From the NCBI RefSeq assembly GCF_025128055.1, contig NZ_JAHLYS010000045.1, positions 1-64,000 of the forward strand: 64,000 bases of DNA, written 5' to 3'. The notes below the pieces were generated by a model, which was given only the letters and a program-made list of their open reading frames with translations, was not told the origin of the DNA and did not search any database. Made by a program: the position numbers and the translations under genes. Positions 1-64,000 of this stretch are shown here, piece by piece (position 1 is the stretch's first letter; each line of letters opens with the position of its first letter). This stretch comes from Synechococcus sp. CS-1329 (GTDB taxonomy: Bacteria > Cyanobacteriota > Cyanobacteriia > PCC-6307 > Cyanobiaceae).

Positions 1-276
1 AGTGTGTCTAAAATATCGATAATCATCCAGAGATCAGGCCAAGAAGCATGGTGGAAACTACCCGAAGTCTATTCAAGGACTGCTCTGAGCAAAAAGCGGG
101 CAAAACCTGCTCAGTATCGTCTCATTGGCGAGAATGAGACTAGGTTATTTGGATTAAGCCGTTTTGATCAGAGTTTCCCTAGGACTTCTTAAGTGCTGGA
201 GGCTCAAAGGTGAAAACAACCCAGGCATTGTTGCCTGTGGCTAGGAATATTCACAGCTCTGAGACGCAAGGACACA
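1..276. other. AT-rich left edge without a recognised gene
   Basis: This stretch is visibly AT-richer than the rest of the window, like the sulfotransferase-like gene beside it. A 62-codon frame on the plus strand (4-192) is open but matches no family I recognise and could be the tail of a gene starting outside the window. The notable structure is one arm of a long-range inverted repeat at 198-211. Confidence 0.4.
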
Positions 277-292
277 TTACCTTTGAGCCTCC
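198..292. repeat. 14-bp inverted repeat, arms 198-211 and 279-292
   Basis: GGAGGCTCAAAGGT at 198-211 is the exact reverse complement of 279-292, with 67 bp between the arms. The right arm is the 3' end of the sulfotransferase-like gene (Leu-Glu-Ala-Gln-Arg-stop on the minus strand). The left arm spells the same five residues plus a stop on the plus strand. It may be a leftover inverted duplication of the gene end, or a transcription stop structure. Confidence 0.6.
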
Positions 293-1053
293 AAGTTTAG
301 CAGGCATTCTTTTGCCATATTATATTGATTGCATAGATTATCAAGGTCGACACCAGGATGAGGCCCCTCTTCTGGGAGGGCATCTTGCCTCCCAGGAAGT
401 GGTATGGCACACCTATTCTTGTAAGCATTGCCATGCTGGAGCTTGTCAGTCTCCTTGATTAGCTCCTTAATATATGTGGAATATACAGCTAGATCTGCTT
501 TGCTGGGGCAAGAATTAATTAGGCCAAGGTCGAGCAGGCTGCTTGCAAGCACCATTGGCTGTGCGCAGATTTCCTCAAAAAGAAGAGGTTTAAAGTTATC
601 TCTGCTATGAAGGTCATTGATAATGTCCAGCCAATCGCCATACGTGCAGGAGACTTCTGCAAACACCTCCTTTTGTGAATCATAGTAGCGAGATAAACTA
701 GTAAATGCACCAGAAGGATCTCTGAGTATGGTTATCCCTTTAATGTTGCCAGAAACGAGCCTTCGATACAGGATGGGATCATGCTGATGATGTATAAAAC
801 GCTCTTGAATGATGACTTTCGAAACAATAGTACGAAGACCGTGTTCAGCCTTGAAGCCGCTTTCCAGAACTGAGATGTCAGGCTTGCCTACTTCTTCAAA
901 GTAGATCAGAAGGGCGGCTAAATAAGTTGAATATGTATTAGCAGACCTAGGAAAGGCGTCAATGCAAAGGGCATTAGAAGGATCCGCTCGAAAGCGCGAT
1001 AGCAAGTCGCGACCGCGTACTAGGTCAAGGAGAAGAGAGGGGTTCACATCCAT
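277..1053 (-). CDS. sulfotransferase-like protein
   Basis: A 258-residue protein with features of PAPS-dependent sulfotransferases. An N-terminal loop, FPRSANTY near residue 35, resembles the 5'-phosphosulfate binding loop. ILRDPSGAFTSL near residue 110 resembles the 3'-phosphate binding Arg...Ser motif. By family knowledge it would move sulfate from PAPS to a sugar or other acceptor, which fits the neighbouring polysaccharide genes. I chose the ATG at 1053; a GTG lies one codon upstream. The gene is much richer in A+T than the manC genes next to it, which suggests acquisition from another genome. Substrate unknown; assignment rests on motifs only. Confidence 0.6.
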   Translation of the reverse strand: MDVNPSLLLDLVRGRDLLSRFRADPSNALCIDAFPRSANTYSTYLAALLIYFEEVGKPDISVLESGFKAEHGLRTIVSKVIIQERFIHHQHDPILYRRLVSGNIKGITILRDPSGAFTSLSRYYDSQKEVFAEVSCTYGDWLDIINDLHSRDNFKPLLFEEICAQPMVLASSLLDLGLINSCPSKADLAVYSTYIKELIKETDKLQHGNAYKNRCAIPLPGRQDALPEEGPHPGVDLDNLCNQYNMAKECLLNLEAQR

Positions 1054-1385
1054 CACTATTTGGCTCTATCATAAAGCACGCTCGCGGTTCCTGTCTACCA
1101 CCCAGCCTCCCCGGAAGGATGAGCCTCTTTTCTCAGCTACGAGCTTGACACTCGCAGATCAATGCCTGGAGACAAGCTGCAAACGATCACGGGATACCAC
1201 AGCCAATCGCTGCTGCGGCTGGCTAAACGCACGCTGCTGCCACTGACTAGCCTGCCGGAGCTCCTGCTGAGCCTGGCCGAGCTGCTGCCGAATCGTGAAG
1301 GACCATGAGGACAGCAAGGTGCTCAAATCTTATTATCCCTGAACTCAAAAGCATTAAAAGCCATTGGTTCGCAGAAACTTCCTAG
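1054..1385. other. gap of about 330 bp, no intact gene
   Basis: No convincing reading frame. On the minus strand 1100-1270 reads as a Gln/Arg-rich helical stretch broken by stops, which could be a worn-out relative of the helical N-terminus of the protein at 7746-8696. This is only an impression. The segment 1320-1380 is AT-rich and could hold transcription signals. Confidence 0.3.
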
Positions 1386-1733
1386 CTACCGGCCAATCCC
1401 AAAATACAGAAGTACAAGCGCGCCTTGGCCGTCGTTCTTGAAGGAATGTAGGCAGCCCGGAGGGATGTGTACACAGTTGCCAATGATCAACGCGCATTGT
1501 TGGCCGTCTATCTCTGCAACTCCAGATCCGCTGAGGACAACGAAGACTTCATCCAGATCTTCATGAATGTGCTTCATCGTCTGCTGATCGGGATGCAGCG
1601 TTGCTATCGCCAGCTGCTGCAGATGATTGATTAATCCAGCACGCAACAGCACTTGTTTGGAAATCTCCGGATTGTGGGAAACACCCTCAACAAAACCATC
1701 GCCGATCTGGGTGATTCTGGTGTGATTCATCAT
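1386..1733 (-). CDS. small cupin-domain protein
   Basis: A 115-residue single-domain cupin. Motif 1 is visible as HIHEDLDEVFVVLSGSG around residues 54-70 (His, His, Glu and Gly metal-ligand pattern), and motif 2 as GNCVHIPPGCLHSF around 84-97. Such proteins are beta-barrels that bind a metal and act as isomerases, epimerases or ligand sensors. It starts inside the end of manC (ATG at 1733, manC stop at 1730-1732), so the two are translationally coupled. A sugar-related role is inferred from that coupling; it resembles the isomerase half of ManC in fold but is not a copy of it. Confidence 0.7.
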   Translation of the reverse strand: MMNHTRITQIGDGFVEGVSHNPEISKQVLLRAGLINHLQQLAIATLHPDQQTMKHIHEDLDEVFVVLSGSGVAEIDGQQCALIIGNCVHIPPGCLHSFKNDGQGALVLLYFGIGR

Positions 1734-3196
1734 TGGCTCGTCGACATGGCTTGGGGCAGATGACTTGTCCGCCCATACCGATCCTCGAACCGCACGATGT
1801 CGTCCTCGCCCAGATAAGGCCCGCTCTGCACCTCGATCATCTCCACCGAGATCTTGCCGGGGTTGCTCAGCCGGTGCTTCGCTCCCAGCGGGATGTAGGT
1901 GCTCTGGTTCTCGCCCACCAGTTCCTCCACGCCATCCTTTTCCACCACCGCGGTGCCCTGCACCACCACCCAGTGTTCAGCCCGGTGGTGGTGCATCTGC
2001 AGCGACAGGCTGGCGCCGGGATTCACCACGATCTTCTTCACCTGCCAGCGCTCGCCCTCCACGATGCCGTCATAGGAGCCCCAGGGCCGGTAGATGCGCC
2101 GATGGGCGCGGCCCTCCCGCGCCCCCACCGCCTCCAGCTGCCGCACCACCGTCCGCACGTCCTGGGCCCTGTCGCGATGGGCGATCAGAACGGCGTCGTC
2201 GGTTTCCACCACCACCAGATCCTCCACACCCAGGCCCACCACCAGCCGGTGTTCGCTGCGCAGGTAGCAGTTGCGGGCACCTTCGCTGATCACCCTCCCG
2301 CGCAGCACGTTCCCCTGCGCGTCCTGATCGGCCGTTTCCCACAGGGCGCTCCAGCTGCCCACATCGCTCCAGCCGGCCTCCAGCGGCAGCACCGTGCCCA
2401 GGCCGGTGCGCTCCATCACCGCCACATCGATCGCCACGCTCGGGCAACTGGCGAACGCTTCCCGCTCCAGCCGCAGAAAATCAAGATCGGCCGTGTCCTG
2501 ATCCAGCGCCGCCCGGCAGCTGCTCACCACCTCCGGTGCTAGCCGCTCCAGTTCCGCCAGGATCGCGCTGGCGCGGAACAGGAACATGCCGCTGTTCCAG
2601 GTGAAGCGACCCGCCGTCAGGAACTGCTCGGCCGTGCCGCGATCGGGCTTCTCCACGAAGCGGGCGATCGGCACCGGCGCCTCGCTGCGCAGCGGTTCAG
2701 CGGCCTCGATGTAGCCATAGCCCGTTTCCGGCCCCGTGGGCACGATCCCGAAGGTCACCAGCAGGCCCGCCTCAGCCGCTGCCCGCCCGGCCTCCACGCT
2801 GGCGCGGAAGGCGGCGGCATCGCGGATCACATGGTCGGCCGCCAGCACCAGCAGCAGCGGGTCGTCGCCCTTGGCGGTGGCCTGCAGGGCCGCCACCGCC
2901 ACCGCCGGGGCGGTGTTGCGACCGATCGGCTCCAGCAGGATCCCCGCCGGCTCCACGCCGATCTGGCGCATCTGCTCGGCCACGATGAAGCGGTGGCCCT
3001 CGTTGCAGATCAGCAACGGCGGCGCCAAGCCGGGCAGCCCCTCCAGGCGCTGCTGGGTCTGCTGCAGCAGGGTCTCTTCTCCGTCGCCGGCCAGGGCCCA
3101 ATACTGCTTGGGGTAGCTGGCCCGCGACAGGGGCCAGAGGCGTGTGCCCGTGCCGCCGCAGAGGATCACGGGCACCAGGGGGACGGCGGGGTTCAC
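1730..3196 (-). CDS. manC: mannose-1-phosphate guanylyltransferase / mannose-6-phosphate isomerase, copy A
   Basis: A 488-residue bifunctional enzyme of the ManC/AlgA/CpsB family, the usual full length. The N-terminal nucleotidyltransferase domain carries the signature GGTGTRLWPLS at residues 14-24 and FVEKP near residue 190. The C-terminal cupin-type isomerase domain has QMHHHRAEHWVVV near residue 400. It would turn mannose-6-P and mannose-1-P into GDP-mannose, the precursor used by gmd and the fucose synthase at 28.4-31.4 kb. The start is GTG at 3196. A nearly identical second copy lies at 6130-7617 and a broken third at 8948-9186. The copies differ mainly at the extreme C-terminus. Confidence 0.92.
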   Translation of the reverse strand: MNPAVPLVPVILCGGTGTRLWPLSRASYPKQYWALAGDGEETLLQQTQQRLEGLPGLAPPLLICNEGHRFIVAEQMRQIGVEPAGILLEPIGRNTAPAVAVAALQATAKGDDPLLLVLAADHVIRDAAAFRASVEAGRAAAEAGLLVTFGIVPTGPETGYGYIEAAEPLRSEAPVPIARFVEKPDRGTAEQFLTAGRFTWNSGMFLFRASAILAELERLAPEVVSSCRAALDQDTADLDFLRLEREAFASCPSVAIDVAVMERTGLGTVLPLEAGWSDVGSWSALWETADQDAQGNVLRGRVISEGARNCYLRSEHRLVVGLGVEDLVVVETDDAVLIAHRDRAQDVRTVVRQLEAVGAREGRAHRRIYRPWGSYDGIVEGERWQVKKIVVNPGASLSLQMHHHRAEHWVVVQGTAVVEKDGVEELVGENQSTYIPLGAKHRLSNPGKISVEMIEVQSGPYLGEDDIVRFEDRYGRTSHLPQAMSTSQ

Positions 3197-3275
3197 GACG
3201 GCACCGATGCAACGCTTGATGAAGTGCAGTCAACACGCCATCAGCTAGTTCCTTGGTACTCCTGGTTACGTTTGG
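3190..3275. repeat. manC upstream flank shared with 7611-7695
   Basis: The roughly 80 bp upstream of both intact manC genes match closely (for example CTTGGTACTCCTGGTTACG in both), then diverge abruptly into the exostosin gene here and a sulfotransferase gene in copy B. The duplicated block therefore includes the manC promoter region. Confidence 0.6.
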
Positions 3276-3304
3276 CCAGTGCTCGTGTGGCTTTCCTCGC
3301 CGTG

Positions 3305-5200
3305 ATGCGCAGCGCCAGCCAGCGGCCAGCGGTGTTCGACCCGAATCTTCAGCAGTTGATCGCCCAGGCCGAGCGGGAGCGGAGGCAGGGTCAGTGGCCC
3401 CACGCTCTCCATCTCTACCGCCGTGCCCTCGCCCTGGCACCCCAACACCCTGGCCTGCGCACGGCCCTCTCTCTGTTGCGGCGCCTTCATCCCCTGCCGG
3501 GGTGCCTGCACCAGCCTGAAGCCCAGCCACGCACGCTTCCATCGCCCGCTGATGCAGCCCAGCTGCGTGAACTACAGGCGGCCGACCGGCTGGGGGACCT
3601 GAGCTTCGACTGGTACTCACTGTCTGGGCAGTTCCAGCATGCCCTCAACAACATCACCCGCAGCTCCCGCATTCCGCTGATCGTGGATGCCGGCACCACC
3701 CGGGCCTCCTCCGCCCTCTGGCTGGCGCGCCGCTGGTCTCAGGCTGAAGTGGTGGTGCTCGTGCAACGTCCGCTCGACCGTGAGGCCATCGCGGCAGCCG
3801 TTGCGGGCACGAACGTGCGCTTTGTGGAAGCGCAGGGTTCCGAGATCACGGGCCCGATCCTGCCGTCCCTGGCGCTGCTGGATCAACTCCTCCCCGCCAC
3901 CACCCACACGCCGGCCCTGCTGCATCTCGATGCCGATCTCGTGGACATGGCCGCGCTCTTCAGCGGTGAAGCCTTCTGGCTGCCCCAGTTCCCGGTCGTG
4001 CTGATTCGGGGCGGCCTGGCCGCCGATCCCCAGGGGCGCACCCTGCCCCAGCCCTACCACCACGCCTTTGCTGCCTTCGGCTACGAAACGTTGCGCAGTG
4101 GCTCGGTGCTGGTGGCCTTCCACCGGCCTCGCCTGGTGGAACTGGCGGCCGCCGATCTCGTGGCTGATCCGGCAGCTCCGGCCCCCCAGGCCAGTGAGGC
4201 CGCTCAGCTTTCCGGTGAGACGGTACTGGAGCCAGGGCTGGTGGCCTTCGATGGCGAATGGCAGTTCCCCGCCATCACCGAGCAGCGGGCCTTCCAGTTG
4301 ATGCGGCAGCGCCCCAATCCGGTGGATGGGGTGCTCTATGTGGGCTTCCCCTGGGCGAGCCTGATCGATCACCTCAACAACGGCACCGCCAAGGGGCGGG
4401 CCCTGCTAGCGGAGCTTGATCGGCTATTGCCCCACCTGCAGGGAGCCAGCCGGCGGATCACGGTCTGCCAGCAGATCTTCTTCCTTCAACACCGCTGGAT
4501 CTTCGAGCGGGCCGGCATCACCGATGTGTTCTGGCCCCACACCACCATCTTCGCTGCCGATCCTGCCCTGCGGCTGCATCCCTTTCCGCTCTTCGCGGTG
4601 CAGTGGCAGCAGCCAACAGATCCTGAGCCCAGCCGCGACATCCTCTACAGCTTCATCGGTGCCCACTCCACCCGCCTCTACCTCAGCAACTCCCGTGATC
4701 TGATTCTCAGCAGCCTCGCGGGCCAGCCCGGCGCCCTCATCCAGGGCAACGACGGCTGGTTCTACGAGGATCTCGTCTATGGCGTACAGATCACGGGCAG
4801 GATTGGGGCAGATGATCCCCGTGCCATGGGCACCGGCCCAGAAGAGCAGCGCCATCGCTACATCGACAGCCTGCGGCGCTCCGTCTTCTGCCTCTGCCCC
4901 TCCGGCACCGGACCCAACACCATCCGCCTCTGGGAAGCAATCGGCTCCGGCGCCATACCCATCATCCTCTCCGACACCTTCCGCCCGCCAGGCCCCCGCC
5001 AGCTCTGGGACGACGCCGTGTTCCTTCTGCCCGACAACGCCCAGGGGGTGATGGCCATCCCTCAACTCGCGAAACAGTGGGCCGCCGACCCCGAGCTGCT
5101 CGCCGCCAAGCGCGCCGGCCTGCGCCGCCTCTGGCAGCGCTATTCCCCCGACACCTTCATCACCGACATCATTGAGTTGATCGACGGACTCCGCGGATGA
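3305..5200 (+). CDS. exostosin-type glycosyltransferase with TPR-like and Rossmann-like N-terminal parts
   Basis: A protein of 631 residues. Residues 10-60 form a TPR-like helical pair rich in Ala and Leu. Residues 105-260 look like a Rossmann-type fold (IPLIVDAGTTRASSALWLA), reminiscent of a methyltransferase-like domain. The C-terminal half resembles the exostosin (GT47) family: DILYSFIGAHSTRLY near residue 445 and CPSGTGPNTIRLWEAIGSGA near 530. A role in building an extracellular glycan is inferred from the family and from the sugar-nucleotide genes around it. It diverges from manC copy A. Degraded copies occur at 9226-9287 and 16285-17003. The ATG at 3305 fits the repeat-like N-terminus; a GTG upstream is possible. 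Confidence 0.75.
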   Translation: MRSASQRPAVFDPNLQQLIAQAERERRQGQWPHALHLYRRALALAPQHPGLRTALSLLRRLHPLPGCLHQPEAQPRTLPSPADAAQLRELQAADRLGDLSFDWYSLSGQFQHALNNITRSSRIPLIVDAGTTRASSALWLARRWSQAEVVVLVQRPLDREAIAAAVAGTNVRFVEAQGSEITGPILPSLALLDQLLPATTHTPALLHLDADLVDMAALFSGEAFWLPQFPVVLIRGGLAADPQGRTLPQPYHHAFAAFGYETLRSGSVLVAFHRPRLVELAAADLVADPAAPAPQASEAAQLSGETVLEPGLVAFDGEWQFPAITEQRAFQLMRQRPNPVDGVLYVGFPWASLIDHLNNGTAKGRALLAELDRLLPHLQGASRRITVCQQIFFLQHRWIFERAGITDVFWPHTTIFAADPALRLHPFPLFAVQWQQPTDPEPSRDILYSFIGAHSTRLYLSNSRDLILSSLAGQPGALIQGNDGWFYEDLVYGVQITGRIGADDPRAMGTGPEEQRHRYIDSLRRSVFCLCPSGTGPNTIRLWEAIGSGAIPIILSDTFRPPGPRQLWDDAVFLLPDNAQGVMAIPQLAKQWAADPELLAAKRAGLRRLWQRYSPDTFITDIIELIDGLRG

Positions 5201-5355
5201 TCCTCCCTGGCAGGCCCCGGCTCCTCTGGCTCTGGGCACTCCTGATCGGCCTGTCGGTGTTCAGGGGCGCCAGCACGATCTGGCTGCCCCCCTCATCACC
5301 ACTGCACGAACCCCTCTGCAACCTGATGAGCGGTCTGCCCGCTTGCCGCAGGTAG
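5197..5355 (+). CDS. small hydrophobic peptide coupled to the exostosin gene
   Basis: A 52-residue frame whose ATG overlaps the stop of the exostosin gene (ATGA at 5197-5200). Residues 8-25 (RLLWLWALLIGLSVF) are hydrophobic, like a membrane anchor or signal peptide. A Cys-containing tail follows, ending in LPACRR. A recognisable decayed copy lies at 5969-6093, and a scrap sits at about 17010-17055 after the decayed exostosin copy, so the pair was duplicated together. No known family recognised; coding status is inferred from coupling and co-duplication. Confidence 0.45.
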   Translation: MILPGRPRLLWLWALLIGLSVFRGASTIWLPPSSPLHEPLCNLMSGLPACRR

Positions 5356-5397
5356 CGCGTTCTTCGCTCCCCGCTGCTGGCAGACGCCTGGGGCCAC

Positions 5398-5413
5398 TCC
5401 GTGAAATCACGGA
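5398..5413. promoter_or_regulatory. 16-bp hairpin/operator upstream of family copy A
   Basis: TCCGTGAAATCACGGA, a perfect 6-bp inverted repeat around AAAT, 79 bp before the ATG at 5477. The same element sits 79-80 bp before the ATG in four other copies of the family. A TACTAT sequence, like a -10 element, follows at 5437-5442. It could be a regulator binding site or an RNA hairpin. Confidence 0.6.
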
Positions 5414-5476
5414 TGCATGCGCCCATGGTACTGACATACTATTTACTGAGGGTTTGGGCCTGGCGTCGCTACGGTC

Positions 5477-5962
5477 ATGGCAGAGAACGAAGCGCCGGTT
5501 TCCTCGGCTCAGCCCGATCCGTTTCCTTTCCTTGATCGCGCCGGTTCTGCCTCCCTTGTCGGCGGCTGCCTGGTCGTTCTGATCACGTTCTTGACCTCCT
5601 ACAGCCATGTCGATCTCCTCGGGATCCGCTTCAACGTCAATCAGCAAATCGGAATTCCTGTCCTCCTTGCCGCCGTGGCGGCGCTGGTTGGCGAAGTTAA
5701 ATTGGCATCCAACGATCGATGCGCAGATCAGGGCGCTCGAGAGCAAGAGGCGAGAGCTCGAGAGCGAGAGGCGAACGAAGCTGCTCGAGAAAGAGATCAA
5801 TCAGCTCGATCAAGAGAACAAGCGGCTCGCCGATCTCGAATCCAAGCTCGATGCCTTGTTGCTCAGTGCCGATTCCTCCTCGCCGACACCGCCCTCAACC
5901 GGCTCCAGCTGAGTGAAGCCTTAGCCGTGTTGATGGAAGAGATCAAGCCGTCTGAATCCTGA
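5477..5962 (+). CDS. two-TM coiled-coil protein, dispersed family copy A
   Basis: A 161-residue protein of a family repeated through this island. It has a short polar N-terminus, a hydrophobic segment at about 26-42 (ASLVGGCLVVLITFLTSY), a loop containing HVDLLGI, and a second hydrophobic segment at about 60-76 (IGIPVLLAAVAALVGE). A strongly charged Arg/Glu/Ala-rich coiled coil follows at about 85-125, then a conserved helix (LSEALAVLMEEI) at the C-terminus. It is therefore probably a membrane hairpin with a cytoplasmic coiled coil. The function is unknown and I recognise no named family. A 101-residue frame shifted by one base (5607-5912) is also open through the coiled coil. Near-identical intact copy: 27502-28008. 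Confidence 0.6.
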   Translation: MAENEAPVSSAQPDPFPFLDRAGSASLVGGCLVVLITFLTSYSHVDLLGIRFNVNQQIGIPVLLAAVAALVGEVKLASNDRCADQGAREQEARAREREANEAARERDQSARSREQAARRSRIQARCLVAQCRFLLADTALNRLQLSEALAVLMEEIKPSES

Positions 5963-5968
5963 GGTTCA

Positions 5969-6093
5969 CTCTGGGTACTCCTGATCGGCCTCTCTGTCTT
6001 CAGCGGGCCAGCACACTTTGGCTTCCCCCGTCTTCACCGCTGCATGAACCGCGCTGCAACCTGATGAGCAGCCTGCCCGCTTGCCGCGAATAG
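5969..6093 (+). pseudogene. decayed copy of the small hydrophobic peptide gene
   Basis: Matches the 3' three quarters of the peptide gene at 5197-5355, including the CTCCTGATCGGCCT core and the end LPAC-R-stop. It lacks a start and has indels. It marks the edge of the second duplicated block, just before manC copy B. Confidence 0.5.
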
Positions 6094-6129
6094 CGCGTCC
6101 TCCGCTGAGCCGGGGTAAAGAATGCCGGT

Positions 6130-7617
6130 TTACTGAGCCCTCACCAAACGATCGCGCAGTTGGTCGTTCTCTGTTGGACCGCTCTCCGTGCGCCCATAGC
6201 GGTCCTCGAACCGCACGATGTCGTCTTCACCCAGATAGGGCCCGCTCTGCACCTCGATCATCTCCACCGGGATCTTGCCAGGGTTGGTGAGCCGGTGCTT
6301 CGCTCCCAGGGGGATGTAGGTGCTCTGGTTCTCGCCCACCAGCTCCTCCACCCCATCCTTTTCCACCACCGCGGTGCCCTGCACCACCACCCAGTGTTCA
6401 GCCCGGTGGTGGTGCATCTGCAGCGACAGGCTGGCGCCGGGATTCACCACGATCTTCTTCACCTGCCAGCGCTCGCCCTCGACGATGCCGTCGTAGGAGC
6501 CCCAGGGCCGGTAGATGCGCCGATGGGCACTGCCCTCACGCGCCCCCACCGCCTCCAGTTGCCGCACGATCGTCCGCACGTCCTGAGCCCGCTCGCGATG
6601 GGCGATCAGCACGGCGTCATCGGTTTCCACCACCACCAGGTCGTCCACCCCCAGGCCCACCACCAGCCGGTGTTCACTGCGCAGGTAGCAGTTGCGGGCG
6701 TCCTCGCTGATCACCCGCCCCCGCAGCACGTTGCCGGACGCGTCCTGATCGGCCGTTTCCCACAGGGCGCTCCAGCTGCCCACATCGCTCCAGCCGGCCT
6801 CCAGCGGCAGCACCGTGCCCAGGCCCGTGAGCTCCATCACGGCCACATCGAGCGCCACGCTCGGGCAGCCGGCGAAGGCTTCCCGCTCCAGCCGCAGAAA
6901 ATCGAGATCGGCCGTGTCCTGATCCAGCGCCGCCCGGCAGCTGCTCACCACCTCCGGTGCCAGCCGCTCCAGTTCCGCCAGGATCGCGCTGGCGCGGAAC
7001 AGGAACATGCCGCTGTTCCAGGTGAAGCGGCCCGCCGCCAGAAACTGCTCGGCCGTGGCGCGATCGGGCTTCTCCACGAAGCGGGCGATCGGCACCGGCG
7101 CCTCGTTGCGCAGCGGTTCGGCGGCCTCGATGTAGCCATAGCCCGTTTCCGGCCCCGTGGGCACGATGCCGAAGGTCACCAGCAGGCCCCCTTCCGCCGC
7201 TGCCCGCCCGGCCTCCACGCTGGCGCGGAAGGCGGCGGCATCGCGGATCACGTGGTCGGCCGCCAGCACCAGCAGCAGCGGGTCGTCGCCTTTGGCGGTG
7301 GCCTGCAAGGCCGCCACCGCCACCGCCGGGGCGGTGTTGCGGCCGATCGGCTCCAGCAGGATCGCCGCCGGCTCCACACCGATCTGGCGCATCTGCTCGG
7401 CCACGATGAAGCGGTGGCCCTCGTTGCAGATCAACAACGGCGGCGCCAAGCCAGGCAGCCCCTCCAGGCGCTGCTGGGTCTGCTGCAACAGGGTCTCCTC
7501 GCCGTCGCCGGCCAGGGCCCAGTACTGCTTGGGGTAGCTGGCCCGCGACAGGGGCCACAGGCGGGTGCCCGTGCCGCCGCAGAGGATCACGGGCACCAGG
7601 GGGACGGCGGGGGTCAC
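6130..7617 (-). CDS. manC: mannose-1-phosphate guanylyltransferase / mannose-6-phosphate isomerase, copy B
   Basis: A 495-residue second copy of ManC, almost identical to copy A over residues 1-470, with the same GGTGTRLWPLS signature and the same MHHHRAEHW cupin motif. The C-terminal tail differs: after EDRYGRT the last residues are unrelated in the two copies. GTG start at 7617. Both copies look catalytically complete, so they are either a dosage duplication or are kept alike by gene conversion. Unlike copy A it has no cupin gene attached. Its divergent neighbour is the HTH-sulfotransferase rather than the exostosin gene. Confidence 0.92.
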   Translation of the reverse strand: MTPAVPLVPVILCGGTGTRLWPLSRASYPKQYWALAGDGEETLLQQTQQRLEGLPGLAPPLLICNEGHRFIVAEQMRQIGVEPAAILLEPIGRNTAPAVAVAALQATAKGDDPLLLVLAADHVIRDAAAFRASVEAGRAAAEGGLLVTFGIVPTGPETGYGYIEAAEPLRNEAPVPIARFVEKPDRATAEQFLAAGRFTWNSGMFLFRASAILAELERLAPEVVSSCRAALDQDTADLDFLRLEREAFAGCPSVALDVAVMELTGLGTVLPLEAGWSDVGSWSALWETADQDASGNVLRGRVISEDARNCYLRSEHRLVVGLGVDDLVVVETDDAVLIAHRERAQDVRTIVRQLEAVGAREGSAHRRIYRPWGSYDGIVEGERWQVKKIVVNPGASLSLQMHHHRAEHWVVVQGTAVVEKDGVEELVGENQSTYIPLGAKHRLTNPGKIPVEMIEVQSGPYLGEDDIVRFEDRYGRTESGPTENDQLRDRLVRAQ

Positions 7618-7745
7618 GACGGCACTGATGCAACGCTTGATGAAGCGCAGTCAACACGCCATCTGCTGGAGCCTTGGTACTCCTGGTTACGTTTCATGGT
7701 TGCGGCAAGCTCTCGTGAACAGCGGATCCAGCTGAGATCCGGGAT

Positions 7746-8696
7746 TCAGACATCCATGTAATCCAGCCGCTCCAGCAGCGTTTGGTACGCGCTGCTGGAT
7801 CTGATCTCAGCGGCCACGTGATCAGGAATGGCGCGTCGTGGGCGGGGCTCAATGCGATCGCTTGAGCTTCGGCCACTGTCCCCGCTCAGGTTCACCCCAC
7901 CGAACCGCTGCCGGTAGGTGGGGTGGTAGCAAACATCCAGCGTTCTGCAGAGCTCTTGCATGAACATATCAGGATCCTGACAGAAGTTTTCGTACTTCAT
8001 CAAGTTCAGATCTGCATAGCTATCGAGAAAATGTAAATAGCGATGGCAATACTCATTCAAGCTGCTCGGCACAAACTGTGTGTGCCAGTTAATCGCCACC
8101 AGCGACAGAAAGCTGTCCAACGGGTGACGGATCGTGGCTACCGATGCCAGCTGATACTCCCCAGCCAGAAACTCACGAACAGGGGTGAGGGCAGCGGCCT
8201 GGTCTCCACGGCAGAAATCGGAATGGCTGTGATCCCGAAGCACCAACACGGCACCATCCCGCTCGCAAATCGCCATCATCTCAGCCATCACCGCCAGAAA
8301 ATGGCTCCTGATTTCGCTCATCGTGAGCTGCCGGTAGCCCCGCTCCAGCAGCAACAGTGGATTGCTGGGCTGGAAGTCTCCGCCATGCCGGTTCAGCGGA
8401 TTCACCTCACTCACCAGGGCCACATGTGGCATGGCCGCCAGGCATTTGCTGATCACCGTGCCCCCTGTGCAGGCCAGGTGGTGCAGGGTGCGAACCATCG
8501 GCCGGCTCGCGCGGGCTGGCGCCTGCCTGGCCAGCTCCGCCCGCAGCGCCTCCAGCTCCCGCTCCAGCCTTCCGAGCTTCAGCCAGGCGCGGACCGTGGT
8601 GGCCGACACCCCCACATCCCTGGCCACATCCGCAGGCCGCTGGCCCCCATCCAGGCAGCGGCTGATGGCTTCCTGGCGGCGGGGGTGGGATTGCAT
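7746..8696 (-). CDS. sulfotransferase-like protein with N-terminal helix-turn-helix
   Basis: A 316-residue protein in two parts. Residues 1-40 read as a homeodomain-like helix-turn-helix of the transposase/resolvase kind (ADVARDVGVSATTVRAWL), followed by a short Leu/Arg/Glu helix. From residue 68 a sulfotransferase-like domain begins: HHLACTGGTVISKCLAAMP resembles the PAPS 5'-phosphosulfate loop, and ATIRHPLDSFLSL near 185 resembles the 3'-phosphate motif. The HTH probably came from a transposase gene joined upstream, though a DNA-binding regulator role cannot be excluded. Sulfation of the island's polysaccharide is an inference from context. The ATG at 8696 fits. Confidence 0.6.
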   Translation of the reverse strand: MQSHPRRQEAISRCLDGGQRPADVARDVGVSATTVRAWLKLGRLERELEALRAELARQAPARASRPMVRTLHHLACTGGTVISKCLAAMPHVALVSEVNPLNRHGGDFQPSNPLLLLERGYRQLTMSEIRSHFLAVMAEMMAICERDGAVLVLRDHSHSDFCRGDQAAALTPVREFLAGEYQLASVATIRHPLDSFLSLVAINWHTQFVPSSLNEYCHRYLHFLDSYADLNLMKYENFCQDPDMFMQELCRTLDVCYHPTYRQRFGGVNLSGDSGRSSSDRIEPRPRRAIPDHVAAEIRSSSAYQTLLERLDYMDV

Positions 8697-8947
8697 CGCT
8701 CAATCATGCCAGCGACGATTGAAGCACACCTCAATTGACTTCGATGTGCTGCAGTGTGTTCCCCTAAACCGTGCTGCGCCCTGTTGCTTGGGTTCGCCCA
8801 CTCACAATGGCTGCCCTGCTGCCTCTCCCGAAACCGGCATCTGGCGCGGCAACTTCCTTGGGCTTTATTGGTAGGCAACCCAATCCATCCCCGCCAACAG
8901 AAGCGAGGCCAGCTTCAACCAGGCGCTGTTGCAGCATCGTCAGTTGC
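8697..8947. other. gap without a gene
   Basis: No supported reading frame. Near 8720-8752 there is an imperfect inverted repeat (AGCACA ... TGTGCT) that might be part of the promoter of the HTH-sulfotransferase gene. Confidence 0.3.
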
Positions 8948-9186
8948 CATCACCACCAGATCCTCCACGCCAGACCATCCACCAGCCGGTGTTCGCTGCG
9001 CAGGTAGCAGTTGCGGGCGCCTTCGCTGATCACCTTTTTCTGCAGCACATTGCCCAGGCCCATGCGCTCTATCACGGCCACATCGAGCGCCACGCTCGGG
9101 CGCCTGGTGAAGGCTTCCCGCTCCAGCTCCGCCAGGAACTGATTGGCCGTGGCGAGATCGGGCTTTTCCACGAAGCGGGCGATTGC
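8948..9186 (-). pseudogene. manC: manC fragment, copy C
   Basis: Roughly 240 bp matching internal parts of manC (compare 2207-2300, 2390-2470 and 2630-2670) joined after at least two internal deletions. The recognisable pieces include the NCYLRSEHRLV region, the VALDVAVIERMG region and the FVEKP-type motif (here MEKPD). It cannot encode a working enzyme. It shows that the manC block existed at least three times. Confidence 0.8.
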
Positions 9187-9225
9187 ACCCCCTGCGTGAG
9201 GCTCAAGCGCGAATCGTGTCTGGAG

Positions 9226-9287
9226 GCGCCGGCTGTGGCAGCGCTATGCCCACGGCACCTTCATCGCCGACACTCTCCTCGCCGCAG
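9226..9287 (+). pseudogene. exostosin gene 3' scrap
   Basis: Matches the last part of the exostosin gene (compare 5126-5180): it still reads RRLWQRYAHGTFIADTLL in one frame against RRLWQRYSPDTFITDIIEL in the intact gene. It lies between the manC fragment and a family copy, the same order as in the intact block A. Confidence 0.65.
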
Positions 9288-9334
9288 GTAGTGGGTCCTT
9301 TGGTGCCCGCTCTTGGAACGCCTCATGGGGCCAT

Positions 9335-9350
9335 TCCGTGAAACCACGGA
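9335..9350. promoter_or_regulatory. hairpin/operator upstream of family copy C
   Basis: TCCGTGAAACCACGGA, arms intact, 79 bp before the ATG at 9414. A TACTAT sequence follows, as in copy A. Confidence 0.55.
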
Positions 9351-9413
9351 TGCAAGTACGAGCAATACTGGCATACTATTGCACATCGGCTTGGGGTTGG
9401 TTTCGCTGCGGTC

Positions 9414-9650
9414 ATGTCAGAGAATGAAGCGCTGGTTTCCTCCGCTCAGCTCGATCCGTTTCCCTTCTTCGGTCGCGTCGGCTAGGCCTCACTCGTCGGC
9501 GGCTGCCTGGTTGTTCTGATCACGTTCTTAACCTCCTACAACCATGTCGATCTCTTCGGGATCCGCTTCAGCGTCAATCAGCAAATCGGAATTCCTGTCC
9601 TCGTTGCCTTGTTGCTCAGTGCCGATTCCTCCTCTCAGGCACCACCCGAA
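9414..9650 (+). pseudogene. two-TM coiled-coil family, broken copy C
   Basis: The N-terminal half matches copy A (MSENEALVSSAQ, then the membrane segments), but there is a stop codon at about residue 23 and the entire coiled-coil region is deleted. The frame jumps from GIPVLVA straight to the LLLSADSSS end of the alternative frame and runs on into the vapB gene. Confidence 0.75.
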
Positions 9651-9764
9651 CCCGCACAAAACCATCACTGCCCAGCCAAGCCGCCCCGCCAGCTGCAGGT
9701 GTTCCTCAGCCAGGTCGAGTTGATCGGTCTACACGAATTGAGCGCTGTCTACACGCCTCCAGCC

Positions 9765-10040
9765 GTGGCCCTCAACATCCGCAACGCCGAAGCCAGCCGC
9801 CTCGCCGCTGAGGTGGCCTCCCTCGCGGGCGAAACCAAAACCGCCGCCGTAATCCTGGCCCTGAAAGAGCGGTTGCGGCGCCTGCAGCGCCAGAGCCACA
9901 CCACAGCGAATCGGCAAGCCAGCCTCGTCAACCGGCTCGACCAGATCGCCCTACGTTGTGCTGGGCGGCCGATCAGCGATCGTCGCAGCGCAGAAGAGAT
10001 CCTCGGCTACGACCCCATGGGCCTGCCCACCTGCTGGTGA
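9765..10040 (+). CDS. vapB: VapB-type antitoxin (Rv0623-like)
   Basis: A 91-residue antitoxin of the Rv0623-type VapB family, starting at GTG 9765: VALNIRNAEASRLAAEVAS at the N-terminus, the typical ETKTAAVILALKERL helix, and a C-terminal ISDRRSAEEILGYDPMGLP that would bind the toxin. It overlaps the vapC remnant by four bases (GTGA at 10037-10040). An antitoxin left with a broken toxin is typically harmless or protects against a related toxin. Confidence 0.8.
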   Translation: MALNIRNAEASRLAAEVASLAGETKTAAVILALKERLRRLQRQSHTTANRQASLVNRLDQIALRCAGRPISDRRSAEEILGYDPMGLPTCW

Positions 10041-10334
10041 CCCACTCATCCGCAGTTCTGGCCATCCTGCAGAACGAACCGGAGCGCCACGCCTTCAACG
10101 AGGCCATCGCCGCAGCAGAACAGTGCTCTCTCTCCTCGGCTTCCCTTGGATCGTGAACAGGCTGAACTCGATCGCGAGGCCTTCAGTCGTTATGGCCAAG
10201 GACGTCATCGGGCTGGGCTGAATTTCGGCGATTGTTTGTCCTACGCCCTGGCCAAGTGGCTCGCTGAACCGTTGCTGCTCAAAGGTGACGACTTCTGCCA
10301 CACCGATCTTCAGCCCGCCTGCTCAGCGTCATGA
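10037..10334 (+). pseudogene. vapC: vapC toxin, internally deleted
   Basis: The N-terminus reads VTHSSAVLAILQNEPERHAF, where the PIN-domain catalytic Asp of the usual VxDTSA motif is replaced. After SLSSASL the central part is missing, and the C-terminal part (LNFGDCLSYALAKWLAEPLL) resumes in another frame. The last 200 bp occur again at 16073-16283 with the same deletion junction. Confidence 0.8.
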
Positions 10335-10376
10335 CACCGGTGGCGGCGACCGGCACCGGCTGTGGCGGAAGCTGCT

Positions 10377-10617
10377 TCATGCCCCTGATTCCTGCTCTGG
10401 CTTTGGCTCCTGCTGCGCCAGCCCTTGCTCCTGGGCTAGTTCGGCCAGGCGCCGGTCCACGGACCACCAGTTCATGGCGGTTGCGCAGATGGCCGCAGGC
10501 CAGTTCGCCGATCACCCAGGGATGGATCAGCACCTCGCCCTCCTGCAGGAGCGTGGCGAGGCGGGCAAGTCCATGGCGCAGATGCTCCACCCAGACGGAG
10601 GTGTCGACGAGGATCAA
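10377..10617 (-). pseudogene. vapC: PIN-domain toxin, truncated
   Basis: The N-terminal half is normal ([14 protein letters not shown], then [13 protein letters not shown]), with the first catalytic Asp. The middle, including the later acidic residues, is deleted. The [14 protein letters not shown] tail continues in a shifted frame to a stop at 10377. Paired with the antitoxin gene at 10614-10877. Confidence 0.75.
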
Positions 10618-10877
10618 GCGGCGCTCCGGCGACGGGGGATCGGATCGAGCGCCGGTTCACTGCCGCCAAGTGCGGCCAGACGCTTCGCACTTTCGCGCTG
10701 CACCAGGGCCCGCAGGGCCTCCTTGAGCAAGCCACTGCGTTCCAGGTGGCCGCACAGCTGCTCGGCTCTGGCCAGCAATTCATCGTCGAGCGTCACTGTG
10801 GTGCGCTGAATTCCATCCAAGAGGCTCCGGTCATTTCCAAAAAGGACATCCTCAACCTCGTCTACCTCTGCCGCCAC
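10614..10877 (-). CDS. vapB: VapB-type antitoxin (ribbon-helix-helix type)
   Basis: The core reads [19 protein letters not shown] and [19 protein letters not shown], the standard beta-strand plus helices of a VapB that pairs with PIN toxins. The usual Met before RTTVTL is absent, so the start is either the ATG far upstream at 10877 or a non-standard codon nearer the core. The stop overlaps the toxin start by four bases. Because the toxin is broken and the start is odd, this may be a decaying pair. Confidence 0.65.
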
Positions 10878-11100
10878 TACGGCCTCAGTGAGGTGGCCGC
10901 CTACTGGCAGCAGGTGGTGGCCAACCTCTTTGGCACCGTCAGCGGCAAGGGTCTCGCCATCCTCGGCTTTACCGATGGCCTCCGGCCGACTGCGTCTACT
11001 AGGCCGATACCAACGACACCCCGCGTAGCCGCGGGCTTCTCCGCAGGAGTGGCGCCCTCCATCACCATCTGCCGTGATCTGCTCGATGAGGGCATCGCAG
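10835..11100 (+). pseudogene. ugd: UDP-glucose 6-dehydrogenase fragment with inserted small repeats
   Basis: Reads [18 protein letters not shown], then [14 protein letters not shown], then ADTNDTP, then ICRDLLDEG. These are consecutive landmarks of the animal/bacterial type UDP-glucose dehydrogenase (substrate loop, central helix, C-terminal NAD-like domain). A deletion follows [10 protein letters not shown], and two small palindromic insertions (10974-11001 and 11024-11051) interrupt it. Not functional. Confidence 0.65.
10974..11051. repeat. two short dispersed repeats inserted in the ugd remnant
   Basis: 10974-11001 carries GCCTCCGGCCGACTGCG and the reverse of a CGTAG end. 11024-11051 carries CGTAGCCGCGGGCTTCTCC followed by GCAGGAG. 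Both share the plan CGTAG, then an inverted-repeat core, then an end like GAG/GTAG, as at 17371, 17454, 17528, 22204, 24324, 24496 and 31624. Confidence 0.55.
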
Positions 11101-11311
11101 GTGGTGCCCGCGCCCGTGTTCCATCAAATCTGCGAGGCGCTCGACCTCCCCTGCGATCCTTCTGCTCTGGGGGGCTGCGGCGGCTGTGCAGGCGGATGGG
11201 GTACGGGGAGGGGAGGGGGCGGCAGGCTGGGGTCTGGGCGAATGGCCGTTCAGCCCAGGCCGGTCAACCCGTGTCCGATCCCGTCCCCCCCGACGGCGTG
11301 CCAAGCCAGCT
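11101..11311. other. stretch without a recognised gene
   Basis: GC-rich sequence between the ugd remnant and the PIN toxin remnant, with a run of G-rich sequence at 11198-11215. Frames on both strands are open but low in similarity to anything I know. Confidence 0.3.
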
Positions 11312-11563
11312 CTGAAAATCCAAAGGCGAAAGGATCAAGAGCGACGGGAGAGCCGATTTCACGGCCAGCAGGTCGGCATCGCCGCTCACCAGGAGCGCCA
11401 CCCCTGCGGTGAGCGCCAGATCCAGGAACACCTGATCATGAGAGTCACGAATCGAAGAGCCACTGGGGAGGATGTCGCCCGACCAGCTCTCACACCACGG
11501 CCAACACGCGAATCAGCTGACGGGCTGTGGGCCCCGCCAGTACGGGCCTGATGGCATCGCCTG
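11312..11563 (-). pseudogene. PIN-family toxin remnant
   Basis: Downstream of the AbrB-type antitoxin gene. Pieces of a PIN toxin are readable in different frames: VLAGPTARQLIRVLA, then DQVFLDLALTAGVALLVSGDADLL, then [10 protein letters not shown]. Stops and frame changes separate them and the N-terminal catalytic region is missing. Confidence 0.6.
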
Positions 11564-11788
11564 TCACGCCTGGCGTGCCCAGCCCACAGCGTCGGCCACA
11601 TCCGCTTCCGTGATCCCCATCTCCGCAAGGCGCGTGCGCACGGCGATGGCGCCTCCCGGATGAACCGGGGTGAGCACAATTCGGCCGTTCTCACAAGCCG
11701 CCTCGTAGTAGTCGGCGACGCCGGCTTGCTCCACCACAGCCTTGGGAAGGGTGAGCTGGTTCTTGCTGGTGCGCTTCGCCAGCACCAT
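11564..11788 (-). CDS. AbrB/MazE-type antitoxin
   Basis: A 74-residue swapped-hairpin DNA-binding protein: MVLAKRTSKNQLTLPKAVVE is the typical N-terminal AbrB strand pattern. The C-terminus (MGITEADVADAVGWARQA) would cover the toxin. I chose the ATG at 11788, giving the family-typical N-terminus. The partner PIN toxin gene directly downstream is decayed. Confidence 0.7.
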   Translation of the reverse strand: MVLAKRTSKNQLTLPKAVVEQAGVADYYEAACENGRIVLTPVHPGGAIAVRTRLAEMGITEADVADAVGWARQA

Positions 11789-11823
11789 CACCACCCGCCT
11801 CACTTGGTAAGGAATTCTTACTT

Positions 11824-11946
11824 TTAGTCATGGATCGCTACGATCGGGAGGCGCTGGTGGTCATCCGAGAGCCAGTCACAGGGTGATGGCGGCAGCAGTG
11901 TGGTCTGCTCAGGCTGCCAGGGGCGGAAGGACTTGCGCTTGTGCAT
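11824..11946 (-). pseudogene. transposase N-terminal scrap (IS1182-like)
   Basis: Forty residues starting MHKRKSFRPWQPEQ and continuing LLPPSPCDWLSDDHQ, the typical start of IS1182/IS5-type DDE transposases, then a stop. Nothing of the catalytic domain remains nearby. Confidence 0.6.
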
Positions 11947-12057
11947 GCCCCATTCTCTCGCCCAGATCCATTGCAGTCACAAGGATCTGAGCAGCTTCAT
12001 GGCGGTCTGTGGAGAGGCTGCGGGTGACCTATGCGCGACAGGCTCCTTGTAGCGGTT

Positions 12058-12435
12058 GGGTTTCGACGCCAAGGCGCTCGTTGAATTCGTGTTTGGAAAC
12101 GTCGTTGGCCTGATCGCTCTTTTTCCTCCGATGTCCACGTCACCCTCCCCCGCCGCCAGCTCCCTCTCCAGCAGCAATAGGGCGTCTGGCTCATCGCTCC
12201 CTCCCTTCCGCTTGTTGTTGCGGATGCTCAACTGGCGGCGCGATCCCGCCGCTGAACAGCGTTCGATACAGGTCGAGAGAGTGCTCGCATTGCTCAACCG
12301 GATACACTCCCAGCTCGACATGATCGAGGGCGGCTTGCCTTCTAGGTCGACCCCTCCGCCAACAATCGCCGCAAAATCCAGCGACTGTTGTACTTGCTCA
12401 ATTGCTCTGAGCTGACTGAGCTCTATCGCGGCTGA
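12058..12435 (+). pseudogene. second coiled-coil membrane family, broken copy
   Basis: About 75-80% similar at DNA level by eye to 12748-13125. The same order of membrane segment, QQQ-G-WLIA segment and Arg-rich helix can be read, but in-frame stops occur at the QQQ position (TAG), after RSRR (TGA) and in the later helix (TAG). Not functional. Confidence 0.65.
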
Positions 12436-12670
12436 GGTCATATCACCATCTCCAACAACTGCCGCAGGGCCTGTCGCCAGGGGGTTGGGGACAGGCCGAG
12501 GGCCCGGCGGCGGCTGGAGGAGCAATTCAGCAGGGAATAGCTGCGGCGCTGGGCGGGCAGCCCACCTGATCTTCCACCACCCCGAGGGACTGGCCGCTGG
12601 CGCCGGGCTCGCGGTGCAGCCGCAGCTGGGTGATGGGCCTGGGGCTGGCTGGAGGCACGGGCGAGGCGAT
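12433..12670 (-). pseudogene. rfbD: rfbD C-terminal remnant
   Basis: Readable pieces of dTDP-4-dehydrorhamnose reductase: SLGVVEDQVGCPP (the NADPH-domain segment usually ending VADQ-G-PT), and YSLLNCSSSRR followed by PTPWRQALRQLLEM, the typical end of RfbD. The matching N-terminal half is at 13135-13495, separated by the coiled-coil gene at 12700-13125. Confidence 0.6.
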
Positions 12671-12699
12671 CAAGGCGTGGTGGAGTACTGGTGTACTAA

Positions 12700-13125
12700 G
12701 CTGGTGGTTGTCGGGATCTGGATGCGCCGCCGCCCTGGTGGCGGCTGGGGTTCGATGGCAATGCCCTGCTGGAAGCCGTCGTTGGAACAGTTGTTGGCCT
12801 GATTGCTCTGTTTTCTTCCTATGACCACATCAACCTCCCAGAACGAGCTCTCCCGCTCCAGCAGCAATGGGGCGTCTGGCTCATCGCTCTCTCCCTTCCG
12901 CTCGTTTTTGCGGATGCTCAACTGGCGGCGCGATCCCGCCGCCGAACAGCGCAGGATGCAGCTCGAGAAAGAGCTCGCGTTGCTGAGCTGGATGCACTCC
13001 GAGCTCGACTTGATCGAGGCCGACTTGCCTTCCAGCTCGACCCCTCCGCAGGCAATCGCCGCAAACTCCAGCGACTGCTGAGCCTGTTCAACAGCCCAGA
13101 GATGGCTGAGCTCTATCGCGGTTGA
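12700..13125 (+). CDS. membrane coiled-coil protein, divergent paralogue, no clear start codon
   Basis: An open frame after the stop at 12697 encodes up to 141 residues: a hydrophobic segment (VVGTVVGLIALFSSY), a loop DHINLPERALPLQQQWG, a second hydrophobic segment (VWLIALSLPLVFADA), then an Arg/Ala/Glu-rich helix and LLSLFNSPEMAELYRG. It matches the dispersed family in plan and in motifs such as SYDHINL against SYSHVDL and QQWG against QQIG. No ATG, GTG or TTG precedes the first membrane segment, so it may be 5'-truncated or use CTG. Function unknown. Confidence 0.45.
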   Translation, partial: AGGCRDLDAPPPWWRLGFDGNALLEAVVGTVVGLIALFSSYDHINLPERALPLQQQWGVWLIALSLPLVFADAQLAARSRRRTAQDAARERARVAELDALRARLDRGRLAFQLDPSAGNRRKLQRLLSLFNSPEMAELYRG

Positions 13126-13134
13126 GCTCATCCC

Positions 13135-13495
13135 ACCGCCTCCAGCAGGGAATAGCTGGGGCGCTTGGCCAGCTCGCCCACAGCCACGGCCACAGCCTTG
13201 GTGGGCCGTAGGCGCCGAGGGGATCACGGCCCTGCTCGGGCCGGTAGGGGCTGCCCTGCTGGCCGTTGAACACGAAATCCGTGCTCACCTGCAGCAACCG
13301 CCCGCCCGTCTCCACCAGCGCTTCCGCGAAGGCCCGCGGCGCGCCGCCGTTCACGGCGGTGTAGGCGCCACCATTGAGCACCCAGTCGGGGCGGTGCTCG
13401 AGCACAGCAGCCCGGCAGGCGGCGGCATCGGCGAGATCCAGAGCCAGGAGCCCTTGGCCACCGACTCCTTCACCGCTGCGGCTGGTGGCGATCAA
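13135..13495 (-). pseudogene. rfbD: rfbD N-terminal/central remnant
   Basis: Reads DWVLNGGAYTAVNGGAP, then LLQVSTDFVFNGQQGSPY, then DPLGAYG, clear RfbD landmarks. The Gly-rich NADPH loop is absent and the catalytic Tyr-x3-Lys helix continues only after a one-base frame change (GPTKAVAVAVGELAK in the other frame). The intact rfbD is at 34245-35180. Confidence 0.75.
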
Positions 13496-13567
13496 CTATC
13501 AGGATTGCTGTTGTCACGGGCTGACTAGGGTGTGTTGGAAGCTTTTGATCCAAGCGAGGCTGCGGGC

Positions 13568-13777
13568 GTGAGCGCTTACACCGCTGTTGTGAAGCAGGAC
13601 GGCGACTGGTGGATCGGCTGGGTGGAAGAGGTGCCGGGCGTGAATGCCCAGGAACGAACCCGTGAACGGCTGGTGGTTGCGCTGAAGGCGGTGCTGCAGG
13701 AAGCCCTGGAGATGAACCGCGCCGAAGCCCGTGCTGCTGCAGGCAGCTCCTACGAGGAGCTGGCGCTGGCCCTGTGA
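13568..13777 (+). CDS. hicB: HicB-type antitoxin
   Basis: A 69-residue HicB-like antitoxin starting at GTG 13568: SAYTAVVKQDGDWWIGWVEE is the partial RNase-H-like fold, followed by VPGVNAQERTRERLVVALK and a C-terminal helix. Two partners overlap by four bases (GTGA), so antitoxin and toxin are made from one mRNA. The order is hicB then hicA, the reverse of the pair at 15055. By family knowledge HicB neutralises HicA and represses the operon. Confidence 0.8.
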   Translation: MSAYTAVVKQDGDWWIGWVEEVPGVNAQERTRERLVVALKAVLQEALEMNRAEARAAAGSSYEELALAL

Positions 13778-13959
13778 AACGCAGGGATCTGCTGCGCCAT
13801 CTCAGCCAGCACGGCTGCACCCTCTTGCGAGAAGGCGGCAACCACTCTTGGTGGCACCAGCCCGAGCTCAACAGGCGCAGTGCCATCCCCAGGCACACTG
13901 ACATCAAGGAGCTTCTCGTGCGCAAGATCTGTTCCGATCTGGGAATCCCCCGGCCTTGA
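13774..13959 (+). CDS. hicA: HicA-type mRNA interferase toxin
   Basis: A 61-residue HicA (YcfA-like) with the double-stranded RNA-binding fold. MKRRDLLRHLSQHGCTLLRE is followed by the catalytic His in EGGNHSWW and by IPRHTDIKELLVRKI. GTG start at 13774 inside the hicB stop. It looks intact and would cleave mRNA when freed from HicB. Confidence 0.82.
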   Translation: MKRRDLLRHLSQHGCTLLREGGNHSWWHQPELNRRSAIPRHTDIKELLVRKICSDLGIPRP

Positions 13960-13994
13960 GCCATCTGTCCAACTGATCCCATCGGGGGAGGTCA

Positions 13995-14959
13995 TCACCC
14001 GGTTGCCCTTGCCGCTGACCCTGATGGCAACAACCAGCCCAGCTCGCTGCTGATCCGGGTTGGATCAATCGCGTAACGCCGGTCGTGACCAGGGCGATCC
14101 GTCACCGGCGTGACCAGGAGGCTGTGGGGGGCACCAGCGGGCAGCAGGTCATCGAGCGCACTGCAGATCGCCTCCACCACCTGCTTGTTGGTGCGCTCGC
14201 TGGCTGTTCCATTTGAACCGGATCCGCCCACGCAATAGCTGCGGCCGAGCTGGCCCTGGGTGGCTGCCAGCAACAGGGCGTCAGCATGGTCGTCCACGTA
14301 GAGCCAGTAGCGCACGTTGGCGCCATCGCCATAGAGGGGGATCGGTTCGCCTGCGGCGGCCTTGAGGATCACCACCGGGATCAGCTTCTCGGGGAACTGC
14401 CAGGGGCCGTAGTTGTTGGAGCAGTTGGTGAGCACCACCGGCAGGCCGTAGGTGTGGTGCCAGGCGTTCACCAGGTGGTCGCTGGCGACCTTGCTGGCCG
14501 AATAGGGGCTGCGCGGGTCGTAGGGGGTGGTTTCCGAGAAGCGGCCCGAGGGGCCCAGGGAGCCGAACACCTCATCGGTGGAGATGTGGTGGAAGCGGAA
14601 GCCAGCCTGGCGCTCCTGAGGCAGGCCTTCCCAGTGGGCGCGCACCTCCTGCAGCAGCTGGAAGGTACCGCTCACGTTGCTGCCGATGAAAGCAGCGGGC
14701 CCCTCGATGGAGCGGTCGACGTGGCTTTCGGCCGCTAGGTGCAGCACCAGGTCGGGGTCGGCCTGCCGCACCGCCGCTGCCGTGGCCTCGGCGTCAGTGA
14801 GGTCCACCCGCAGCAGGGTGTGGCGCTCAGCCGCCTGGGGCAGCGCCTCGATGCTGGTGAGGTCGCTGGCGTAGCCGCACTTGTCGAGGTTGAACACCAG
14901 GGCGTCGCTGTCTGTCAGCAAGCGGCGCACCACCCCCCCAGTGTCAGCAGGATCTTCAT
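13995..14959 (-). pseudogene. rfbB: dTDP-glucose 4,6-dehydratase gene, damaged second copy
   Basis: Starts normally (MKILLT at 14959), but the bases encoding the GGAGFIG NAD-binding loop are deleted, shifting the frame. From VVRRLLTDSD on, the protein reads well in the other frame: HLAAESHVDRSI, ISTDEVFGSLG, the catalytic YSASK, NCSNNYGP, and RPGHDRRYAID. It ends early after ELGW, lacking the last helix region. With no dinucleotide loop it cannot work. The intact gene is at 35548-36621. Confidence 0.8.
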
Positions 14960-15054
14960 GGCTGGGCCTCCTTCTCAGAGTTCCGTGATCGCACGGAAGC
15001 CAAGCGCAGCCACAAAGGGCAACACTGACCCTCGAGACCAGCAGCACTTGTGGT

Positions 15055-15246
15055 GTGAAGATCCGCGAGGTGATCAAGCAACTGGAGCTTGCGGGCTGGG
15101 TGCTGGTGGCCACAAGGGGGAGCCACAGGCAGTTCAAACATCCCCAAAGGCCTGGGCGCGTTACAGTTGCTGGAAAGCCCAGCGACGATCTCGCGCCAGG
15201 CACCCTCAAAAGTATTGCCAAGCAATCCGGAGTGCCCCTGCCATGA
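15055..15246 (+). CDS. hicA: HicA-type mRNA interferase toxin
   Basis: A 63-residue HicA starting at GTG 15055: MKIREVIKQLELAGWVLVAT, then the catalytic His in RGSHRQFKHP and a Gly-rich turn. Overlaps hicB by four bases (ATGA at 15243-15246). It sits between the remnants of rfbB and rfbC on the opposite strand, so it was probably inserted during the breakdown of that operon. It appears intact. Confidence 0.85.
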   Translation: MKIREVIKQLELAGWVLVATRGSHRQFKHPQRPGRVTVAGKPSDDLAPGTLKSIAKQSGVPLP

Positions 15247-15455
15247 GCCAATCGTTTGCCGTGGTGATCGAGGAAGCCGATCACAACTTTTCGGCTTACG
15301 TTCCTGATCTTCCAGGTTGCGTGGCCACCGGCGCATCTCGCGATGCTGTACTGGCTGAGATTCGAGAAGCCATTGCCTTTCACCTGGAAGGCCTGAGAGC
15401 CGATGCCGAGCCCCAGCCGCTCGTGCGCTCAAGTGTGGCCACTGTTCAGGTATAA
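15243..15455 (+). CDS. hicB: HicB-type antitoxin
   Basis: A 70-residue HicB with the classic motif set: SQSFAVVIEEADHNFSAYVP, DLPGCVATG, then EIREAIAFHLEGL. It lacks the DNA-binding extension seen in longer HicB proteins, so repression may be weak or done by HicA/HicB together. The gene is complete and the pair is probably active. Confidence 0.85.
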   Translation: MSQSFAVVIEEADHNFSAYVPDLPGCVATGASRDAVLAEIREAIAFHLEGLRADAEPQPLVRSSVATVQV

Positions 15456-15470
15456 CCGGAACCGCCCTCA

Positions 15471-15958
15471 TCACGCAAATACCTCCCCGGCGGCAACGGC
15501 CTCGGCAAAGCTGGGGGCGGCGGCATCCTTCTCAGCCAGCGCAGGGAGCGTTCGCAGCTTTTGCTCCAGAAGCCGCTGGCCTTGTAGAGCACCTCAGCCG
15601 TCTCACTCAGGGTGAGGAAGCCATGGCCAAAGCCCACCGGCACCCACAGCTGCTGCTGGTTGGCGGCGCTGAGTTCGGCCCCCACCCACTGGCCAAAGGT
15701 GGCTGAGCTGCGGCGCAGGTCCACCGCCACATCAAAGATCGCCCCAGCCGTGCAGCGCACCAGCTTGCCCTGGGGTTCGGGTTCCAGCTGGTGGTGGAGG
15801 CCGTGCAGCACGCCGCGGCTGGAGCGGGAGTGGTTGTCCTGCACAAAGGTGGTGGCTGTGCCCACGGCCTGATCAAAGCGGCGCTGGTTCCAGCTCTCGT
15901 AGAAGAAGCCGCGATCGTCGCCAAACAGCTGGCGGTGCTGAGCGGCTCAACCTGCATG
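15471..15958 (-). pseudogene. rfbC: dTDP-4-dehydrorhamnose 3,5-epimerase gene, frameshifted
   Basis: Landmarks of RfbC are all present but in three frames: MQVEPLST, then FGDDRGFFYESWNQRRF, then SRGVLHGLHHQLEPEPQGKL and FDVAVDLRRSSATFGQWVGA, then AEKDAAAPSFAEAV at the end. The first junction is a deletion and the last is a frameshift after VLYKASG. The intact gene is at 36661-37224. Confidence 0.8.
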
Positions 15959-16071
15959 GGGCGTCTCCAACAGCTGCAGCAGGTAGCTGCCACAACCACT
16001 CTTGCGTAGCGGTGTGGCCAGCGCTTCCAGCTGCCCATCGCTGATCCAGCCCTGGCGCCAGGCCACCTCAC
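15947..16071 (-). pseudogene. rfbA: rfbA C-terminal fragment
   Basis: Forty residues, [20 protein letters not shown] then LRKSGCGSYLLQLLE, match the end of glucose-1-phosphate thymidylyltransferase (compare 33430-33530). The upstream nine tenths of the gene were replaced by the vapC repeat at 16073. Order rfbA-rfbC-rfbB-rfbD on the minus strand confirms a former operon. Confidence 0.8.
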
Positions 16072-16084
16072 TCCTCGGCTTCCC

Positions 16085-16282
16085 TTGGATCGTGAACAGG
16101 CTGAACTCGATCGCGAGGCCTTCCGTCGTTATGGCCAAGGACGTCATCGGGCTGGGCTGAACTTCGGCGATTGTTTGTCCTACGCCCTGGCCAAGTGGCT
16201 CGCTGAACCGTTGCTGTTCAAAGGTGACGGCTTCTGCCACACCGATCTCCAGCCCGCCTGCTCAGCGTCATCACACCGGTGA
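16085..16282 (+). pseudogene. vapC: vapC C-terminal fragment, repeated copy
   Basis: Encodes LNFGDCLSYALAKWLAEPLL, almost identical to 10146-10334. The duplicated segment runs about 16073-16283 against 10133-10336 and includes the same upstream junction CTCCTCGGCTTCCCTTGG, so the truncated form, not the whole gene, was copied. Confidence 0.8.
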
Positions 16283-16284
16283 CA

Positions 16285-17003
16285 CCCTCGCCCTGGCACC
16301 CCAACACCCTGGCCTGCACACGGCCCTCTCGCTGCTCCAACGCCTTCATCCCCTGCCGGGGGGGCCTCCACCAGCCTCAAGCCCAGCCACGCACGCTCCC
16401 GTCACCGCCTGAGCTTCGACTGGTACTCCCTGTCTGGGCAGCTCCGCCCTCTGGCTGGCGCGCCGCTGGTCTCAGGCGGAAGTGGTGGTGCTCGTGCAAC
16501 GTCCGCTCGACCGTGAGGCCATCGCGCGCCCGATCCTGACGGCCCTGCTGCATCTCGATGCCGACCTCGTGGACATGGCCGCTCAGCTCTCCGGTGAGAC
16601 GGTGCTGGAGCCAGGGCTGGTGGCTTTCAACGGCGAATGGCAGTTCCCCGCCTCTACCTCAGCAACTTCCGTGATCTGATTCTCAGCAGCCTCGCGGGCC
16701 AGCTCGGCGCTCTGATCCATGGCAACGACGGCTGGTTCCACGCGGAGGATCCCCGTGCCATGGTCACCGGCCCCAACACCATCCGCCTCTGGGAAGCCAT
16801 CGGCTCCGGCGCCATTCCGATCATCCTCTCGGATACATTCCGCCCCCCCGTCCCCCGGCCCCCGCCTGCTCTGGGACGACGCCCTGTTCTTCCTGCCCGA
16901 CAACGCCCAGGCTGTGATGGCCATCCCCCAGCTCACCAAGCAGTGCGCCGCCGGCCCCAGCTGCTCGCCGCCTCTGGCAGCGCTAGTCCCCCGACACCTT
17001 CAT
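16285..17003 (+). pseudogene. exostosin gene, decayed copy
   Basis: At least six blocks from the gene at 3305-5200 appear in the right order with the intervening parts deleted: LALAPQHPGL (3430), SFDWYSLSGQ (3600), ASALWLARRWSQ (3715), LLHLDADLVDMA (3915), LYLSNSRDLILSSLAGQ (4675), TGPNTIRLWEAIGSGAIP (4910) and the last RLWQR region. The sequence between blocks is missing rather than mutated, as in decay by deletions. Confidence 0.85.
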
Positions 17004-17071
17004 CACCGCTGCACGAACCCCTCTGCAACCTGATGAGCGGGTCTGCCCGCTGCTGGCAGTCACGTGGCCAA

Positions 17072-17087
17072 TCCGTGAAACCACGGA
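17072..17087. promoter_or_regulatory. hairpin/operator upstream of family copy D
   Basis: TCCGTGAAACCACGGA, 80 bp before the ATG at 17152. It persists although the gene behind it is broken. Confidence 0.55.
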
Positions 17088-17151
17088 TGCATGCGCTCAT
17101 GATACAGACGCACTATCAGTGGATCGATTTTGGCTTGGCGTCGCTACGGTC

Positions 17152-17665
17152 ATGGCAGAGAACGATGCGCCGGTTTCCTCGGCTCAGCCCGATCCGTTTC
17201 CTTTCCTTGATCGCGCTGGTTCTGCCTCCCTTGTCGGCGGCTGCCTGGTCGTTCTGATCACGTTCTTGACCTCCTACAGCCATGTCGATCTCCTCGGGAT
17301 CCACTTCAACGTCAATCAGCAAATCGGAATTCCTGTCCTCCTTGTCGCCGTGGCGGCGCTGGTTGGCGAAGACGAAGTCTTCTCCGAAGGAGTAGTTAAA
17401 CTGGCATCCAACGATCGATGCGCAGATCAGGGCGCTCGAGAGCGAGAGGCGAACGTAGCCGAAGGCCGGCGAAGCCGTAGCTGCTCGAGAGAGAGAACAA
17501 GCGGCTCGCCGATCTCGAATCCAGGCTCGTAGACGAAGTCTTCTCAGAATGAGTTGCCTTGTTGCTCAGTGCCGATTCCTCCTCTCAGACACCGCCCTCA
17601 ACCGGTTCCAGCTGAGTGAAGCCTTGGCCGTGTTGATGGAAGAGATCAAGCCGTCTGAATCCTGA
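17152..17665 (+). pseudogene. two-TM coiled-coil family, copy D with small inserts
   Basis: The membrane half matches copy A nearly perfectly. Three small palindromic inserts follow: one at 17371-17395 adds exactly eight codons (VGE-DEVFSEGV-VKLAS) and keeps the frame. One at 17454-17480 and one at 17528-17553 destroy the coiled coil. The 3' end (LSEALAVLMEEI region) is still recognisable to 17665 but out of frame. Confidence 0.75.
17371..17553. repeat. three short dispersed repeats in family copy D
   Basis: 17371-17395 (GACGAAGTCTTCTCCGAAGG then AGTAG), 17454-17480 (CGTAGCCGAAGGCCGGCGAA then GCCGTAG) and 17528-17553 (CGTAGACGAAGTCTTCTCAG). They are absent from the intact copies A and E at the same points, so they are insertions. 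Confidence 0.6.
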
Positions 17666-17766
17666 GCTTGGCTGAAGTCTGCCGATACGGCAGAGGCGAT
17701 TGGCAGCGACCCCGATAACCCCCGTAGCATGTTTATGTCTATCGCAGAATGTTGGCGTGGCATCGC

Positions 17767-18111
17767 TCAGGTCCTGGAGGGCAGCAGCTTGCCCAGCTGG
17801 GCCGACACACCGGCGCAATCAGCGGCGGCCAGAGCGCCCAGGCCCCCCAACACCAATCGCTCATCAAGGGTGAACAGCTTGAAGCGCACCAGGCAGGGTT
17901 GGGGCAGGCCTGCGGCCTTGAGATCTTCAAGGGGCCAATCGAGGGGCCACGAGGATTGCCGCGCTGATGTGATCATCGCCAGCAGCAGATGGCCACAGCC
18001 TCGCTGGAAGCCAGGCTGTGAGAGCACCAACGCCGGCCGCTGCTTCTGGTCCTGCCGATCCGTGAATGGGAACGGCACCCGCACCACCGTGTACCTCTCG
18101 AGGGCGCTCAC
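17767..18111 (-). CDS. mazF: MazF/PemK-type endoribonuclease toxin
   Basis: A 114-residue PemK-like toxin: the N-terminal RVPFPFTDRQDQKQRPALVL is the family signature, followed by LLLAMITSARQSSWPLDW and RFKLFTLDERLVLGGLGAL. It would cut single-stranded RNA. GTG start at 18111 overlaps the mazE stop by four bases. It looks full length and intact, so this is probably one of the active pairs here. Confidence 0.85.
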   Translation of the reverse strand: MSALERYTVVRVPFPFTDRQDQKQRPALVLSQPGFQRGCGHLLLAMITSARQSSWPLDWPLEDLKAAGLPQPCLVRFKLFTLDERLVLGGLGALAAADCAGVSAQLGKLLPSRT

Positions 18112-18332
18112 AGATCGCGGAACGCCTCCTCATCCGCCGGGCTGCTCCAATCGCTCAGGCTGCTGTCCAGCCCCTGGAGATAGGCCAGATCCAATGGCGC
18201 CACCGCTCGCACCCGCACCGAGCCATCCTCCAGCTCCCAACTGAGCTGGTCGCCCTGTCGCAATCCCAGGGCCTCACGCACGGCCTTCGGCACCGTGACC
18301 TGCCCCTTGGCGGTGAGTGTGGCGACGTCCAT
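18108..18332 (-). CDS. mazE: AbrB/MazE-type antitoxin
   Basis: A 74-residue antitoxin with the AbrB strand pattern VATLTAKGQVTVPKAVREAL at the N-terminus, then LGLRQGDQLSWELEDG and a toxin-binding tail ending DEEAFRDL. I chose the ATG at 18332, which gives the typical N-terminus. It precedes mazF in one operon and would repress it through an upstream site; a 6-bp inverted repeat lies at 18351-18368. Confidence 0.85.
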   Translation of the reverse strand: MDVATLTAKGQVTVPKAVREALGLRQGDQLSWELEDGSVRVRAVAPLDLAYLQGLDSSLSDWSSPADEEAFRDL

Positions 18333-18350
18333 CGGTGGCCAACCAGTCCC

Positions 18351-18368
18351 TGGCCTCACCTTAGGCCA
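18351..18368. promoter_or_regulatory. inverted repeat before mazEF
   Basis: TGGCCT-CACCTT-AGGCCA, 19 bp upstream of the mazE ATG. The position suits an autorepression operator bound by MazE. Confidence 0.4.
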
Positions 18369-18439
18369 GATCCCTCCTTGTCGTAAGGCGTCCTTGCGGG
18401 CTTACACCATGGTCGAACAGGCCGAGCGCTTGGGGCCAC

Positions 18440-18455
18440 TCCGTGAAATCACGGA
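18440..18455. promoter_or_regulatory. hairpin/operator upstream of a family remnant
   Basis: TCCGTGAAATCACGGA, identical to copy A, 80 bp before the ATG at 18520, with a TACTAT sequence between. Confidence 0.55.
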
Positions 18456-18519
18456 TGCATTCACTCCTTGTACTGACGTACTATCAGTGGATCGATCTGG
18501 GCTTGCCGTCGCTACGGTC

Positions 18520-18616
18520 ATGGCAGAGAACGAAGCGCCGGTTCCCTAGGCTCAGCCCGATCCGTTTCCTTGCCGATTCCTCCTCTCAGGCACCGCCCGC
18601 AACCGGCACCAGTTGA
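18520..18616 (+). pseudogene. two-TM coiled-coil family, remnant
   Basis: Starts MAENEAPVP, then a stop. The sequence jumps from the Phe-Pro region straight to the C-terminal FLLSGTARNRHQL region, with the membrane and coiled-coil parts deleted. The upstream control region is better preserved than the gene. Confidence 0.7.
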
Positions 18617-18636
18617 GTTGGGTCCCCGCACAGTCC

Positions 18637-18897
18637 TCAAGGATGTTTCACGGGAGGCTGAAGATTCAGCTGCAGGGCATCAGCGAAGTCCATGCCTTGA
18701 CGGTGGACATCCAGAGCCTACCTCACGAGATTGTCCTGCTCAAGATGCAGGTGGCGAATCGCAAGCACCACCGTGATCGGCACAAAACAGGCCGAGCTGG
18801 CATCAATCAGAGCAGCGGCCAGTTCGGCCTGGGCGGGATCGTCGTTCACCAGCAGACGCACCAAGACGTTGGTGTCCAGAGCCACAGGCAGGGTCAT
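18637..18897 (-). pseudogene. vapC: PIN-domain toxin, broken
   Basis: The N-terminus is intact (MTLPVALDTNVLVRLLVNDD with the catalytic Asp). After FVPITVVL the central helices are deleted, a TAG stop follows DNLVR, and the GMDFADALQLNLQ piece with the second acidic site lies beyond it. Just upstream on the same strand, to about 19050, are weak traces of an AbrB-type antitoxin ending AMDPALLAKP with a coupled stop. Confidence 0.7.
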
Positions 18898-19101
18898 GGC
18901 TTGGCCAACAGCGCCGGATCCATCGCTTCCAGATCCAGTGCCGGGCCCTGAGAGCCCGTGCAACCGATCAAGCTTCTGGCGGAGCTGGTCTTTGCGCGAT
19001 CCTGCGGAATCAGGCGAAGGCCCGGCTGCCCGATCTGCCCGGCTGTGTGGGCACTGTGCAGCGCGTTGCGGCTAGCGTGGCCAGAGAGCCAGCCAGCAGC
19101 G

Positions 19102-19719
19102 ATGACGCTCACCACCAACCCGAGTTCGGGTGTGTTGCCGCTGAACTTCCCTTCAGGGCTGCGCCTCACCCCAGAGCAGTTCGAACTGGTGTGCGCTGAA
19201 AATCGGGAGGCGGTGCTTGAGTTAACCGCGGATGGCCGTGTCATCGCGATGCCCCCAACTGGTAGTGAGACCAGTGGACGGAACAGTGAGTTGTTGTTTC
19301 AGTTGCAACGATTCGCCAAGGCCAATGGCGCGTGGAAAGTGTTTGAGAGCTCTGGAGGCTTTCGGCTGCCCGACGGATCGGTCGTGAGCCCCGATGCCTC
19401 CTTGGTCCGCCTGGAGCGCTGGCAGGCTCTCAGCCCGGATGAGCGTCGACGCTTCGCTCCCCTATGCCCCGTCCTGGTGGTTGAACTGGCCAGCCCCAGC
19501 GACGAGGGCCCCCGCGGCGTGACGTTGTTGCGAGCCAAGATGGCTGCTTATCAGCGCAATGGTGCCCGGCTGGGCTGGCTGCTCTTGCCGGAAGAGCGCG
19601 CGGTTGAGGTGTGGCATGCGACCGGTGATCCCCAGCGGCTGCACAATCCCACTGTGCTCACGGCTTCGCCTGAACTACCGGGCTTGACCCTCCAACTCGA
19701 CGAGATCTGGTCTGTTTGA
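19102..19719 (+). CDS. Uma2 family (DUF820) restriction-endonuclease-like protein
   Basis: A 205-residue protein of the Uma2/DUF820 family, abundant in cyanobacteria. Landmarks: RLTPEQFELVCAENREAVLE, MPPTGSETSGRNSELLFQL, the PD-(D/E)xK-type core SPDASLVRLERW and CPVLVVELASPSDE, then KMAAYQRNGARLGWLLLP. The catalytic pattern Asp...Glu-x-Ala/Lys-like is present. The fold is that of restriction enzymes, but the biological role of the family is uncertain; many members sit near mobile elements. ATG at 19102 gives the usual N-terminus. Confidence 0.85.
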   Translation: MTLTTNPSSGVLPLNFPSGLRLTPEQFELVCAENREAVLELTADGRVIAMPPTGSETSGRNSELLFQLQRFAKANGAWKVFESSGGFRLPDGSVVSPDASLVRLERWQALSPDERRRFAPLCPVLVVELASPSDEGPRGVTLLRAKMAAYQRNGARLGWLLLPEERAVEVWHATGDPQRLHNPTVLTASPELPGLTLQLDEIWSV

Positions 19720-20038
19720 CGATGACCTCGCTGGTGGGCTGGCATCCAAGCTCCTGCGTGGCGGCGATCGCCGCGATCTGTTCATCGGCAAAGGCCGGAC
19801 TCCTGAGTTCGATGCCCAGCGCCTCGATCAACACGCTGTGGTGGCGGATGGCAAAACGCTCCAGATCCCGCAGGCTCTGGCAACGGCTCAGGATTCCCAG
19901 CACCGCCACCAGCAGCAGAGACCAGGCCGGAATGCGGATCCCACGCCACATCCGCGCGTCCGGAATCGCCTTGAGAAAGCTGATCAGGTCGAGATCGATT
20001 GCGGGAAGAGCGATTGCAGGAAGAGCGGTTTCGGGCAC
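19658..20038 (-). pseudogene. ISAs1-type transposase N-terminus fused to a vapC tail
   Basis: Residues 1-80 match the N-terminal associated domain of ISAs1-family transposases (DLISFLKAIPDAR, LLLVAVLGILSRCQSLRDLE). The frame then runs into PIN-toxin sequence (AFADEQIAAIAATQELG). The catalytic DDE domain is absent, so this is a chimeric remnant, although it forms one open frame of 126 codons. Confidence 0.7.
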
Positions 20039-20201
20039 AGCAAGGGCGCGATTCCGCCGACCTCAACCCATGCTTGCAGCCCAGGCCAGAAAGCTTGTGA
20101 CACACTTTGAATCAGTCCTGGCTCCTGAGGGGCTCTGCTGAATCCGGTGGCTGCCGCAAAACGGACTAGGATCGATCTGCAGATGGTATGACGGCCTTGC
20201 G

Positions 20202-20405
20202 ATGGATGTCACAACCGTATCCCCCAAGTTCCAGGTCGTGATTCCCAAGCGGGTCCGCGAACAGTTCGGCCTCAGGGCTGGGCAGACCCTTCAGGTGATC
20301 GCCTTGCCGGGGCGCATTGAGCTTGTGCCCAGCCAGTCTCCAGAGGCTCTGCGCGGTTTTCTGCAGGGCAAGAACACCTTCCAGCGCGAGGGTGATCGCC
20401 TGTGA
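20202..20405 (+). CDS. vapB: AbrB-type antitoxin
   Basis: A 67-residue AbrB antitoxin: MDVTTVSPKFQVVIPKRVRE is the typical N-terminal strand pattern, LRAGQTLQVIALPGRIELVP the second half. The C-terminal tail would bind the toxin. Overlaps the toxin gene by four bases. The promoter and the first 110 bp of this gene are duplicated at 28110-28285, where the gene is broken. Confidence 0.87.
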   Translation: MDVTTVSPKFQVVIPKRVREQFGLRAGQTLQVIALPGRIELVPSQSPEALRGFLQGKNTFQREGDRL

Positions 20406-20791
20406 CGCCCACGCGGGTGGTGGTGGATTCCTCGGGCTGGATCGAGGTGTTCACCAATGGTGGTCAGGCCGAGCGCTTCCTGGCCCTGATGGCAGACGAA
20501 AGCTCCCTTGTGGTGGCCTCGATCAGCATCTTTGAGGTGTTCAAATGGGTCTTGCGCGAACACGGGGAGGCTCAGGCCGTTCAGGCGGCCGCCGTGATGC
20601 AGCGCGGCCAGGTGGTGGATCTCGACAGCCGGCTTGCGCTGGCGGCAGCCCAGCTCAGCCATGCCCTGCAGCTGCCAATGGCAGACAGCATCATCCTGGC
20701 CACAGCCAGGGATCGCCAGGCCAGGCTGCACACCATGGACAGCGATTTTCGCGGCATCGCCGACGTGGAGTGGATCGATCTGATCACCTGA
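20402..20791 (+). CDS. vapC: PIN-domain toxin (VapC)
   Basis: A 129-residue VapC ribonuclease with all the conserved acidic residues visible: VVVDSSGWIEVFTNG (first Asp), SISIFEVFKW (Glu), LPMADSIILATA (Asp) and LHTMDSDFRGI (Asp). Full length, GTG start at 20402, coupled to the AbrB antitoxin. One of the few complete PIN pairs in this region, so likely functional. Confidence 0.88.
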   Translation: MTPTRVVVDSSGWIEVFTNGGQAERFLALMADESSLVVASISIFEVFKWVLREHGEAQAVQAAAVMQRGQVVDLDSRLALAAAQLSHALQLPMADSIILATARDRQARLHTMDSDFRGIADVEWIDLIT

Positions 20792-21263
20792 TCAGAGCAG
20801 CGCTGACCTGATCTGTTTCTCTGCTGACGCACTGCTCTGCTGACGACCGTGTCAATCAAAACAATCAATAGCGTCCTGCGGCATCTGCAACAGCAACGCG
20901 CCCAGGAATGGGGCACTGCCCTGATCGAGCCGCTTGAGCCGTTCGTAGTCCTCGGCGAAGCCCCGCAGGATCAGCGGCGCATTCCCCCGCTGCAGCCCCA
21001 TCTCAACCAGGGGCCAGCCCAGCGAGGGCTGCACCTGGTTGTGCTGAAACGTGGGCGCCACATCGAGGCTGCCGATCAGCAGCCGGTGCTCGACCCTCCC
21101 CCACCTCCTGATGCCGTCCGGTCCGGCGGTCGCATCGATTGGTGCCTGGCCCGCATGCAGGGCTCAGCTGTTGCCGCTGTTCTGCCCTTCGCGCATTCTG
21201 ATGGAGGCATTCAATTTGCATGACTTCTCAGTATGTTGAAGGAAGCACTGCTATGCGCGATCC
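20792..21263. other. gap with only remnants
   Basis: Apart from the chimeric remnant at 20852-21061 the segment holds no supported gene. 21170-21260 is richer in A+T and probably contains the promoter of the antitoxin gene at 21264. Confidence 0.4.
20852..21061 (-). pseudogene. chimeric remnant: amidase gene end plus Phd antitoxin end
   Basis: Residues 1-40 (QHNQVQPSLGWPLVEMGLQR) match the end of the amidase-like gene at 31640-32524. Then at EDYERLKRLDQGSAPFLG the frame continues as the C-terminal half of a Phd-type antitoxin like that at 22722-22982. It is an open frame made from two broken genes. Confidence 0.65.
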
Positions 21264-21509
21264 ATGCCATCCCTGCAGATCCGCGACCTTCCCGAACCCC
21301 TGCACATCCTTCTTCAGCGCCGGGCCCGTGCCCACAAGCGCAGCCTCAGCCAACAGGCCCTGGCCGATCTGGAGGCCCTCGCTGGTGGTGATCCTCGCCA
21401 ACGGCGACAGCAGGCCCTCGAGCGGATCGCACAGCGCTGGCAACAGCAGCCGGCGCTGCAGTGGCCTCAGTCGCCGGAAGCGCTGATCTGTGCCGATCGG
21501 GAGCGCTGA
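21264..21509 (+). CDS. FitA-like ribbon-helix-helix antitoxin
   Basis: An 81-residue antitoxin of the FitA type: MPSLQIRDLPEPLHILLQRR then ARAHKRSLSQQALADLEAL, a ribbon-helix-helix N-terminus followed by a Gln-rich tail. The toxin gene behind it starts in a four-base-class overlap at 21509 but survives only as a scrap, so the antitoxin is an orphan. Confidence 0.75.
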   Translation: MPSLQIRDLPEPLHILLQRRARAHKRSLSQQALADLEALAGGDPRQRRQQALERIAQRWQQQPALQWPQSPEALICADRER

Positions 21510-21560
21510 TGCCTACGGCCGTTGTGCTCGCTGCCTCGGTGGCACTGCGGGCGCTGCGCC
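21509..21560 (+). pseudogene. vapC: vapC start scrap
   Basis: Begins MPTAVVLAASVALRA, where the PIN catalytic Asp of the usual VVLDAS pattern is Ala; within about 15 codons homology ends. The antitoxin at 21264 therefore has no partner here. Confidence 0.55.
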
Positions 21561-21848
21561 GGACTCACCCACCCCGCCGTTCCCACAGCCCGGCAGCTGC
21601 GCGAGATGCGCATCGAGATCAGCAGCGCTGGGTGGTTCGATTATGGCCAGAAAAGCCCGATCAAGCCGGGCAGAGGCTTCCGGCTGATGGAGCCAGAGTT
21701 CAGAATCTGGAATGGTCTGAGCTGTTTTGATGACCCACACGCCAGGCTCGCTGCTGTCGATCAGCACGGTGCGCCCCGTGTATTCCTTACCAAGGGAGAT
21801 ATGGCCGCTCACGCCGACCTGCTTTGCCACCAGCCGCGAGGGGTTCAT
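21513..21848 (-). CDS. small antitoxin-like protein
   Basis: A 111-residue protein whose first 85 residues look natural: MNPSRLVAKQVGVSGHISLG, then RTVLIDSSEPGVWVIKTAQT and LHQPEASARLDRAFLAI. The pattern resembles AbrB-like antitoxins found in cyanobacterial toxin-antitoxin pairs. The last 26 residues (Gly/Pro/Arg-rich) run into the opposite vapC scrap and are probably read-through after loss of the original end. No partner toxin is identifiable. Low certainty on the family. Confidence 0.45.
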   Translation of the reverse strand: MNPSRLVAKQVGVSGHISLGKEYTGRTVLIDSSEPGVWVIKTAQTIPDSELWLHQPEASARLDRAFLAIIEPPSAADLDAHLAQLPGCGNGGVGESGAAPAVPPRQRAQRP

Positions 21849-21970
21849 GCAATCAACCCTTTCATCCAGGCTAGTCCAATCGCCGTGAAGATCTCGCGTT
21901 TTTGCTCGGGTGTCAGCCGATCGCCCTGTTCACCCAGGCAGCCGGCCGCCGCTTGAGCCGCCCTGCTCGC

Positions 21971-22303
21971 TCACCTGACGGCAGCATTCCTGCTGCTCCA
22001 GATACCAGCGCACTTCTGGCCATCGCCATAGAGCGGGATCAGCTTCTCGGGGCACTGCCAGGGGCCGTAGGGCGTGGTTTCCGAGGAACGCCCCCTCTCG
22101 CCCAGGGAGCCGAACAGCTCGTCGGTGGAGATGTGGTGGAAGCGGAAGCGTTGTTGGCGCTCGTCGGGGAGTTGCTCCCAGTGGCTCCGCACCGCCGATG
22201 TTCACGCAGTGGGCCGGAGGCCGTAGCCGGCGCCGCCGGTCACCAGGATGCGGCGGCGGCCGGCGAGCAGGGCGGAGACGACGGGTGGGCTGGCGGTGGG
22301 CAT
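21971..22303 (-). pseudogene. rfbB: rfbB fragment, third copy
   Basis: Starts ILVTGGAGY at about 22250, the NAD-binding loop of dTDP-glucose dehydratase, cut by a short dispersed repeat at 22204-22226. It resumes with FRFHHISTDELFGSLGERG and CPEKLIPLYGDGQK at 21971-22192 after large deletions. The N-terminal part overlaps the end of the PIN toxin gene. Confidence 0.75.
22204..22226. repeat. short dispersed repeat in rfbB remnant
   Basis: ACGCAGTGGGCCGGAGGCCG followed by TAG, closely matching 24496-24520 and the reverse of 10974-11001. It sits exactly at the break in the rfbB Gly-rich loop. Confidence 0.55.
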
Positions 22304-22731
22304 GGGGTTGCTCCTGGCGCAGGCTCCTGCATCCAGGGGTTCAAGGTCTCCACTCCCGTTGGGGCGAAATGCCGCAGGTTGCGCGTCACCACCGTGAGGC
22401 CCCGTTCCAGCGCGGTGGCGGCAATCAGCAGATCAGCACCGTCATGGCCGATCTCCGCCGAGAGCAGCCCCCAGCGGCGCGCCACCCCCACATCCACTGG
22501 CAGCAGCCGATCGCCATACAGCCGCAACAATTGATCCAGCCATTCAGCCAGCTGCGAGGCAAATGCAGCATCGCTCGAGCGCTTGCGGGCGATGCCGCAC
22601 TCGATCTCTGCGATGCTCACCACGCTCAGAAAACAATCCTCCTGCCGCTGGCTGCTGATCCAGGCCACCACGCCCGGATCGCGCTGGCGCAATCGCAACT
22701 CGGAAAGCACCATCGTGTCGATCAGATACAC
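22240..22731 (-). CDS. vapC: PIN-domain toxin (FitB/VapC type)
   Basis: A PIN ribonuclease: VYLIDTMVLSELR (first Asp), VVSIAEIECGIARK (Glu), IGHDGADLLIAATALER (acidic pair), LTVVTRNLRHFA. GTG start at 22731, overlapping the antitoxin stop. After LNPWMQEP the natural end seems lost: the frame runs some 30 residues further into the rfbB remnant, giving a Pro-rich tail. The catalytic core is complete, so activity is plausible. Confidence 0.78.
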   Translation of the reverse strand: MYLIDTMVLSELRLRQRDPGVVAWISSQRQEDCFLSVVSIAEIECGIARKRSSDAAFASQLAEWLDQLLRLYGDRLLPVDVGVARRWGLLSAEIGHDGADLLIAATALERGLTVVTRNLRHFAPTGVETLNPWMQEPAPGATPCPPPAHPSSPPCSPAAAASW

Positions 22732-22982
22732 GGAAACTCCCTTGGCGCCAGTGGCAACCGCTCGAAGACCTCGTCGTCTTGCGGCATCTGCAACAGCAAC
22801 TCGCCCAGCGATGGCGCGCTGGCCCGCTCGAGGCGCTGCAACCGCGCGTACTCCTCGGCGGAGAGCACCACGCTCACCCATTTGCCGCGGCGGGTCACCC
22901 TCTGGGGCTCTCCCCGGGCCGCCGCATCCACCACCGCGCTGAAACGATTTTTGGCGTCCTGCAAAGTCCACGTAGCATCCAT
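22722..22982 (-). CDS. phd: Phd/YefM-type antitoxin
   Basis: An 86-residue Phd antitoxin: MDATWTLQDAKNRFSAVVDA then EPQRVTRRGKWVSVVLSAEE is the family signature, and the C-terminal ELLLQMPQDDEVFERLPL would wrap the toxin. ATG at 22982. Upstream (22993-23011) an imperfect GCTAG ... CTAGC repeat may be its operator. Confidence 0.85.
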   Translation of the reverse strand: MDATWTLQDAKNRFSAVVDAAARGEPQRVTRRGKWVSVVLSAEEYARLQRLERASAPSLGELLLQMPQDDEVFERLPLAPREFPCI

Positions 22983-23019
22983 GGCAAAGCTGGCTAGCTG
23001 ATCTGTCTAGCTTAATGGC

Positions 23020-23099
23020 AGCGCTCCCAAGGCCGCCCCCAAGAGTTGGCGCAGGGCCTGGCCGAGCTGGCCGGCGGCGCCGGTGAGCAGCACCCTCAT
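23020..23099 (-). pseudogene. rfbD: rfbD N-terminal scrap
   Basis: Twenty-odd codons, MRVLLTGAAGQLGQALRQLL, the NADPH-binding start of dTDP-4-dehydrorhamnose reductase, then homology stops. Its ATG overlaps the higA stop (ATGA at 23096-23099), an example of a toxin-antitoxin pair abutting exactly on an rfb gene start. Confidence 0.7.
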
Positions 23100-23407
23100 G
23101 CCTCAGTGAGCTCCATTGGAGTCAGCGCTGAGAGATCCAGGCGACGACGGGCCTGCCAGAGGTCATGGCTGTCCTGCAGCATCAACCAGCTTTCAGCGCT
23201 GCGCCCCAGCACCCGCGAGAGCCTCAGCGCCATATCGGGTGAAACCCGGCTTTTGCCCGCAATCAGCCGCTGAAGGGTGGATGCAGACACATCCAACCGC
23301 TCAGCCACCTGCCGCATCGAAAGTCCACAAGGCTCCAGATAAACCCCCTCGATGAATTCCCCAGGGTGGGGAGGATTGTGCATCTGGGTCAGGTGATTAG
23401 GTGTCAT
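23096..23407 (-). CDS. higA: HigA-type antitoxin (XRE helix-turn-helix)
   Basis: A 103-residue HigA: NPPHPGEFIEGVYLEPCGLS is the standard HigA start, then the helix-turn-helix QVAERLDVSASTLQRLIAGK and DMALRLSRVLGRSAESWLML. It follows higB and overlaps it by three bases. By family knowledge it binds the toxin and represses the operon; an 18-bp perfect palindrome lies upstream of higB at 23714-23731. Confidence 0.9.
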   Translation of the reverse strand: MTPNHLTQMHNPPHPGEFIEGVYLEPCGLSMRQVAERLDVSASTLQRLIAGKSRVSPDMALRLSRVLGRSAESWLMLQDSHDLWQARRRLDLSALTPMELTEA

Positions 23408-23694
23408 CAGTGGTAATCCTCGAAATCCAGATCGAACACGTGGCCATCGCGGAAGGCAAACGTCATCCGCCAGTTGCCGTTCACCCAGATCGACCATCGG
23501 CCCTTGTCTGCTCCCTTGAGCAGATGCAGGCGATAGCCCGGCAAATCCATGTCTTCGATCTGGGTTGCTGAGTGCAGCGCTGCAAGTTGCAGCCGCAGCT
23601 TGCGCGCCAGTGATGCCTGAATTCCTGCGGTGCTGTCGGTTTCGAAAAACTGGCGCAGCCCCTTGTGCCGGAAATCCTGGATCACCAGCCCCAC
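23407..23694 (-). CDS. higB: HigB-type ribosome-dependent RNase toxin
   Basis: A 95-residue RelE/HigB-fold toxin of the GraT/HigB-2 type: DFRHKGLRQFFETDSTAGI at the start, LPGYRLHLLKGADKGRWSI and NGNWRMTFAFRDGHVFDLDF, ending EDYH. All landmarks are present in one frame. GTG start at 23694. The toxin-first gene order is normal for HigBA. Likely an active pair. Confidence 0.9.
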   Translation of the reverse strand: MGLVIQDFRHKGLRQFFETDSTAGIQASLARKLRLQLAALHSATQIEDMDLPGYRLHLLKGADKGRWSIWVNGNWRMTFAFRDGHVFDLDFEDYH

Positions 23695-23713
23695 TCAGCC
23701 AACCCAAATCGTA

Positions 23714-23731
23714 GCCCGTTGCGCAACGGGC
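23714..23731. promoter_or_regulatory. 18-bp perfect palindrome, probable HigA operator
   Basis: GCCCGTTGCGCAACGGGC, 19 bp upstream of the higB start. The location and perfect symmetry suit autorepression by the HigA helix-turn-helix dimer. Confidence 0.6.
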
Positions 23732-23831
23732 GGCACTGGTTTCGCGTGGCGTCACGCAAGCAACGTCCACGGTGGCAAGTCAGGGCTGCCTAAAAGTCTT
23801 ACCAAGCCTCGCTCCCTGGCGTCCCCGGTCC

Positions 23832-25020
23832 TCACAGCGCCAGCATCCGGGAGATGTCATGGGCGAGTTCCTGCTGGCCGGCATGAACCGAGCGGTACCC
23901 AGCCCGGCGCAACAGGTTCATCACCACCGTACGCAGGAAGGAGAACAGCGGTGCACCGACCCGGTTGGCGTAGCGATGGGCGTCCTCGCCCAGCTGAACG
24001 TCGCGGACCCAAGGCCACTCGTTCTCAATACTCCAGCGCTGGCGCACCAGTCGTAGTAACGCGTTTGGGGCGGTGCGGAGGCTCGTGAGGAAGGTGTGGG
24101 TTGGCGTGACCTGCTTTCCTTTGCGGGTACCGGTAGTGATCACCTCTACGATCCAGCTGCAACCGGGCCAGTTCGTCTTGATGTGATCCGGCGCCTCTTT
24201 GGCCCTCAGCGTCCAGGTGGTGTCACGGCCATGCCGTTTCTCGTCATCCGTTGCTGTGAAAGGGATCTTGCGCATGCCCTGGAACTGGCTGCGGATCTGG
24301 CGGTGCAGGATCTTTTGGTTGCCCTACTCCTTCGGAGAAGGCTGCGCCTACGGCCTGAATCAGCACACCATCGAGATCCAGGCTGCTCAGCAGTTCCTTG
24401 AGGGCAGCGCGCTCGTTGGATTCGGTGGTGTCGTAGGCCTTCTGCGCCAGGGCGACGCCGATGGCCCGGGCCTACACCGTGACCTGGGCGACATTGACGC
24501 AGTCGGCCGGAGGCCGTAGCGGTGACCACCCTCTTCTGTCTCGATCGCAGAGCCGCGCAGGGTCTTGCCATCGCACACCAGCTGGTCCACACCCTCGGCG
24601 CCACCTGGGATCTGACGGATCATCCAGGCCTGTAGCAGCTGGCCGTAGCCCACGGCTTCTGCGAAGCAGTACTCCCGCAGATGGGCTTTGTTGTAGCCGT
24701 CAGGCTTCCGCGCAGCGGTACAGGTAGAGGAAGGTGGCATCCGAGGGCCAGCGCTGATAGTCCAGCCCCAGCGCCTGGTTGAGCGCTTCCCGGTGTCGGC
24801 GGGCAAAGCGCTCCAGATCCCGTGAACTGCGGCAGCCGCTGAGGATCCCCAGTACCGCAACCAACAGCAAGAACCACTGCGGGTAGCGCACACCGCGCCG
24901 GAAGCGTCCATCGGGAATGACCTTGGGAAAGCTGATCAGATCATTCGGAGCGCTCTGATCCGCTGTGGCGTTTTGGGATTCGGGCATGGAGGGCAACCAA
25001 TCCCACCGACCGAAACCCAT
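23832..25020 (-). pseudogene. ISAs1-family transposase gene, frameshifted
   Basis: Nearly the whole length of an ISAs1-type transposase can be followed in three frames: DLISFPKVIPDGRFRRGVRY, RDLERFARRHREALNQALGL, then VDQLVCDGKTLRGSAIETEE (first catalytic Asp), DGVLIQ-D type region near 24360, and RQRWSIENEWPWVRDVQLGE (catalytic Glu) near 24020. Two small palindromic repeats are inserted (24324-24353 and 24496-24520) and at least one further frameshift lies near 24720. No terminal inverted repeats were identified. Confidence 0.8.
24324..24520. repeat. two short dispersed repeats in the transposase remnant
   Basis: 24324-24353 (CTACTCCTTCGGAGAAGGCT then GCGCCTACGG) and 24496-24520 (GACGCAGTCGGCCGGAGGCC then GTAG). 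Transposase reading frame homology resumes on either side, which shows these are insertions into the gene. Confidence 0.6.
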
Positions 25021-25209
25021 GCTGACAGCACCGCCAAGAGCTACGCGGACGGACTTTTAGGCGGCCCTGCCCAGGGCCCACACACTTCACCAACTACCCC
25101 CAGCTGCTGGAACAACTCAGCAACCGCGGCGTTCTCATCCTCGATCCCGGTCAGCACGACATCCGGGCCTTGCCAATGCCTTGCTCGCGCCTGATGGAAG
25201 AGGCCCCCC
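25021..25209. other. gap with an unplaced fragment
   Basis: One frame at 25085-25170 reads FTNYPQLLEQLSNRGVLILD, which looks like part of a real protein (possibly a glycosyltransferase or surface protein), but there is too little to name it. No start or stop in reach. Confidence 0.3.
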
Positions 25210-26796
25210 TCAGTCAAAGCCTGGCGGACACGTCGACGCCCAGGGGGACACCGCCGACAAGCGCGAACCCACCGCCAGCGGGAACACCAGCAGAGCCCAG
25301 ACCCCCAGCAGGATCAGCTCTGCGGACAGCTGGAGCGGCCAGGCGGTGATCGCCACCAGACCACCCAGATAGAGGAACCACCACAGGCCCTGGCGCAGGT
25401 TCAGCGGTGCGTGGGTCTGAACTGCCTCACTGTGGTGTTCATGCTGCCGGCCCCGCAGAGCCAGCAGCACGAAGCCGATGGCCGGCAGCAGCACGATCAG
25501 CACCGCGCCCCGCAGAGAGGTGGTGCCGCACCAGCTGATCGCCCAGGTGGCCAGCACGAAGGCCAGCGGACACCAGAGCCTGGCCCAGGGCAGGCGGTAG
25601 GGCCGGAAGCGGTCAGGGAGCTGGAGGCGCAGGGCGGCCAGGCTGACCGGTCCCATGGCCAGAGCGATCACCAGGGTGGCGGTGAGCAGGCTTACCACGC
25701 TCTGCCAGCCGGGGCCCAGCAGCAGCAGGCCGATCCCCAGGGCCAGGCTGATCAGCAAAGCCACCGACGGCACCGCCTGGCGATTGATCCGGCCGAGCAC
25801 GTTGGGCAGCAGCCCGCAGCGGCCCATCATCCAGCCGACGCGCGACGCGGCCCCCATGTAGGCCATGGCGGTGGCTGTGGGCGACACCACCGCATCCAGG
25901 AGCAGAAGCCGGCCGACCCAGCCCAGGCCCAACCCCAGGGCCAGGGCCACCAGGGGCCCGCCGTGGGCGCTGAGGCGGAGCCTGGCCCAACCGTCGGTGA
26001 GCTGATCGGGTGGCACCGCCACCAGAAAGGCCAGTTGCAGCAGCAGGTAGATCAGCAGCGAGAGGCCCAGGCCCAGGGCCATGGCGATCGGCACGGTGCG
26101 CTGCGGTTGGCGGGCTTCTCCGGCCAGATCCATGGCCGTGCGAAAGCCCAGCAGTGAAAACAGAATGCCGCCGCTGCTGATCGCCCGCACCATGCCCTCC
26201 AGGGTTGTTCCCACCGGCTGGGCCAGGGGCACCAGGTTGCCCCAGTGGCCGGACATCAGCATCAGGGTGATCGAGACGACCAGGGGCACCACCAGCTTCC
26301 AGCTGGTGAGGCCGTCGATCCAGCGGGCCAGCCAGCCCACGCCGGCCAGGTTGATCCAGGCCAGCAGCACCAGCAGCAGGCTGGCCAGGGCCAGGCCGGC
26401 GCCGCTGAGCACCTGGCCGGCACCTCCATCGGCGGTGAGCCAGGGGGCACTGCTGGCCAGATACTGCATCACCGCCATCACCTCGATGCTGGGCAGGGCC
26501 AGATAGGAGACCCAGGCGCACCAGCCGCCGATGAAGCCGGCGGTGCGGCCGTGGCTGAGCAGGGGGATCTGGGCCAGGGCGCCGGAACTGGTCACCAGGG
26601 CCCCGAGTTCGGCAAACACCAGGGCCAGGGCGAAGGCCAGCAGCCCGCCCAGCAGCCAGGCGCCGAGGGCGGCCGGTCCGGCGAAGCGTGCGGCATAGAA
26701 CGGCGCGAACAGCCAGCCCGATCCGATCGTGCTGGTCACCACCGCCAGGGTCATCGAGCGGAGGCCGAGCTGGCGGGAGAGGCCGGTGTCGCGCAT
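25210..26796 (-). CDS. APC-superfamily amino acid/amine permease
   Basis: A 528-residue integral membrane protein with about twelve hydrophobic segments. The N-terminal VVTSTIGSGWLFAPFYAARF matches the substrate-binding first helix of APC transporters (usually GxG-I), and EARQPQRTVPIAMALGLG is the typical loop after the sixth helix. It would be a secondary transporter for an amino acid or polyamine; the substrate cannot be read from sequence. The gene is complete. It stands between the transposase remnant and a DUF1800 remnant, so it is an intact gene in a decayed neighbourhood. Confidence 0.85.
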   Translation of the reverse strand: MRDTGLSRQLGLRSMTLAVVTSTIGSGWLFAPFYAARFAGPAALGAWLLGGLLAFALALVFAELGALVTSSGALAQIPLLSHGRTAGFIGGWCAWVSYLALPSIEVMAVMQYLASSAPWLTADGGAGQVLSGAGLALASLLLVLLAWINLAGVGWLARWIDGLTSWKLVVPLVVSITLMLMSGHWGNLVPLAQPVGTTLEGMVRAISSGGILFSLLGFRTAMDLAGEARQPQRTVPIAMALGLGLSLLIYLLLQLAFLVAVPPDQLTDGWARLRLSAHGGPLVALALGLGLGWVGRLLLLDAVVSPTATAMAYMGAASRVGWMMGRCGLLPNVLGRINRQAVPSVALLISLALGIGLLLLGPGWQSVVSLLTATLVIALAMGPVSLAALRLQLPDRFRPYRLPWARLWCPLAFVLATWAISWCGTTSLRGAVLIVLLPAIGFVLLALRGRQHEHHSEAVQTHAPLNLRQGLWWFLYLGGLVAITAWPLQLSAELILLGVWALLVFPLAVGSRLSAVSPWASTCPPGFD

Positions 26797-26994
26797 CGAC
26801 GGGCTGGGAGCAGCGGGGCTGCGGCCATTCTGCTGGCGGATGGGTCGCCTGGTGCCTCATCAGTCGATCAGGAGTCGTTCTGATCCAATGCCCGGCTGAG
26901 ATTCGATCAGATCGATTGCGTCCAAGCTGGGGAATACCAGCCGGATTGATTATTGTTACTCTTGACAACTATAAAGCGCCAAAAGCAATTCGGC

Positions 26995-27372
26995 CGGCTT
27001 ACTTCCACCTGCAGTGGCATCTCCGATCCCCAGGCGCGAGCCCGTTGTCGTGTATTCGCTGCCCACCGGCACCAGGAAGCCTGGTTGGAGCGGTTGGCCT
27101 TCGCTCCTGGGGCTGAACGGGCTGCCGAGATTCAGTTCTGGAGCGGCATCTTTCCGGTGAGCTGGCGGCAGCTGCCCAACGCTGCGCTGCTCGCCGGGTA
27201 TCGCCTCGATCGCCAGGGCCAGCTGCTGCTGGATCACCGCCGCCACGATCCAGGCTCCAAAACCATCCTCGGCCGCACCGAAGCTTTCGATGGTGTTCGT
27301 CTGGTGGCTTGGCTGTGCGAACAGCCGGCCACGGCCCGGCACATCCTCGGTCGGTGCTGGCGGCAGCGGATC
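26995..27372 (+). pseudogene. DUF1800 protein fragment
   Basis: Reads AEIQFWSGIFPVSWRQLPNA then LLLDHRRHDPGSKTILGRTE and LVAWLCEQPATARHI, landmarks from two separate parts of DUF1800 proteins joined by a deletion. No intact start, and the frame runs into the dispersed-family copy E. Confidence 0.6.
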
Positions 27373-27421
27373 GGCCCTCTGCCCTCTGCCCGCTGCCCGC
27401 TGCTGGCAGTCACGTGGCCAA

Positions 27422-27437
27422 TCCGTGAAACCACGGA
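27422..27437. promoter_or_regulatory. hairpin/operator upstream of family copy E
   Basis: TCCGTGAAACCACGGA, 80 bp before the ATG at 27502, with TACTAT between. The preceding 25 bp (CCCGCTGCTGGCAGTCACGT) are shared with copy D, which defines part of the repeat boundary. Confidence 0.6.
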
Positions 27438-27501
27438 TGTGTGCGCTCATGATACAGACGTACTATCAGTAGATCGATTTTGGTTTGCCGTCGCTACGCT
27501 C

Positions 27502-28008
27502 ATGGCAGAGAACGAAGCATCAATTTCCTCGGCTCAGCCCGATCCGTTTCCTTTCCTTGATCGCGCCGGTTCTGCCTCCCTTGTCGGCGGCTGCCTGGTC
27601 GTTCTGATCACGTTCTTTACCTCCTACAGCCATGTCGATCTCCTCGGGATCCACTTCAGCGTCAATCAGCAAATCGGAATTCCTGTCCTCCTTGCCGCCG
27701 TGGCGGCGCTGGTTGGCGAAGTTAAACTGGCATCCAACGATCGATGCGCAGATCAGGGCGCTCGAGAGCGAGAGGCGAGAGCTCGAGAGCGAGAAGCGAG
27801 AGCTCGAGAGCGAGAGGCGAACGAAGCTGCTCGAGAAAGAGATCGCGCTGCTCGAGAAAGAGAACGAGCAGCTCGCCGATCTCGAATCCAGGCTCGATGC
27901 CTTGTTGCTCAGTGCCGATTCCTCCTCTCAGACACCGCCCTCAACCGGTTCCAGCTGAGTGAAGCCTTGGCCGTGTTGATGGAAGAGATCAAGCCGTCTG
28001 AATCCTGA
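27502..28008 (+). CDS. two-TM coiled-coil protein, dispersed family copy E
   Basis: 168 residues, nearly identical to copy A apart from one added 7-residue repeat in the coiled coil (REREARA units). Two membrane segments at about 26-42 and 60-76 are followed by the charged helix and the LSEALAVLMEEI end. The DNA here has 21-bp tandem units (GAGCTCGAGAGCGAGA type), so length changes come in whole heptads and keep the frame. The one-base-shifted frame at 27632-27958 is also open and expands in step (RELESEK units). No function known. Confidence 0.6.
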   Translation: MAENEASISSAQPDPFPFLDRAGSASLVGGCLVVLITFFTSYSHVDLLGIHFSVNQQIGIPVLLAAVAALVGEVKLASNDRCADQGAREREARAREREARAREREANEAARERDRAARERERAARRSRIQARCLVAQCRFLLSDTALNRFQLSEALAVLMEEIKPSES

Positions 28009-28109
28009 GGCTGCTTGACGTCTGTCGAAACGGTAAACACGATCAACAACCGGCGTCGTTCGCTGTTCTATCCCGGCCCCGACACCCCCCGGAGCGTGGC
28101 ACTGTCAGC

Positions 28110-28290
28110 CGCCAGGAGATGGCTGCTGCAAAACGGACTAGGAACGATCTGCAGATGGCATGACGGCCTTGCGATGGATGTCACAACCGTATCCCCCAGG
28201 TTCCAGGTCGTGATTCCCAAGCGGGTCTGCGAACAGTTTGGCCTCAGGGCTCGGCCGATCCTTCAGGTGATCGCCTTGCCGGGGCGCGTC
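28110..28290 (+). pseudogene. vapB: duplicate of antitoxin promoter and 5' end
   Basis: Matches 20150-20312: the promoter region and the start MDVTTVSPRFQVVIPKRV of the AbrB antitoxin, with an Arg to Cys change. After ALPGR the homology ends. The toxin gene is absent. It lies directly upstream of gmd, so its promoter could drive gmd transcription; this is inference only. Confidence 0.7.
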
Positions 28291-28427
28291 ACCTTCTGTT
28301 TGCAGGGCCCAGATGGCCTCCATCAGTCAGTCCATGATCCAGCCAACCGGCGCGGAAGGTTACGGGTGGACTTGCGGCCACCCCTAACCTCTGCAATGGT
28401 TCAATCCGCTACCAACAGGCCGCCACA

Positions 28428-29588
28428 ATGCCGAAAACCGCTCTGATCACGGGCATCTCCGGCCAGGACGGTTCCTACCTCGCCGAGCTGCTGCTGGAGA
28501 AGGGCTACGTGGTGCATGGCATCAAGCGGCGGGCCAGCAGCTTGAACACACAGCGGATCGATCACCTGTATCAGGATCCCCACGAAAGTGATCCCCGCCT
28601 GGTGCTGCACTACGGCGACCTCACCGATTCCACCAATCTGATCCGGATCGTGCAGCAGGTGCAGCCCGATGAGATCTACAACCTGGGCGCCCAGAGCCAT
28701 GTGGCAGTGAGCTTCGAGAGCCCGGAATACACCGCCAACAGCGATGCGCTGGGCACGCTGCGCGTCCTCGAGGCCGTGAGGATTCTGGGGCTCTCGGAAA
28801 AAACACGCATCTACCAAGCGAGCACCAGCGAGCTCTACGGCCTGGTTCAGGAAATCCCCCAGAAAGAAACCACGCCATTTTATCCGCGCAGCCCCTATGG
28901 GGTGGCCAAGCTCTATGCCTACTGGATCACGGTGAACTACCGCGAGGCCTATGGGATGTATGCCTGTAACGGTATCCTCTTCAACCACGAAAGCCCAAGG
29001 CGCGGTGAAACCTTCGTGACCCGCAAGATCACCCGCGGCCTGGCTCGCATTGATGCCGGCCTCGACGACTGCCTGTTCATGGGCAACCTGGATTCGCTGC
29101 GCGACTGGGGCCACGCCAGGGATTATGTGGAGATGCAGTGGCGGATGCTGCAGCAAGACGGCCCCCCCGAAGATTTCGTGATTGCCACCGGCCGCCAGGA
29201 GAGCGTGCGCCGCTTCATTGAGCTGGCGGCAGCTCAGCTGGGTTGGGGCGGCATCGAATGGAGCGGTGAGGGGCTGCAGGAGCAGGGCCGCCGCGCCGGC
29301 AGCAACGAGGTGGTGGTGCGGATCGACCCGCGCTACTTCCGCCCAGCCGAGGTGGAAACGCTGCTGGGAGATCCCAGCAAGGCGCGCGAGAAGCTGGGCT
29401 GGACGCCCACCACCACCCTGGAGGAACTGGTGGCCGAGATGGTGGCGGCAGACAAGGAAGAGGCCAAGAAAGAGGCGCTGCTGCGGCTCAAGGGCTTCAA
29501 GGTGGTGGGCTCGATGGAGAACCCGCCCACCAATCCCCACGCCGTGGAGCGGGCGCGGGGAGGGCTGGATCAACGCTCAACAGGGTGA
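28428..29588 (+). CDS. gmd: GDP-mannose 4,6-dehydratase
   Basis: A 386-residue short-chain dehydrogenase/reductase that makes GDP-4-keto-6-deoxymannose, the first step from GDP-mannose to GDP-L-fucose. Motifs: NADP loop [15 protein letters not shown] at residues 8-22, [14 protein letters not shown], catalytic STSELYG and [12 protein letters not shown] (Tyr-x3-Lys), and [17 protein letters not shown], which is unique to this family. Full length. The product feeds the fucose synthase at 30396-31406; the two are separated by a Phd-VapC pair. The GDP-mannose comes from the manC genes at the left end. Confidence 0.95.
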
Positions 29589-29635
29589 GGGTCTCCAGCT
29601 CGGCCTGGCCTGGCCAGATGGCACCCGAGAAATCT

Positions 29636-29651
29636 GACCATTATTATGGTC
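29636..29651. promoter_or_regulatory. palindrome before phd-vapC
   Basis: GACCAT-TATT-ATGGTC, a perfect 6-bp inverted repeat ending 20 bp before the phd ATG. AT-rich centre and position suggest the site where Phd represses its own promoter. Confidence 0.6.
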
Positions 29652-29671
29652 TGAAGCGATGAGGCTGCGCC

Positions 29672-29983
29672 ATGACTCAGGTCGTACCCCTGTCCGACGC
29701 GAAGGCGCGACTGGCAGGTCTTGTGCAGGCAGCGGAAGCGGGGCAGGTGGTGCACATCTCCAGGCACGGCAAGCCCGTAGCGGTGCTGCTCTCCGAGCAG
29801 GCCTACAGCACACTGCATCACCTGCAGACAAGCCAGGCCCCCGGGAAGGCCATCCTCAACTGGCGCATGGAGGGGCGAGCAGGTTGCCACGAGGATTGGC
29901 CGTTGCCATCCGATCCGTCAGCGGATCAGGAGGTTGCCTCGTGGCGGGATCGCGCCCCCGGCCGGCCCGTCGACCTGTCGTGA
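29672..29983 (+). CDS. phd: Phd/YefM-type antitoxin
   Basis: A 103-residue antitoxin with the Phd signature MTQVVPLSDAKARLAGLVQA and GQVVHISRHGKPVAVLLSEQ, followed by a longer than usual C-terminal tail ending GRPVDLS. Overlaps vapC by four bases. Inserted between gmd and the fucose synthase gene, all on the same strand, so it is probably co-transcribed with the fucose pathway. Confidence 0.87.
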   Translation: MTQVVPLSDAKARLAGLVQAAEAGQVVHISRHGKPVAVLLSEQAYSTLHHLQTSQAPGKAILNWRMEGRAGCHEDWPLPSDPSADQEVASWRDRAPGRPVDLS

Positions 29984-30399
29984 GAGTGCTGCTCGACACA
30001 AACGTGCTGTCGGAGCCCCTGCGGGAGCACCCCAACCCGTTGGTGGTGGAACAGCTCCAGGATGGTAGGCATCAGTTGCATACGGCCAGTGTGGTGATCC
30101 ATGAGCTGGCCTACGGCGTCCAGCGCCTATCGGCGGGGAGGAAACGACAGCGGCTGGCCGCGTATCTCGATGCCCTGCTGGAGTCGGGATTGCAGGTGCT
30201 GCCGTATGACGGCCGGGCAGCGCTCTGGCATGGGCAGCAACGCGCGCAGCTGGAGGCTGAAGGCCGGCGACCTGCCTTCGCCGACGGGCAGATTGCCGCG
30301 ATTGCAGCCACGAACGATCTGGTGATGGTGACCCGCAACCTCAGCGATTTCGCTGATTTCCAAGGACTGCAACTCCTCGACTGGTTTTCCAAGCCATGA
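29980..30399 (+). CDS. vapC: PIN-domain toxin (VapC)
   Basis: A 139-residue VapC: VRVLLDTNVLSEPLREHPN (first Asp), SVVIHELAYGVQRL (Glu), RPAFADGQIAAIAATNDLVM (Asp) and VTRNLSDFADFQGL (acidic). GTG start at 29980. Its stop overlaps the ATG of the fucose synthase by four bases, so three genes are translationally chained. Complete and probably active. The same PAFAD-QIAAIAAT stretch occurs as a scrap at 19716-19795. Confidence 0.9.
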   Translation: MRVLLDTNVLSEPLREHPNPLVVEQLQDGRHQLHTASVVIHELAYGVQRLSAGRKRQRLAAYLDALLESGLQVLPYDGRAALWHGQQRAQLEAEGRRPAFADGQIAAIAATNDLVMVTRNLSDFADFQGLQLLDWFSKP

Positions 30400-31406
30400 G
30401 CAACACTTCCACCACACCCTTGATCAACCCCAGCGATCGCATCTTCGTGGCGGGCCACCGGGGCATGGCCGGCAGCGCCATCTGCCGTGCCCTGCAGCGG
30501 GGGGGCTATGACCACATCCTCACCGCCACGCGCCAGGAGCTGGACCTGGAGGATGCCGTTGCGGTGCGCACCTGGTTCGAGGCGAACAGGCCCGAGGTGG
30601 TGGTGCTGGCGGCCGCGAAGGTGGGCGGGATCTACGCGAACGACACCTACCCCGCTGACTTCCTGCTGCAGAACCTGAAGATCCAGAACAACGTGATCGA
30701 GAGCGCCTGGCGCAGCGGCACGCGGCGGCTGCTGTTCCTGGGCAGCAGCTGCATCTATCCGCGCAACTGCCCGCAGCCGATCAAGGAGGAGGTTCTGCTC
30801 ACGGGCCCGCTGGAGCCCACCAATGAGTGGTATGCCATCGCCAAGATCACCGGCATCAAGCTGTGTGCGGCGCTGCGCAAGCAATACGGCTTCGATGCGA
30901 TCAGCCTGATGCCCACCAATCTCTATGGGCCCGGCGACAACTATCACCCCACCCACAGCCACGTGATGGCCGCCCTGATCCGCCGCTTCCATGAGGCCAG
31001 GGAAGCCGGTGCGCCAAGTGTGACCTGCTGGGGCAGCGGCACGCCGCTGCGGGAATTCCTGCATGCGGATGATCTGGGAGAGGCCTGCGTGCATGCGCTG
31101 GAGCACTACAGCCCCGATCCGAGCGAGCCGGTGCAGCACCTGAACGTGGGCACCGGGGTAGACCTGACGATCCGGGAGCTGGCTGAGCGGGTGGCCCGAA
31201 CGGTGGGCTACACGGGCGAAATCCTCTGGGATTCGAGTCAACCTGACGGCACGCCGAAAAAGCAGCTGGATGTGTGCCGATTTGCAGCCTATGGCTGGAG
31301 GGCCAGGATTTCATTGAGCGAAGGTCTGGCCTCCACATATCAAGCCTTCAAGGCGGCCCATGGTCCCCTTGAAAGACAAGCACGTCCGTCGGCCCCAGCC
31401 AGATGA
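30396..31406 (+). CDS. fcl: GDP-L-fucose synthase
   Basis: A 336-residue epimerase/reductase that converts GDP-4-keto-6-deoxymannose to GDP-L-fucose. Motifs: NADP loop FVAGHRGMAGSAI near residue 12, LAAAKVGGIYAN, catalytic LGSSCIYPR, and the Tyr-x3-Lys pair in EWYAIAKITGIK; PTNLYGPGDNYHP is typical of the family. Full length apart from a short variable tail. With gmd it forms the complete fucose branch, interrupted only by the phd-vapC pair. Confidence 0.93.
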   Translation: MSNTSTTPLINPSDRIFVAGHRGMAGSAICRALQRGGYDHILTATRQELDLEDAVAVRTWFEANRPEVVVLAAAKVGGIYANDTYPADFLLQNLKIQNNVIESAWRSGTRRLLFLGSSCIYPRNCPQPIKEEVLLTGPLEPTNEWYAIAKITGIKLCAALRKQYGFDAISLMPTNLYGPGDNYHPTHSHVMAALIRRFHEAREAGAPSVTCWGSGTPLREFLHADDLGEACVHALEHYSPDPSEPVQHLNVGTGVDLTIRELAERVARTVGYTGEILWDSSQPDGTPKKQLDVCRFAAYGWRARISLSEGLASTYQAFKAAHGPLERQARPSAPAR

Positions 31407-31430
31407 AAAACCTCATGGACGCTCATCTCA

Positions 31431-31643
31431 GAGAACGAACCGCCGGTTAGAAAGCACCGGTGAGGCCTCCTTTGTTGCCGGTGTCCTGGTTGTCCTGATC
31501 ACGTTTTTTAGCTCTTACAGCTTTTAGCTCTTACAGCCATGTCGAGCTTCCCTGGATCCACTACAACGTCAACCAGCAAATCGGAATTGCTGTCGTGTTT
31601 GTCGCCGTGGCGGCGCTGGTTGGCGTAGACGAAGTATTCTCAG
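31431..31643 (+). pseudogene. two-TM coiled-coil family, remnant F
   Basis: The first residues (SENEPPVRKH) and the membrane part (EASFVAGVLVVLITFFSSYS) lie in different frames. A 15-bp direct duplication (TTTTAGCTCTTACAGC region at 31508-31535) adds a stop, and a short dispersed repeat (31624-31643) ends the copy in the same position as in copy D. The upstream hairpin is missing. Confidence 0.7.
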
Positions 31644-32524
31644 CCACCTCGCCGTTCCCACAGCTTGAACGGCTCGAAGCTCACGCTGATCCCGAATTCC
31701 TCGGCGAATTCCAGCACCCGGCACCAGGCCCTGTTCTCGCGCAGGATGCCCCGCAGAATCAACGGCGCCTGATCCCGCTGCAGGCCCATCTCGAACAGCG
31801 GCCAGCCCACCGAGGGCTGCACCTGGTTGTCCTGAAACGTGGGTGACACATCAAGGCTGCCGATCAGGATGCGTTGGCGGCTCACCTCCCACTCATAGGG
31901 AATCTCGTAGAGCTCCAGCAGATCAGCCGCCCGCGCCCACGACGTGCCATTGGCATCGATCTCCACCGCCAGCTCCTGATCGCGCGCCTCCATCGTGCTG
32001 GCGCGGCGGAAGCTCAGCCGCTCGGCTACCGCCGGTTTCGGTTCACTCAGGTGGCGGCGGATGCGCTGGCGCAGGTCATCACCACCGTTGGTCGGGCCGT
32101 TCTTGCGCAGCTGCAGAAAGTCCCAGCGCTCACCGCTGCCGCCCCAGATCACCGGGCCGTAGTTCTCATGCATCCAGCGGCCATCGCGGTTGGACGCCGC
32201 CTCCGCATGGGTCATCACCGCCTGGATCGTGATGGCATCAGCGCCCCAGCCCCAGCTGGTGGCAATCCGCGCCGCCTCCGCACACATCGCCTCCAGCTGA
32301 GCTTCGGTGGGGGGAATCGTCCAGGGATCAGGCTGGCCGCCCATGCAGGCGCACGACAGCGCCACCGAGTTGGTGTTGCGCCGCCAGGTGTGGGCCGGCA
32401 GGTCGAGGCTGTAGGCATGCAGCCGGTTCAGGCGGCCATCACCGCTGATGATCGTGTGGTACGTGCCCGAACGCACCCAGCTGTAGGGCGTGGCAGCCCA
32501 GTGCAGGTAAATCGTGGCCGGCAT
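31640..32524 (-). CDS. N-acetylmuramoyl-L-alanine amidase-like protein
   Basis: A 294-residue protein whose N-terminal half resembles the amidase_2/PGRP fold: [48 protein letters not shown], then AVMTHAEAA, with several His and Cys that could bind zinc. The C-terminal 130 residues (from about 165) are not recognised and end in [15 protein letters not shown], a piece also found at 20852-21061. No signal peptide, so it may act inside the cell or be exported by another route. A cell wall or phage-related function is possible. Confidence 0.55.
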
Positions 32525-32637
32525 TCTTGAGCCGCATCAATCAACTCCGCTCCCAGCATGATCAGAACAGAGGTTCTTGGCAGGGCGTAACAGGCCAGGG
32601 GTTCGTGGTACAAGAGCCAGTACGTGCCTGCCTGTGC

Positions 32638-33546
32638 ATGCCCCCCCAGCCCGCCTCGCCCCTTTGCACCAATCGCAAGGGGATCATCCTCGCCGGCGGT
32701 TCGGGCACTCGCCTTCATCCGATCACCCAGGCGGTGAGCAAGCAACTGCTGCCCGTTTACGACAAGCCAATGATCTACTACCCGCTCAGCACCCTGATGC
32801 TGGCCGGGGTCTCCGAGATCCTGATCATCTCCACCCCCCGTGATCTGCCCCAGTTCCAGGCGCTCCTCGGCGACGGTTCGGCCTGGGGTGTGTCCCTCTC
32901 CTACGCCGAGCAGCCCAGCCCCGATGGCCTCGCCCAGGCCTTCCTGATCGGTGCCGATTTTCTCGCCGGTCAGCCCGCCGCCCTGATCCTCGGCGACAAC
33001 CTCTTCTATGGCGACGACCTCTCGCGCAACCTCCAGGCCGCCAACTCCCGCGCCAGCGGTGCCTCGGTGTTTGCCTACCGTGTCGCCGATCCCCAGCGCT
33101 ATGGCGTCGTCAGCTTCGATGAGCAGCGGCGCGTGGTGTCCCTGGAGGAAAAACCGCTTCAGCCCGCCTCCAATTACGCCGTCACAGGGCTTTATTTCTA
33201 TGACGCCGATGTGGTCGACCTGGCCCAGCAGGTGAAACCCTCCGCCCGCGGCGAGCTCGAGATCACCACCCTCAACCAGCTCTACCTCGATCGCGGCGAC
33301 CTCTGCGTTGAACTGCTCGGCCGTGGCATGGCCTGGCTCGACACCGGCACCTGCGATTCCCTCCACGACGCCGGCAGCTACATCCGCACCCTCGAACACC
33401 GCCAGGGCCTCAAGATCGGCTGCCCCGAAGAGGTGGCCTGGCGCCAGGGCTGGATCAGCGCAACCCAACTCGAAGCCCTCGCTGCCCCCCTGCGCAAATC
33501 CGGCTACGGCACCTACCTCGAAGGCCTGCTGCAGGAGGGGTTCTGA
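32638..33546 (+). CDS. rfbA: glucose-1-phosphate thymidylyltransferase
   Basis: A 302-residue RmlA/RfbA, first enzyme of dTDP-L-rhamnose synthesis (glucose-1-P plus dTTP gives dTDP-glucose). Motifs: [20 protein letters not shown] near residue 15, [38 protein letters not shown] and [11 protein letters not shown]. The ATG at 32638 gives the normal N-terminus. It opens the intact rfb run; rfbD, rfbB and rfbC follow on the same strand, with a phd-vapC pair on the other strand between rfbA and rfbD. The fragment of an older copy is at 15947-16071. Confidence 0.95.
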
Positions 33547-33563
33547 TGACGATCTCTACCGCT

Positions 33564-33942
33564 TCAGGCCAAGCGGCCGCCGGCCGCATCCGTTGCGGCG
33601 CGCAGTCGACGATCAAAGCTGGCCAGCCGGCCCCCCACACGCAGGCTGAGTTCCAGATAGGCGGCGTCATAAACGCTGAGCCGATGGCTCCGGGCCAGTG
33701 TCAACAACTGGATGCGAGAGCTGGTCAGTGGTTCTGGGTCCGTGTCGATCGGGAGGGCCCCCAAGCGCTCAAGAAAGGCTGTGCTCATGGTCTCTTGGAT
33801 CACGCCTCGCCGCTCAGCCACCACCAAGGCATTGCCCACTTCCAAAATGATCCAAAAGCCGCTGGGCTTCCTCAGCTTCCATTGGGTTGTCCCGCTCGAA
33901 AATCCAGGCCAAGGCAGCCGAGGCATCCAGCACCACGGTCAT
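33564..33942 (-). pseudogene. vapC: PIN-domain toxin, frameshifted
   Basis: The ATG at 33942 begins MTVVLDASAALAWIFERDNP with the catalytic Asp, but the frame ends after about 42 codons. The remainder (ILEVGNALVVAERRG, then LSVYDAAYLELSLRVGGRLA) is in the neighbouring frame after a deletion. The rest of the catalytic set is readable, so the event is probably recent. Partner antitoxin intact. Confidence 0.78.
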
Positions 33943-34181
33943 GAACGACCTTCAGTCACAAAGGCAGCCACTGACCAATCGCTGATTCCCCGCACTCTTG
34001 GAAAGGCACGCATGGCTTCAGCCGCCGCCAGGCAGCTGGCTGCAGAGCCACCACCAGTGGGTACCAGATCGGCCACTGGCTTTCCCCTGACGGTGATGGT
34101 GAACCTTTCGCCCTTCTCCACGGCCCGTAGCAGCCGCGACAGCTGGGCTTTGGCCTCGAAAGCACCGATCGCTTTGGCCAC
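33939..34181 (-). CDS. phd: Phd-type antitoxin
   Basis: An 80-residue antitoxin: VAKAIGAFEAKAQLSRLLRA then GERFTITVRGKPVADLVPTG. I chose GTG at 34181, seven bases after a GAGGAG ribosome-binding site, over a TTG further up. Four-base overlap with the broken toxin gene. It sits between rfbA and rfbD on the opposite strand. Confidence 0.82.
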   Translation of the reverse strand: MAKAIGAFEAKAQLSRLLRAVEKGERFTITVRGKPVADLVPTGGGSAASCLAAAEAMRAFPRVRGISDWSVAAFVTEGRS

Positions 34182-34244
34182 GGGCTGCTCCTCTGAACAG
34201 GTCTGCAAACTAGTTCATCTTTCCAGTCTTCGCCGCCGCCGCCC

Positions 34245-36621
<2,377 letters not shown>

Positions 36622-36660
36622 ACCCTCACCACTCCACCACCACCACTGAATTCAGCTCTG

Positions 36661-37224
36661 ATGCAAGTCATTCCCCAGTCGATTCCTGAGGTGTTGCTGC
36701 TGCAGCCCAAGGTGTTCGGCGATGAGCGTGGCTTCTTTGTGGAAACCGCCCGCCAGAGCGTCCTCTCAGAAGCCGGTATTCCGCCGCTGCTGCAACACAA
36801 CCAGTCGCGCTCCCGCTGTGGTGTGCTGCGCGGCCTGCATTACCAGCTGGTGCAACCCCAGGGGAAACTGGTGCGCTGCTCCCAGGGTTCCGTCTTCGAT
36901 GTGGCGGTGGATGTGCGCCGGGGCTCCCCCAGCTTCGGCCAGTGGGTGGGCGCCATCCTCGACGACGTGACCCATCACCAGCTCTGGGTGCCGCCGGGTT
37001 TCGCCCATGGCTTTCTGGTGCTCTCCGCTGTAGCTGATTTCTGTTATCTCTGCTCCGATTACTACCATCCCCCCTCCGAGCAGGGCATCGCCTGGAATGA
37101 TCCAGCCGTGGCCATCAGCTGGCCCCAGCTGCCCGCCGGCGGGCAGCCCCAGCTCTCAGCCAAGGACCTCGCCAATCCATTCCTGGCCCAGCAGAGCGTG
37201 GAGCGGCTGCCGCGTCTGGGCTGA
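36661..37224 (+). CDS. rfbC: dTDP-4-dehydrorhamnose 3,5-epimerase
   Basis: A 187-residue RmlC/RfbC cupin-fold epimerase. Motifs: VFGDERGFFVETARQS, LLQHNQSRSRCGVLRGLHYQ with the catalytic His, LVRCSQGSVFDVAVDVRRGS, and WVPPGFAHGFLVLS. Full length. Last gene of the rhamnose run and the right border of the polysaccharide island; everything beyond it looks like ordinary core genome. Confidence 0.95.
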   Translation: MQVIPQSIPEVLLLQPKVFGDERGFFVETARQSVLSEAGIPPLLQHNQSRSRCGVLRGLHYQLVQPQGKLVRCSQGSVFDVAVDVRRGSPSFGQWVGAILDDVTHHQLWVPPGFAHGFLVLSAVADFCYLCSDYYHPPSEQGIAWNDPAVAISWPQLPAGGQPQLSAKDLANPFLAQQSVERLPRLG

Positions 37225-37238
37225 TTGATTCACAGCCT

Positions 37239-37517
37239 TCAGGGTTGATCGCCACCCTCTGGCCTGCGGCTGCGCCCCACACCCCAGCCCACCACAAAAC
37301 CCACCAGCCCGCCGGCCAGCGCCCCCTGCAGCTGGAACATCTGCCGGCGAAAGCGCCAGGGCATCGCCCCCAGTTGCAGCCCGATCAGCACCGCCAGCGT
37401 CAGGCCCACCACCAGTCCGCCGCCGCCCACCATCCCCAGCAATCCGCCGCGCCGGCCGGGTGTTGGGGATGGGTTCGCTTCTGCGAGCTGATCCTTGTTC
37501 AGCTGCTTGGGGCCCAT
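37239..37517 (-). CDS. small membrane protein, unknown function
   Basis: A 92-residue protein with a polar, Pro-rich N-terminus, then two hydrophobic Gly-rich segments (LLGMVGGGGLVVGLTLAVLI and ALAGGLVGFVVGWGVG) separated by a basic loop. I chose the ATG at 37517. Similar short hypothetical membrane proteins are common in cyanobacteria; I do not recognise the family. Confidence 0.6.
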   Translation of the reverse strand: MGPKQLNKDQLAEANPSPTPGRRGGLLGMVGGGGLVVGLTLAVLIGLQLGAMPWRFRRQMFQLQGALAGGLVGFVVGWGVGRSRRPEGGDQP

Positions 37518-37545
37518 GGCTGGCAATCAGAGCTGCGGCTTCGGT

Positions 37546-38400
37546 TTACTCCAGTCCTTCCTCGTTGTCGTCGTTGTAGGCGTCGTCGTCGTCGGCGTCG
37601 GCGTCCGGCGGCCACTGCAGTTGCACCACCACCGGCGCATGGTCGCTGGGTTTGTCGTTGCCCCGCACGGCTTTGTGGATCAGGCAGCCGGTGGCGCGCT
37701 CCTGCAGCTCTTCAGAGAGATAGATGTGATCGATGCGCCAGCCGCTGTCGCGGTCCCAGGCGCCGCTGCGGTAGTCCCACCAGCTCCAGTGGCCGCGCTC
37801 GGGCTCGAACAGGCGGAACACATCGCTGAGGCGTCCCTCCAGCGCCTGGCCCAGGGCCTGACGTTCGGCGTCGCTGGCCATGATCCCGCCGCTGAGGCGC
37901 TCGGGGTCGTGGATGTCGCGGTCGTCGAGGGCGATGTTGAAATCACCCACCATGCAGAGGGGATCAGCGTCGGCGTCCTGGGCGTCGAGGTAGCGGCGCA
38001 GACAGGCCAGCCACTCCAATTTGTAGGCGTACTTCTCGGAGCGCAGGGCCGAGCCGTTGGGCACGTAGAGGTTGAGCACGCGCACCCCCTCGATCCGGGC
38101 ACTGATCACGCGCTTCTGCTCCGCCAGCGCCAGCGCCGGGCCATCGCTCAGCACCGCGTCAAAGCCGATGCGCACATCCTCCAGCGGCAGCAGGCTGAGG
38201 ATGGCCACTCCGTTGTAGGCCTTCTGGCCGCTGATCACCGCGCTGTAGCCCAGGGCCGTGAACGGCTCCAGCGGAAAGGATCCGTCCTCCACCTTGGTCT
38301 CCTGCAGGCAGAGCACCTCCGGCCTCTGTCGCTCCAGCCAGGCCAGCACCTGCTCCAGGCGGCTGCGCACGGAGTTCACATTCCAGGTGGCGATCTGCAT
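37546..38400 (-). CDS. xth: exodeoxyribonuclease III
   Basis: A 284-residue AP endonuclease/3'-exonuclease of the ExoIII family, acting in base excision repair. Motifs: IATWNVNSVRSRLEQVLAWL at the start, CLQETKVEDGSFP with the metal-binding Glu, CMVGDFNIALDDRDIHDPER, WRIDHIYLS and the C-terminal SDHAPVVV. Full length; ATG at 38400. An Asp-rich acidic tail follows the catalytic domain. Confidence 0.93.
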   Translation of the reverse strand: MQIATWNVNSVRSRLEQVLAWLERQRPEVLCLQETKVEDGSFPLEPFTALGYSAVISGQKAYNGVAILSLLPLEDVRIGFDAVLSDGPALALAEQKRVISARIEGVRVLNLYVPNGSALRSEKYAYKLEWLACLRRYLDAQDADADPLCMVGDFNIALDDRDIHDPERLSGGIMASDAERQALGQALEGRLSDVFRLFEPERGHWSWWDYRSGAWDRDSGWRIDHIYLSEELQERATGCLIHKAVRGNDKPSDHAPVVVQLQWPPDADADDDDAYNDDNEEGLE

Positions 38401-38470
38401 GCCGCAACAATCAGCCACCGCTGGTGGCCCTTAGCATCAACGCACCATCTTCTCCCGTCGCACGCCTGCC

Positions 38471-38749
38471 ATGGCCCGCCCCCTGGCCCTTGCGGCCCTT
38501 GCTCTGCTGACCCTGCCGCTGGTGGCCCAGAGCAGCCGCGCCCAGCCCAGCACCTTCGGCCAGTCGGTGCAGGAACAGCAGATCTACGACAACAGCCCCA
38601 CCGGCCGCCCCAGCGGCGGAATCCTTGAATCGGGCAATCCGCTGGAGCTGATGAACAAGCTGCGCCGCAACAGCGCCATGGACAACGCCACCCAGCCCGA
38701 CGACGCCATCGATCAGGCCATCAGGGCGCTGGAGGCCCAGGGGCCTTAG
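38471..38749 (+). CDS. small secreted protein, unknown function
   Basis: A 92-residue protein with a signal peptide (ARPLALAALALLTLPLVA, probable cleavage after SRA-Q near residue 24). The mature part is polar (FGQSVQEQQIYDNSPTGRPS) and rich in Gln, Asn and Asp. Its 3' end overlaps the end of the opposing TPR gene by 29 bases. No family recognised. Confidence 0.65.
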   Translation: MARPLALAALALLTLPLVAQSSRAQPSTFGQSVQEQQIYDNSPTGRPSGGILESGNPLELMNKLRRNSAMDNATQPDDAIDQAIRALEAQGP

Positions 38750-39545
38750 GCCGCCGCAGCGGCTCCAGGCCCCAGGCGGCCGCCACGTCATCCAGGCGGC
38801 TGTCGCTCTGATTCGGCTTCAGCCGGCGGGCGCGATCCAGCAGGTTCAGGGCCTCGTTGGTCTTTCCCTGCTGCTGACGCAGCATCGCCTGGGCCAGTAG
38901 CGGCCGCGGATCCTCCGGATGATCCAGCGTCAGCTGCCTGTAGAGGCCATCGGCGGCGGCGCTCTGACCCCGCCGTTGGCGCAGATCAGCCAGCAGCAGC
39001 CCCGTGCTCAGCGCCTTGGTACTGCCCTTTTTCTGGCTGGCCTGCTGGTGGGCCTTGCTCAGCAGCGCTTCGGCCTCCATTCCCCGGCCCTGCTCCAGCT
39101 GCAGCAGCGCCATCAGCTGCAGCGCTTCGATCCGGTCGGGCTTGAGGTTGAGCAGCTGCCGCACTTCCCGCTCGGCGCCGCTGAGGTCCTTCTGCTCGCG
39201 GCGCAGCTCCGCCAGCATCAGACGCAGGCCCCAGCGGCCGGGCTGCTGGTCGGCCATGCGCTCCAGCAGCACCGTGGCCTCAGCTTTGTCATCCAGGTTC
39301 AGCAGCAGTTGCAGCAGCCGCTGCTGCTGAGCCTCACTGGCCTGGCCCTGGCTCACCTCCGCCCGCAGGCGGGTGGCCTGCTTCTCCAGTTCCAGCCTGG
39401 AGGCATCCACGGCACGGCTGCCCAGGCTGCGCTGCCCCAGCCACCAGCCCGCCGTGAGCGAAACCGCCGCCACCGCCCCGGCGGCCAGCGCCAGCCATGG
39501 GCGTGAGCCGACGCCCACGGCAGCACTGGAGGGGCGGGGTGGCAT
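38721..39545 (-). CDS. TPR-repeat protein with N-terminal membrane anchor
   Basis: A 274-residue protein: one hydrophobic segment near residues 18-36 (LALAAGAVAAVSLTAGWWLG), then a heptad-like Leu/Glu helix and about four tetratricopeptide-like helix pairs (LRLMLAELRREQKDLSGAER, ALQLMALLQLEQGRGMEAEA, LLADLRQRRGQSAAADGLYR, LLAQAMLRQQQGKTNEALNL). It probably sits in the inner membrane and mediates protein contacts. ATG at 39545 chosen because it places the anchor near the N-terminus. Confidence 0.7.
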   Translation of the reverse strand: MPPRPSSAAVGVGSRPWLALAAGAVAAVSLTAGWWLGQRSLGSRAVDASRLELEKQATRLRAEVSQGQASEAQQQRLLQLLLNLDDKAEATVLLERMADQQPGRWGLRLMLAELRREQKDLSGAEREVRQLLNLKPDRIEALQLMALLQLEQGRGMEAEALLSKAHQQASQKKGSTKALSTGLLLADLRQRRGQSAAADGLYRQLTLDHPEDPRPLLAQAMLRQQQGKTNEALNLLDRARRLKPNQSDSRLDDVAAAWGLEPLRRPKAPGPPAP

Positions 39546-39627
39546 CGATCCGGCACCGGAAGGCGTCAGTCTGGCCCCTGGTGCCCTGGCTAGATTGCGC
39601 CACGGGCCTCTGGTTGCCCCCACCACG

Positions 39628-40365
39628 ATGCGTCAACACCCCATTTCCCCGGTCACCGAACCGCTGCAGTACCGGGCCATCGGCGTGGTGCGAGGCCAGT
39701 ACGTGCCCACCGATCCCGAGCAGCTCACCCGCGGCCTGATCCGCACCGACGACGGCAGTGAGATCGACGCCGTCGTTCTCGGCCGGGTGCTCAGCCTGGT
39801 GCGCCGCCACCTCGACCTCGACCGCTCCCACCTCTGGGTGGTCTATCCCCGCTGCCGCGAACCCGGCGCCCTGCACCTGCAGATGGTGGGGGTGTGGGAA
39901 CCGAGCACCCTCACGGAGCCGGAAGCCGAAGCTGAACTCGAAGCCGAGCCGGAAGCCGAAGCTCAGGTGGCACCCAGCAGCGATGGCCTGCCCGAGGGCG
40001 ACGACTACTTCTCCGTGCGTGGCGAGCTCATCTACACCCGCCCCGACGCCAAGGAGCTGGTGGTGAAGGTGCGCCAGCGGGCCCGCCCCGATGGCAGCCG
40101 CCCCCAGCCCTTCAAGCTGCCCCTGCGCGGTGAGGTGCCCCTGGCCCACCTGCGCCATTTCGTTTCCCTCGACCTGCGCCGCCTCGGTCACCACCTGGAG
40201 CTGGAGCATTTCGATGTGATCGCTCCAGTGGCCCAGCGCGGCAACCGCGGCGGCAAAGGACGGCCTGAGCGGCCCGGCAGTGGCGGCTCCAGCGCTGCCC
40301 CCAGCGCTGGCTCCAGCGGCCCGAGGAGCTCTCACCGCAGCGCCGTCATCCGGCCGGGGGGCTGA
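39628..40365 (+). CDS. conserved cyanobacterial protein, unknown function
   Basis: A 245-residue protein with a structured N-terminal domain (QYRAIGVVRGQYVPTDPEQL, GLIRTDDGSEIDAVVLGRVL, HLWVVYPRC), an acidic low-complexity linker of Glu/Ala repeats at about 92-110, a second structured part (YFSVRGELIYTRPDAKELVV) and a basic Gly/Ser-rich tail. It resembles cyanobacterial hypothetical proteins that look OB-fold-like; this is an impression. It starts at ATG 39628 and the peptidase-like gene follows within two bases. Confidence 0.6.
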   Translation: MRQHPISPVTEPLQYRAIGVVRGQYVPTDPEQLTRGLIRTDDGSEIDAVVLGRVLSLVRRHLDLDRSHLWVVYPRCREPGALHLQMVGVWEPSTLTEPEAEAELEAEPEAEAQVAPSSDGLPEGDDYFSVRGELIYTRPDAKELVVKVRQRARPDGSRPQPFKLPLRGEVPLAHLRHFVSLDLRRLGHHLELEHFDVIAPVAQRGNRGGKGRPERPGSGGSSAAPSAGSSGPRSSHRSAVIRPGG

Positions 40366-40366
40366 G

Positions 40367-41032
40367 ATGGAGCCCCGCCGCCAGCTCGGTGATGGGTCCT
40401 CCGCCGCCCTGCGGGTCGGTGCGGTGGTGGCTGGTGGCACCCTGCTGGCCGTGCTCGGCCCGGCCATGGGCCTCTCCCCCTGGTTGGTGGCCCTGGCCGC
40501 CGGCGGCGGGCTCACCGGGCTCACCGTCGATTCCTTTCGCTACGGCGGCCGGGGCGGCCACCTGCTGGCCGAAACCCTCCCCGGTGGGTTGGCGCGCCTG
40601 CGCCGCGTCGCCATCCATGAGGCCGGCCATGCGCTGGTGGCCGAGCAGGAGAACCTGCCGGTGAAGCAGGTGCTGGTGGGCAGCCTGGCCTGTCTGCGCG
40701 CCGGCATCGGCGCCAGCGGCAGCACCGAATTCGAGCCGCCCCAGCACGCCAAGCTCCCCCCCGAAGACCTGCGCCGCTGGAGCCGGGTGCTGCAGGCCGG
40801 CATGCTCGCCGAGCGCCTGCTCTACGACGACGCCCGCGGTGGCGCCGACGACCGCGCCCTGCTCGGTCGCCTCTGGGGCCTCTCCGGCTTCGATGTCGAC
40901 ACCGCCCAGCGGGAGCAGCGCCGCGCCCGCCGCGAGGTGGAGCAGCTGCTGCGCCGCCGCCAGGACGACCTGGAGGCCCGAGCCGAGCGGCTGCTGCAGG
41001 CTGCCCCCAGGCTGCTGCGCAGTGCCGCCTGA
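40367..41032 (+). CDS. M41-like zinc peptidase domain protein without AAA module
   Basis: A 221-residue protein: two hydrophobic segments near the N-terminus (VGAVVAGGTLLAVLGPAMGL, PWLVALAAGGGLTGLTVD), then RRVAIHEAGHALVAEQENLP with the HExxH-type zinc motif HEAGH as in FtsH, and a C-terminal helical region. The ATPase part of FtsH is absent, so this is a stand-alone FtsH-peptidase-like protein, a type known in cyanobacteria and plastids where its role is unclear. It may be a membrane protease or a catalytically inert partner. Confidence 0.65.
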   Translation: MEPRRQLGDGSSAALRVGAVVAGGTLLAVLGPAMGLSPWLVALAAGGGLTGLTVDSFRYGGRGGHLLAETLPGGLARLRRVAIHEAGHALVAEQENLPVKQVLVGSLACLRAGIGASGSTEFEPPQHAKLPPEDLRRWSRVLQAGMLAERLLYDDARGGADDRALLGRLWGLSGFDVDTAQREQRRARREVEQLLRRRQDDLEARAERLLQAAPRLLRSAA

Positions 41033-41037
41033 GCCCG

Positions 41038-42312
41038 ATGCCGCTGGCCTATCTGGATTGCCCCACGGGCCTGGCCGGCGACATGCTCCTGGCCGCCCTG
41101 CTCGACCTGGGGCTGCCTGAGGCCGTGATCCATCGGCCCCTGGCCCAGCTGGGCCTGGAGGGCCGCTACCGCCTGCAGCACGCCGAGGCCCGCAGTGGCG
41201 GCCTGCGCGGGCGGCGCCTCACGGTCGAAACCCTTGAGGCCGATCCCCCCCACCGCTCCTGGGGCAGCCTGCGCCAGCTGATCGGCGACAGCGCCCTGGA
41301 GCCGCCCCTGCGCCAGCGGGTGCTGGCGGTGTTTGGCCTGTTGGCTGAGGCTGAGGGGGCCGTGCACGGCCAGCCTGCGGAGCAGGTGCACTTCCATGAG
41401 GTGGGTGCCCTCGATGCCCTCGTCGATGTGGTGGGCGTCTGCGCCGGTCTGCTGCACGTTCAGGTGGAGCGCCTGATCTGCGCCCCTCCCCCCGCCGGCC
41501 ACGGCAGCGTTTCCACCGCCCACGGCCGCTTGCCCCTGCCGGCGCCGGCGGTGCTGGAGCTGGCCCGCCGCCGCTCCATTCCCCTGGCCAGCGCCGAGGG
41601 GTTTCCCGCCGGTGAACTCACCACCCCCACGGGCCTGGCCCTGATGGCCTGCTGGGCGGAGCGCTTCGCTGCCGCGCCAACCCTGGTGCCCCAGCAGGTG
41701 GGCATCGGTCTCGGCCACCGGGTGCTGGACCGCCCCAACCTGCTGCGCCTCTGGCTCGGAGCAGAGGTTGCCGGCGGCGGCCCCGGCCCTGAGGCCCTCT
41801 CGTCACCCCCACCCCCGGGTTCGCCCCAGCTGGAAACGGTGCTGCAGCAGCAGGCCCAGATCGATGACGCCAGCCCCGAAGACCTGGCCTTCCTGATCGA
41901 GGAACTGCGCGCCGCTGGTGCCCTGGAGGTGTTCAGCACCGCCATCGCCATGAAGAAGGGTCGCCAGGGGCTGCTGCTCACCGTGCTGGCCTGGCCCGAT
42001 CAGGCCGCCGCCCTGCGTGAGATCTGGTGGCGCCACAGCAGCAGCCTCGGCCTGCGCGAGCAGCTGCAGCAGCGCTGGGCCCTGCCCCGCCGCAGCCACC
42101 ACCTGACCACAGCCCTGGGGGAGGTGCGGGTGAAGCTGGCCGGCACCGCGGGCAGCCCACCCCGCCACAAGGCCGAACACGACGACCTCGCTGCGCTGGC
42201 CCGCCGCCATGGCCTCAGCCTCGCCCAGGTGCGTCAGGTGGTGGCCGAGGCCATGGCCGGCGCCGGCGCCATCGCCAACGACAATGGGCCCGCTTCGCCG
42301 GAACTCAGCTGA
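41038..42312 (+). CDS. larC: LarC family protein (nickel pincer cofactor biosynthesis)
   Basis: A 424-residue DUF111/LarC homologue: the start YLDCPTGLAGDMLLAALLDL resembles the usual DCxxGxxGDM motif, and EQVHFHEVGALDALVDVVGV and AEGFPAGELTTPTGLALM are family landmarks. In lactate racemase maturation LarC inserts nickel into the cofactor. No larB, larE or larA gene is visible here, so an independent role is possible. A Gly/Pro-rich linker at about 245-265 joins the two domains. Overlaps the next gene by one base. Confidence 0.8.
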   Translation: MPLAYLDCPTGLAGDMLLAALLDLGLPEAVIHRPLAQLGLEGRYRLQHAEARSGGLRGRRLTVETLEADPPHRSWGSLRQLIGDSALEPPLRQRVLAVFGLLAEAEGAVHGQPAEQVHFHEVGALDALVDVVGVCAGLLHVQVERLICAPPPAGHGSVSTAHGRLPLPAPAVLELARRRSIPLASAEGFPAGELTTPTGLALMACWAERFAAAPTLVPQQVGIGLGHRVLDRPNLLRLWLGAEVAGGGPGPEALSSPPPPGSPQLETVLQQQAQIDDASPEDLAFLIEELRAAGALEVFSTAIAMKKGRQGLLLTVLAWPDQAAALREIWWRHSSSLGLREQLQQRWALPRRSHHLTTALGEVRVKLAGTAGSPPRHKAEHDDLAALARRHGLSLAQVRQVVAEAMAGAGAIANDNGPASPELS

Positions 42313-43352
42313 TGCCAGCCCCCCAGCAGCTGTTCTCGTCGCTGGTGGCGCCTCTGCAGCGCCTCAAGCGCTTGCCGCGGCTGCCGCCCTGGCTGCGCCT
42401 TCCCGGTGGGGCCCGCTTCTGGGTGACGCTGCTGAGCCTGGGCTTTCTGCTGGCGGCCCTCAGGGGCAATACCGAGCAACTGCTGGCCCAGCGCCTCGAC
42501 CCCCAGGGCTGGCTCTGGCTGGTGATCGGCGTGGGGCTGAGCCTGCTCAGCCTGGTGGTCAACGGCTTCGGCTGGGCCGTGGGCCTGCGCTGGTTCCGCC
42601 TGCAGCCCCGCTGGGGCCTGAGCGTGCGCGCCTACCTGGCCACCAACCTGCTCAAGTATCTCCCCGGTGGCATCTGGCACCTGGCGGAGCGGGTGCGGCT
42701 GCTGGGCCAGACCGACCGCCTGCTGTCTGGGCCCACGCCGTCGCTGGCCACACCCCTGGCCCTGGCGGCCACGCTGCTGGATCCCCTTCTTGCCGCCAGC
42801 GCCGCCCTGGCGATCGCGGCGGCGGCGGGCTGGCGGGAGGGCTGGCCGCTGCTGGGGCTGCTGCCCCTGCTGCTGCTGGTGCCGCGCTGGTTCCAGCCGC
42901 TGCTGCAGCGCCTCGAGCGCAGGCGCGAGCGTCAACTGGCCCTGCCGCCCCAGGATCCAGCGGTGCCCGCTCTCCAGCTGCAGCTGCCCGGCTATCCGCT
43001 GCTGCCGTTGCTGGTGCTGGCCCTGTTCGTGCTGCTGCGCTTCGGGGGGTTTGCCGCCTGCGTGCTGGCCTTTGATCAGCAGCTCTCGCTGCCCTGGACC
43101 GCCTGGCTGCTGGGCTTTGCCCTGGCCTGGACGGCGGGGCTGGTGGTGCCCGGCGCCCCCGGTGGACTGGGCGTGTTCGAAGCGGTGCTGCTGCTGCAGC
43201 TGGGCGGCCAGCTGGCGGAAGCGCCGCTGCTGGCGGTGGCGCTGAGCTACCGGCTGGTGGCCACCGCCGCTGATCTGCTGGCGGCGCTCACGGCCCGGCT
43301 GGATACGGCCATCGATCGGCCGCGCCGCAGCGCTCCCCCTGCCCAGGCCTGA
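42312..43352 (+). CDS. YbhN/UPF0104-family integral membrane protein
   Basis: A 346-residue, eight- to nine-helix membrane protein of the lysylphosphatidylglycerol synthase N-terminal/UPF0104 type: FWVTLLSLGFLLAALRGNTE, VGLSLLSLVVNGFGWAVGLR, LLKYLPGGIWHLAERVRLLG (the conserved loop) and VVPGAPGGLGVFEAVLLLQL. Members are linked to lipid or polyprenol-sugar flipping or aminoacyl lipid synthesis in other bacteria; here the substrate is unknown. ATG overlaps the larC stop (42310-42314). Confidence 0.75.
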   Translation: MPAPQQLFSSLVAPLQRLKRLPRLPPWLRLPGGARFWVTLLSLGFLLAALRGNTEQLLAQRLDPQGWLWLVIGVGLSLLSLVVNGFGWAVGLRWFRLQPRWGLSVRAYLATNLLKYLPGGIWHLAERVRLLGQTDRLLSGPTPSLATPLALAATLLDPLLAASAALAIAAAAGWREGWPLLGLLPLLLLVPRWFQPLLQRLERRRERQLALPPQDPAVPALQLQLPGYPLLPLLVLALFVLLRFGGFAACVLAFDQQLSLPWTAWLLGFALAWTAGLVVPGAPGGLGVFEAVLLLQLGGQLAEAPLLAVALSYRLVATAADLLAALTARLDTAIDRPRRSAPPAQA

Positions 43353-43425
43353 GCTGACGCTTCGCAATTACGGCATCAGTTGAGAAGAGCGGGTTAGATT
43401 TGCCGCTGTTGTAGGGGGTGATCCG

Positions 43426-43905
43426 CTGCCATCCCGATCGCCAGCCACACCAGCGCTCACGGCACCGGCCACCGAGCTGCGCTCCAGCCTGCACGGCCGG
43501 GGCCAGCGGCTCACGCCCCAGCGCCAGAAGGTGCTCTCCCTGTTCGAGCGCATCGGTGAGGGCAGCCACCTCAGCGCCGAGGAGGTGCACCAGCGCCTGC
43601 TGCGGGCGGAGGAGCGGGTGTCTCTGGCCACGGTGTACCGCAGCCTGCGCCTGCTCAGCTCCATGGAGCTGCTGCGGGAACTGGAGCTGCCGGAGGGGGG
43701 CCGCCGCTTCGAGCTGGCCAGCGATGGCCACCGCGATCACCACCATCTGGTCTGTGTGGGCTGCGGCCGCACCGAGGAATTCGAGAGCAGCGTGGTGCTC
43801 GATGAGGGCCGTCAGGCCGCCGGCAGCCACGGCTTCCGCCTGATCGAGTGCGTGCTCAACGTGCGGGCCCTCTGTCCTCGCTGCGCGTCCGCCGAACCCT
43901 CCTGA
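43426..43905 (+). CDS. Fur-family metalloregulator, start codon unclear
   Basis: A Fur/Zur-type repressor of about 159 residues: RGQRLTPQRQKVLSLFERIG, VSLATVYRSLRLLSSMELLR, HRDHHHLVCVGCGRTEEFES and ALCPRCAS, with two Cys-x2-Cys pairs and a His-rich site. No ATG, GTG or TTG precedes the DNA-binding domain in frame. I place the start at CTG 43426, seven bases after AGGGGG; the first GTG (43531) would cut into the winged-helix domain. The closeness to Zur-type proteins is only suggestive. Confidence 0.7.
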   Translation: MPSRSPATPALTAPATELRSSLHGRGQRLTPQRQKVLSLFERIGEGSHLSAEEVHQRLLRAEERVSLATVYRSLRLLSSMELLRELELPEGGRRFELASDGHRDHHHLVCVGCGRTEEFESSVVLDEGRQAAGSHGFRLIECVLNVRALCPRCASAEPS

Positions 43906-44149
43906 AGCGGGCCTCCATTCCCGTGGGCTGCGCCAGCCCCAGTTGCTGGTCGGCCCAGTGGGCGGTGAGGGCAGCGAGCAGGGAGGCGCGATCGCCATGG
44001 ACTCTGAGCATCGCAACAGTGCGGCAACGGGCCCAAGGCTGAATCGGCCCGCGGCCCCTGCCTGGCCTCTTGGGCACCGGGGCGGGAGCCCAAAGGCACA
44101 TCTGGCGGCCCCATTCACCACCGGCGCCTGGGTTTTCCTTGCAACAAAC
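43906..44149. other. gap without a supported gene
   Basis: A minus-strand frame (43856-44212) reads LLAALTAHWADQQLGLAQPT in its middle and could be a short real protein, but I recognise nothing, and it spans the putative regulatory sites of the Crp gene. Confidence 0.3.
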
Positions 44150-44213
44150 ATTGTTATTGAGAATCGATTGCAAAAGGGCGCCCCTGCTGTTTAGATTGCG
44201 AGTCATTCGCAAT
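44131..44213. promoter_or_regulatory. regulatory region before the Crp-family gene
   Basis: Three features in an unusually AT-rich stretch: AACAAACATTGTT (about 44141-44153, inverted repeat AACAA/TTGTT), TTATTGAGAATCGATTGCAA (about 44154-44173, similar to a Fur box) and a perfect palindrome ATTGCGA-GTCAT-TCGCAAT at 44195-44213, twelve bases before the GTG start. The last could be an operator for this regulator or for the neighbouring Fur-type protein. Confidence 0.5.
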
Positions 44214-44225
44214 AGTGACGGTTCC

Positions 44226-44822
44226 GTGAGCTTCCGTTTTCTGCCCGATCAGCCCCTCTCCTGCGTGCGGATGCCGGCCGGCCAGACCGTGCTGCTCGAT
44301 CCAGCCCTGCGCCCCGGCGGCAGTTCCATCGAGGTGCTCGAAGGCATCGCCCGCGTCTACTGCCCCTGCGAGGAAACCGAAGGCATGACCCTGGCCTTCC
44401 TTCAGCCCGGCGACCAGCTGCGCACCGACCGCCTCTGCAGCGAAGGTGTCTGCGTCGAAGCCCTCACCCCCCTCTGCTTCCGCTCCGAAACCGAGGTCGC
44501 CAGCGACGGTGGCTTCGATCCCGTCAACGAATGGACCCTGCAGCTGCTGCGCATTCGTCACCTCGGCTCGGCCGAGCAGCGGCTCCATGCCCTCTTCGGT
44601 CTGCTGGTGCGCCGCCTCGGCCGCCGCTGCGGCCCCTGGTGCAACCTGCCCTTCCGCCTCACCCACGAGCGCATCGGTGAACTGATCGGCACCACCCGCG
44701 TCACCACCACCCGGCTGATCTCACGCATCCGCCAGGCCCAGCTGCTGGAGGCCCCCGCCGGCGAATCGACCCTGCGTCTGGCCCCCTCTCTGGTGGAGTC
44801 GGCTCCCCTGGCCGCCGCCTGA
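44226..44822 (+). CDS. Crp/Fnr-family transcription regulator
   Basis: A 198-residue regulator. The N-terminal half is a cyclic-nucleotide-binding-like barrel (FRFLPDQPLSCVRMPAGQTV, IEVLEGIARVYCPCEETEGM). The C-terminal helix-turn-helix is RLTHERIGELIGTTRVTTTR. There are several Cys residues (PCEET, LCSEGVCVEAL), which could hold a metal or redox centre. GTG start at 44226, just after a perfect palindrome. Likely responds to nutrient or redox state; an iron link is suggested by the Fur-type gene upstream and the iron transporter downstream, but not shown. Confidence 0.8.
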   Translation: MSFRFLPDQPLSCVRMPAGQTVLLDPALRPGGSSIEVLEGIARVYCPCEETEGMTLAFLQPGDQLRTDRLCSEGVCVEALTPLCFRSETEVASDGGFDPVNEWTLQLLRIRHLGSAEQRLHALFGLLVRRLGRRCGPWCNLPFRLTHERIGELIGTTRVTTTRLISRIRQAQLLEAPAGESTLRLAPSLVESAPLAAA

Positions 44823-44863
44823 TCCCGCTGCTCCCCTGCCCGCCCGCCGCCGGCTGGGAGCTG

Positions 44864-45799
44864 GTGGCTCAAGGCGTGCTGCCCTTCAGGGCCGCCGATG
44901 GCCGCAGCCTGGGCGGCTTCTCCGCCGCCGCCGTCGATCCAGGTGATGGCAGCCTCTGGCTGCTCAGCGACCGCGCAGAGCCCGAGCTGGTGCCCATCTG
45001 GGATCTCTCCGGGCTGGGCCAGCGGCCCCTGCGCCTGGGGGAGCCCCTGCCCCTGCGCGACGCCAACGGCGATCCCCTGGCGGCCCCCCTCGATGGCGAG
45101 GGCCTGGTGCTCGATGGCGACGACCTCTGGATCGTGAGCGAGGAGCGGCGCAGCCCCCAGCGCCCCGCTCAGCTGCTGCGCTTCGATCGCCGCAGCGGCC
45201 GGCTGCGCCAGGCCCTGCCGCTGCCGCAGCCCTGGCGGGCCGCCCCCGGCCAGGGCCTGGCCGCCAACTTCGGGCCCGAGTCCCTCACCCGCCTGCCGGG
45301 TTCACCCCTCAGCCTGCTGCTGGCGGCGGAGCGCCCCTTGCTCCAGGACCGCCGCGATCTGCTGCGCCTGCTGGAGCACGGCCCCGGCGGCTTCCGCCCC
45401 GTGGGCTCCCTGCGCCTGCCCCTGCCCGGCCCCCTCTGGGGACTCACCGAGCTGCTCGCTCCCCCCGGCGGCGGCCTGCTGGGCCTGGTGCGGGGCTTCG
45501 AGCCGCCCGCCAGCTGGTGGGCCCAGCTGCTGCAGCTGCCTGCGCCGGGACCGGCCGGAACCGTGCAGCAGCCCCTGGCCCGCTGGGATCTGCTGGCCAT
45601 CGGTCTGCCCCCCGACAACTGGGAGGGCCTGGCCCTGGGGGCGCCCCTGGCCGATGGCCGCCCCACCCTGCTGCTGGTGAGCGACGACAACTTCAATCCG
45701 CTGCAGGCCAACCGCCTGGCCCGCCTGGCTCCGCGCCGGCAGGCCGGCTGCCGCGAGGGCTCAGTCGCGGCTTTCGAGGGTGGGGATCAGAGCCAGTGA
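44864..45799 (+). CDS. esterase-like/phytase-like beta-propeller protein
   Basis: A 311-residue protein of the phytase-like (esterase-like activity of phytase) type: LGGFSAAAVDPGDGSLWLLS near the start, LDGEGLVLDGDDLWIVSEER, ANFGPESLTRLP and NWEGLALGAPLADGRPTLLL, repeated motif blades of a propeller. The start is uncertain: GTG at 44864 is the first usable codon, but homology seems to continue a few residues upstream. No signal peptide in this reading. Its end overlaps the opposing futB gene by 39 bases, with a Gln/Gly tail that may be read-through. Confidence 0.68.
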   Translation: MAQGVLPFRAADGRSLGGFSAAAVDPGDGSLWLLSDRAEPELVPIWDLSGLGQRPLRLGEPLPLRDANGDPLAAPLDGEGLVLDGDDLWIVSEERRSPQRPAQLLRFDRRSGRLRQALPLPQPWRAAPGQGLAANFGPESLTRLPGSPLSLLLAAERPLLQDRRDLLRLLEHGPGGFRPVGSLRLPLPGPLWGLTELLAPPGGGLLGLVRGFEPPASWWAQLLQLPAPGPAGTVQQPLARWDLLAIGLPPDNWEGLALGAPLADGRPTLLLVSDDNFNPLQANRLARLAPRRQAGCREGSVAAFEGGDQSQ

Positions 45800-47305
45800 G
45801 GCCACCAGGCCCAGGGCCATGATCACCAGCGCCGGCGCCATCGCCGCCCCCACCCGCTCATCGCTGGCGTACTGGAACACCCGCACCGCCAGGGTGTCGA
45901 AATCGAAGGGGCGCAGCGAGAGGGTGAGCGGCAGTTCCTTGACCACATCCACGAACACCATCAGCGCCCCCACCAGCACCGGGCCGCGCAGCAGCGGCAG
46001 ATGCACCCGCCGCAGCACCTGGGTCCAGCTGCAGCCCAGGGAGGTGGCCGATTCATCGATGCTGGGGGGAATCCGCTCCAGGCCGGCGTCGAGCCCCTGC
46101 TTGGACACGGCCATGAAGCGCACCCCGTAGCCCCAGATCAGCAGCAGCAAGGGGCTGAGGGCCAAGGGACCCCCCAGCAGCATCAGCCCCAGGGCCATCA
46201 CGCTGCCGGGCACCGCATAGCCCATTCCCGCCACGAAACTGAGCTGGCGCACCGCCAGCCGTGGGCTCCAGCGGCGAATGATCGACAGCAGCAGCGCCGC
46301 CAGCGCCGTCAGCAGGGTGGCCACCAGCGCCAGGCCGAGGCTGCGGCCCGCCAGCACCAGCTGCTCCATCAGCGGTTCATCCAGCAGGTTGCGCCAGCCC
46401 TCGGCCACCCACACCAGCGGAATCGCCAGGGCCAGCAGCGGCGGCAGCGCCGAGATCACCTGGGCCAGCAGGGCCCGCCAGCCGCTGAGCACGTAGGCCT
46501 GGGCCTCGGCATTGGCATGACCCAGAGTCCAGCGGCGGCTGCGCCGGCGCAGGGAGCGCTCGGCCGCCACCAGCACCAGCACGATCGCCAGGGCCATCAG
46601 CGACAACAGCGCCGCCCCGCGGGGATCCCCCTCCACCTGCCAGCGATCGAGGATGCCCGCCGAGAGGCTGGGCACCCCCAGCAGCCGCACCGCCCCCAGC
46701 TCGTTCACCACCTCCATGGCGCTCAGGGCCACGCCGGCGCCGATGGCCGGCAGGGCGATCGGCAGCGCCACCCGCCGGAACGCCTGCCAGGGGCCCACCC
46801 CCAGGCTGCGGCTGGCCTCCAGCAGCTGGCCGCCGGTGATCGAGAAGCTCTCGGTGCTCAGCAGGAACACATAGGTGTAGTTCGCCAGGCTGAGCAGCAG
46901 CACCGCCCAGCCCAGCCCATGGATCCGCAGGCCGTGGCTGCTGCCCCAGTCGATCAAGCTGGCGGCCAGCAGATAGGCCGGAAACGCCAGGGGCAGCAGC
47001 TGGGCGATGCGCAGCCAGCGGCGGCCGGGGAAGCGGCAGGCGGCCGTGAGCCAGCCAATGGTGGTGCCGACCACCGCCCCGCACACCCCTTCCCCCAGCA
47101 CCAGCAGCAGGGTGCCGCGGATCTGATCGGCGCCATCAAAACCCAGCCCCAGGCCGCCCTCCGCCGCCGGCTGGAGGACGGCATCGCGCAGCAGGGCCGC
47201 CAGCGGCAGCAGCGCCAGCACGCCGATCACCACCACCACGGCGGTGAGGGCAGGCCGCTGAGAGCTGCTGACGCGATTCAGCGGTGTGGAGGCCAGCAGG
47301 GTCAC
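45761..47305 (-). CDS. futB: iron(III) ABC transporter permease, FutB-type
   Basis: A 514-residue fused permease with about twelve membrane segments in two homologous halves, typical of FbpB/FutB. Each half has the EAA-type loop for the ATPase: EASRSLGVGPWQAFRRVALP near 165 and DESATSLGCSWTQVLRRVHL near 420. It would move ferric iron across the inner membrane. GTG start at 47305, overlapping the futA stop by four bases. No ATPase gene (futC) is adjacent. Confidence 0.88.
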   Translation of the reverse strand: MTLLASTPLNRVSSSQRPALTAVVVVIGVLALLPLAALLRDAVLQPAAEGGLGLGFDGADQIRGTLLLVLGEGVCGAVVGTTIGWLTAACRFPGRRWLRIAQLLPLAFPAYLLAASLIDWGSSHGLRIHGLGWAVLLLSLANYTYVFLLSTESFSITGGQLLEASRSLGVGPWQAFRRVALPIALPAIGAGVALSAMEVVNELGAVRLLGVPSLSAGILDRWQVEGDPRGAALLSLMALAIVLVLVAAERSLRRRSRRWTLGHANAEAQAYVLSGWRALLAQVISALPPLLALAIPLVWVAEGWRNLLDEPLMEQLVLAGRSLGLALVATLLTALAALLLSIIRRWSPRLAVRQLSFVAGMGYAVPGSVMALGLMLLGGPLALSPLLLLIWGYGVRFMAVSKQGLDAGLERIPPSIDESATSLGCSWTQVLRRVHLPLLRGPVLVGALMVFVDVVKELPLTLSLRPFDFDTLAVRVFQYASDERVGAAMAPALVIMALGLVASLALIPTLESRD

Positions 47306-48381
47306 TTCCAGCCCGTTTCCACCATCAGCGCGCTGGCCTCACGGTTGCCGCGGGCCAGTTGGTCGGCGCTCACAGGCGAGGCCTCGAAGGTTCCGAAGCC
47401 ACTGAGAATGGCATTGTCGCCGAATCCCTTGAGCGGATATTCGAAGTTGGCGGCGGCATAGCCCTTGCCGGAGCTGGGGGAAGCCAGAAATTCAATCAGC
47501 TGGGTGGCCGCTTCCGGATTCCTGGCATGGCGGGTGACACCGGCGGCGGTGATGTTCACGTGGGTGGGTTTGGGAAAAACCACGGTCACCTTCTCAGCCA
47601 GGGCCCGGTCCTCGGGCTTGGACTGATCCGAGAGCATGCGGGCCAGGTAGTACTGATTCGCCACCGTCACGCCGCACTCACCGCGGCCGAGCGCCCGCAG
47701 CATCGGCGTGTCGCTGGTGAAGAAGGGGGTCTTCACATTCGCCACCAGACCCTGCAGCCAGGTGGTGGTGGCGGCGGTGCCCTTCTGCTCCAGGATGTCG
47801 GCCACCAGCGACTGGTTGTAGACGCTGGCGCGGTTGCGCAGGCAGAGCTTGTCCTTGAGATCAGGATTGGTCAGATCGGCATAGCTTCCCAGGCTGGTGG
47901 GATCCACCAGCGCCGAATTCACCATGATCGGGCGGGCCCGGCGGGTGAGGGCGAACCAGCTGCCGTCCGGGTCGCGCAGATTGGCGGGCACGTCGCGGTT
48001 GAGGGCCTCGGAGTTGATCGGCTGGAACAGCTCCTCCTGGCGGGCCCGCTGGATGCGGGCGGCGTCCACCAGCACCAGCACATCGGCGGGGCTGTTCTGG
48101 CCTTCGCTCTTGAGGCGCACGATCAATTCATCGTCTTTGCCCTCCAGCAGATTCACCTTGATGCCGGTCTTGGCCGTGAACTGCTTGTAGAGCTCCTTGT
48201 CGGTGTTGTAGTGGCGGCCGGAATAGACATTGACCTCCTGGCCTGAGCCGGAACCACTGCCCTCGGCGCCGTCGTTGTCGGCCTTTTCAGCGTTGCCGCA
48301 GCCCGTGAGCAGAGCCAGCCACAGGGCTCCGCCAAGGGCCAAAGCCCGGGAGCGGTAGCGGATGGGGCGGAGCTGGGTCAT
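47302..48381 (-). CDS. futA: iron(III)-binding protein of ABC transporter, FutA-type
   Basis: A 359-residue periplasmic ferric-binding protein. Signal ALALGGALWLALLTGC with a lipobox (LLTGC, Cys at about residue 28), so probably a lipoprotein. Mature part: VNVYSGRHYNTDKELYKQFT, GIKVNLLEGKDDELIVRLKS, FFTSDTPMLRALGRGECGVT, VANQYYLARML, with the Tyr pairs expected for iron binding. Works with FutB and an ATPase located elsewhere. The neighbouring Fur-type regulator may control it, but no clear Fur box was found directly upstream. Confidence 0.9.
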   Translation of the reverse strand: MTQLRPIRYRSRALALGGALWLALLTGCGNAEKADNDGAEGSGSGSGQEVNVYSGRHYNTDKELYKQFTAKTGIKVNLLEGKDDELIVRLKSEGQNSPADVLVLVDAARIQRARQEELFQPINSEALNRDVPANLRDPDGSWFALTRRARPIMVNSALVDPTSLGSYADLTNPDLKDKLCLRNRASVYNQSLVADILEQKGTAATTTWLQGLVANVKTPFFTSDTPMLRALGRGECGVTVANQYYLARMLSDQSKPEDRALAEKVTVVFPKPTHVNITAAGVTRHARNPEAATQLIEFLASPSSGKGYAAANFEYPLKGFGDNAILSGFGTFEASPVSADQLARGNREASALMVETGWK

Positions 48382-48454
48382 GGTTGAAGGGATGACGAGC
48401 AGGCAACGTACGGAGCCAGGCAGGGGCCCCTGCGTTCAATTGCTTCCAGTTGGT

Positions 48455-50086
48455 GTGACATCTGCTACCCCCAATCAGCTGGCTGCGTTGATCAGCGCCC
48501 TCTCCCGCCCCGGGGCCTACCCCGAGGAGGCCTGGGCAGGTCTGCCCACTGAGCGGCGGCGGGTGCAGCTGATCCACACCCACATCAGCGTGGTCTTCCT
48601 CACTGAAGGGCGTGCCTTCAAGCTCAAGAAGCCTCTCTGCTTCTGGGGTCTGCTCGATTACGGCAACCCCGGCCTGCGGCTGCACTGGTGCCGCGAGGAG
48701 GTGCGCCTCAACCGCCGTCTGGCCCCTGATCTCTATCTCGGTGTGGCGCCCGTGCTGCAGCTCGCCGGCGGCGAGCTGGCCATCGGTGCCCTCGGCGAGG
48801 AGCTGGAGGGGGCTGAGCACGTGGTGGTGATGCGCCGCTTCGCCGAAGCCGACACCCTCGCGGCGCGCCTGGCGGCCGGCCACGTCAGCGACGGTGAGCT
48901 GCAGGCCCTGGGCCAGCGCCTCGCCCGCTTCCACGATCACCACCCCCTGGAAGCGGAGCTGGCCGAAGGCGCCGACCAGCGCTTCGCGGCGGTGCTGCGC
49001 AACAACGTGCGCGCCACCCGCCGCTCGGTGCCGCAGCTGTTCCCTGCCGTGGTGCACGGGCTGCTGGTGAGTGCCCTGGCCCTGGCCCTGCGCCACAGCC
49101 GCAGGCTGCTGCGCCAGCGGCTGGCGGCGGGTCAGGCGGTGGATGGCCACGGCGATCTGCGCCTGGAGCACGTGCTGCTGGAGCCGGAGCTGGCGGTGGT
49201 GGATGGGGTGGAGTTCAACGCCGATCTGCGCCAGGTGGATCGCGCCTCCGACCTGGCCTTCCTGCTGATGGACCTGCAGGCGGCGGGTCACGGCAACCGC
49301 AGCGGCGCCCTGCTGGCCGGCTACGGAGCGGAGATCGAGCCGGCTGTGCTGCAGCTCTTCTGCGCCTACCGCGCCCATGTGCGGGCCAAGGTGGAGGCCG
49401 CCACCAGCGGCGAGGAGGAGGTCCCCGGTCCCCAGCGCCAGGCCGCCGAGGCGATGGCGCGGCGCTACCTCAGCCTGGCCCTGGCCTGCGCCAGCAGTGG
49501 GCTGCAGCCGCCGGCGCTGGTGCTGCTCCATGGCGTCTCCGGCAGCGGCAAAAGCCACCTGGCCAGCCGCCTGGCCCCCTGGCTGCAGGCCGATCACCAG
49601 CGCAGCGACCTGATCCGCAAAGGCCTCTACGGACTGAGCCCCCTGCAGCGCCCCTCAGCCGACCAGCGCCAGAGCCTCTACGGCCCCGAGGCCCATCAGC
49701 GCACGGAGGAGGCCCTGCTCGCCGCCGCCGCCGCCAGCCTGGCCCGGGGCCAGTGGGTGCTGCTCGATGCCACCCACCTCAGGGCCGCCAGCCGTGAGCG
49801 CGCCCGCCAGCTGGCCCTCAGCCACGGGGCGGTGCCGCTGCTGCTGGAACTGAAGGCCGATCAGGCCCTGCTGCAGCAGCGGCTGCAGCGGCGCGAGCGC
49901 CTCGATGACGACCCCAGCGACGCCGATCTGGCGGTGCTGCTGGATCAGCAGCGCACGGCCGAGCCCCTCAGCGCCAGCGAGCGGCAGGGCCATCTGCTGG
50001 TGCACTCCCACCCAGGCCTCGACGACTCGGCGGTGCTGATGGAGCTGTGGCAGAGCTGGGGCCGGTCGCTGCAGGGTCAACCCTGA
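48455..50086 (+). CDS. fused aminoglycoside-phosphotransferase-like and P-loop kinase-like protein
   Basis: A 543-residue two-domain protein (COG2187 plus COG0645 type). The N-terminal part has LIHTHISVVFLTEGRAFKLK and GQAVDGHGDLRLEHVLLEPE, a kinase-fold with the catalytic HGD (HGDLRLEHV). The C-terminal part has the Walker A ALVLLHGVSGSGKSHLASRL near residue 363 and DATHLRAASRERARQLALSH. The substrate is unknown in these proteins. The start is uncertain: I prefer GTG 48455, where family-like sequence begins; an ATG at 48392 would add residues of low complexity and crowd the futA promoter. Confidence 0.75.
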   Translation: MTSATPNQLAALISALSRPGAYPEEAWAGLPTERRRVQLIHTHISVVFLTEGRAFKLKKPLCFWGLLDYGNPGLRLHWCREEVRLNRRLAPDLYLGVAPVLQLAGGELAIGALGEELEGAEHVVVMRRFAEADTLAARLAAGHVSDGELQALGQRLARFHDHHPLEAELAEGADQRFAAVLRNNVRATRRSVPQLFPAVVHGLLVSALALALRHSRRLLRQRLAAGQAVDGHGDLRLEHVLLEPELAVVDGVEFNADLRQVDRASDLAFLLMDLQAAGHGNRSGALLAGYGAEIEPAVLQLFCAYRAHVRAKVEAATSGEEEVPGPQRQAAEAMARRYLSLALACASSGLQPPALVLLHGVSGSGKSHLASRLAPWLQADHQRSDLIRKGLYGLSPLQRPSADQRQSLYGPEAHQRTEEALLAAAAASLARGQWVLLDATHLRAASRERARQLALSHGAVPLLLELKADQALLQQRLQRRERLDDDPSDADLAVLLDQQRTAEPLSASERQGHLLVHSHPGLDDSAVLMELWQSWGRSLQGQP

Positions 50087-50113
50087 TTCCCGCTTCAGCC
50101 CCCGGGGCCCGCT

Positions 50114-50566
50114 TCAGCTGCCGATCCAGTGGGCGCAGAGCTGGCGCTGGTGGGGGCGGCGGCGGTGCTCCCACAGGTAGATGGCCTGCCAGGTGCCCAG
50201 CAGCAACCGGCCCCGATCGAACGAGAAGCTGAGGCTGGTGGCGGTGAGAGCCGTGCGGATGTGGGCCGGCATGTCATCGGATCCCTCGTCGTCGTGGACC
50301 CAGGCGCGCAGGGGCCCGTCACCGCTGATGGGACGCACCCCTTCCTCGGGCACCAGGGCCTGCAGATAGGCCGCCAGATCCTGCAGCACCCGCGGATCGG
50401 CGTTCTCATTGACGGTGAGGCTGCAGCTCGAATGCAACACGCTCAGGTGCAGCACCCCCTGCTGCAGACCGCTGGCCGTCAGGCAGGCCCTGAGCTCTTT
50501 GGTCAGGTCGTGGAAGCCTTCGCCGCTGGTGCTGAGCTCAAGCCGGTCGAGGTGCTGACGCAGCAT
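50114..50566 (-). CDS. YjbQ family protein
   Basis: A 150-residue YjbQ/UPF0047 protein: FHDLTKELRACLTASGLQQG, LHSSCSLTVNENADPRVLQD, VHDDEGSDDMPAHIRTALTA and LGTWQAIYLWEHRRRPHQRQ are all family signatures, with the His-rich metal site. Members have been reported with thiamine-phosphate synthase activity, but the physiological role is debated. Full length. Confidence 0.9.
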   Translation of the reverse strand: MLRQHLDRLELSTSGEGFHDLTKELRACLTASGLQQGVLHLSVLHSSCSLTVNENADPRVLQDLAAYLQALVPEEGVRPISGDGPLRAWVHDDEGSDDMPAHIRTALTATSLSFSFDRGRLLLGTWQAIYLWEHRRRPHQRQLCAHWIGS

Positions 50567-50591
50567 CGGGATCGAAGGATCAAGGATGGAT

Positions 50592-50624
50592 CAGAGGTGG
50601 CCCAGAGGTGGCCCAGAGGTGGCT
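50592..50624. repeat. three tandem copies of an 11-bp unit
   Basis: CAGAGGTGGCC repeated three times (the last with one change) in the gap between the divergent yjbQ and a secreted-protein gene. Possibly unstable in copy number; no function apparent. Confidence 0.7.
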
Positions 50625-50754
50625 CAAGACCTGATCGGGGAGTGGCCTGTGAGTCTCCCTTGAGTCGCGTCTTGTTGCAGAGCCGGGCCCGGCGCCAGCC
50701 CTTCAGTAGGCCCGTCAAACCTAGGCTCATCTCACCCAACTCAGGCCCCCGGCC

Positions 50755-51027
50755 ATGCCCTCTGCTGCGTCATCCGCCTCTCCACGCCCCCGCTGGCTGC
50801 TGCTCAGCCTGGCTGTGCCGCTGGCGGTCGCGGGCCTCGGCGCACCGGTCCAGGCCCAGAAGGTGGTGCCCAAGCTCAGGGACATGTGTCCCCTGGGCTA
50901 CGTCGATCTCTTCAACGGCCAGTGCAGCACCCTCGGGGCCACCACCTATGCGGTCACGCCCACCAGTGGAGAGGCCTGCCCCTCCGGCTGGATGAACGTG
51001 GGCGGCGGCTACTGCCGGCGCAAGTGA
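50755..51027 (+). CDS. small secreted cysteine-containing protein
   Basis: A 90-residue protein with a strong signal peptide (LLLSLAVPLAVAGLGAPVQA, cleavage probably after Ala near residue 35). The mature part has four Cys in two spaced pairs (RDMCPLGYVDLFNGQCSTLG, ACPSGWMNVGGGYCRRK), which suggests two disulfides. Similar small cyanobacterial proteins are known but unnamed. Confidence 0.65.
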   Translation: MPSAASSASPRPRWLLLSLAVPLAVAGLGAPVQAQKVVPKLRDMCPLGYVDLFNGQCSTLGATTYAVTPTSGEACPSGWMNVGGGYCRRK

Positions 51028-51052
51028 GCCGGTGCCAGCGAGTCCCGGCCGC

Positions 51053-51784
51053 TCAGGGCAGCTCGTCGAGGTGCCAGTTCACCAGCCCCTGGCACACCGC
51101 CATCACGGCGGCCTGGGCCCGTCCTGTGGCCCCCAGCTTCTGAAAGGCTGATTTGAGGTGGCTGCGCACCGTTTCCACCGACAGGTGCAGCTGGGCGGCG
51201 ATCTGAGCGTTCTGATAGCCCCGCACCACCCGCTCCAGCACCTCCAGTTCCCGCACGCTCAGCCCCGGGCCCGTGGGCGCCAGGCTGCTGCGGCAGGCCA
51301 GGGCCAGCAGATCCCTCAACTGCGGCTCCATGTAGAAGCCACCGCCGAGCACGGCCCGGGTGGCCGCCACCAGATGGCCGAAGCCCACCCCCTGATCGGC
51401 GCAGATGCCGTCGCAATGAACCTCCAGCGCCGCGCGCACCAAGGGCGGCGATTCCTCCTCCAGAAACAGCAGACAGCGCAGCTGCGGGTGCAGGGCCTTG
51501 GCGCGCCGCACCAGCTCCAGACCGCTGCCTGGGCGCAGGGGATGGGTCACGAACAGCAGCTGGGGCTGACGCCTGCTCAACAGCTCCAGCCCCTCGTTCT
51601 CACTGGTGGCGAAGCCGAACCACTGGCAGCGATCACCGATCACCCCGGTGAGCAGCGAGATCACCAGCCGCCGGCCACTGACCACCATCAGGCTCCGGCT
51701 CGCCAGCAGCTCCATCACCTCCTGGCGGGATTGCGCCGCCCGCTCCAGAAACCCAGCCGCTCCATCCGCGTCGACGCTGCCCAT
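51053..51784 (-). CDS. LuxR/NarL-family regulator with a degenerate receiver domain
   Basis: A 243-residue protein: a C-terminal LuxR helix-turn-helix (LSVRELEVLERVVRGYQNAQ, IAAQLHLSVETVRSHLKSAF) and a receiver-like N-terminal domain. At the position of the phosphoacceptor Asp the sequence reads LLFVTHPLRPGSGLEL, where the acidic residue is missing, so it is probably not phosphorylated in the usual way. A dedicated kinase gene is not nearby. Confidence 0.82.
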   Translation of the reverse strand: MGSVDADGAAGFLERAAQSRQEVMELLASRSLMVVSGRRLVISLLTGVIGDRCQWFGFATSENEGLELLSRRQPQLLFVTHPLRPGSGLELVRRAKALHPQLRCLLFLEEESPPLVRAALEVHCDGICADQGVGFGHLVAATRAVLGGGFYMEPQLRDLLALACRSSLAPTGPGLSVRELEVLERVVRGYQNAQIAAQLHLSVETVRSHLKSAFQKLGATGRAQAAVMAVCQGLVNWHLDELP

Positions 51785-51805
51785 GGGTCTGGCCTCCCTC
51801 TGCCC

Positions 51806-52285
51806 TCAGTAGTAACGACGGGGGTTCTGGCGGATGGCCAGCTGCACCTCCAGCAGGAACAGCACCAGACCAACGATCAGCGCGATCATCGCCAGCACGA
51901 ACACCGGCACGACGATGGCGGCCAGGTCCAGCGCCGCCACGGCACTGATGAACATCACCGCCACCACCCCTGCCACCAGCAGAGCGGTGATGGTGGTGAA
52001 GAGGATGGCGCGGTTGATCAGAAAGGTGCGGCGGCGCTGCACCTCCAGGGCTCCGCGCAGGCGCTTGGCCTGGGCCAGATCACCGCGCTCCATCGCCTCT
52101 TGAATGAAGCGGGTGCGATCGATGATCCGTGCCAGCCGCGTGCTGAACGTGCCGATCAGGCCGGAGATGCTCGTGAGCAGAAACACCGGCGCCACCGAGA
52201 GCTGGATCGCTTTGGAGAGGCCGGCCACAGCCGACTCCCCGCCAAGAGTGCCCCTGGTGATGATCTCGGCCAGCAGCATGGACAT
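51806..52285 (-). CDS. DUF2721 family membrane protein
   Basis: A 159-residue protein with three hydrophobic segments (LSVAPVFLLTSISGLIGTFS, AILFTTITALLVAGVVAVMF, IVVPVFVLAMIALIVGLVLF) and a charged Arg/Glu helix between the first two (MERGDLAQAKRLRGALEVQR). It matches the DUF2721 pattern. ATG at 52285 chosen; an in-frame TTG seven codons upstream is less likely. Function unknown. Confidence 0.75.
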   Translation of the reverse strand: MSMLLAEIITRGTLGGESAVAGLSKAIQLSVAPVFLLTSISGLIGTFSTRLARIIDRTRFIQEAMERGDLAQAKRLRGALEVQRRRTFLINRAILFTTITALLVAGVVAVMFISAVAALDLAAIVVPVFVLAMIALIVGLVLFLLEVQLAIRQNPRRYY

Positions 52286-52421
52286 GGAGCCCGCCCCTGA
52301 GGCCAACAGGACGGGCCTACAGGCTGCAAGTTAGCGAGATCGCGCCATAAAACCACAGCTGAGAAAGGGCTCGGTCAGGATCAGCGAAGGCTGCAACTCC
52401 GGCTCAGCCGCACCTGAGGCC

Positions 52422-52844
52422 ATGACCACGATTCTCTGCCACTACGACGGTGATCTGCGCTGCAGGGCCAGCCATGGTCCCTCCGGCTCCCAGCTCAGCA
52501 CCGATGCCCCCACCGACAACCAGGGTCTGGGCGAGCACTTCTCCCCCACCGATCTGGTGGCCACGGCCCTGGCCACCTGCATCCTGACGATCATGGGGAT
52601 CGTGGCCGAGCGCCACAGCCTCCCGCTGCAGGGCTGCACGGCCCGGGTGGAAAAAACCATGACCAGCGGCGGAGTCCGCCAGATCGAGCGGCTCGAGGTC
52701 TGGCTGACCCTGCCGGCTGAGCTCACAGCGGAGCAGGTCCGGCTGCTGCAGCGCGCCGCCGAGGGCTGCCCGGTGAAGCGCAGCCTCGAGGCCTCGGTGG
52801 CCATGGAGCTGCACTGGCAGACGCTCGGCTCAGCGGTGGCCTGA
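52422..52844 (+). CDS. OsmC/Ohr family peroxiredoxin-like protein
   Basis: A 140-residue OsmC-family protein with the two reactive Cys regions: TDLVATALATCILTIMGIVA and EGCPVKRSLEASV. By family knowledge such proteins reduce organic hydroperoxides in the cytoplasm. Complete. Confidence 0.87.
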   Translation: MTTILCHYDGDLRCRASHGPSGSQLSTDAPTDNQGLGEHFSPTDLVATALATCILTIMGIVAERHSLPLQGCTARVEKTMTSGGVRQIERLEVWLTLPAELTAEQVRLLQRAAEGCPVKRSLEASVAMELHWQTLGSAVA

Positions 52845-52908
52845 GGCGCCTCGCCGGCTTCCGCTGGCCTGCGCGCCATGCTTGGGCCCACCACACCACA
52901 GCCGTTCC

Positions 52909-54468
52909 ATGCCTCAGCCGGCTCAGGCCCTTGGGCGCCTGCGTGAGCACCTGCACCAGACCCGGCTGCTCGGCTCCATCAGCAGCGCCATCTACTACGA
53001 CCAGAACACGGTGATGCCACCGGCCGGAGCCGACTGGCGGGGTCAGCAGCTGGCCCTCCTGGCGAGTCAGCTGCACGAGCGCCAGAGCAGCGACAGGTAT
53101 GCCGACCTGGTGGCAGCAGCTGAAGCCGAATCCGAATCTGACGCTGAACCCGCAGCAGAGGATCCAGCTGTTCCCAGGCGGCGGCGGCGGAACCTGCAGC
53201 TGCTGCGCCAGGAGCTGGAGCGCCAGCGCAGCCTCGATCCCCAGCTGGTGGCCTCCCTGGCCATGGCCCAGTCCCGGGGCAATGCCGTCTGGCAGGAGGC
53301 GCGACGCCGCAATGAGTTCGCTGGTTTTGCGCCGGCGCTCGAGCAGTTGCTGCAGCTGCGGCGCGAGCAGGCCGCCCAGCTGGCGCCGATCGAGCCGGCC
53401 GCTCGCAGTCCCTGGGAGATCCTGGCCCAGCCCTTTGAGCCGGGCGTCAGCAAAGCCCGCCTCCAGGAGCTGTTCACGCCCCTGAGCGCAGGGATTCCGC
53501 CGCTGCTGGAGCGGGTGCTGGCCGCCAGCGGATCCAGCAACGGCACACCCCCGGCCGCAGAACTTCCCGAAGCGCTCCAGGAGAGCCTCTGCGCCGAGCT
53601 GCTGGAGAGCTGGGGCTACGACCCAGTCCGCTGCCAGCGCTCGCGCTCGGCCCATCCCTTCTCCTGCACCCTCGGCCCGGCCGACTACCGCATCACCACC
53701 CGGGTGGTGCCGGGCCAGCCCTTTTCCGCCTTCCTGGCCACCGCCCACGAATGGGGCCACTCCCTCTATGAGCAGGGGCTGCCCCGCGGCGACGACCACT
53801 ACTTCCCCTGGCCCCTGGGCGAGGCCACCTCGATGGGGGTGCACGAATCGCAGTCGCTGTTCTGGGAGTGCCGGGTGGCGCGCAGCCAGGCCTTCGCGGG
53901 CCGCTGGCATCCGCGCTTCGCCCAGGGCCTGGGCGCTGATCCCTGGGGCGGAACTCACGCCTTCTGGCGGGGGCTGAACCCGATGCGGCCGGGCCTGATC
54001 CGGGTGGAGGCCGATGAGCTCACCTATGCCCTGCACATCGTGTTGCGCTTCGAGCTGGAGCTGGCCCTGGTGGAGCAGGGGCTGCCGGTGGCGGAGTTGC
54101 CCGAGCTCTGGAACCGGCGCATGGGCGAGCTGCTGGGCCTCACACCCCAGGGCGATGCCGAGGGTTGCCTGCAGGACATCCACTGGGCCGAAGGCCTGTT
54201 CGGCTACTTCCCCTCCTATGCCCTCGGCCACCTGATCAGTGCCCAATTGGCCGAAACGATGGAGCGGCAGCTCGGACCGATCGAAGCGGTGGTGGGCGCC
54301 GGTGAGGAGCAGCGCCTGCAGCAGTGGCTGGGGGAGCAGGTCTGGCCCCTGGGCCGCAGCGTCGATGGCGAGGAGCTGGTGGCCCAGGTGAGCGGGGCGC
54401 CCCTGAGCGCCGGCCCGTTTCTGCGCCACCTCGAAGGCAAGGTGGATCGACTGCTGGAGAGCGCCTGA
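52909..54468 (+). CDS. M32 family carboxypeptidase
   Basis: A 519-residue metallocarboxypeptidase of the Taq/M32 type: the zinc motif is TAHEWGHSLYEQGLPRGD (HExxH-like HEWGH), and ESQSLFWECRVARSQAF gives the downstream Glu. SAHPFSCTLGPADYRITTRV is another family landmark. It would remove C-terminal residues from peptides in the cytoplasm. I chose ATG 52909, nine codons inside the longest frame, where homology begins. Confidence 0.9.
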   Translation: MPQPAQALGRLREHLHQTRLLGSISSAIYYDQNTVMPPAGADWRGQQLALLASQLHERQSSDRYADLVAAAEAESESDAEPAAEDPAVPRRRRRNLQLLRQELERQRSLDPQLVASLAMAQSRGNAVWQEARRRNEFAGFAPALEQLLQLRREQAAQLAPIEPAARSPWEILAQPFEPGVSKARLQELFTPLSAGIPPLLERVLAASGSSNGTPPAAELPEALQESLCAELLESWGYDPVRCQRSRSAHPFSCTLGPADYRITTRVVPGQPFSAFLATAHEWGHSLYEQGLPRGDDHYFPWPLGEATSMGVHESQSLFWECRVARSQAFAGRWHPRFAQGLGADPWGGTHAFWRGLNPMRPGLIRVEADELTYALHIVLRFELELALVEQGLPVAELPELWNRRMGELLGLTPQGDAEGCLQDIHWAEGLFGYFPSYALGHLISAQLAETMERQLGPIEAVVGAGEEQRLQQWLGEQVWPLGRSVDGEELVAQVSGAPLSAGPFLRHLEGKVDRLLESA

Positions 54469-54534
54469 GCGGGCGGAGGCAACCTGCCGGCCTGGCGTCC
54501 GTAAGATGCCGCCGCAGCCGCTTCGCACCGCCCC

Positions 54535-55122
54535 ATGGCGAACATCGACCACGCCCCCAGCCGCACCATGCTCAACCTGCTGCATGTGCTGCCGGCGTTT
54601 GCCGATGAGGCCGAATTGCGACTGAATGCGATCGTCGAGCTCAACTCGATGACGATCAACAAGTACGAGCTGATCACCGAAACCGGCCATCTCAAGCTCG
54701 ACCGGGTCGGCTACTCCTCGCTGTCCTATCCCTTCGCCTACGGCTGCATCCCCCGCACCTGGGATGAGGACGGTGACCCGCTGGACATCGAAATTGTCGG
54801 CGTCACCGAACCGCTGGTGCCCGGCAGCCTTGTCGAAGCGCGAATCATCGGCATCATGACCTTCGACGACGGTGGCGAGGTGGACGACAAGGTGATCGCT
54901 GTGCTCGCCGATGACAAGCGCATGGATCACATCACCAGCTACGAGCAGCTGGGCGCCCACTGGCTCAAGGAAACCCAGTACTACTGGGAGCACTACAAAG
55001 ACCTGAAGAAGCCCGGCACCTGCAAGGTGAATGGCTATCTCAACACCCAGGAAGCCGTGCGGATCGTCAAGGAGTGCGAGGCCCGCTATCTCGAGCAAAT
55101 TGACGCCAAACTGGTGAACTGA
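54535..55122 (+). CDS. ppa: inorganic pyrophosphatase, family I
   Basis: A 195-residue soluble pyrophosphatase: ELITETGHLKLDRVGYSSLS, YPFAYGCIPRTWDEDGDPLD with the metal-binding Asp triplet and EVDDKVIAVLADD. The catalytic acidic residues are all present. It hydrolyses PPi and pulls biosynthetic reactions, including sugar-nucleotide synthesis by ManC and RfbA. Confidence 0.93.
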   Translation: MANIDHAPSRTMLNLLHVLPAFADEAELRLNAIVELNSMTINKYELITETGHLKLDRVGYSSLSYPFAYGCIPRTWDEDGDPLDIEIVGVTEPLVPGSLVEARIIGIMTFDDGGEVDDKVIAVLADDKRMDHITSYEQLGAHWLKETQYYWEHYKDLKKPGTCKVNGYLNTQEAVRIVKECEARYLEQIDAKLVN

Positions 55123-55169
55123 ACCGCACCCTGCGGCCGTCGCCCCCATCCACAGCCCCGATTCACCGC

Positions 55170-55841
55170 ATGCGCCCCACCCATTCCCGTCCGCTGCTGA
55201 CCCCCGCCGGTCTGGCCGCCGGTCTGTTCGCCGGCCTCGCCACCCTCGGCTCCGCCGGGGCGCTCTCGGCACTGGCCAGTGGCAGCGGCATCATCACCCC
55301 CACCGCCCCGATCCCCAGCGCGCCGGCCACGGCTCCTCCGGCCATCGGCAGCCCGGCAGCGGTGCTCCAGGCGCCGCCCCCGGCCCCGGCCCCGGCTGCG
55401 GCCCTTGATCCCGCCCCCCCCGCGGCGGCTCCGGTGAGCAACTCCAGGATCCTGCTGGCCCTGGGCAAGCGTGAGATCCGCCTGGAGCGCAACGGCAAGG
55501 TCTATGGCCCCTGGCCGGTGGCGATCGGTGATCCCGCCACCCCCACCCCGGTGGGCACCTTCAACGTGATCAACAAGGTGATCAATCCCCAGTACGTCAG
55601 CACCAAGTCAGGCCAGAAGAAAGGGGTGATCGGCCCCAATGGTCCCCTCGGCGATCGCTGGATCGGCTTCAATATCAAGGGCCTCAACCAGTACGGCATC
55701 CATGGCACCCCCAACGCCTGGGCCTGGACCGTGAGCTCCCGCGCCGCGGTCACCAACGGCTGCGTGCGCATGTTCCACGAGCACGTGCGCGAGCTCTTCG
55801 ACAAGGTCGACGTGGGCACCCCCCTGGTGGTGGTGAAGTGA
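55170..55841 (+). CDS. L,D-transpeptidase (YkuD-type)
   Basis: A 223-residue protein with an N-terminal hydrophobic segment (GLAAGLFAGLATLGSAGALS), an Ala/Pro-rich linker and the catalytic domain: NVINKVINPQYVSTKSGQKK, GIHGTPNAWAWTVSSRAAVT and NGCVRMFHEHVRELFDKV with the active-site His and Cys. It would make 3-3 cross-links or anchor proteins in peptidoglycan of the periplasm. Confidence 0.88.
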   Translation: MRPTHSRPLLTPAGLAAGLFAGLATLGSAGALSALASGSGIITPTAPIPSAPATAPPAIGSPAAVLQAPPPAPAPAAALDPAPPAAAPVSNSRILLALGKREIRLERNGKVYGPWPVAIGDPATPTPVGTFNVINKVINPQYVSTKSGQKKGVIGPNGPLGDRWIGFNIKGLNQYGIHGTPNAWAWTVSSRAAVTNGCVRMFHEHVRELFDKVDVGTPLVVVK

Positions 55842-55858
55842 GCTGAAGGCCGCTGAGC

Positions 55859-57868
55859 TCAGCGGTGCAGCCGGCGGGCGAGGGCCCTGGCCATGCCATC
55901 CCGGCTGGCCATCCCCCGCAGCGCCTGGGCCGGCAGACCACTGTTGGGCAAACCGGCAGGCAGCTGGCTCGGCCCCGGCCCACCGAGCGCAAAGACCGGC
56001 ACCTGCCGTAATCCATTGGGCACCAGCTGATCCTCCAGCTGGGCCAGGTTGGCCACATCCGGCAACCAGAGCAGATCCGAGCGGCGGCAGTCCTCCAGAG
56101 GCAGGGCCTCGCCGCCGTGGCCGGCGCTGATCACCCGTTGCAGGTCGATCAGAGTCACCACACCGATCACCCAGCCGTCGCGCTGCACCACCAGGCAGTG
56201 GCCGTGGGCTTCGATCAGCAGCCCCAGGGCCTCCCGGGCCGGGGTGCTGGCCGGCAGCAGCAGCGGGGCCTCCGCCTCCAGGGCCTCCAGCACCGGCAGA
56301 GAGGCCAGCTCCTGCCGCCGCTCCTCCTCCACCGGATCCGGCCCCAGCAGGCCCGGATCCGCCAGTCCCTGCCAGCGCTCCACCAGCACGGCACTGAGGC
56401 CGGTGGCGGCCATCAGCGGCAGCACGATGCGGATGTCGTGGGTGAGCTCGAACAGCAGCAGCAGCGCCGTCAGGGGTGCCCTGGCACTGCCCGCCAGCAC
56501 GGCCGCCATGCCCACCATCGCGTAGGCCGGCGGTTCCGCCACCGGCAGGCCGAAGCCGCCATCCCCCAGCAGCTGACCGTAGAGATTGCCCAGCACAGCC
56601 CCCAGGAACAGGGCGGGCGCGAAGCCACCGCCCACGAAGCCGGTGGCATTGCTCAGGCCCGTGGCCAGCAGCTTCACCAGCAGCAGGGCCGCCAGGGAGG
56701 TGAGGGCCACTCCGCCCTCACTGCCGAGCAGGGCCTCGATCGTGTCGTAGCCCACCCCCAGCACCTGGGGAAAGCCCAGGGCCAGCACGCCCACCGCCAG
56801 GCCACCGAGGCCATTGACCAGCCACAGGGGCAGGCGGGCGAACCAGCGCTGCACCGGTTCACTGCGCCCGGCCGCCAGCAGGCTCACCAGCGCCCACGAC
56901 ATCAGGCTGGCCACCAGGCCCAGACCCAGGTAGAGCGGCAACTCCAGCGGAGAGCGCACCTCATAGGCCGGCAGGCGGAAGATCGGCTCATCGCCCAGGC
57001 ACAGCTGGGTCACCAGCGAGGACGTCACCGCCGCCACCAGCACCGCCCGCAGGCTGGGCCGTCCCGGGATGGTGCTGTAGGCCCCTTCAAAGGCAAAGAA
57101 CACCCCAGCGATCGGGGCCTTGAATCCGGCCGCCAGCCCGGCCGCCACGCCCGCCGCCACCAGGGCCTTCTGCGATTCGGGCGGCAGCCGCCCCTTCAGC
57201 CCCACCCACAGACCGAGGTTGCCGCCGCTCTCCACGCTCGGCCCCTCAGGGCCCAGCGAAGCGCCACTGCCCAGGCTGAGGGAGGCCGCCACCAGCCGCA
57301 GGGCCGGCAGTCGCGGCAGGGCCGGCGCCGCCCCGTCGGCCATGGCCATCAGGCTGGGCAGGCTGGGGCCCAGGTCGCGGCCCAGCTGGCGCAGCAGCCC
57401 CACGGCCACGCCCCCCAGCAGGGGGGCGATCACCACGGGCCAGGAGACCAGCCATCCGGCCGGTCCGATCGCTGGCAGCGGGGTGGGCTCAGGCAGGGGA
57501 ACCGGCGGCGGCGGCAGAAAGCCGATGCCCCCCAGGCCGAGCTGCAGAAGAGCCCTCAGGGGAGTGCCTGAATCTGGATCCGGGGCGCTGAACACCTCCA
57601 CCGAGGCCGGATCCAGCTGGGGCGGACCCACCAGCTGCAGCACCCACTCCACCAGGGTGCCGAACAGGAAATTGTTGATGAACCCCAGCAGATAGTGGAA
57701 GCCCACCACCGCCACGCCGGTGAGGATGCCCACCAGCCCGGCCCAGGCCAGCAGGCTCCACTGCAGCGGCAGCCCGCGGCTGTCGGCCTCCAGCGGGGCA
57801 CCCTCCGGAGCTGAACCCAGCGGAGAGGCTGTGCTGCCTGCCTCAGGCTTCGGGCCTGACCTCTGCAA
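55859..57868 (-). CDS. ClC-family chloride channel/transporter with CBS domains
   Basis: A 669-residue protein: about ten to eleven membrane segments with the anion-selectivity sequences [20 protein letters not shown] (gating Glu in PEGP) and [18 protein letters not shown], followed by a C-terminal pair of CBS domains ([20 protein letters not shown]). The listed start is a TTG at 57868 inside the end of hemC; the first part is low-complexity Pro/Gly-rich, so a later start is possible. Confidence 0.85.
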
Positions 57869-58796
57869 AAATCTCCTCCAGAATCTCGCCGGCGCCCTGG
57901 CTGCGCAGCAGATGGGCGAGGCTGAGGCCGATCGCTTCGGGATCCTGCTGGGGGCCCCGGGCCTCGTCCCGGATCAGGCGCAGACCATCGAGGCTGGCCA
58001 CCATGCCCGTGAGCACCAGCTCTTCGCCCTCAAAGCGGCTGTTCACACCGATCGGCACCTGGCAACCACCCTCCAGCTGGCGCAGGAAGGCCCGCTCCGC
58101 CAGACAGCGGCGGGAGGTGGGGGTGTGCTCCAGTGCCTTGATCAGCTCCAGCACCGCGCTGTCGCCCTGGCGGCATTCGATCCCCAGGGCCCCCTGGCCC
58201 ACCGCATGCAGGGAGATCGAGGGGTCGATCAGTGCGTCGATGCGCTGGCCCAGACCCAGGCGTCCGAGGCCGGCGGCCGCCAGGATCAGGCAGTCGTAGT
58301 CGCCGGAATCCAGCTTCTCGAGGCGGGTGATCACGTTGCCGCGCACATCCTTGAACTGGAAGTGGGGGAAGTGATGGCGCAACTGGGCCAGGCGCCGCAG
58401 CGAGCTGGTGCCCACCACGCTGCCCTCGGGCAGGGTGGCCAGGCTGCAGCCGCGGTGGCGCTCGTGCAGCACCAGCGCATCGGCGGGATCTTCGCGCTCG
58501 GAGATGCAGCCGAGCATCAGCCCTTCGGGCAGGTTGGTGGGCAGGTCCTTGAGGCTGTGGACGGCGATGTCGGCCCTGTCCAGCAGCATCTGGGCCTCCA
58601 GTTCCTTGGTGAACAGGCCCTTGTCGCCGATCTTGGCGAGGGCCACATCCAGGATCTTGTCCCCCTGGGTGGCCATCGCTTCGATGCTGATCTCCAGGTC
58701 GGGGTGGGCCTTGGTGAGTTCATCCCGCACCCAGTGGGTCTGCACCATCGCCAGCTGGCTGCGGCGGGAGGCGATGCGCAGAGTGGTGCCAGCCAT
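57843..58796 (-). CDS. hemC: porphobilinogen deaminase
   Basis: A 317-residue hydroxymethylbilane synthase in tetrapyrrole (heme and chlorophyll) synthesis. Motifs: [62 protein letters not shown], and the cofactor-binding Cys in [17 protein letters not shown] near residue 250. ATG at 58796. Full length; its stop lies just inside the ClC gene start. Confidence 0.95.
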
Positions 58797-58891
58797 CAAT
58801 CGATTCCTCAGCCCGGCCGCGTGGCCGTTGAACAGCGGTCAAGCCTAAGGACCGGTCGGCCGCTCCCCGGCCAGAACAGGCTGCACCGTGA

Positions 58892-59346
58892 TCAGCCGAA
58901 AAAGTCGAGGGGCAATGGCCCCCAGGTGCCGGTGGCCTCCGGCTGGCTTTCGCTTTGCCCGCCGATCAGCAGTCCTTCCCCCAGGCCGGCCTCGGCCCGC
59001 AGCAGAAAGCGACCGGTGCGCTGATTGCCCTTGAGGAACACCGGCCCCTCCACCAGAGCCTCGCTGTCGGCCTGCAGCGGACTCAGGCCCTGGGCGGCCT
59101 CAAAAGATCTCAGGGCCTGGATCGCCACCTGGGCCGACGGGGCCATGACGCCCACCGTGAACCAGTCGCAGGCCGCCAGGCGCCCCTTCAGCTCCTCGAG
59201 CAGGGCCTGGCGCTGGGCCCCGTCGAGGCTGGGGGCCCCGTGCGCAGACCCAGCAGGCTGGTGAGATCCACCGCCGCTGGAGCGCTGCCGCCAGGCTGAT
59301 CAGCGGGGATGGGGGCATTGGAGGCTGGGGTGCTGCTGATGCTCAT
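58892..59346 (-). pseudogene. DUF1824 family protein, apparent frameshift
   Basis: The ATG at 59346 begins MSISSTPASNAPIPADQPGG and reads in frame to VDLTSLLGLRTG, then the family-typical continuation (LLEELKGRLAACDWFTVGVM, FLKGNQRTGRFLLRAEAGLG, TGTWGPLPLDFFG) lies in a different frame. The switch falls in the GGGGCCCCC run near 59236-59244, so this is either a real frameshift or a sequencing error. DUF1824 is a conserved cyanobacterial family of unknown function. Confidence 0.6.
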
Positions 59347-59363
59347 GACGGCCTGCTGGGGGC

Positions 59364-60128
59364 TCAGCCACTCTGACGGCCCGCGCAGAAGCGCAGGCTG
59401 GTGAGGCAGATGCTCAACCAGATGAAGCCCACCGCTGCCCCGGCGACGATGTCGGTGAGCCAGTGCACGCGGCAGTAGAGGGTGCTGATCCAGATCAGCG
59501 CCACCCAGAGGGCTGAGCCCAGCAACAACGGCCGGCGCAGCTGGGGATAACGCTCCGAGAGGATGGTGTACATCAGGAAATAGAACACCACCGCCCCGGC
59601 GGCATGGCCACTGGGGAAGCTGCGGCCGATCACCTCCACCAGCCGGCCCAGGGGCCGGGCGCGATCGAACTGGGGTTTCAACCAGCGATCCACGATCAAA
59701 AGGATTCCACTGGTGCTGATCGCCAGCCAGATCAGCTGGTTCCACGAGCGCTTGATCAGCAGAAAGATCAGGGCCGCCATCACCAGCATCGCCGTGAACT
59801 GGGTGCCGCTGAGCTGATACACCACCACCAGAACGCGACCCAGGCCCTCGGGGATGCGCTCGGCCAGCCACACCAGCACGGCCTCATCGAAGACCGGTTT
59901 CTCCTGGGTGAGCACCAGCTGCTCGATCAGGATCACCACCAGGGCCGCCAGGCCGCAGAGCAGCAGCCGCAGCGGCCCGAACAACTCAAACCAGCGGCGG
60001 ATGGCGGCTGGGCTCGGGGCGCGGAAAATCGGGGATTGGGTTCGGATCAAGTGACCAGCCGATCGGATCGTGGGTGATCTGGACCACTCATCGTGCCCGA
60101 TCAACGCTCCCTTTTGGACGCGGAACAC
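59364..60128 (-). CDS. PAP2-family phosphatase
   Basis: A 254-residue membrane phosphatase: DRWLKPQFDRARPLGRLVEV, RSFPSGHAAGAVVFYFLMYT and STLYCRVHWLTDIVAGAAVG are the three PAP2 motifs, within about six hydrophobic segments. It may hydrolyse lipid phosphates such as undecaprenyl pyrophosphate or phosphatidate. GTG start at 60128 overlaps the end of the glycosyltransferase gene by 41 bases. Confidence 0.85.
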   Translation of the reverse strand: MFRVQKGALIGHDEWSRSPTIRSAGHLIRTQSPIFRAPSPAAIRRWFELFGPLRLLLCGLAALVVILIEQLVLTQEKPVFDEAVLVWLAERIPEGLGRVLVVVYQLSGTQFTAMLVMAALIFLLIKRSWNQLIWLAISTSGILLIVDRWLKPQFDRARPLGRLVEVIGRSFPSGHAAGAVVFYFLMYTILSERYPQLRRPLLLGSALWVALIWISTLYCRVHWLTDIVAGAAVGFIWLSICLTSLRFCAGRQSG

Positions 60129-61854
60129 GCCAGAGTTGGTGACCGCTGCGGCTCTCCAGCAAGCTGGACCCCGGCAGCTTCCCGGCCAGATCCCTGAGGC
60201 GATGTTCCTCGCCGAAGATCAGCACGCTGCCCGCCGCTGAGCCCGGAGCCGGCCGCTGCCGGAGGGCTTCCCGAGCGCCCTTCGGGCTGTCGATGAAGAC
60301 GACCTCACGGCCGCTGTAGAACACCACGCTGTAGCGCATGTAGCCCACCACCCAGAGCGGTTCACCGGGGGCCGCCAGCTCTCCGGCCCGCTCCGCCAGC
60401 TCCCGCACCGGCCGCTGGCGCTGGCTCTCCATCAGCGGCGCCAAGGGCGGCACCACCAGGGCCAGCAGCAGCAGCATCGCGGCCAGGTCGGGCAGCCACA
60501 GGGCCCGGGGCCGGCCAGGACGCAGCAGCAACAGCAGCAGGCCGGCGGCGCCCCCCGCCAGGATCAGGGCCAGGATCAAGGGCAGGCCGGAGCGGCTGAG
60601 GGCGTCGGCGAAACCGGGATAGGCCGGATCCGTGGCGGCCCAGCGCGGTGCCACGGCGGCGGCCGGGGCCAGGGCGGCGAACACCAGGGCATTGACCCAG
60701 CCGCTCCAGCGCTGGGGCCGGTCTGGAGCCAGGTCGGGGTTGCCGCCGGCAGGGGCGACCGTGGCCAGGGGGAACCAGTAGAGGGCCAGCAGCAGGGCCG
60801 CCGCCGGCACCAGCGGCAGGATGTAGCCCGCCAGCTTGGTGGCGGCGGCGGAGAAGAACAGCAGCACCGCCAGGAACCAGACCAGGGCAAAGAAGGCCAG
60901 CTGGGCCTGGGGAGGTTGGCGCCGCCAGGCCTTCAGCTGCCAGAAGCGCAGCCGCACCAGGGCCACAGGCAGATGGAACGACCAGGGCAGCAGCAGGATC
61001 AGCACCCAGGGCAAATAAAAGTGCCAGGGACCGGCATGGCGGTAGAGCACCGAGGTGAAGCGCTCGATGTTGCTGAAGCCGAAGAAGCCCCCCAGAAAGG
61101 CCATGCCATGGGCCTGGGCCGCCAGCACATACCAGGGCAGCACCACCACCAGGAAGATGCCGGCCACGGGCCACCAGGGCAGCCGCCGCATGTAGGCCAG
61201 CAGCTGCCCCTGGGCAGCCAGAAACACCACGGCCACCAGCCCGGGCAGCACCAGACCCACCGGCCCCTTGGCCAGCACGGCAATGGCGCTGAACAGGGGC
61301 ATGGCCACCAGGCCCAGGCGCCGGGCGCCGCTGCCTCTGGGATGGCTGTAGCTGAGGAAGAACGCGAACAGGCTCAGGGCGATGGCACTGGCCAGGAACA
61401 TGTCGGTGACGGAACTGCGGCCCCAGCCGATCCAGCCGGGGTTGAGGGCCAGCAGGGCCGCGCCGAAGGCAGCTCTGCCCCAGCGCTGGCGCAGGCTCTC
61501 CGCCGCCGGCGCGCTCGCCCAGAGCAGGCCGAAACCGGCCAGCACAACAGCACTGGCCGCCAGGGCCACCGGCAGGCGGGCCGCCCACTCGCTCACGCCG
61601 AAGAGGCGAAAGCTGAGGCCCACCATCCAGTACCCCCAGACCGGGTAATCAAAGAAGAGTTCGCCATTCCAGATGGGGGTGATCCAGTCGCCCCTCTCGG
61701 CCATCTGGTGGCCCACCTCCACAAACAGGGCCTCGGTCTTGTCCATCAAGGAGAGGGTGCCGAGGTTCTGGAAGAACGCCAGCCAGCACACCAGCAGATA
61801 GCCGAGGCCAGTGGCCAGCCAGAGCCGGCGTTGGTCCCGCTCCAGCCATGCCAT
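60088..61854 (-). CDS. GT39/ArnT-like polyprenyl-phosphate glycosyltransferase
   Basis: A 588-residue membrane protein with some twelve hydrophobic segments and the GT39-like N-terminal acidic motif LSLMDKTEALFVEVGHQMAE plus DWITPIWNGELFFDYPVWGY. It would transfer a sugar from a polyprenyl-phosphate donor to a protein or lipid at the outer face of the inner membrane. ATG at 61854 chosen over a TTG upstream. The gene is complete. Confidence 0.82.
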   Translation of the reverse strand: MAWLERDQRRLWLATGLGYLLVCWLAFFQNLGTLSLMDKTEALFVEVGHQMAERGDWITPIWNGELFFDYPVWGYWMVGLSFRLFGVSEWAARLPVALAASAVVLAGFGLLWASAPAAESLRQRWGRAAFGAALLALNPGWIGWGRSSVTDMFLASAIALSLFAFFLSYSHPRGSGARRLGLVAMPLFSAIAVLAKGPVGLVLPGLVAVVFLAAQGQLLAYMRRLPWWPVAGIFLVVVLPWYVLAAQAHGMAFLGGFFGFSNIERFTSVLYRHAGPWHFYLPWVLILLLPWSFHLPVALVRLRFWQLKAWRRQPPQAQLAFFALVWFLAVLLFFSAAATKLAGYILPLVPAAALLLALYWFPLATVAPAGGNPDLAPDRPQRWSGWVNALVFAALAPAAAVAPRWAATDPAYPGFADALSRSGLPLILALILAGGAAGLLLLLLRPGRPRALWLPDLAAMLLLLALVVPPLAPLMESQRQRPVRELAERAGELAAPGEPLWVVGYMRYSVVFYSGREVVFIDSPKGAREALRQRPAPGSAAGSVLIFGEEHRLRDLAGKLPGSSLLESRSGHQLWRVPRPKGSVDRAR

Positions 61855-61892
61855 CCACCCCTGAGTGATCAACACGTCATCCGGCAAGCAAC

Positions 61893-61921
61893 AGAAAAAA
61901 AGTCCGGGCGGAAGCCCGGAC
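61893..61921 (-). terminator. rho-independent terminator of rpoD
   Basis: On the minus strand GTCCGGGC-TTCC-GCCCGGAC is followed by a run of seven T. It lies 41 bp after the rpoD stop and 38 bp before the next gene on the same strand, so it separates the two. Confidence 0.9.
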
Positions 61922-61962
61922 GGATGATCCCACTCACCAGGCTGGTGGCGGTTGGGGAGTGG

Positions 61963-63420
<1,458 letters not shown>

Positions 63421-63508
63421 AGCGGGACTGCGACGGGGTGACGGAATGGTCGGGTGAAAACAATGGGGCCGAAAGGATCATGCCGGCAGTACAGCCAAAC
63501 CCGCTGAG

Positions 63509-63526
63509 CGTGATGACATCATCACG
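63509..63526. promoter_or_regulatory. palindrome upstream of rpoD
   Basis: CGTGATGA-CA-TCATCACG, two 8-bp arms around CA, 89 bp before the rpoD ATG. Candidate operator; no factor can be named from sequence. Confidence 0.4.
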
Positions 63527-63836
63527 ACACAAAACGTTGCTTCAATGTCCGGGCGCAGCCGATAGCTGACCGGGATCAAAACAGGCACCATCTAGGGGCC
63601 GGGTGGAAGCGCTGGAACCAAAGACCTGACGACGGGGAACGGCCCGGAGGCCCAGCAGTGCTGTCAGGGGTGTTCGCAGACCGGGAGGCGCGCTGGAGGA
63701 GTACTCCGATCGGCCTGCACTTCATGTCTTCCCACTGGACGGAACTCTGCCGGGTTCCGACAGCAACCTTTTGAGCTGCTCAACGCTCCTATCTTAAGAA
63801 ACCCGTTTGGGGTTTGCAAGGAGAATCTCGAGACCG
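63527..63836. other. gap between rpoD and priA, possible leader or RNA
   Basis: Roughly 300 bp with no reading frame of note, rich in G+C hairpin potential (for example AACGGCCCGGAGGCC near 63640). It must contain the divergent promoters of rpoD and priA and could hold a small RNA. I looked for landmarks of RNase P RNA, tmRNA and SRP RNA and saw none. Confidence 0.35.
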
Positions 63837-64000
63837 TTGGAGAAGTCCTTGTCCCCGCTCTGGCTTCAGGTGTGGGTGGAGGCCGGTCGGGAGGGGCGGA
63901 TTTTCACCTACCGCGCACCAGCAGACCTGGAGCTGGCCGCCGGGGATCTCGTCACGCTGCGACTGAGGGGCCGCCCCCAGATCGGCCTGGTGGTCGAGAC
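63837..64000 (+). CDS. priA: primosomal protein N' (PriA), start only
   Basis: The first 54 codons of PriA, cut by the window edge: SPLWLQVWVEAGREGRIFTY then LELAAGDLVTLRLRGRPQIG, the 3'BD N-terminal domain that binds stalled replication forks. TTG at 63837 is the likely start, with AAGGAG upstream (63818-63823); a second TTG at 63849 is possible. Confidence 0.8.
   Translation, partial: MEKSLSPLWLQVWVEAGREGRIFTYRAPADLELAAGDLVTLRLRGRPQIGLVVE

Follow-up and report, generated by a model that had tools for sequence, protein, structure and literature searches.

A probable embedded same-strand gene pair in cyanobacteria, with heptad-sized repeats in its overlap and predicted to encode two helical proteins

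Coding in two frames of the same DNA is familiar in viruses, but it is seldom accepted in bacterial chromosomes, where long overlaps on the same strand are readily written off as annotation errors. Among the described systems, the lambda spanins Rz/Rz1 are presented in PMC6139136 as a case in which a second gene lies, in the +1 frame, entirely inside the gene of a membrane-anchored protein; the two partner proteins form a complex, and coiled-coil domains are discussed for them there. Embedded spanin genes of this kind are the nearest analogue in mechanism of the cyanobacterial pair that we describe here. There are clear differences. Rz and Rz1 are phage lysis genes, the inner one encoding a lipoprotein of the outer membrane, whereas the cyanobacterial pair is chromosomal and often occurs in arrays. 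The inner protein in the window (the whole 64-kb stretch of DNA that was analysed) lacks the signal of a lipoprotein: it contains neither a cysteine nor a hydrophobic segment, its most hydrophobic 19-residue window reaching 0.33. Neither does the pair sit in a lysis cassette: it lies on the chromosome beside varied genes, and the outer protein of the window has no match in 50,697 phage records, nor in plasmid records. Unlike Rz/Rz1, this outer protein has two hydrophobic helices.

A bacterial gene nested inside another one in a different frame is also known from rnpA/rpmH of Thermus, according to PMC9841429. The two Thermus starts are one nucleotide apart and form one initiation site, while the inner start in the window is 130 bases past the outer one. 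A further difference from the Thermus genes is that none of the Pfam or NCBIfam matches of the window proteins reached the curated cut-off. A survey of 338 genomes reports no real co-directional overlap longer than 60 bp among those it analysed and classes such cases as misannotations (PMC2478687). The cyanobacterial overlap is far longer than 60 bp and on the same strand, yet it passes tests of conservation. No earlier account of the pair was found in the open-licence literature, as judged from titles and the beginnings of abstracts. We propose that the locus is very probably an embedded same-strand gene pair, in which an old inner gene (frame A) has its own internal start within an outer gene (frame M), both frames being under purifying selection.

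The window contains intact, distant and degenerate copies of the pair (Table 1). A sequence-only reading of this DNA had placed two open frames, shifted by one base, in both intact copies and had pointed to an extra heptad in both frames of one copy. The open reading frame listing agrees on the frames, and the extra length is seven residues in each protein, i.e., one 21-bp unit. In the main frame of the second intact copy the longer listed open frame begins at a TTG at 26953; the ATG that matches the first copy is the one tabulated. A distant subfamily contributes one more pair in the window in which neither frame is interrupted. All eight pieces that match at the DNA level within this genome (2.58 Mb, 49 contigs) fall in the window, and a diverged paralogue is located on another contig.

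Table 1. Positions of the outer (M) and inner (A) frames and of related copies in the 64-kb window
Feature	Position	Strand	Length	Basis or remark
Outer gene, frame M	5477..5962	+	161 aa	ORF, profile family, hydropathy, AlphaFold model
Inner gene, frame A (+1 of M)	5607..5912	+	101 aa	ORF, conservation tests, AlphaFold
Main-frame His codon CAT, then G	5606..5609	+		third-base T needed for inner ATG 5607-5609
Outer gene, second intact copy	27502..28008	+	168 aa	one heptad longer
Inner gene, second intact copy	27632..27958	+	108 aa	one heptad longer
Outer gene, distant subfamily	about 12712..13125	+		main frame open; N-terminus provisional
Inner gene of distant copy 12712-13125	12821..13081	+	86 aa	same +1 register
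Distant copy beside the pair at 12712-13125	12131..12415	+	94 aa (inner)	inner frame open, outer frame with stops
Degenerate copy	9388..9647	+		internal deletion and stop in outer frame
Degenerate copy	17128..17669	+		short insertions, both frames broken
Degenerate copy	18498..18618	+		only its two ends left
Degenerate copy	31454..31636	+		only N-terminal part

Two smaller features accompany these copies. A palindromic element, TCCGTGAAANCACGGA, sits about 60-80 bases upstream of the outer start in the five near copies (5398-5413, 9335-9350, 17072-17087, 18440-18455 and 27422-27437), with no further occurrence in the window at up to one mismatch; it may belong to an operator or promoter that was amplified with the unit. 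Degenerate copies at 17152-17662 and 31454-31636, and one further locus, have short insertions in common that disrupt the reading frames and are DEVFSE-like when read in one of them; by their appearance, a single small motif has been inserted at several places.

Beyond the window, the closest named matches are in Synechococcus sp. WH 5701, Cruz-7E5 (an intact pair with both frames open), 1G10 and J7-Johnson, and the overall distribution of the pair is patchy. An M profile of 10 rows finds matches in 81 of 400 genomes of the cyanobacterial family of the window (home family), and a broader profile of 33 rows does so in 32 of 386 genomes from across the phylum, including 11 home-family ones. The A-only profile, which was built solely from home-family sequences, has matches in 55 of 388 genomes drawn from the class (12 from the home family) as well as in 15 of 100 relatives of one genome from another family, the latter overlapping in part with the 55; some of its weaker matches may be generic coils. 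In 16 inspected loci from eight other families (GC content of the region 0.39 to 0.55) there is a similar protein in the +1 frame, with a typical C-terminal motif like ENxRLAELESKLDAVL. Tandem copies also occur, as in one genome with 11 M-profile matches within about 6 kb; there and in three further genomes, M and A matches were found independently of each other, one base apart modulo three.

Many copies decay, as seen from the 139 places that the A profile finds in home-family loci, a count biased toward places with a recognisable A. Both frames are open in 113 of them, and the remaining 26 are broken in the outer frame only (13), the inner frame only (5) or both (8). A copy in Synechococcus sp. 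WH 5701 has a TGA within the outer-frame stalk while its inner frame is open. Another copy of the family was met on a contig labelled Bifidobacterium breve, from a metagenome bin that is possibly mislabelled or mixed.

Database matches and neighbouring genes were compared for hints at a function. Among the members scanned (33 outer rows against Pfam and NCBIfam, 33 inner rows against NCBIfam, and the inner proteins of the two window copies against Pfam) there are scattered coil-type matches with a best E of 1.2e-07, not resolved per member. The outer profile returned two muscarinic receptor entries at E 0.005-0.007. Thirty hand-chosen flanking open reading frames include a GDP-mannose dehydratase, an epimerase, a Polysacc_synt_2 protein and a DegT-like plus Uma2 frame, and further RecJ, a pseudouridine synthase, a GTPase and a permease. 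Sugar-nucleotide and polysaccharide genes are thus found near some copies and housekeeping genes near others, and because these neighbours vary and form no single pathway, the context gave no function.

The multi-copy arrays and the many decayed copies, together with the combination of a small membrane protein and a soluble partner, could point to a regulatory or toxin-antitoxin-like pair in which one product restrains the other and the tandem, decaying copies reflect turnover. Against this, PADLOC matches for the outer family are few and scattered (three models, each matching one member of 33, best E 1.6e-5), and no toxin or antitoxin name occurs among the Pfam or NCBIfam matches listed. We consider such a pair unlikely.

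The A start was defined by the longest +1 frame, as its first ATG or, in a single sequence, GTG. It falls at column 130 of the M alignment in 80 home-family sequences and at column 128 in 22; the exception is L106, whose inner frame is interrupted. At these two columns 101 of the 103 sequences have ATG and one has GTG. In the other families the A start is found at a single alignment column in 48 of 49 sequences. An inner ATG requires a T at the third position of the M codon (NAT), followed by a G. This requirement can be followed in the 69 home-family sequences in which the motif Y-x-H-[VIL] or D-x-H-[VIL] can be recognised. The His codon is CAT in all 56 sequences with HV, and in six of them a first ATG is present at the earlier position as well. 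In all 13 sequences with HI or HL it is CAC, and the ATG lies two codons upstream, carried by TAT (11) or GAT (2): the codon after His gives no G here, so that there is no ATG at the place of His and the start sits two codons earlier. Elsewhere in the home-family genes, in counts that take in the unused codon of the same motif, CAC prevails over CAT (117 vs 64) and TAC over TAT (120 vs 28), as is also the case outside the overlap (9 vs 5 and 25 vs 12, respectively). The GAT starts say little, because Asp favours GAT anyway (557 vs 267). Judging from these codon counts, the inner frame has its own start signal, and its ATG is maintained by synonymous choices in M that track the two-codon shift of the start.

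Outside the home family, TAT supplies the inner start in 48 of 49 sequences and GAT in one, with Tyr elsewhere encoded almost evenly (TAT 65 vs TAC 60). Two codons ahead of the inner start there is an Arg in 37 of the 49, encoded by AGG (22), AGA (12), CGT (2) or CGC (1), while among 1165 Arg codons elsewhere in these genes AGG occurs 18 times and AGA 282 times. An AGG or AGA codon at this place yields GAGG or GAGA four bases before the inner ATG, which we take as a Shine-Dalgarno-like sequence. In 34 representatives of the home family, no Shine-Dalgarno-like sequence is seen ahead of the inner ATG.

A conserved open +1 frame might also be expected from programmed frameshifting, in which that frame would supply the C-terminus of a fusion begun at the main start codon, joining the membrane hairpin to the zipper. 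The inner frame, however, has a stop just ahead of its ATG, 6 or 8 codons upstream in 95 of 103 home-family sequences and 1 to 3 codons upstream in 41 of 49 sequences from the other families. Moreover, the ATG and the Shine-Dalgarno-like sequence are themselves conserved. These arguments cover shifts upstream of the ATG, and they leave frameshifting with a small chance in our estimation. Internal initiation at the inner ATG is, in turn, strongly suggested by the combination of the upstream inner-frame stop, the conserved ATG and, outside the home family, the Shine-Dalgarno-like sequence.

The openness of the +1 frame was compared with a null of synonymous codon shuffling within each gene, the A region being set by M-alignment columns independently of any open frame. 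For the home family we used 103 distinct intact M homologues whose match starts by model position 25 and reaches position 140. They contain one +1-frame stop where shuffling predicts 84.1, or about 0.8 per gene, and the A region is stop-free in 102 of 103 genes against 44.5 expected; as the homologues are related, these counts are of non-independent events. The sole homologue with an inner-frame stop is again L106. Among 34 representatives below 65% identity there is one stop against 31.5 expected, and 33 are open against 12.8. The other four frames of the home family show observed-to-expected ratios of 0.76 to 1.30.

The set from the other families comprises 49 of 61 sequences, 12 having been left out because less than 76 codons followed the anchor (the region being empty in 11). 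With a later end of the region the 61 gave 17 stops, owing to one group whose inner frame ends earlier and to some sequences anchored on a C-terminal YG/YE/YD, and the region end was moved before the test on the 49. These contain one +1-frame stop against 114.0 expected, and 48 of 49 are open against 3.9. Hence, the second frame is stop-free beyond expectation in diverged homologues. In this set the antisense frame rc0 is depleted too, with 27 stops against 97.8 expected and 27 of 49 sequences open against 4.9, while rc0 of the home family is undepleted (118 stops against 90.5). The remaining three frames range from 0.84 to 1.25, without depletion. We read the rc0 depletion outside the home family as a putative side effect of shunning codons that end in TA, which produce inner-frame stops.

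As a control, 13 genes flanking the pair in other families have an observed-to-expected ratio of +1 stops of 1.01. Five flanking genes from the home family are mildly depleted at a ratio of 0.75 (50 vs 66.7 stops, sd 5.0), indicating that the home-family null is slightly too generous. The M genes themselves display ratios of 1.41-2.35 outside the overlap.

Variation at synonymous sites of M displays a marked drop at the overlap. At 70-85% identity, the 285 home-family pairs differ at 39.4% of fourfold sites before the overlap and at 6.5% within it, and the 58 pairs from the other families at 46.4% and 10.4%, so that these sites vary 4-6 times less in the overlap than upstream; pairs in the remaining identity bins show a 2.2- to 3.6-fold drop. 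Split by part of the overlap, the home-family values at 70-85% are 3.9% for the first part, 10.1% for the coil and 8.3% for the last part. M is conserved both before and after A, with third positions free there, and M is thus coding too. The synonymous reduction of the outer frame is thereby confined to the overlap, and it is weaker in the coil. At the protein level, the similarity of A in 396 distant pairs exceeds shuffles with a z of 62.8 and a gain of 1.66 BLOSUM units per site; a stretch beyond the overlap, taken as a control, has a z of 5.6 and a gain of 0.33.

The codon-position bias that the sequence-only reading had proposed to measure is found in part of the overlap. In the first part, position 1 of M, which is position 3 of A, is the most variable. 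In the coil, position 3 of M is slightly above position 1 in every identity bin (0.207 vs 0.196); the coil therefore offers the weakest support, and owing to its repeats it is also the part with the least certain alignment. The same reading had expected common second-frame stops, and synonymous freedom of the main frame only, in the event of a single gene. We observe the opposite, a +1 frame free of stops and main-frame synonymous sites that are held in the overlap and free outside it. Between the two options it had left open, an artefact or two frames that are both read, the stop depletion, the held synonymous sites and the kept start signals support the latter.

That the main frame is the sole gene, with the +1 frame open only since GC-rich Ala/Arg/Glu codons and a 21-bp repeat hold few stops, is accordingly a reading we regard as very unlikely. 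It draws on the shuffled home-family genes, which are open about 43% of the time (44.5/103), and on the home-family control genes, which likewise lie somewhat below their shuffles. It does not account for the joint openness over diverged sequences, the lowered synonymous change or the maintenance of the start codon and the Shine-Dalgarno-like sequence, nor for the same result in the other families, where shuffles are open just 8% of the time. Least probable of all is an element acting at the DNA or RNA level (a recombination repeat or an RNA structure) that fixes the sequence without a second protein: in its favour, the family is locally amplified and its synonymous sites are constrained, yet where the overlap begins the changes fall most often on position 1 of M (position 3 of A), +1 stops are near zero, the start codon and the Shine-Dalgarno-like sequence are maintained, and the constraint does not continue unchanged before the inner start or past the inner stop.

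The two proteins of the embedded pair differ in their predicted architecture. M has hydrophobic segments at about 21-45 and 56-78, followed by a long Ala/Arg/Glu-rich helix and a C-terminal helix. The AlphaFold model of M (ten sequences) has helices at 21-42, 59-135 and 139-156, with a mean pLDDT of 64.2. From the two hydrophobic segments and the Arg-rich stretch behind them, M is probably a membrane hairpin with a cytoplasmic stalk. The stalk of 97 M proteins is built of Arg and Glu with an Ala stripe. A starts with a W-rich N-terminal segment (SKSEFLSSLPPWRRWLAKLNWHP), continues with a leucine-zipper-like helix and ends in a Ser/Pro tail; its AlphaFold model (ten sequences) contains helices at 14-20, 23-32 and 35-88, with a mean pLDDT of 75.5 and values near 90 halfway along the long helix. 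In 103 anchored A proteins, Leu or Ile recurs in heptads mainly at one site, with Asn, Thr, Ile or Leu four residues later, a pattern that resembles that of a leucine zipper.

The roughly 21-bp units and heptad steps first noted in the two window copies prove to be general. Of the 103 home-family sequences, 80 have a distance of 4 or 0 codons modulo 7 between the conserved NW[HR] of A and the inner stop. For the other families, 44 coils could be measured, and 30 of them have lengths with the same remainders; as the sequences are related, a chi-square p-value overstates these counts. Since one run of 21-bp units encodes both stalks, both proteins change by one heptad per whole unit. Each unit amounts to seven residues in either frame, and neither stalk can therefore acquire or shed a whole unit without the other. 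Such coupling of stalk lengths would suit helices that pack side by side.

We therefore picture the pair, with the caution due to predicted proteins, as follows. The outer frame would be translated into a membrane hairpin protein with a helical, probably cytoplasmic stalk. Ribosomes would also initiate inside the gene, at the conserved ATG in the frame shifted by one base, and this internal start would give rise to a second, leucine-zipper protein that is either soluble or peripheral to the membrane. Translation of both frames is inferred from the selection that acts on each of them. Gain or loss of a whole 21-bp unit would then make both proteins longer or shorter by one heptad. The purpose we regard as likeliest, with somewhat less than even confidence, is the formation, at the membrane, of a helical complex in which the lengths of the two proteins match. 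More tentatively, the pair may be an ancient overprinted one in which a single 21-bp repeat specifies two different heptad helices, so that the partner lengths are locked and expansion of the repeat retunes, in one mutation, both members of a coiled-coil complex anchored in the membrane.

As the arrangement is common to several cyanobacterial families, the dual selection is long-standing. Having passed several conservation tests, and recurring in diverged and multi-copy form, the pair provides naturally graded material for asking how the demands of two proteins are met by a single sequence. It permits a direct test of whether overlapping coding couples the lengths of partner proteins, and it points to two protein families that have no convincing model in the searched libraries.
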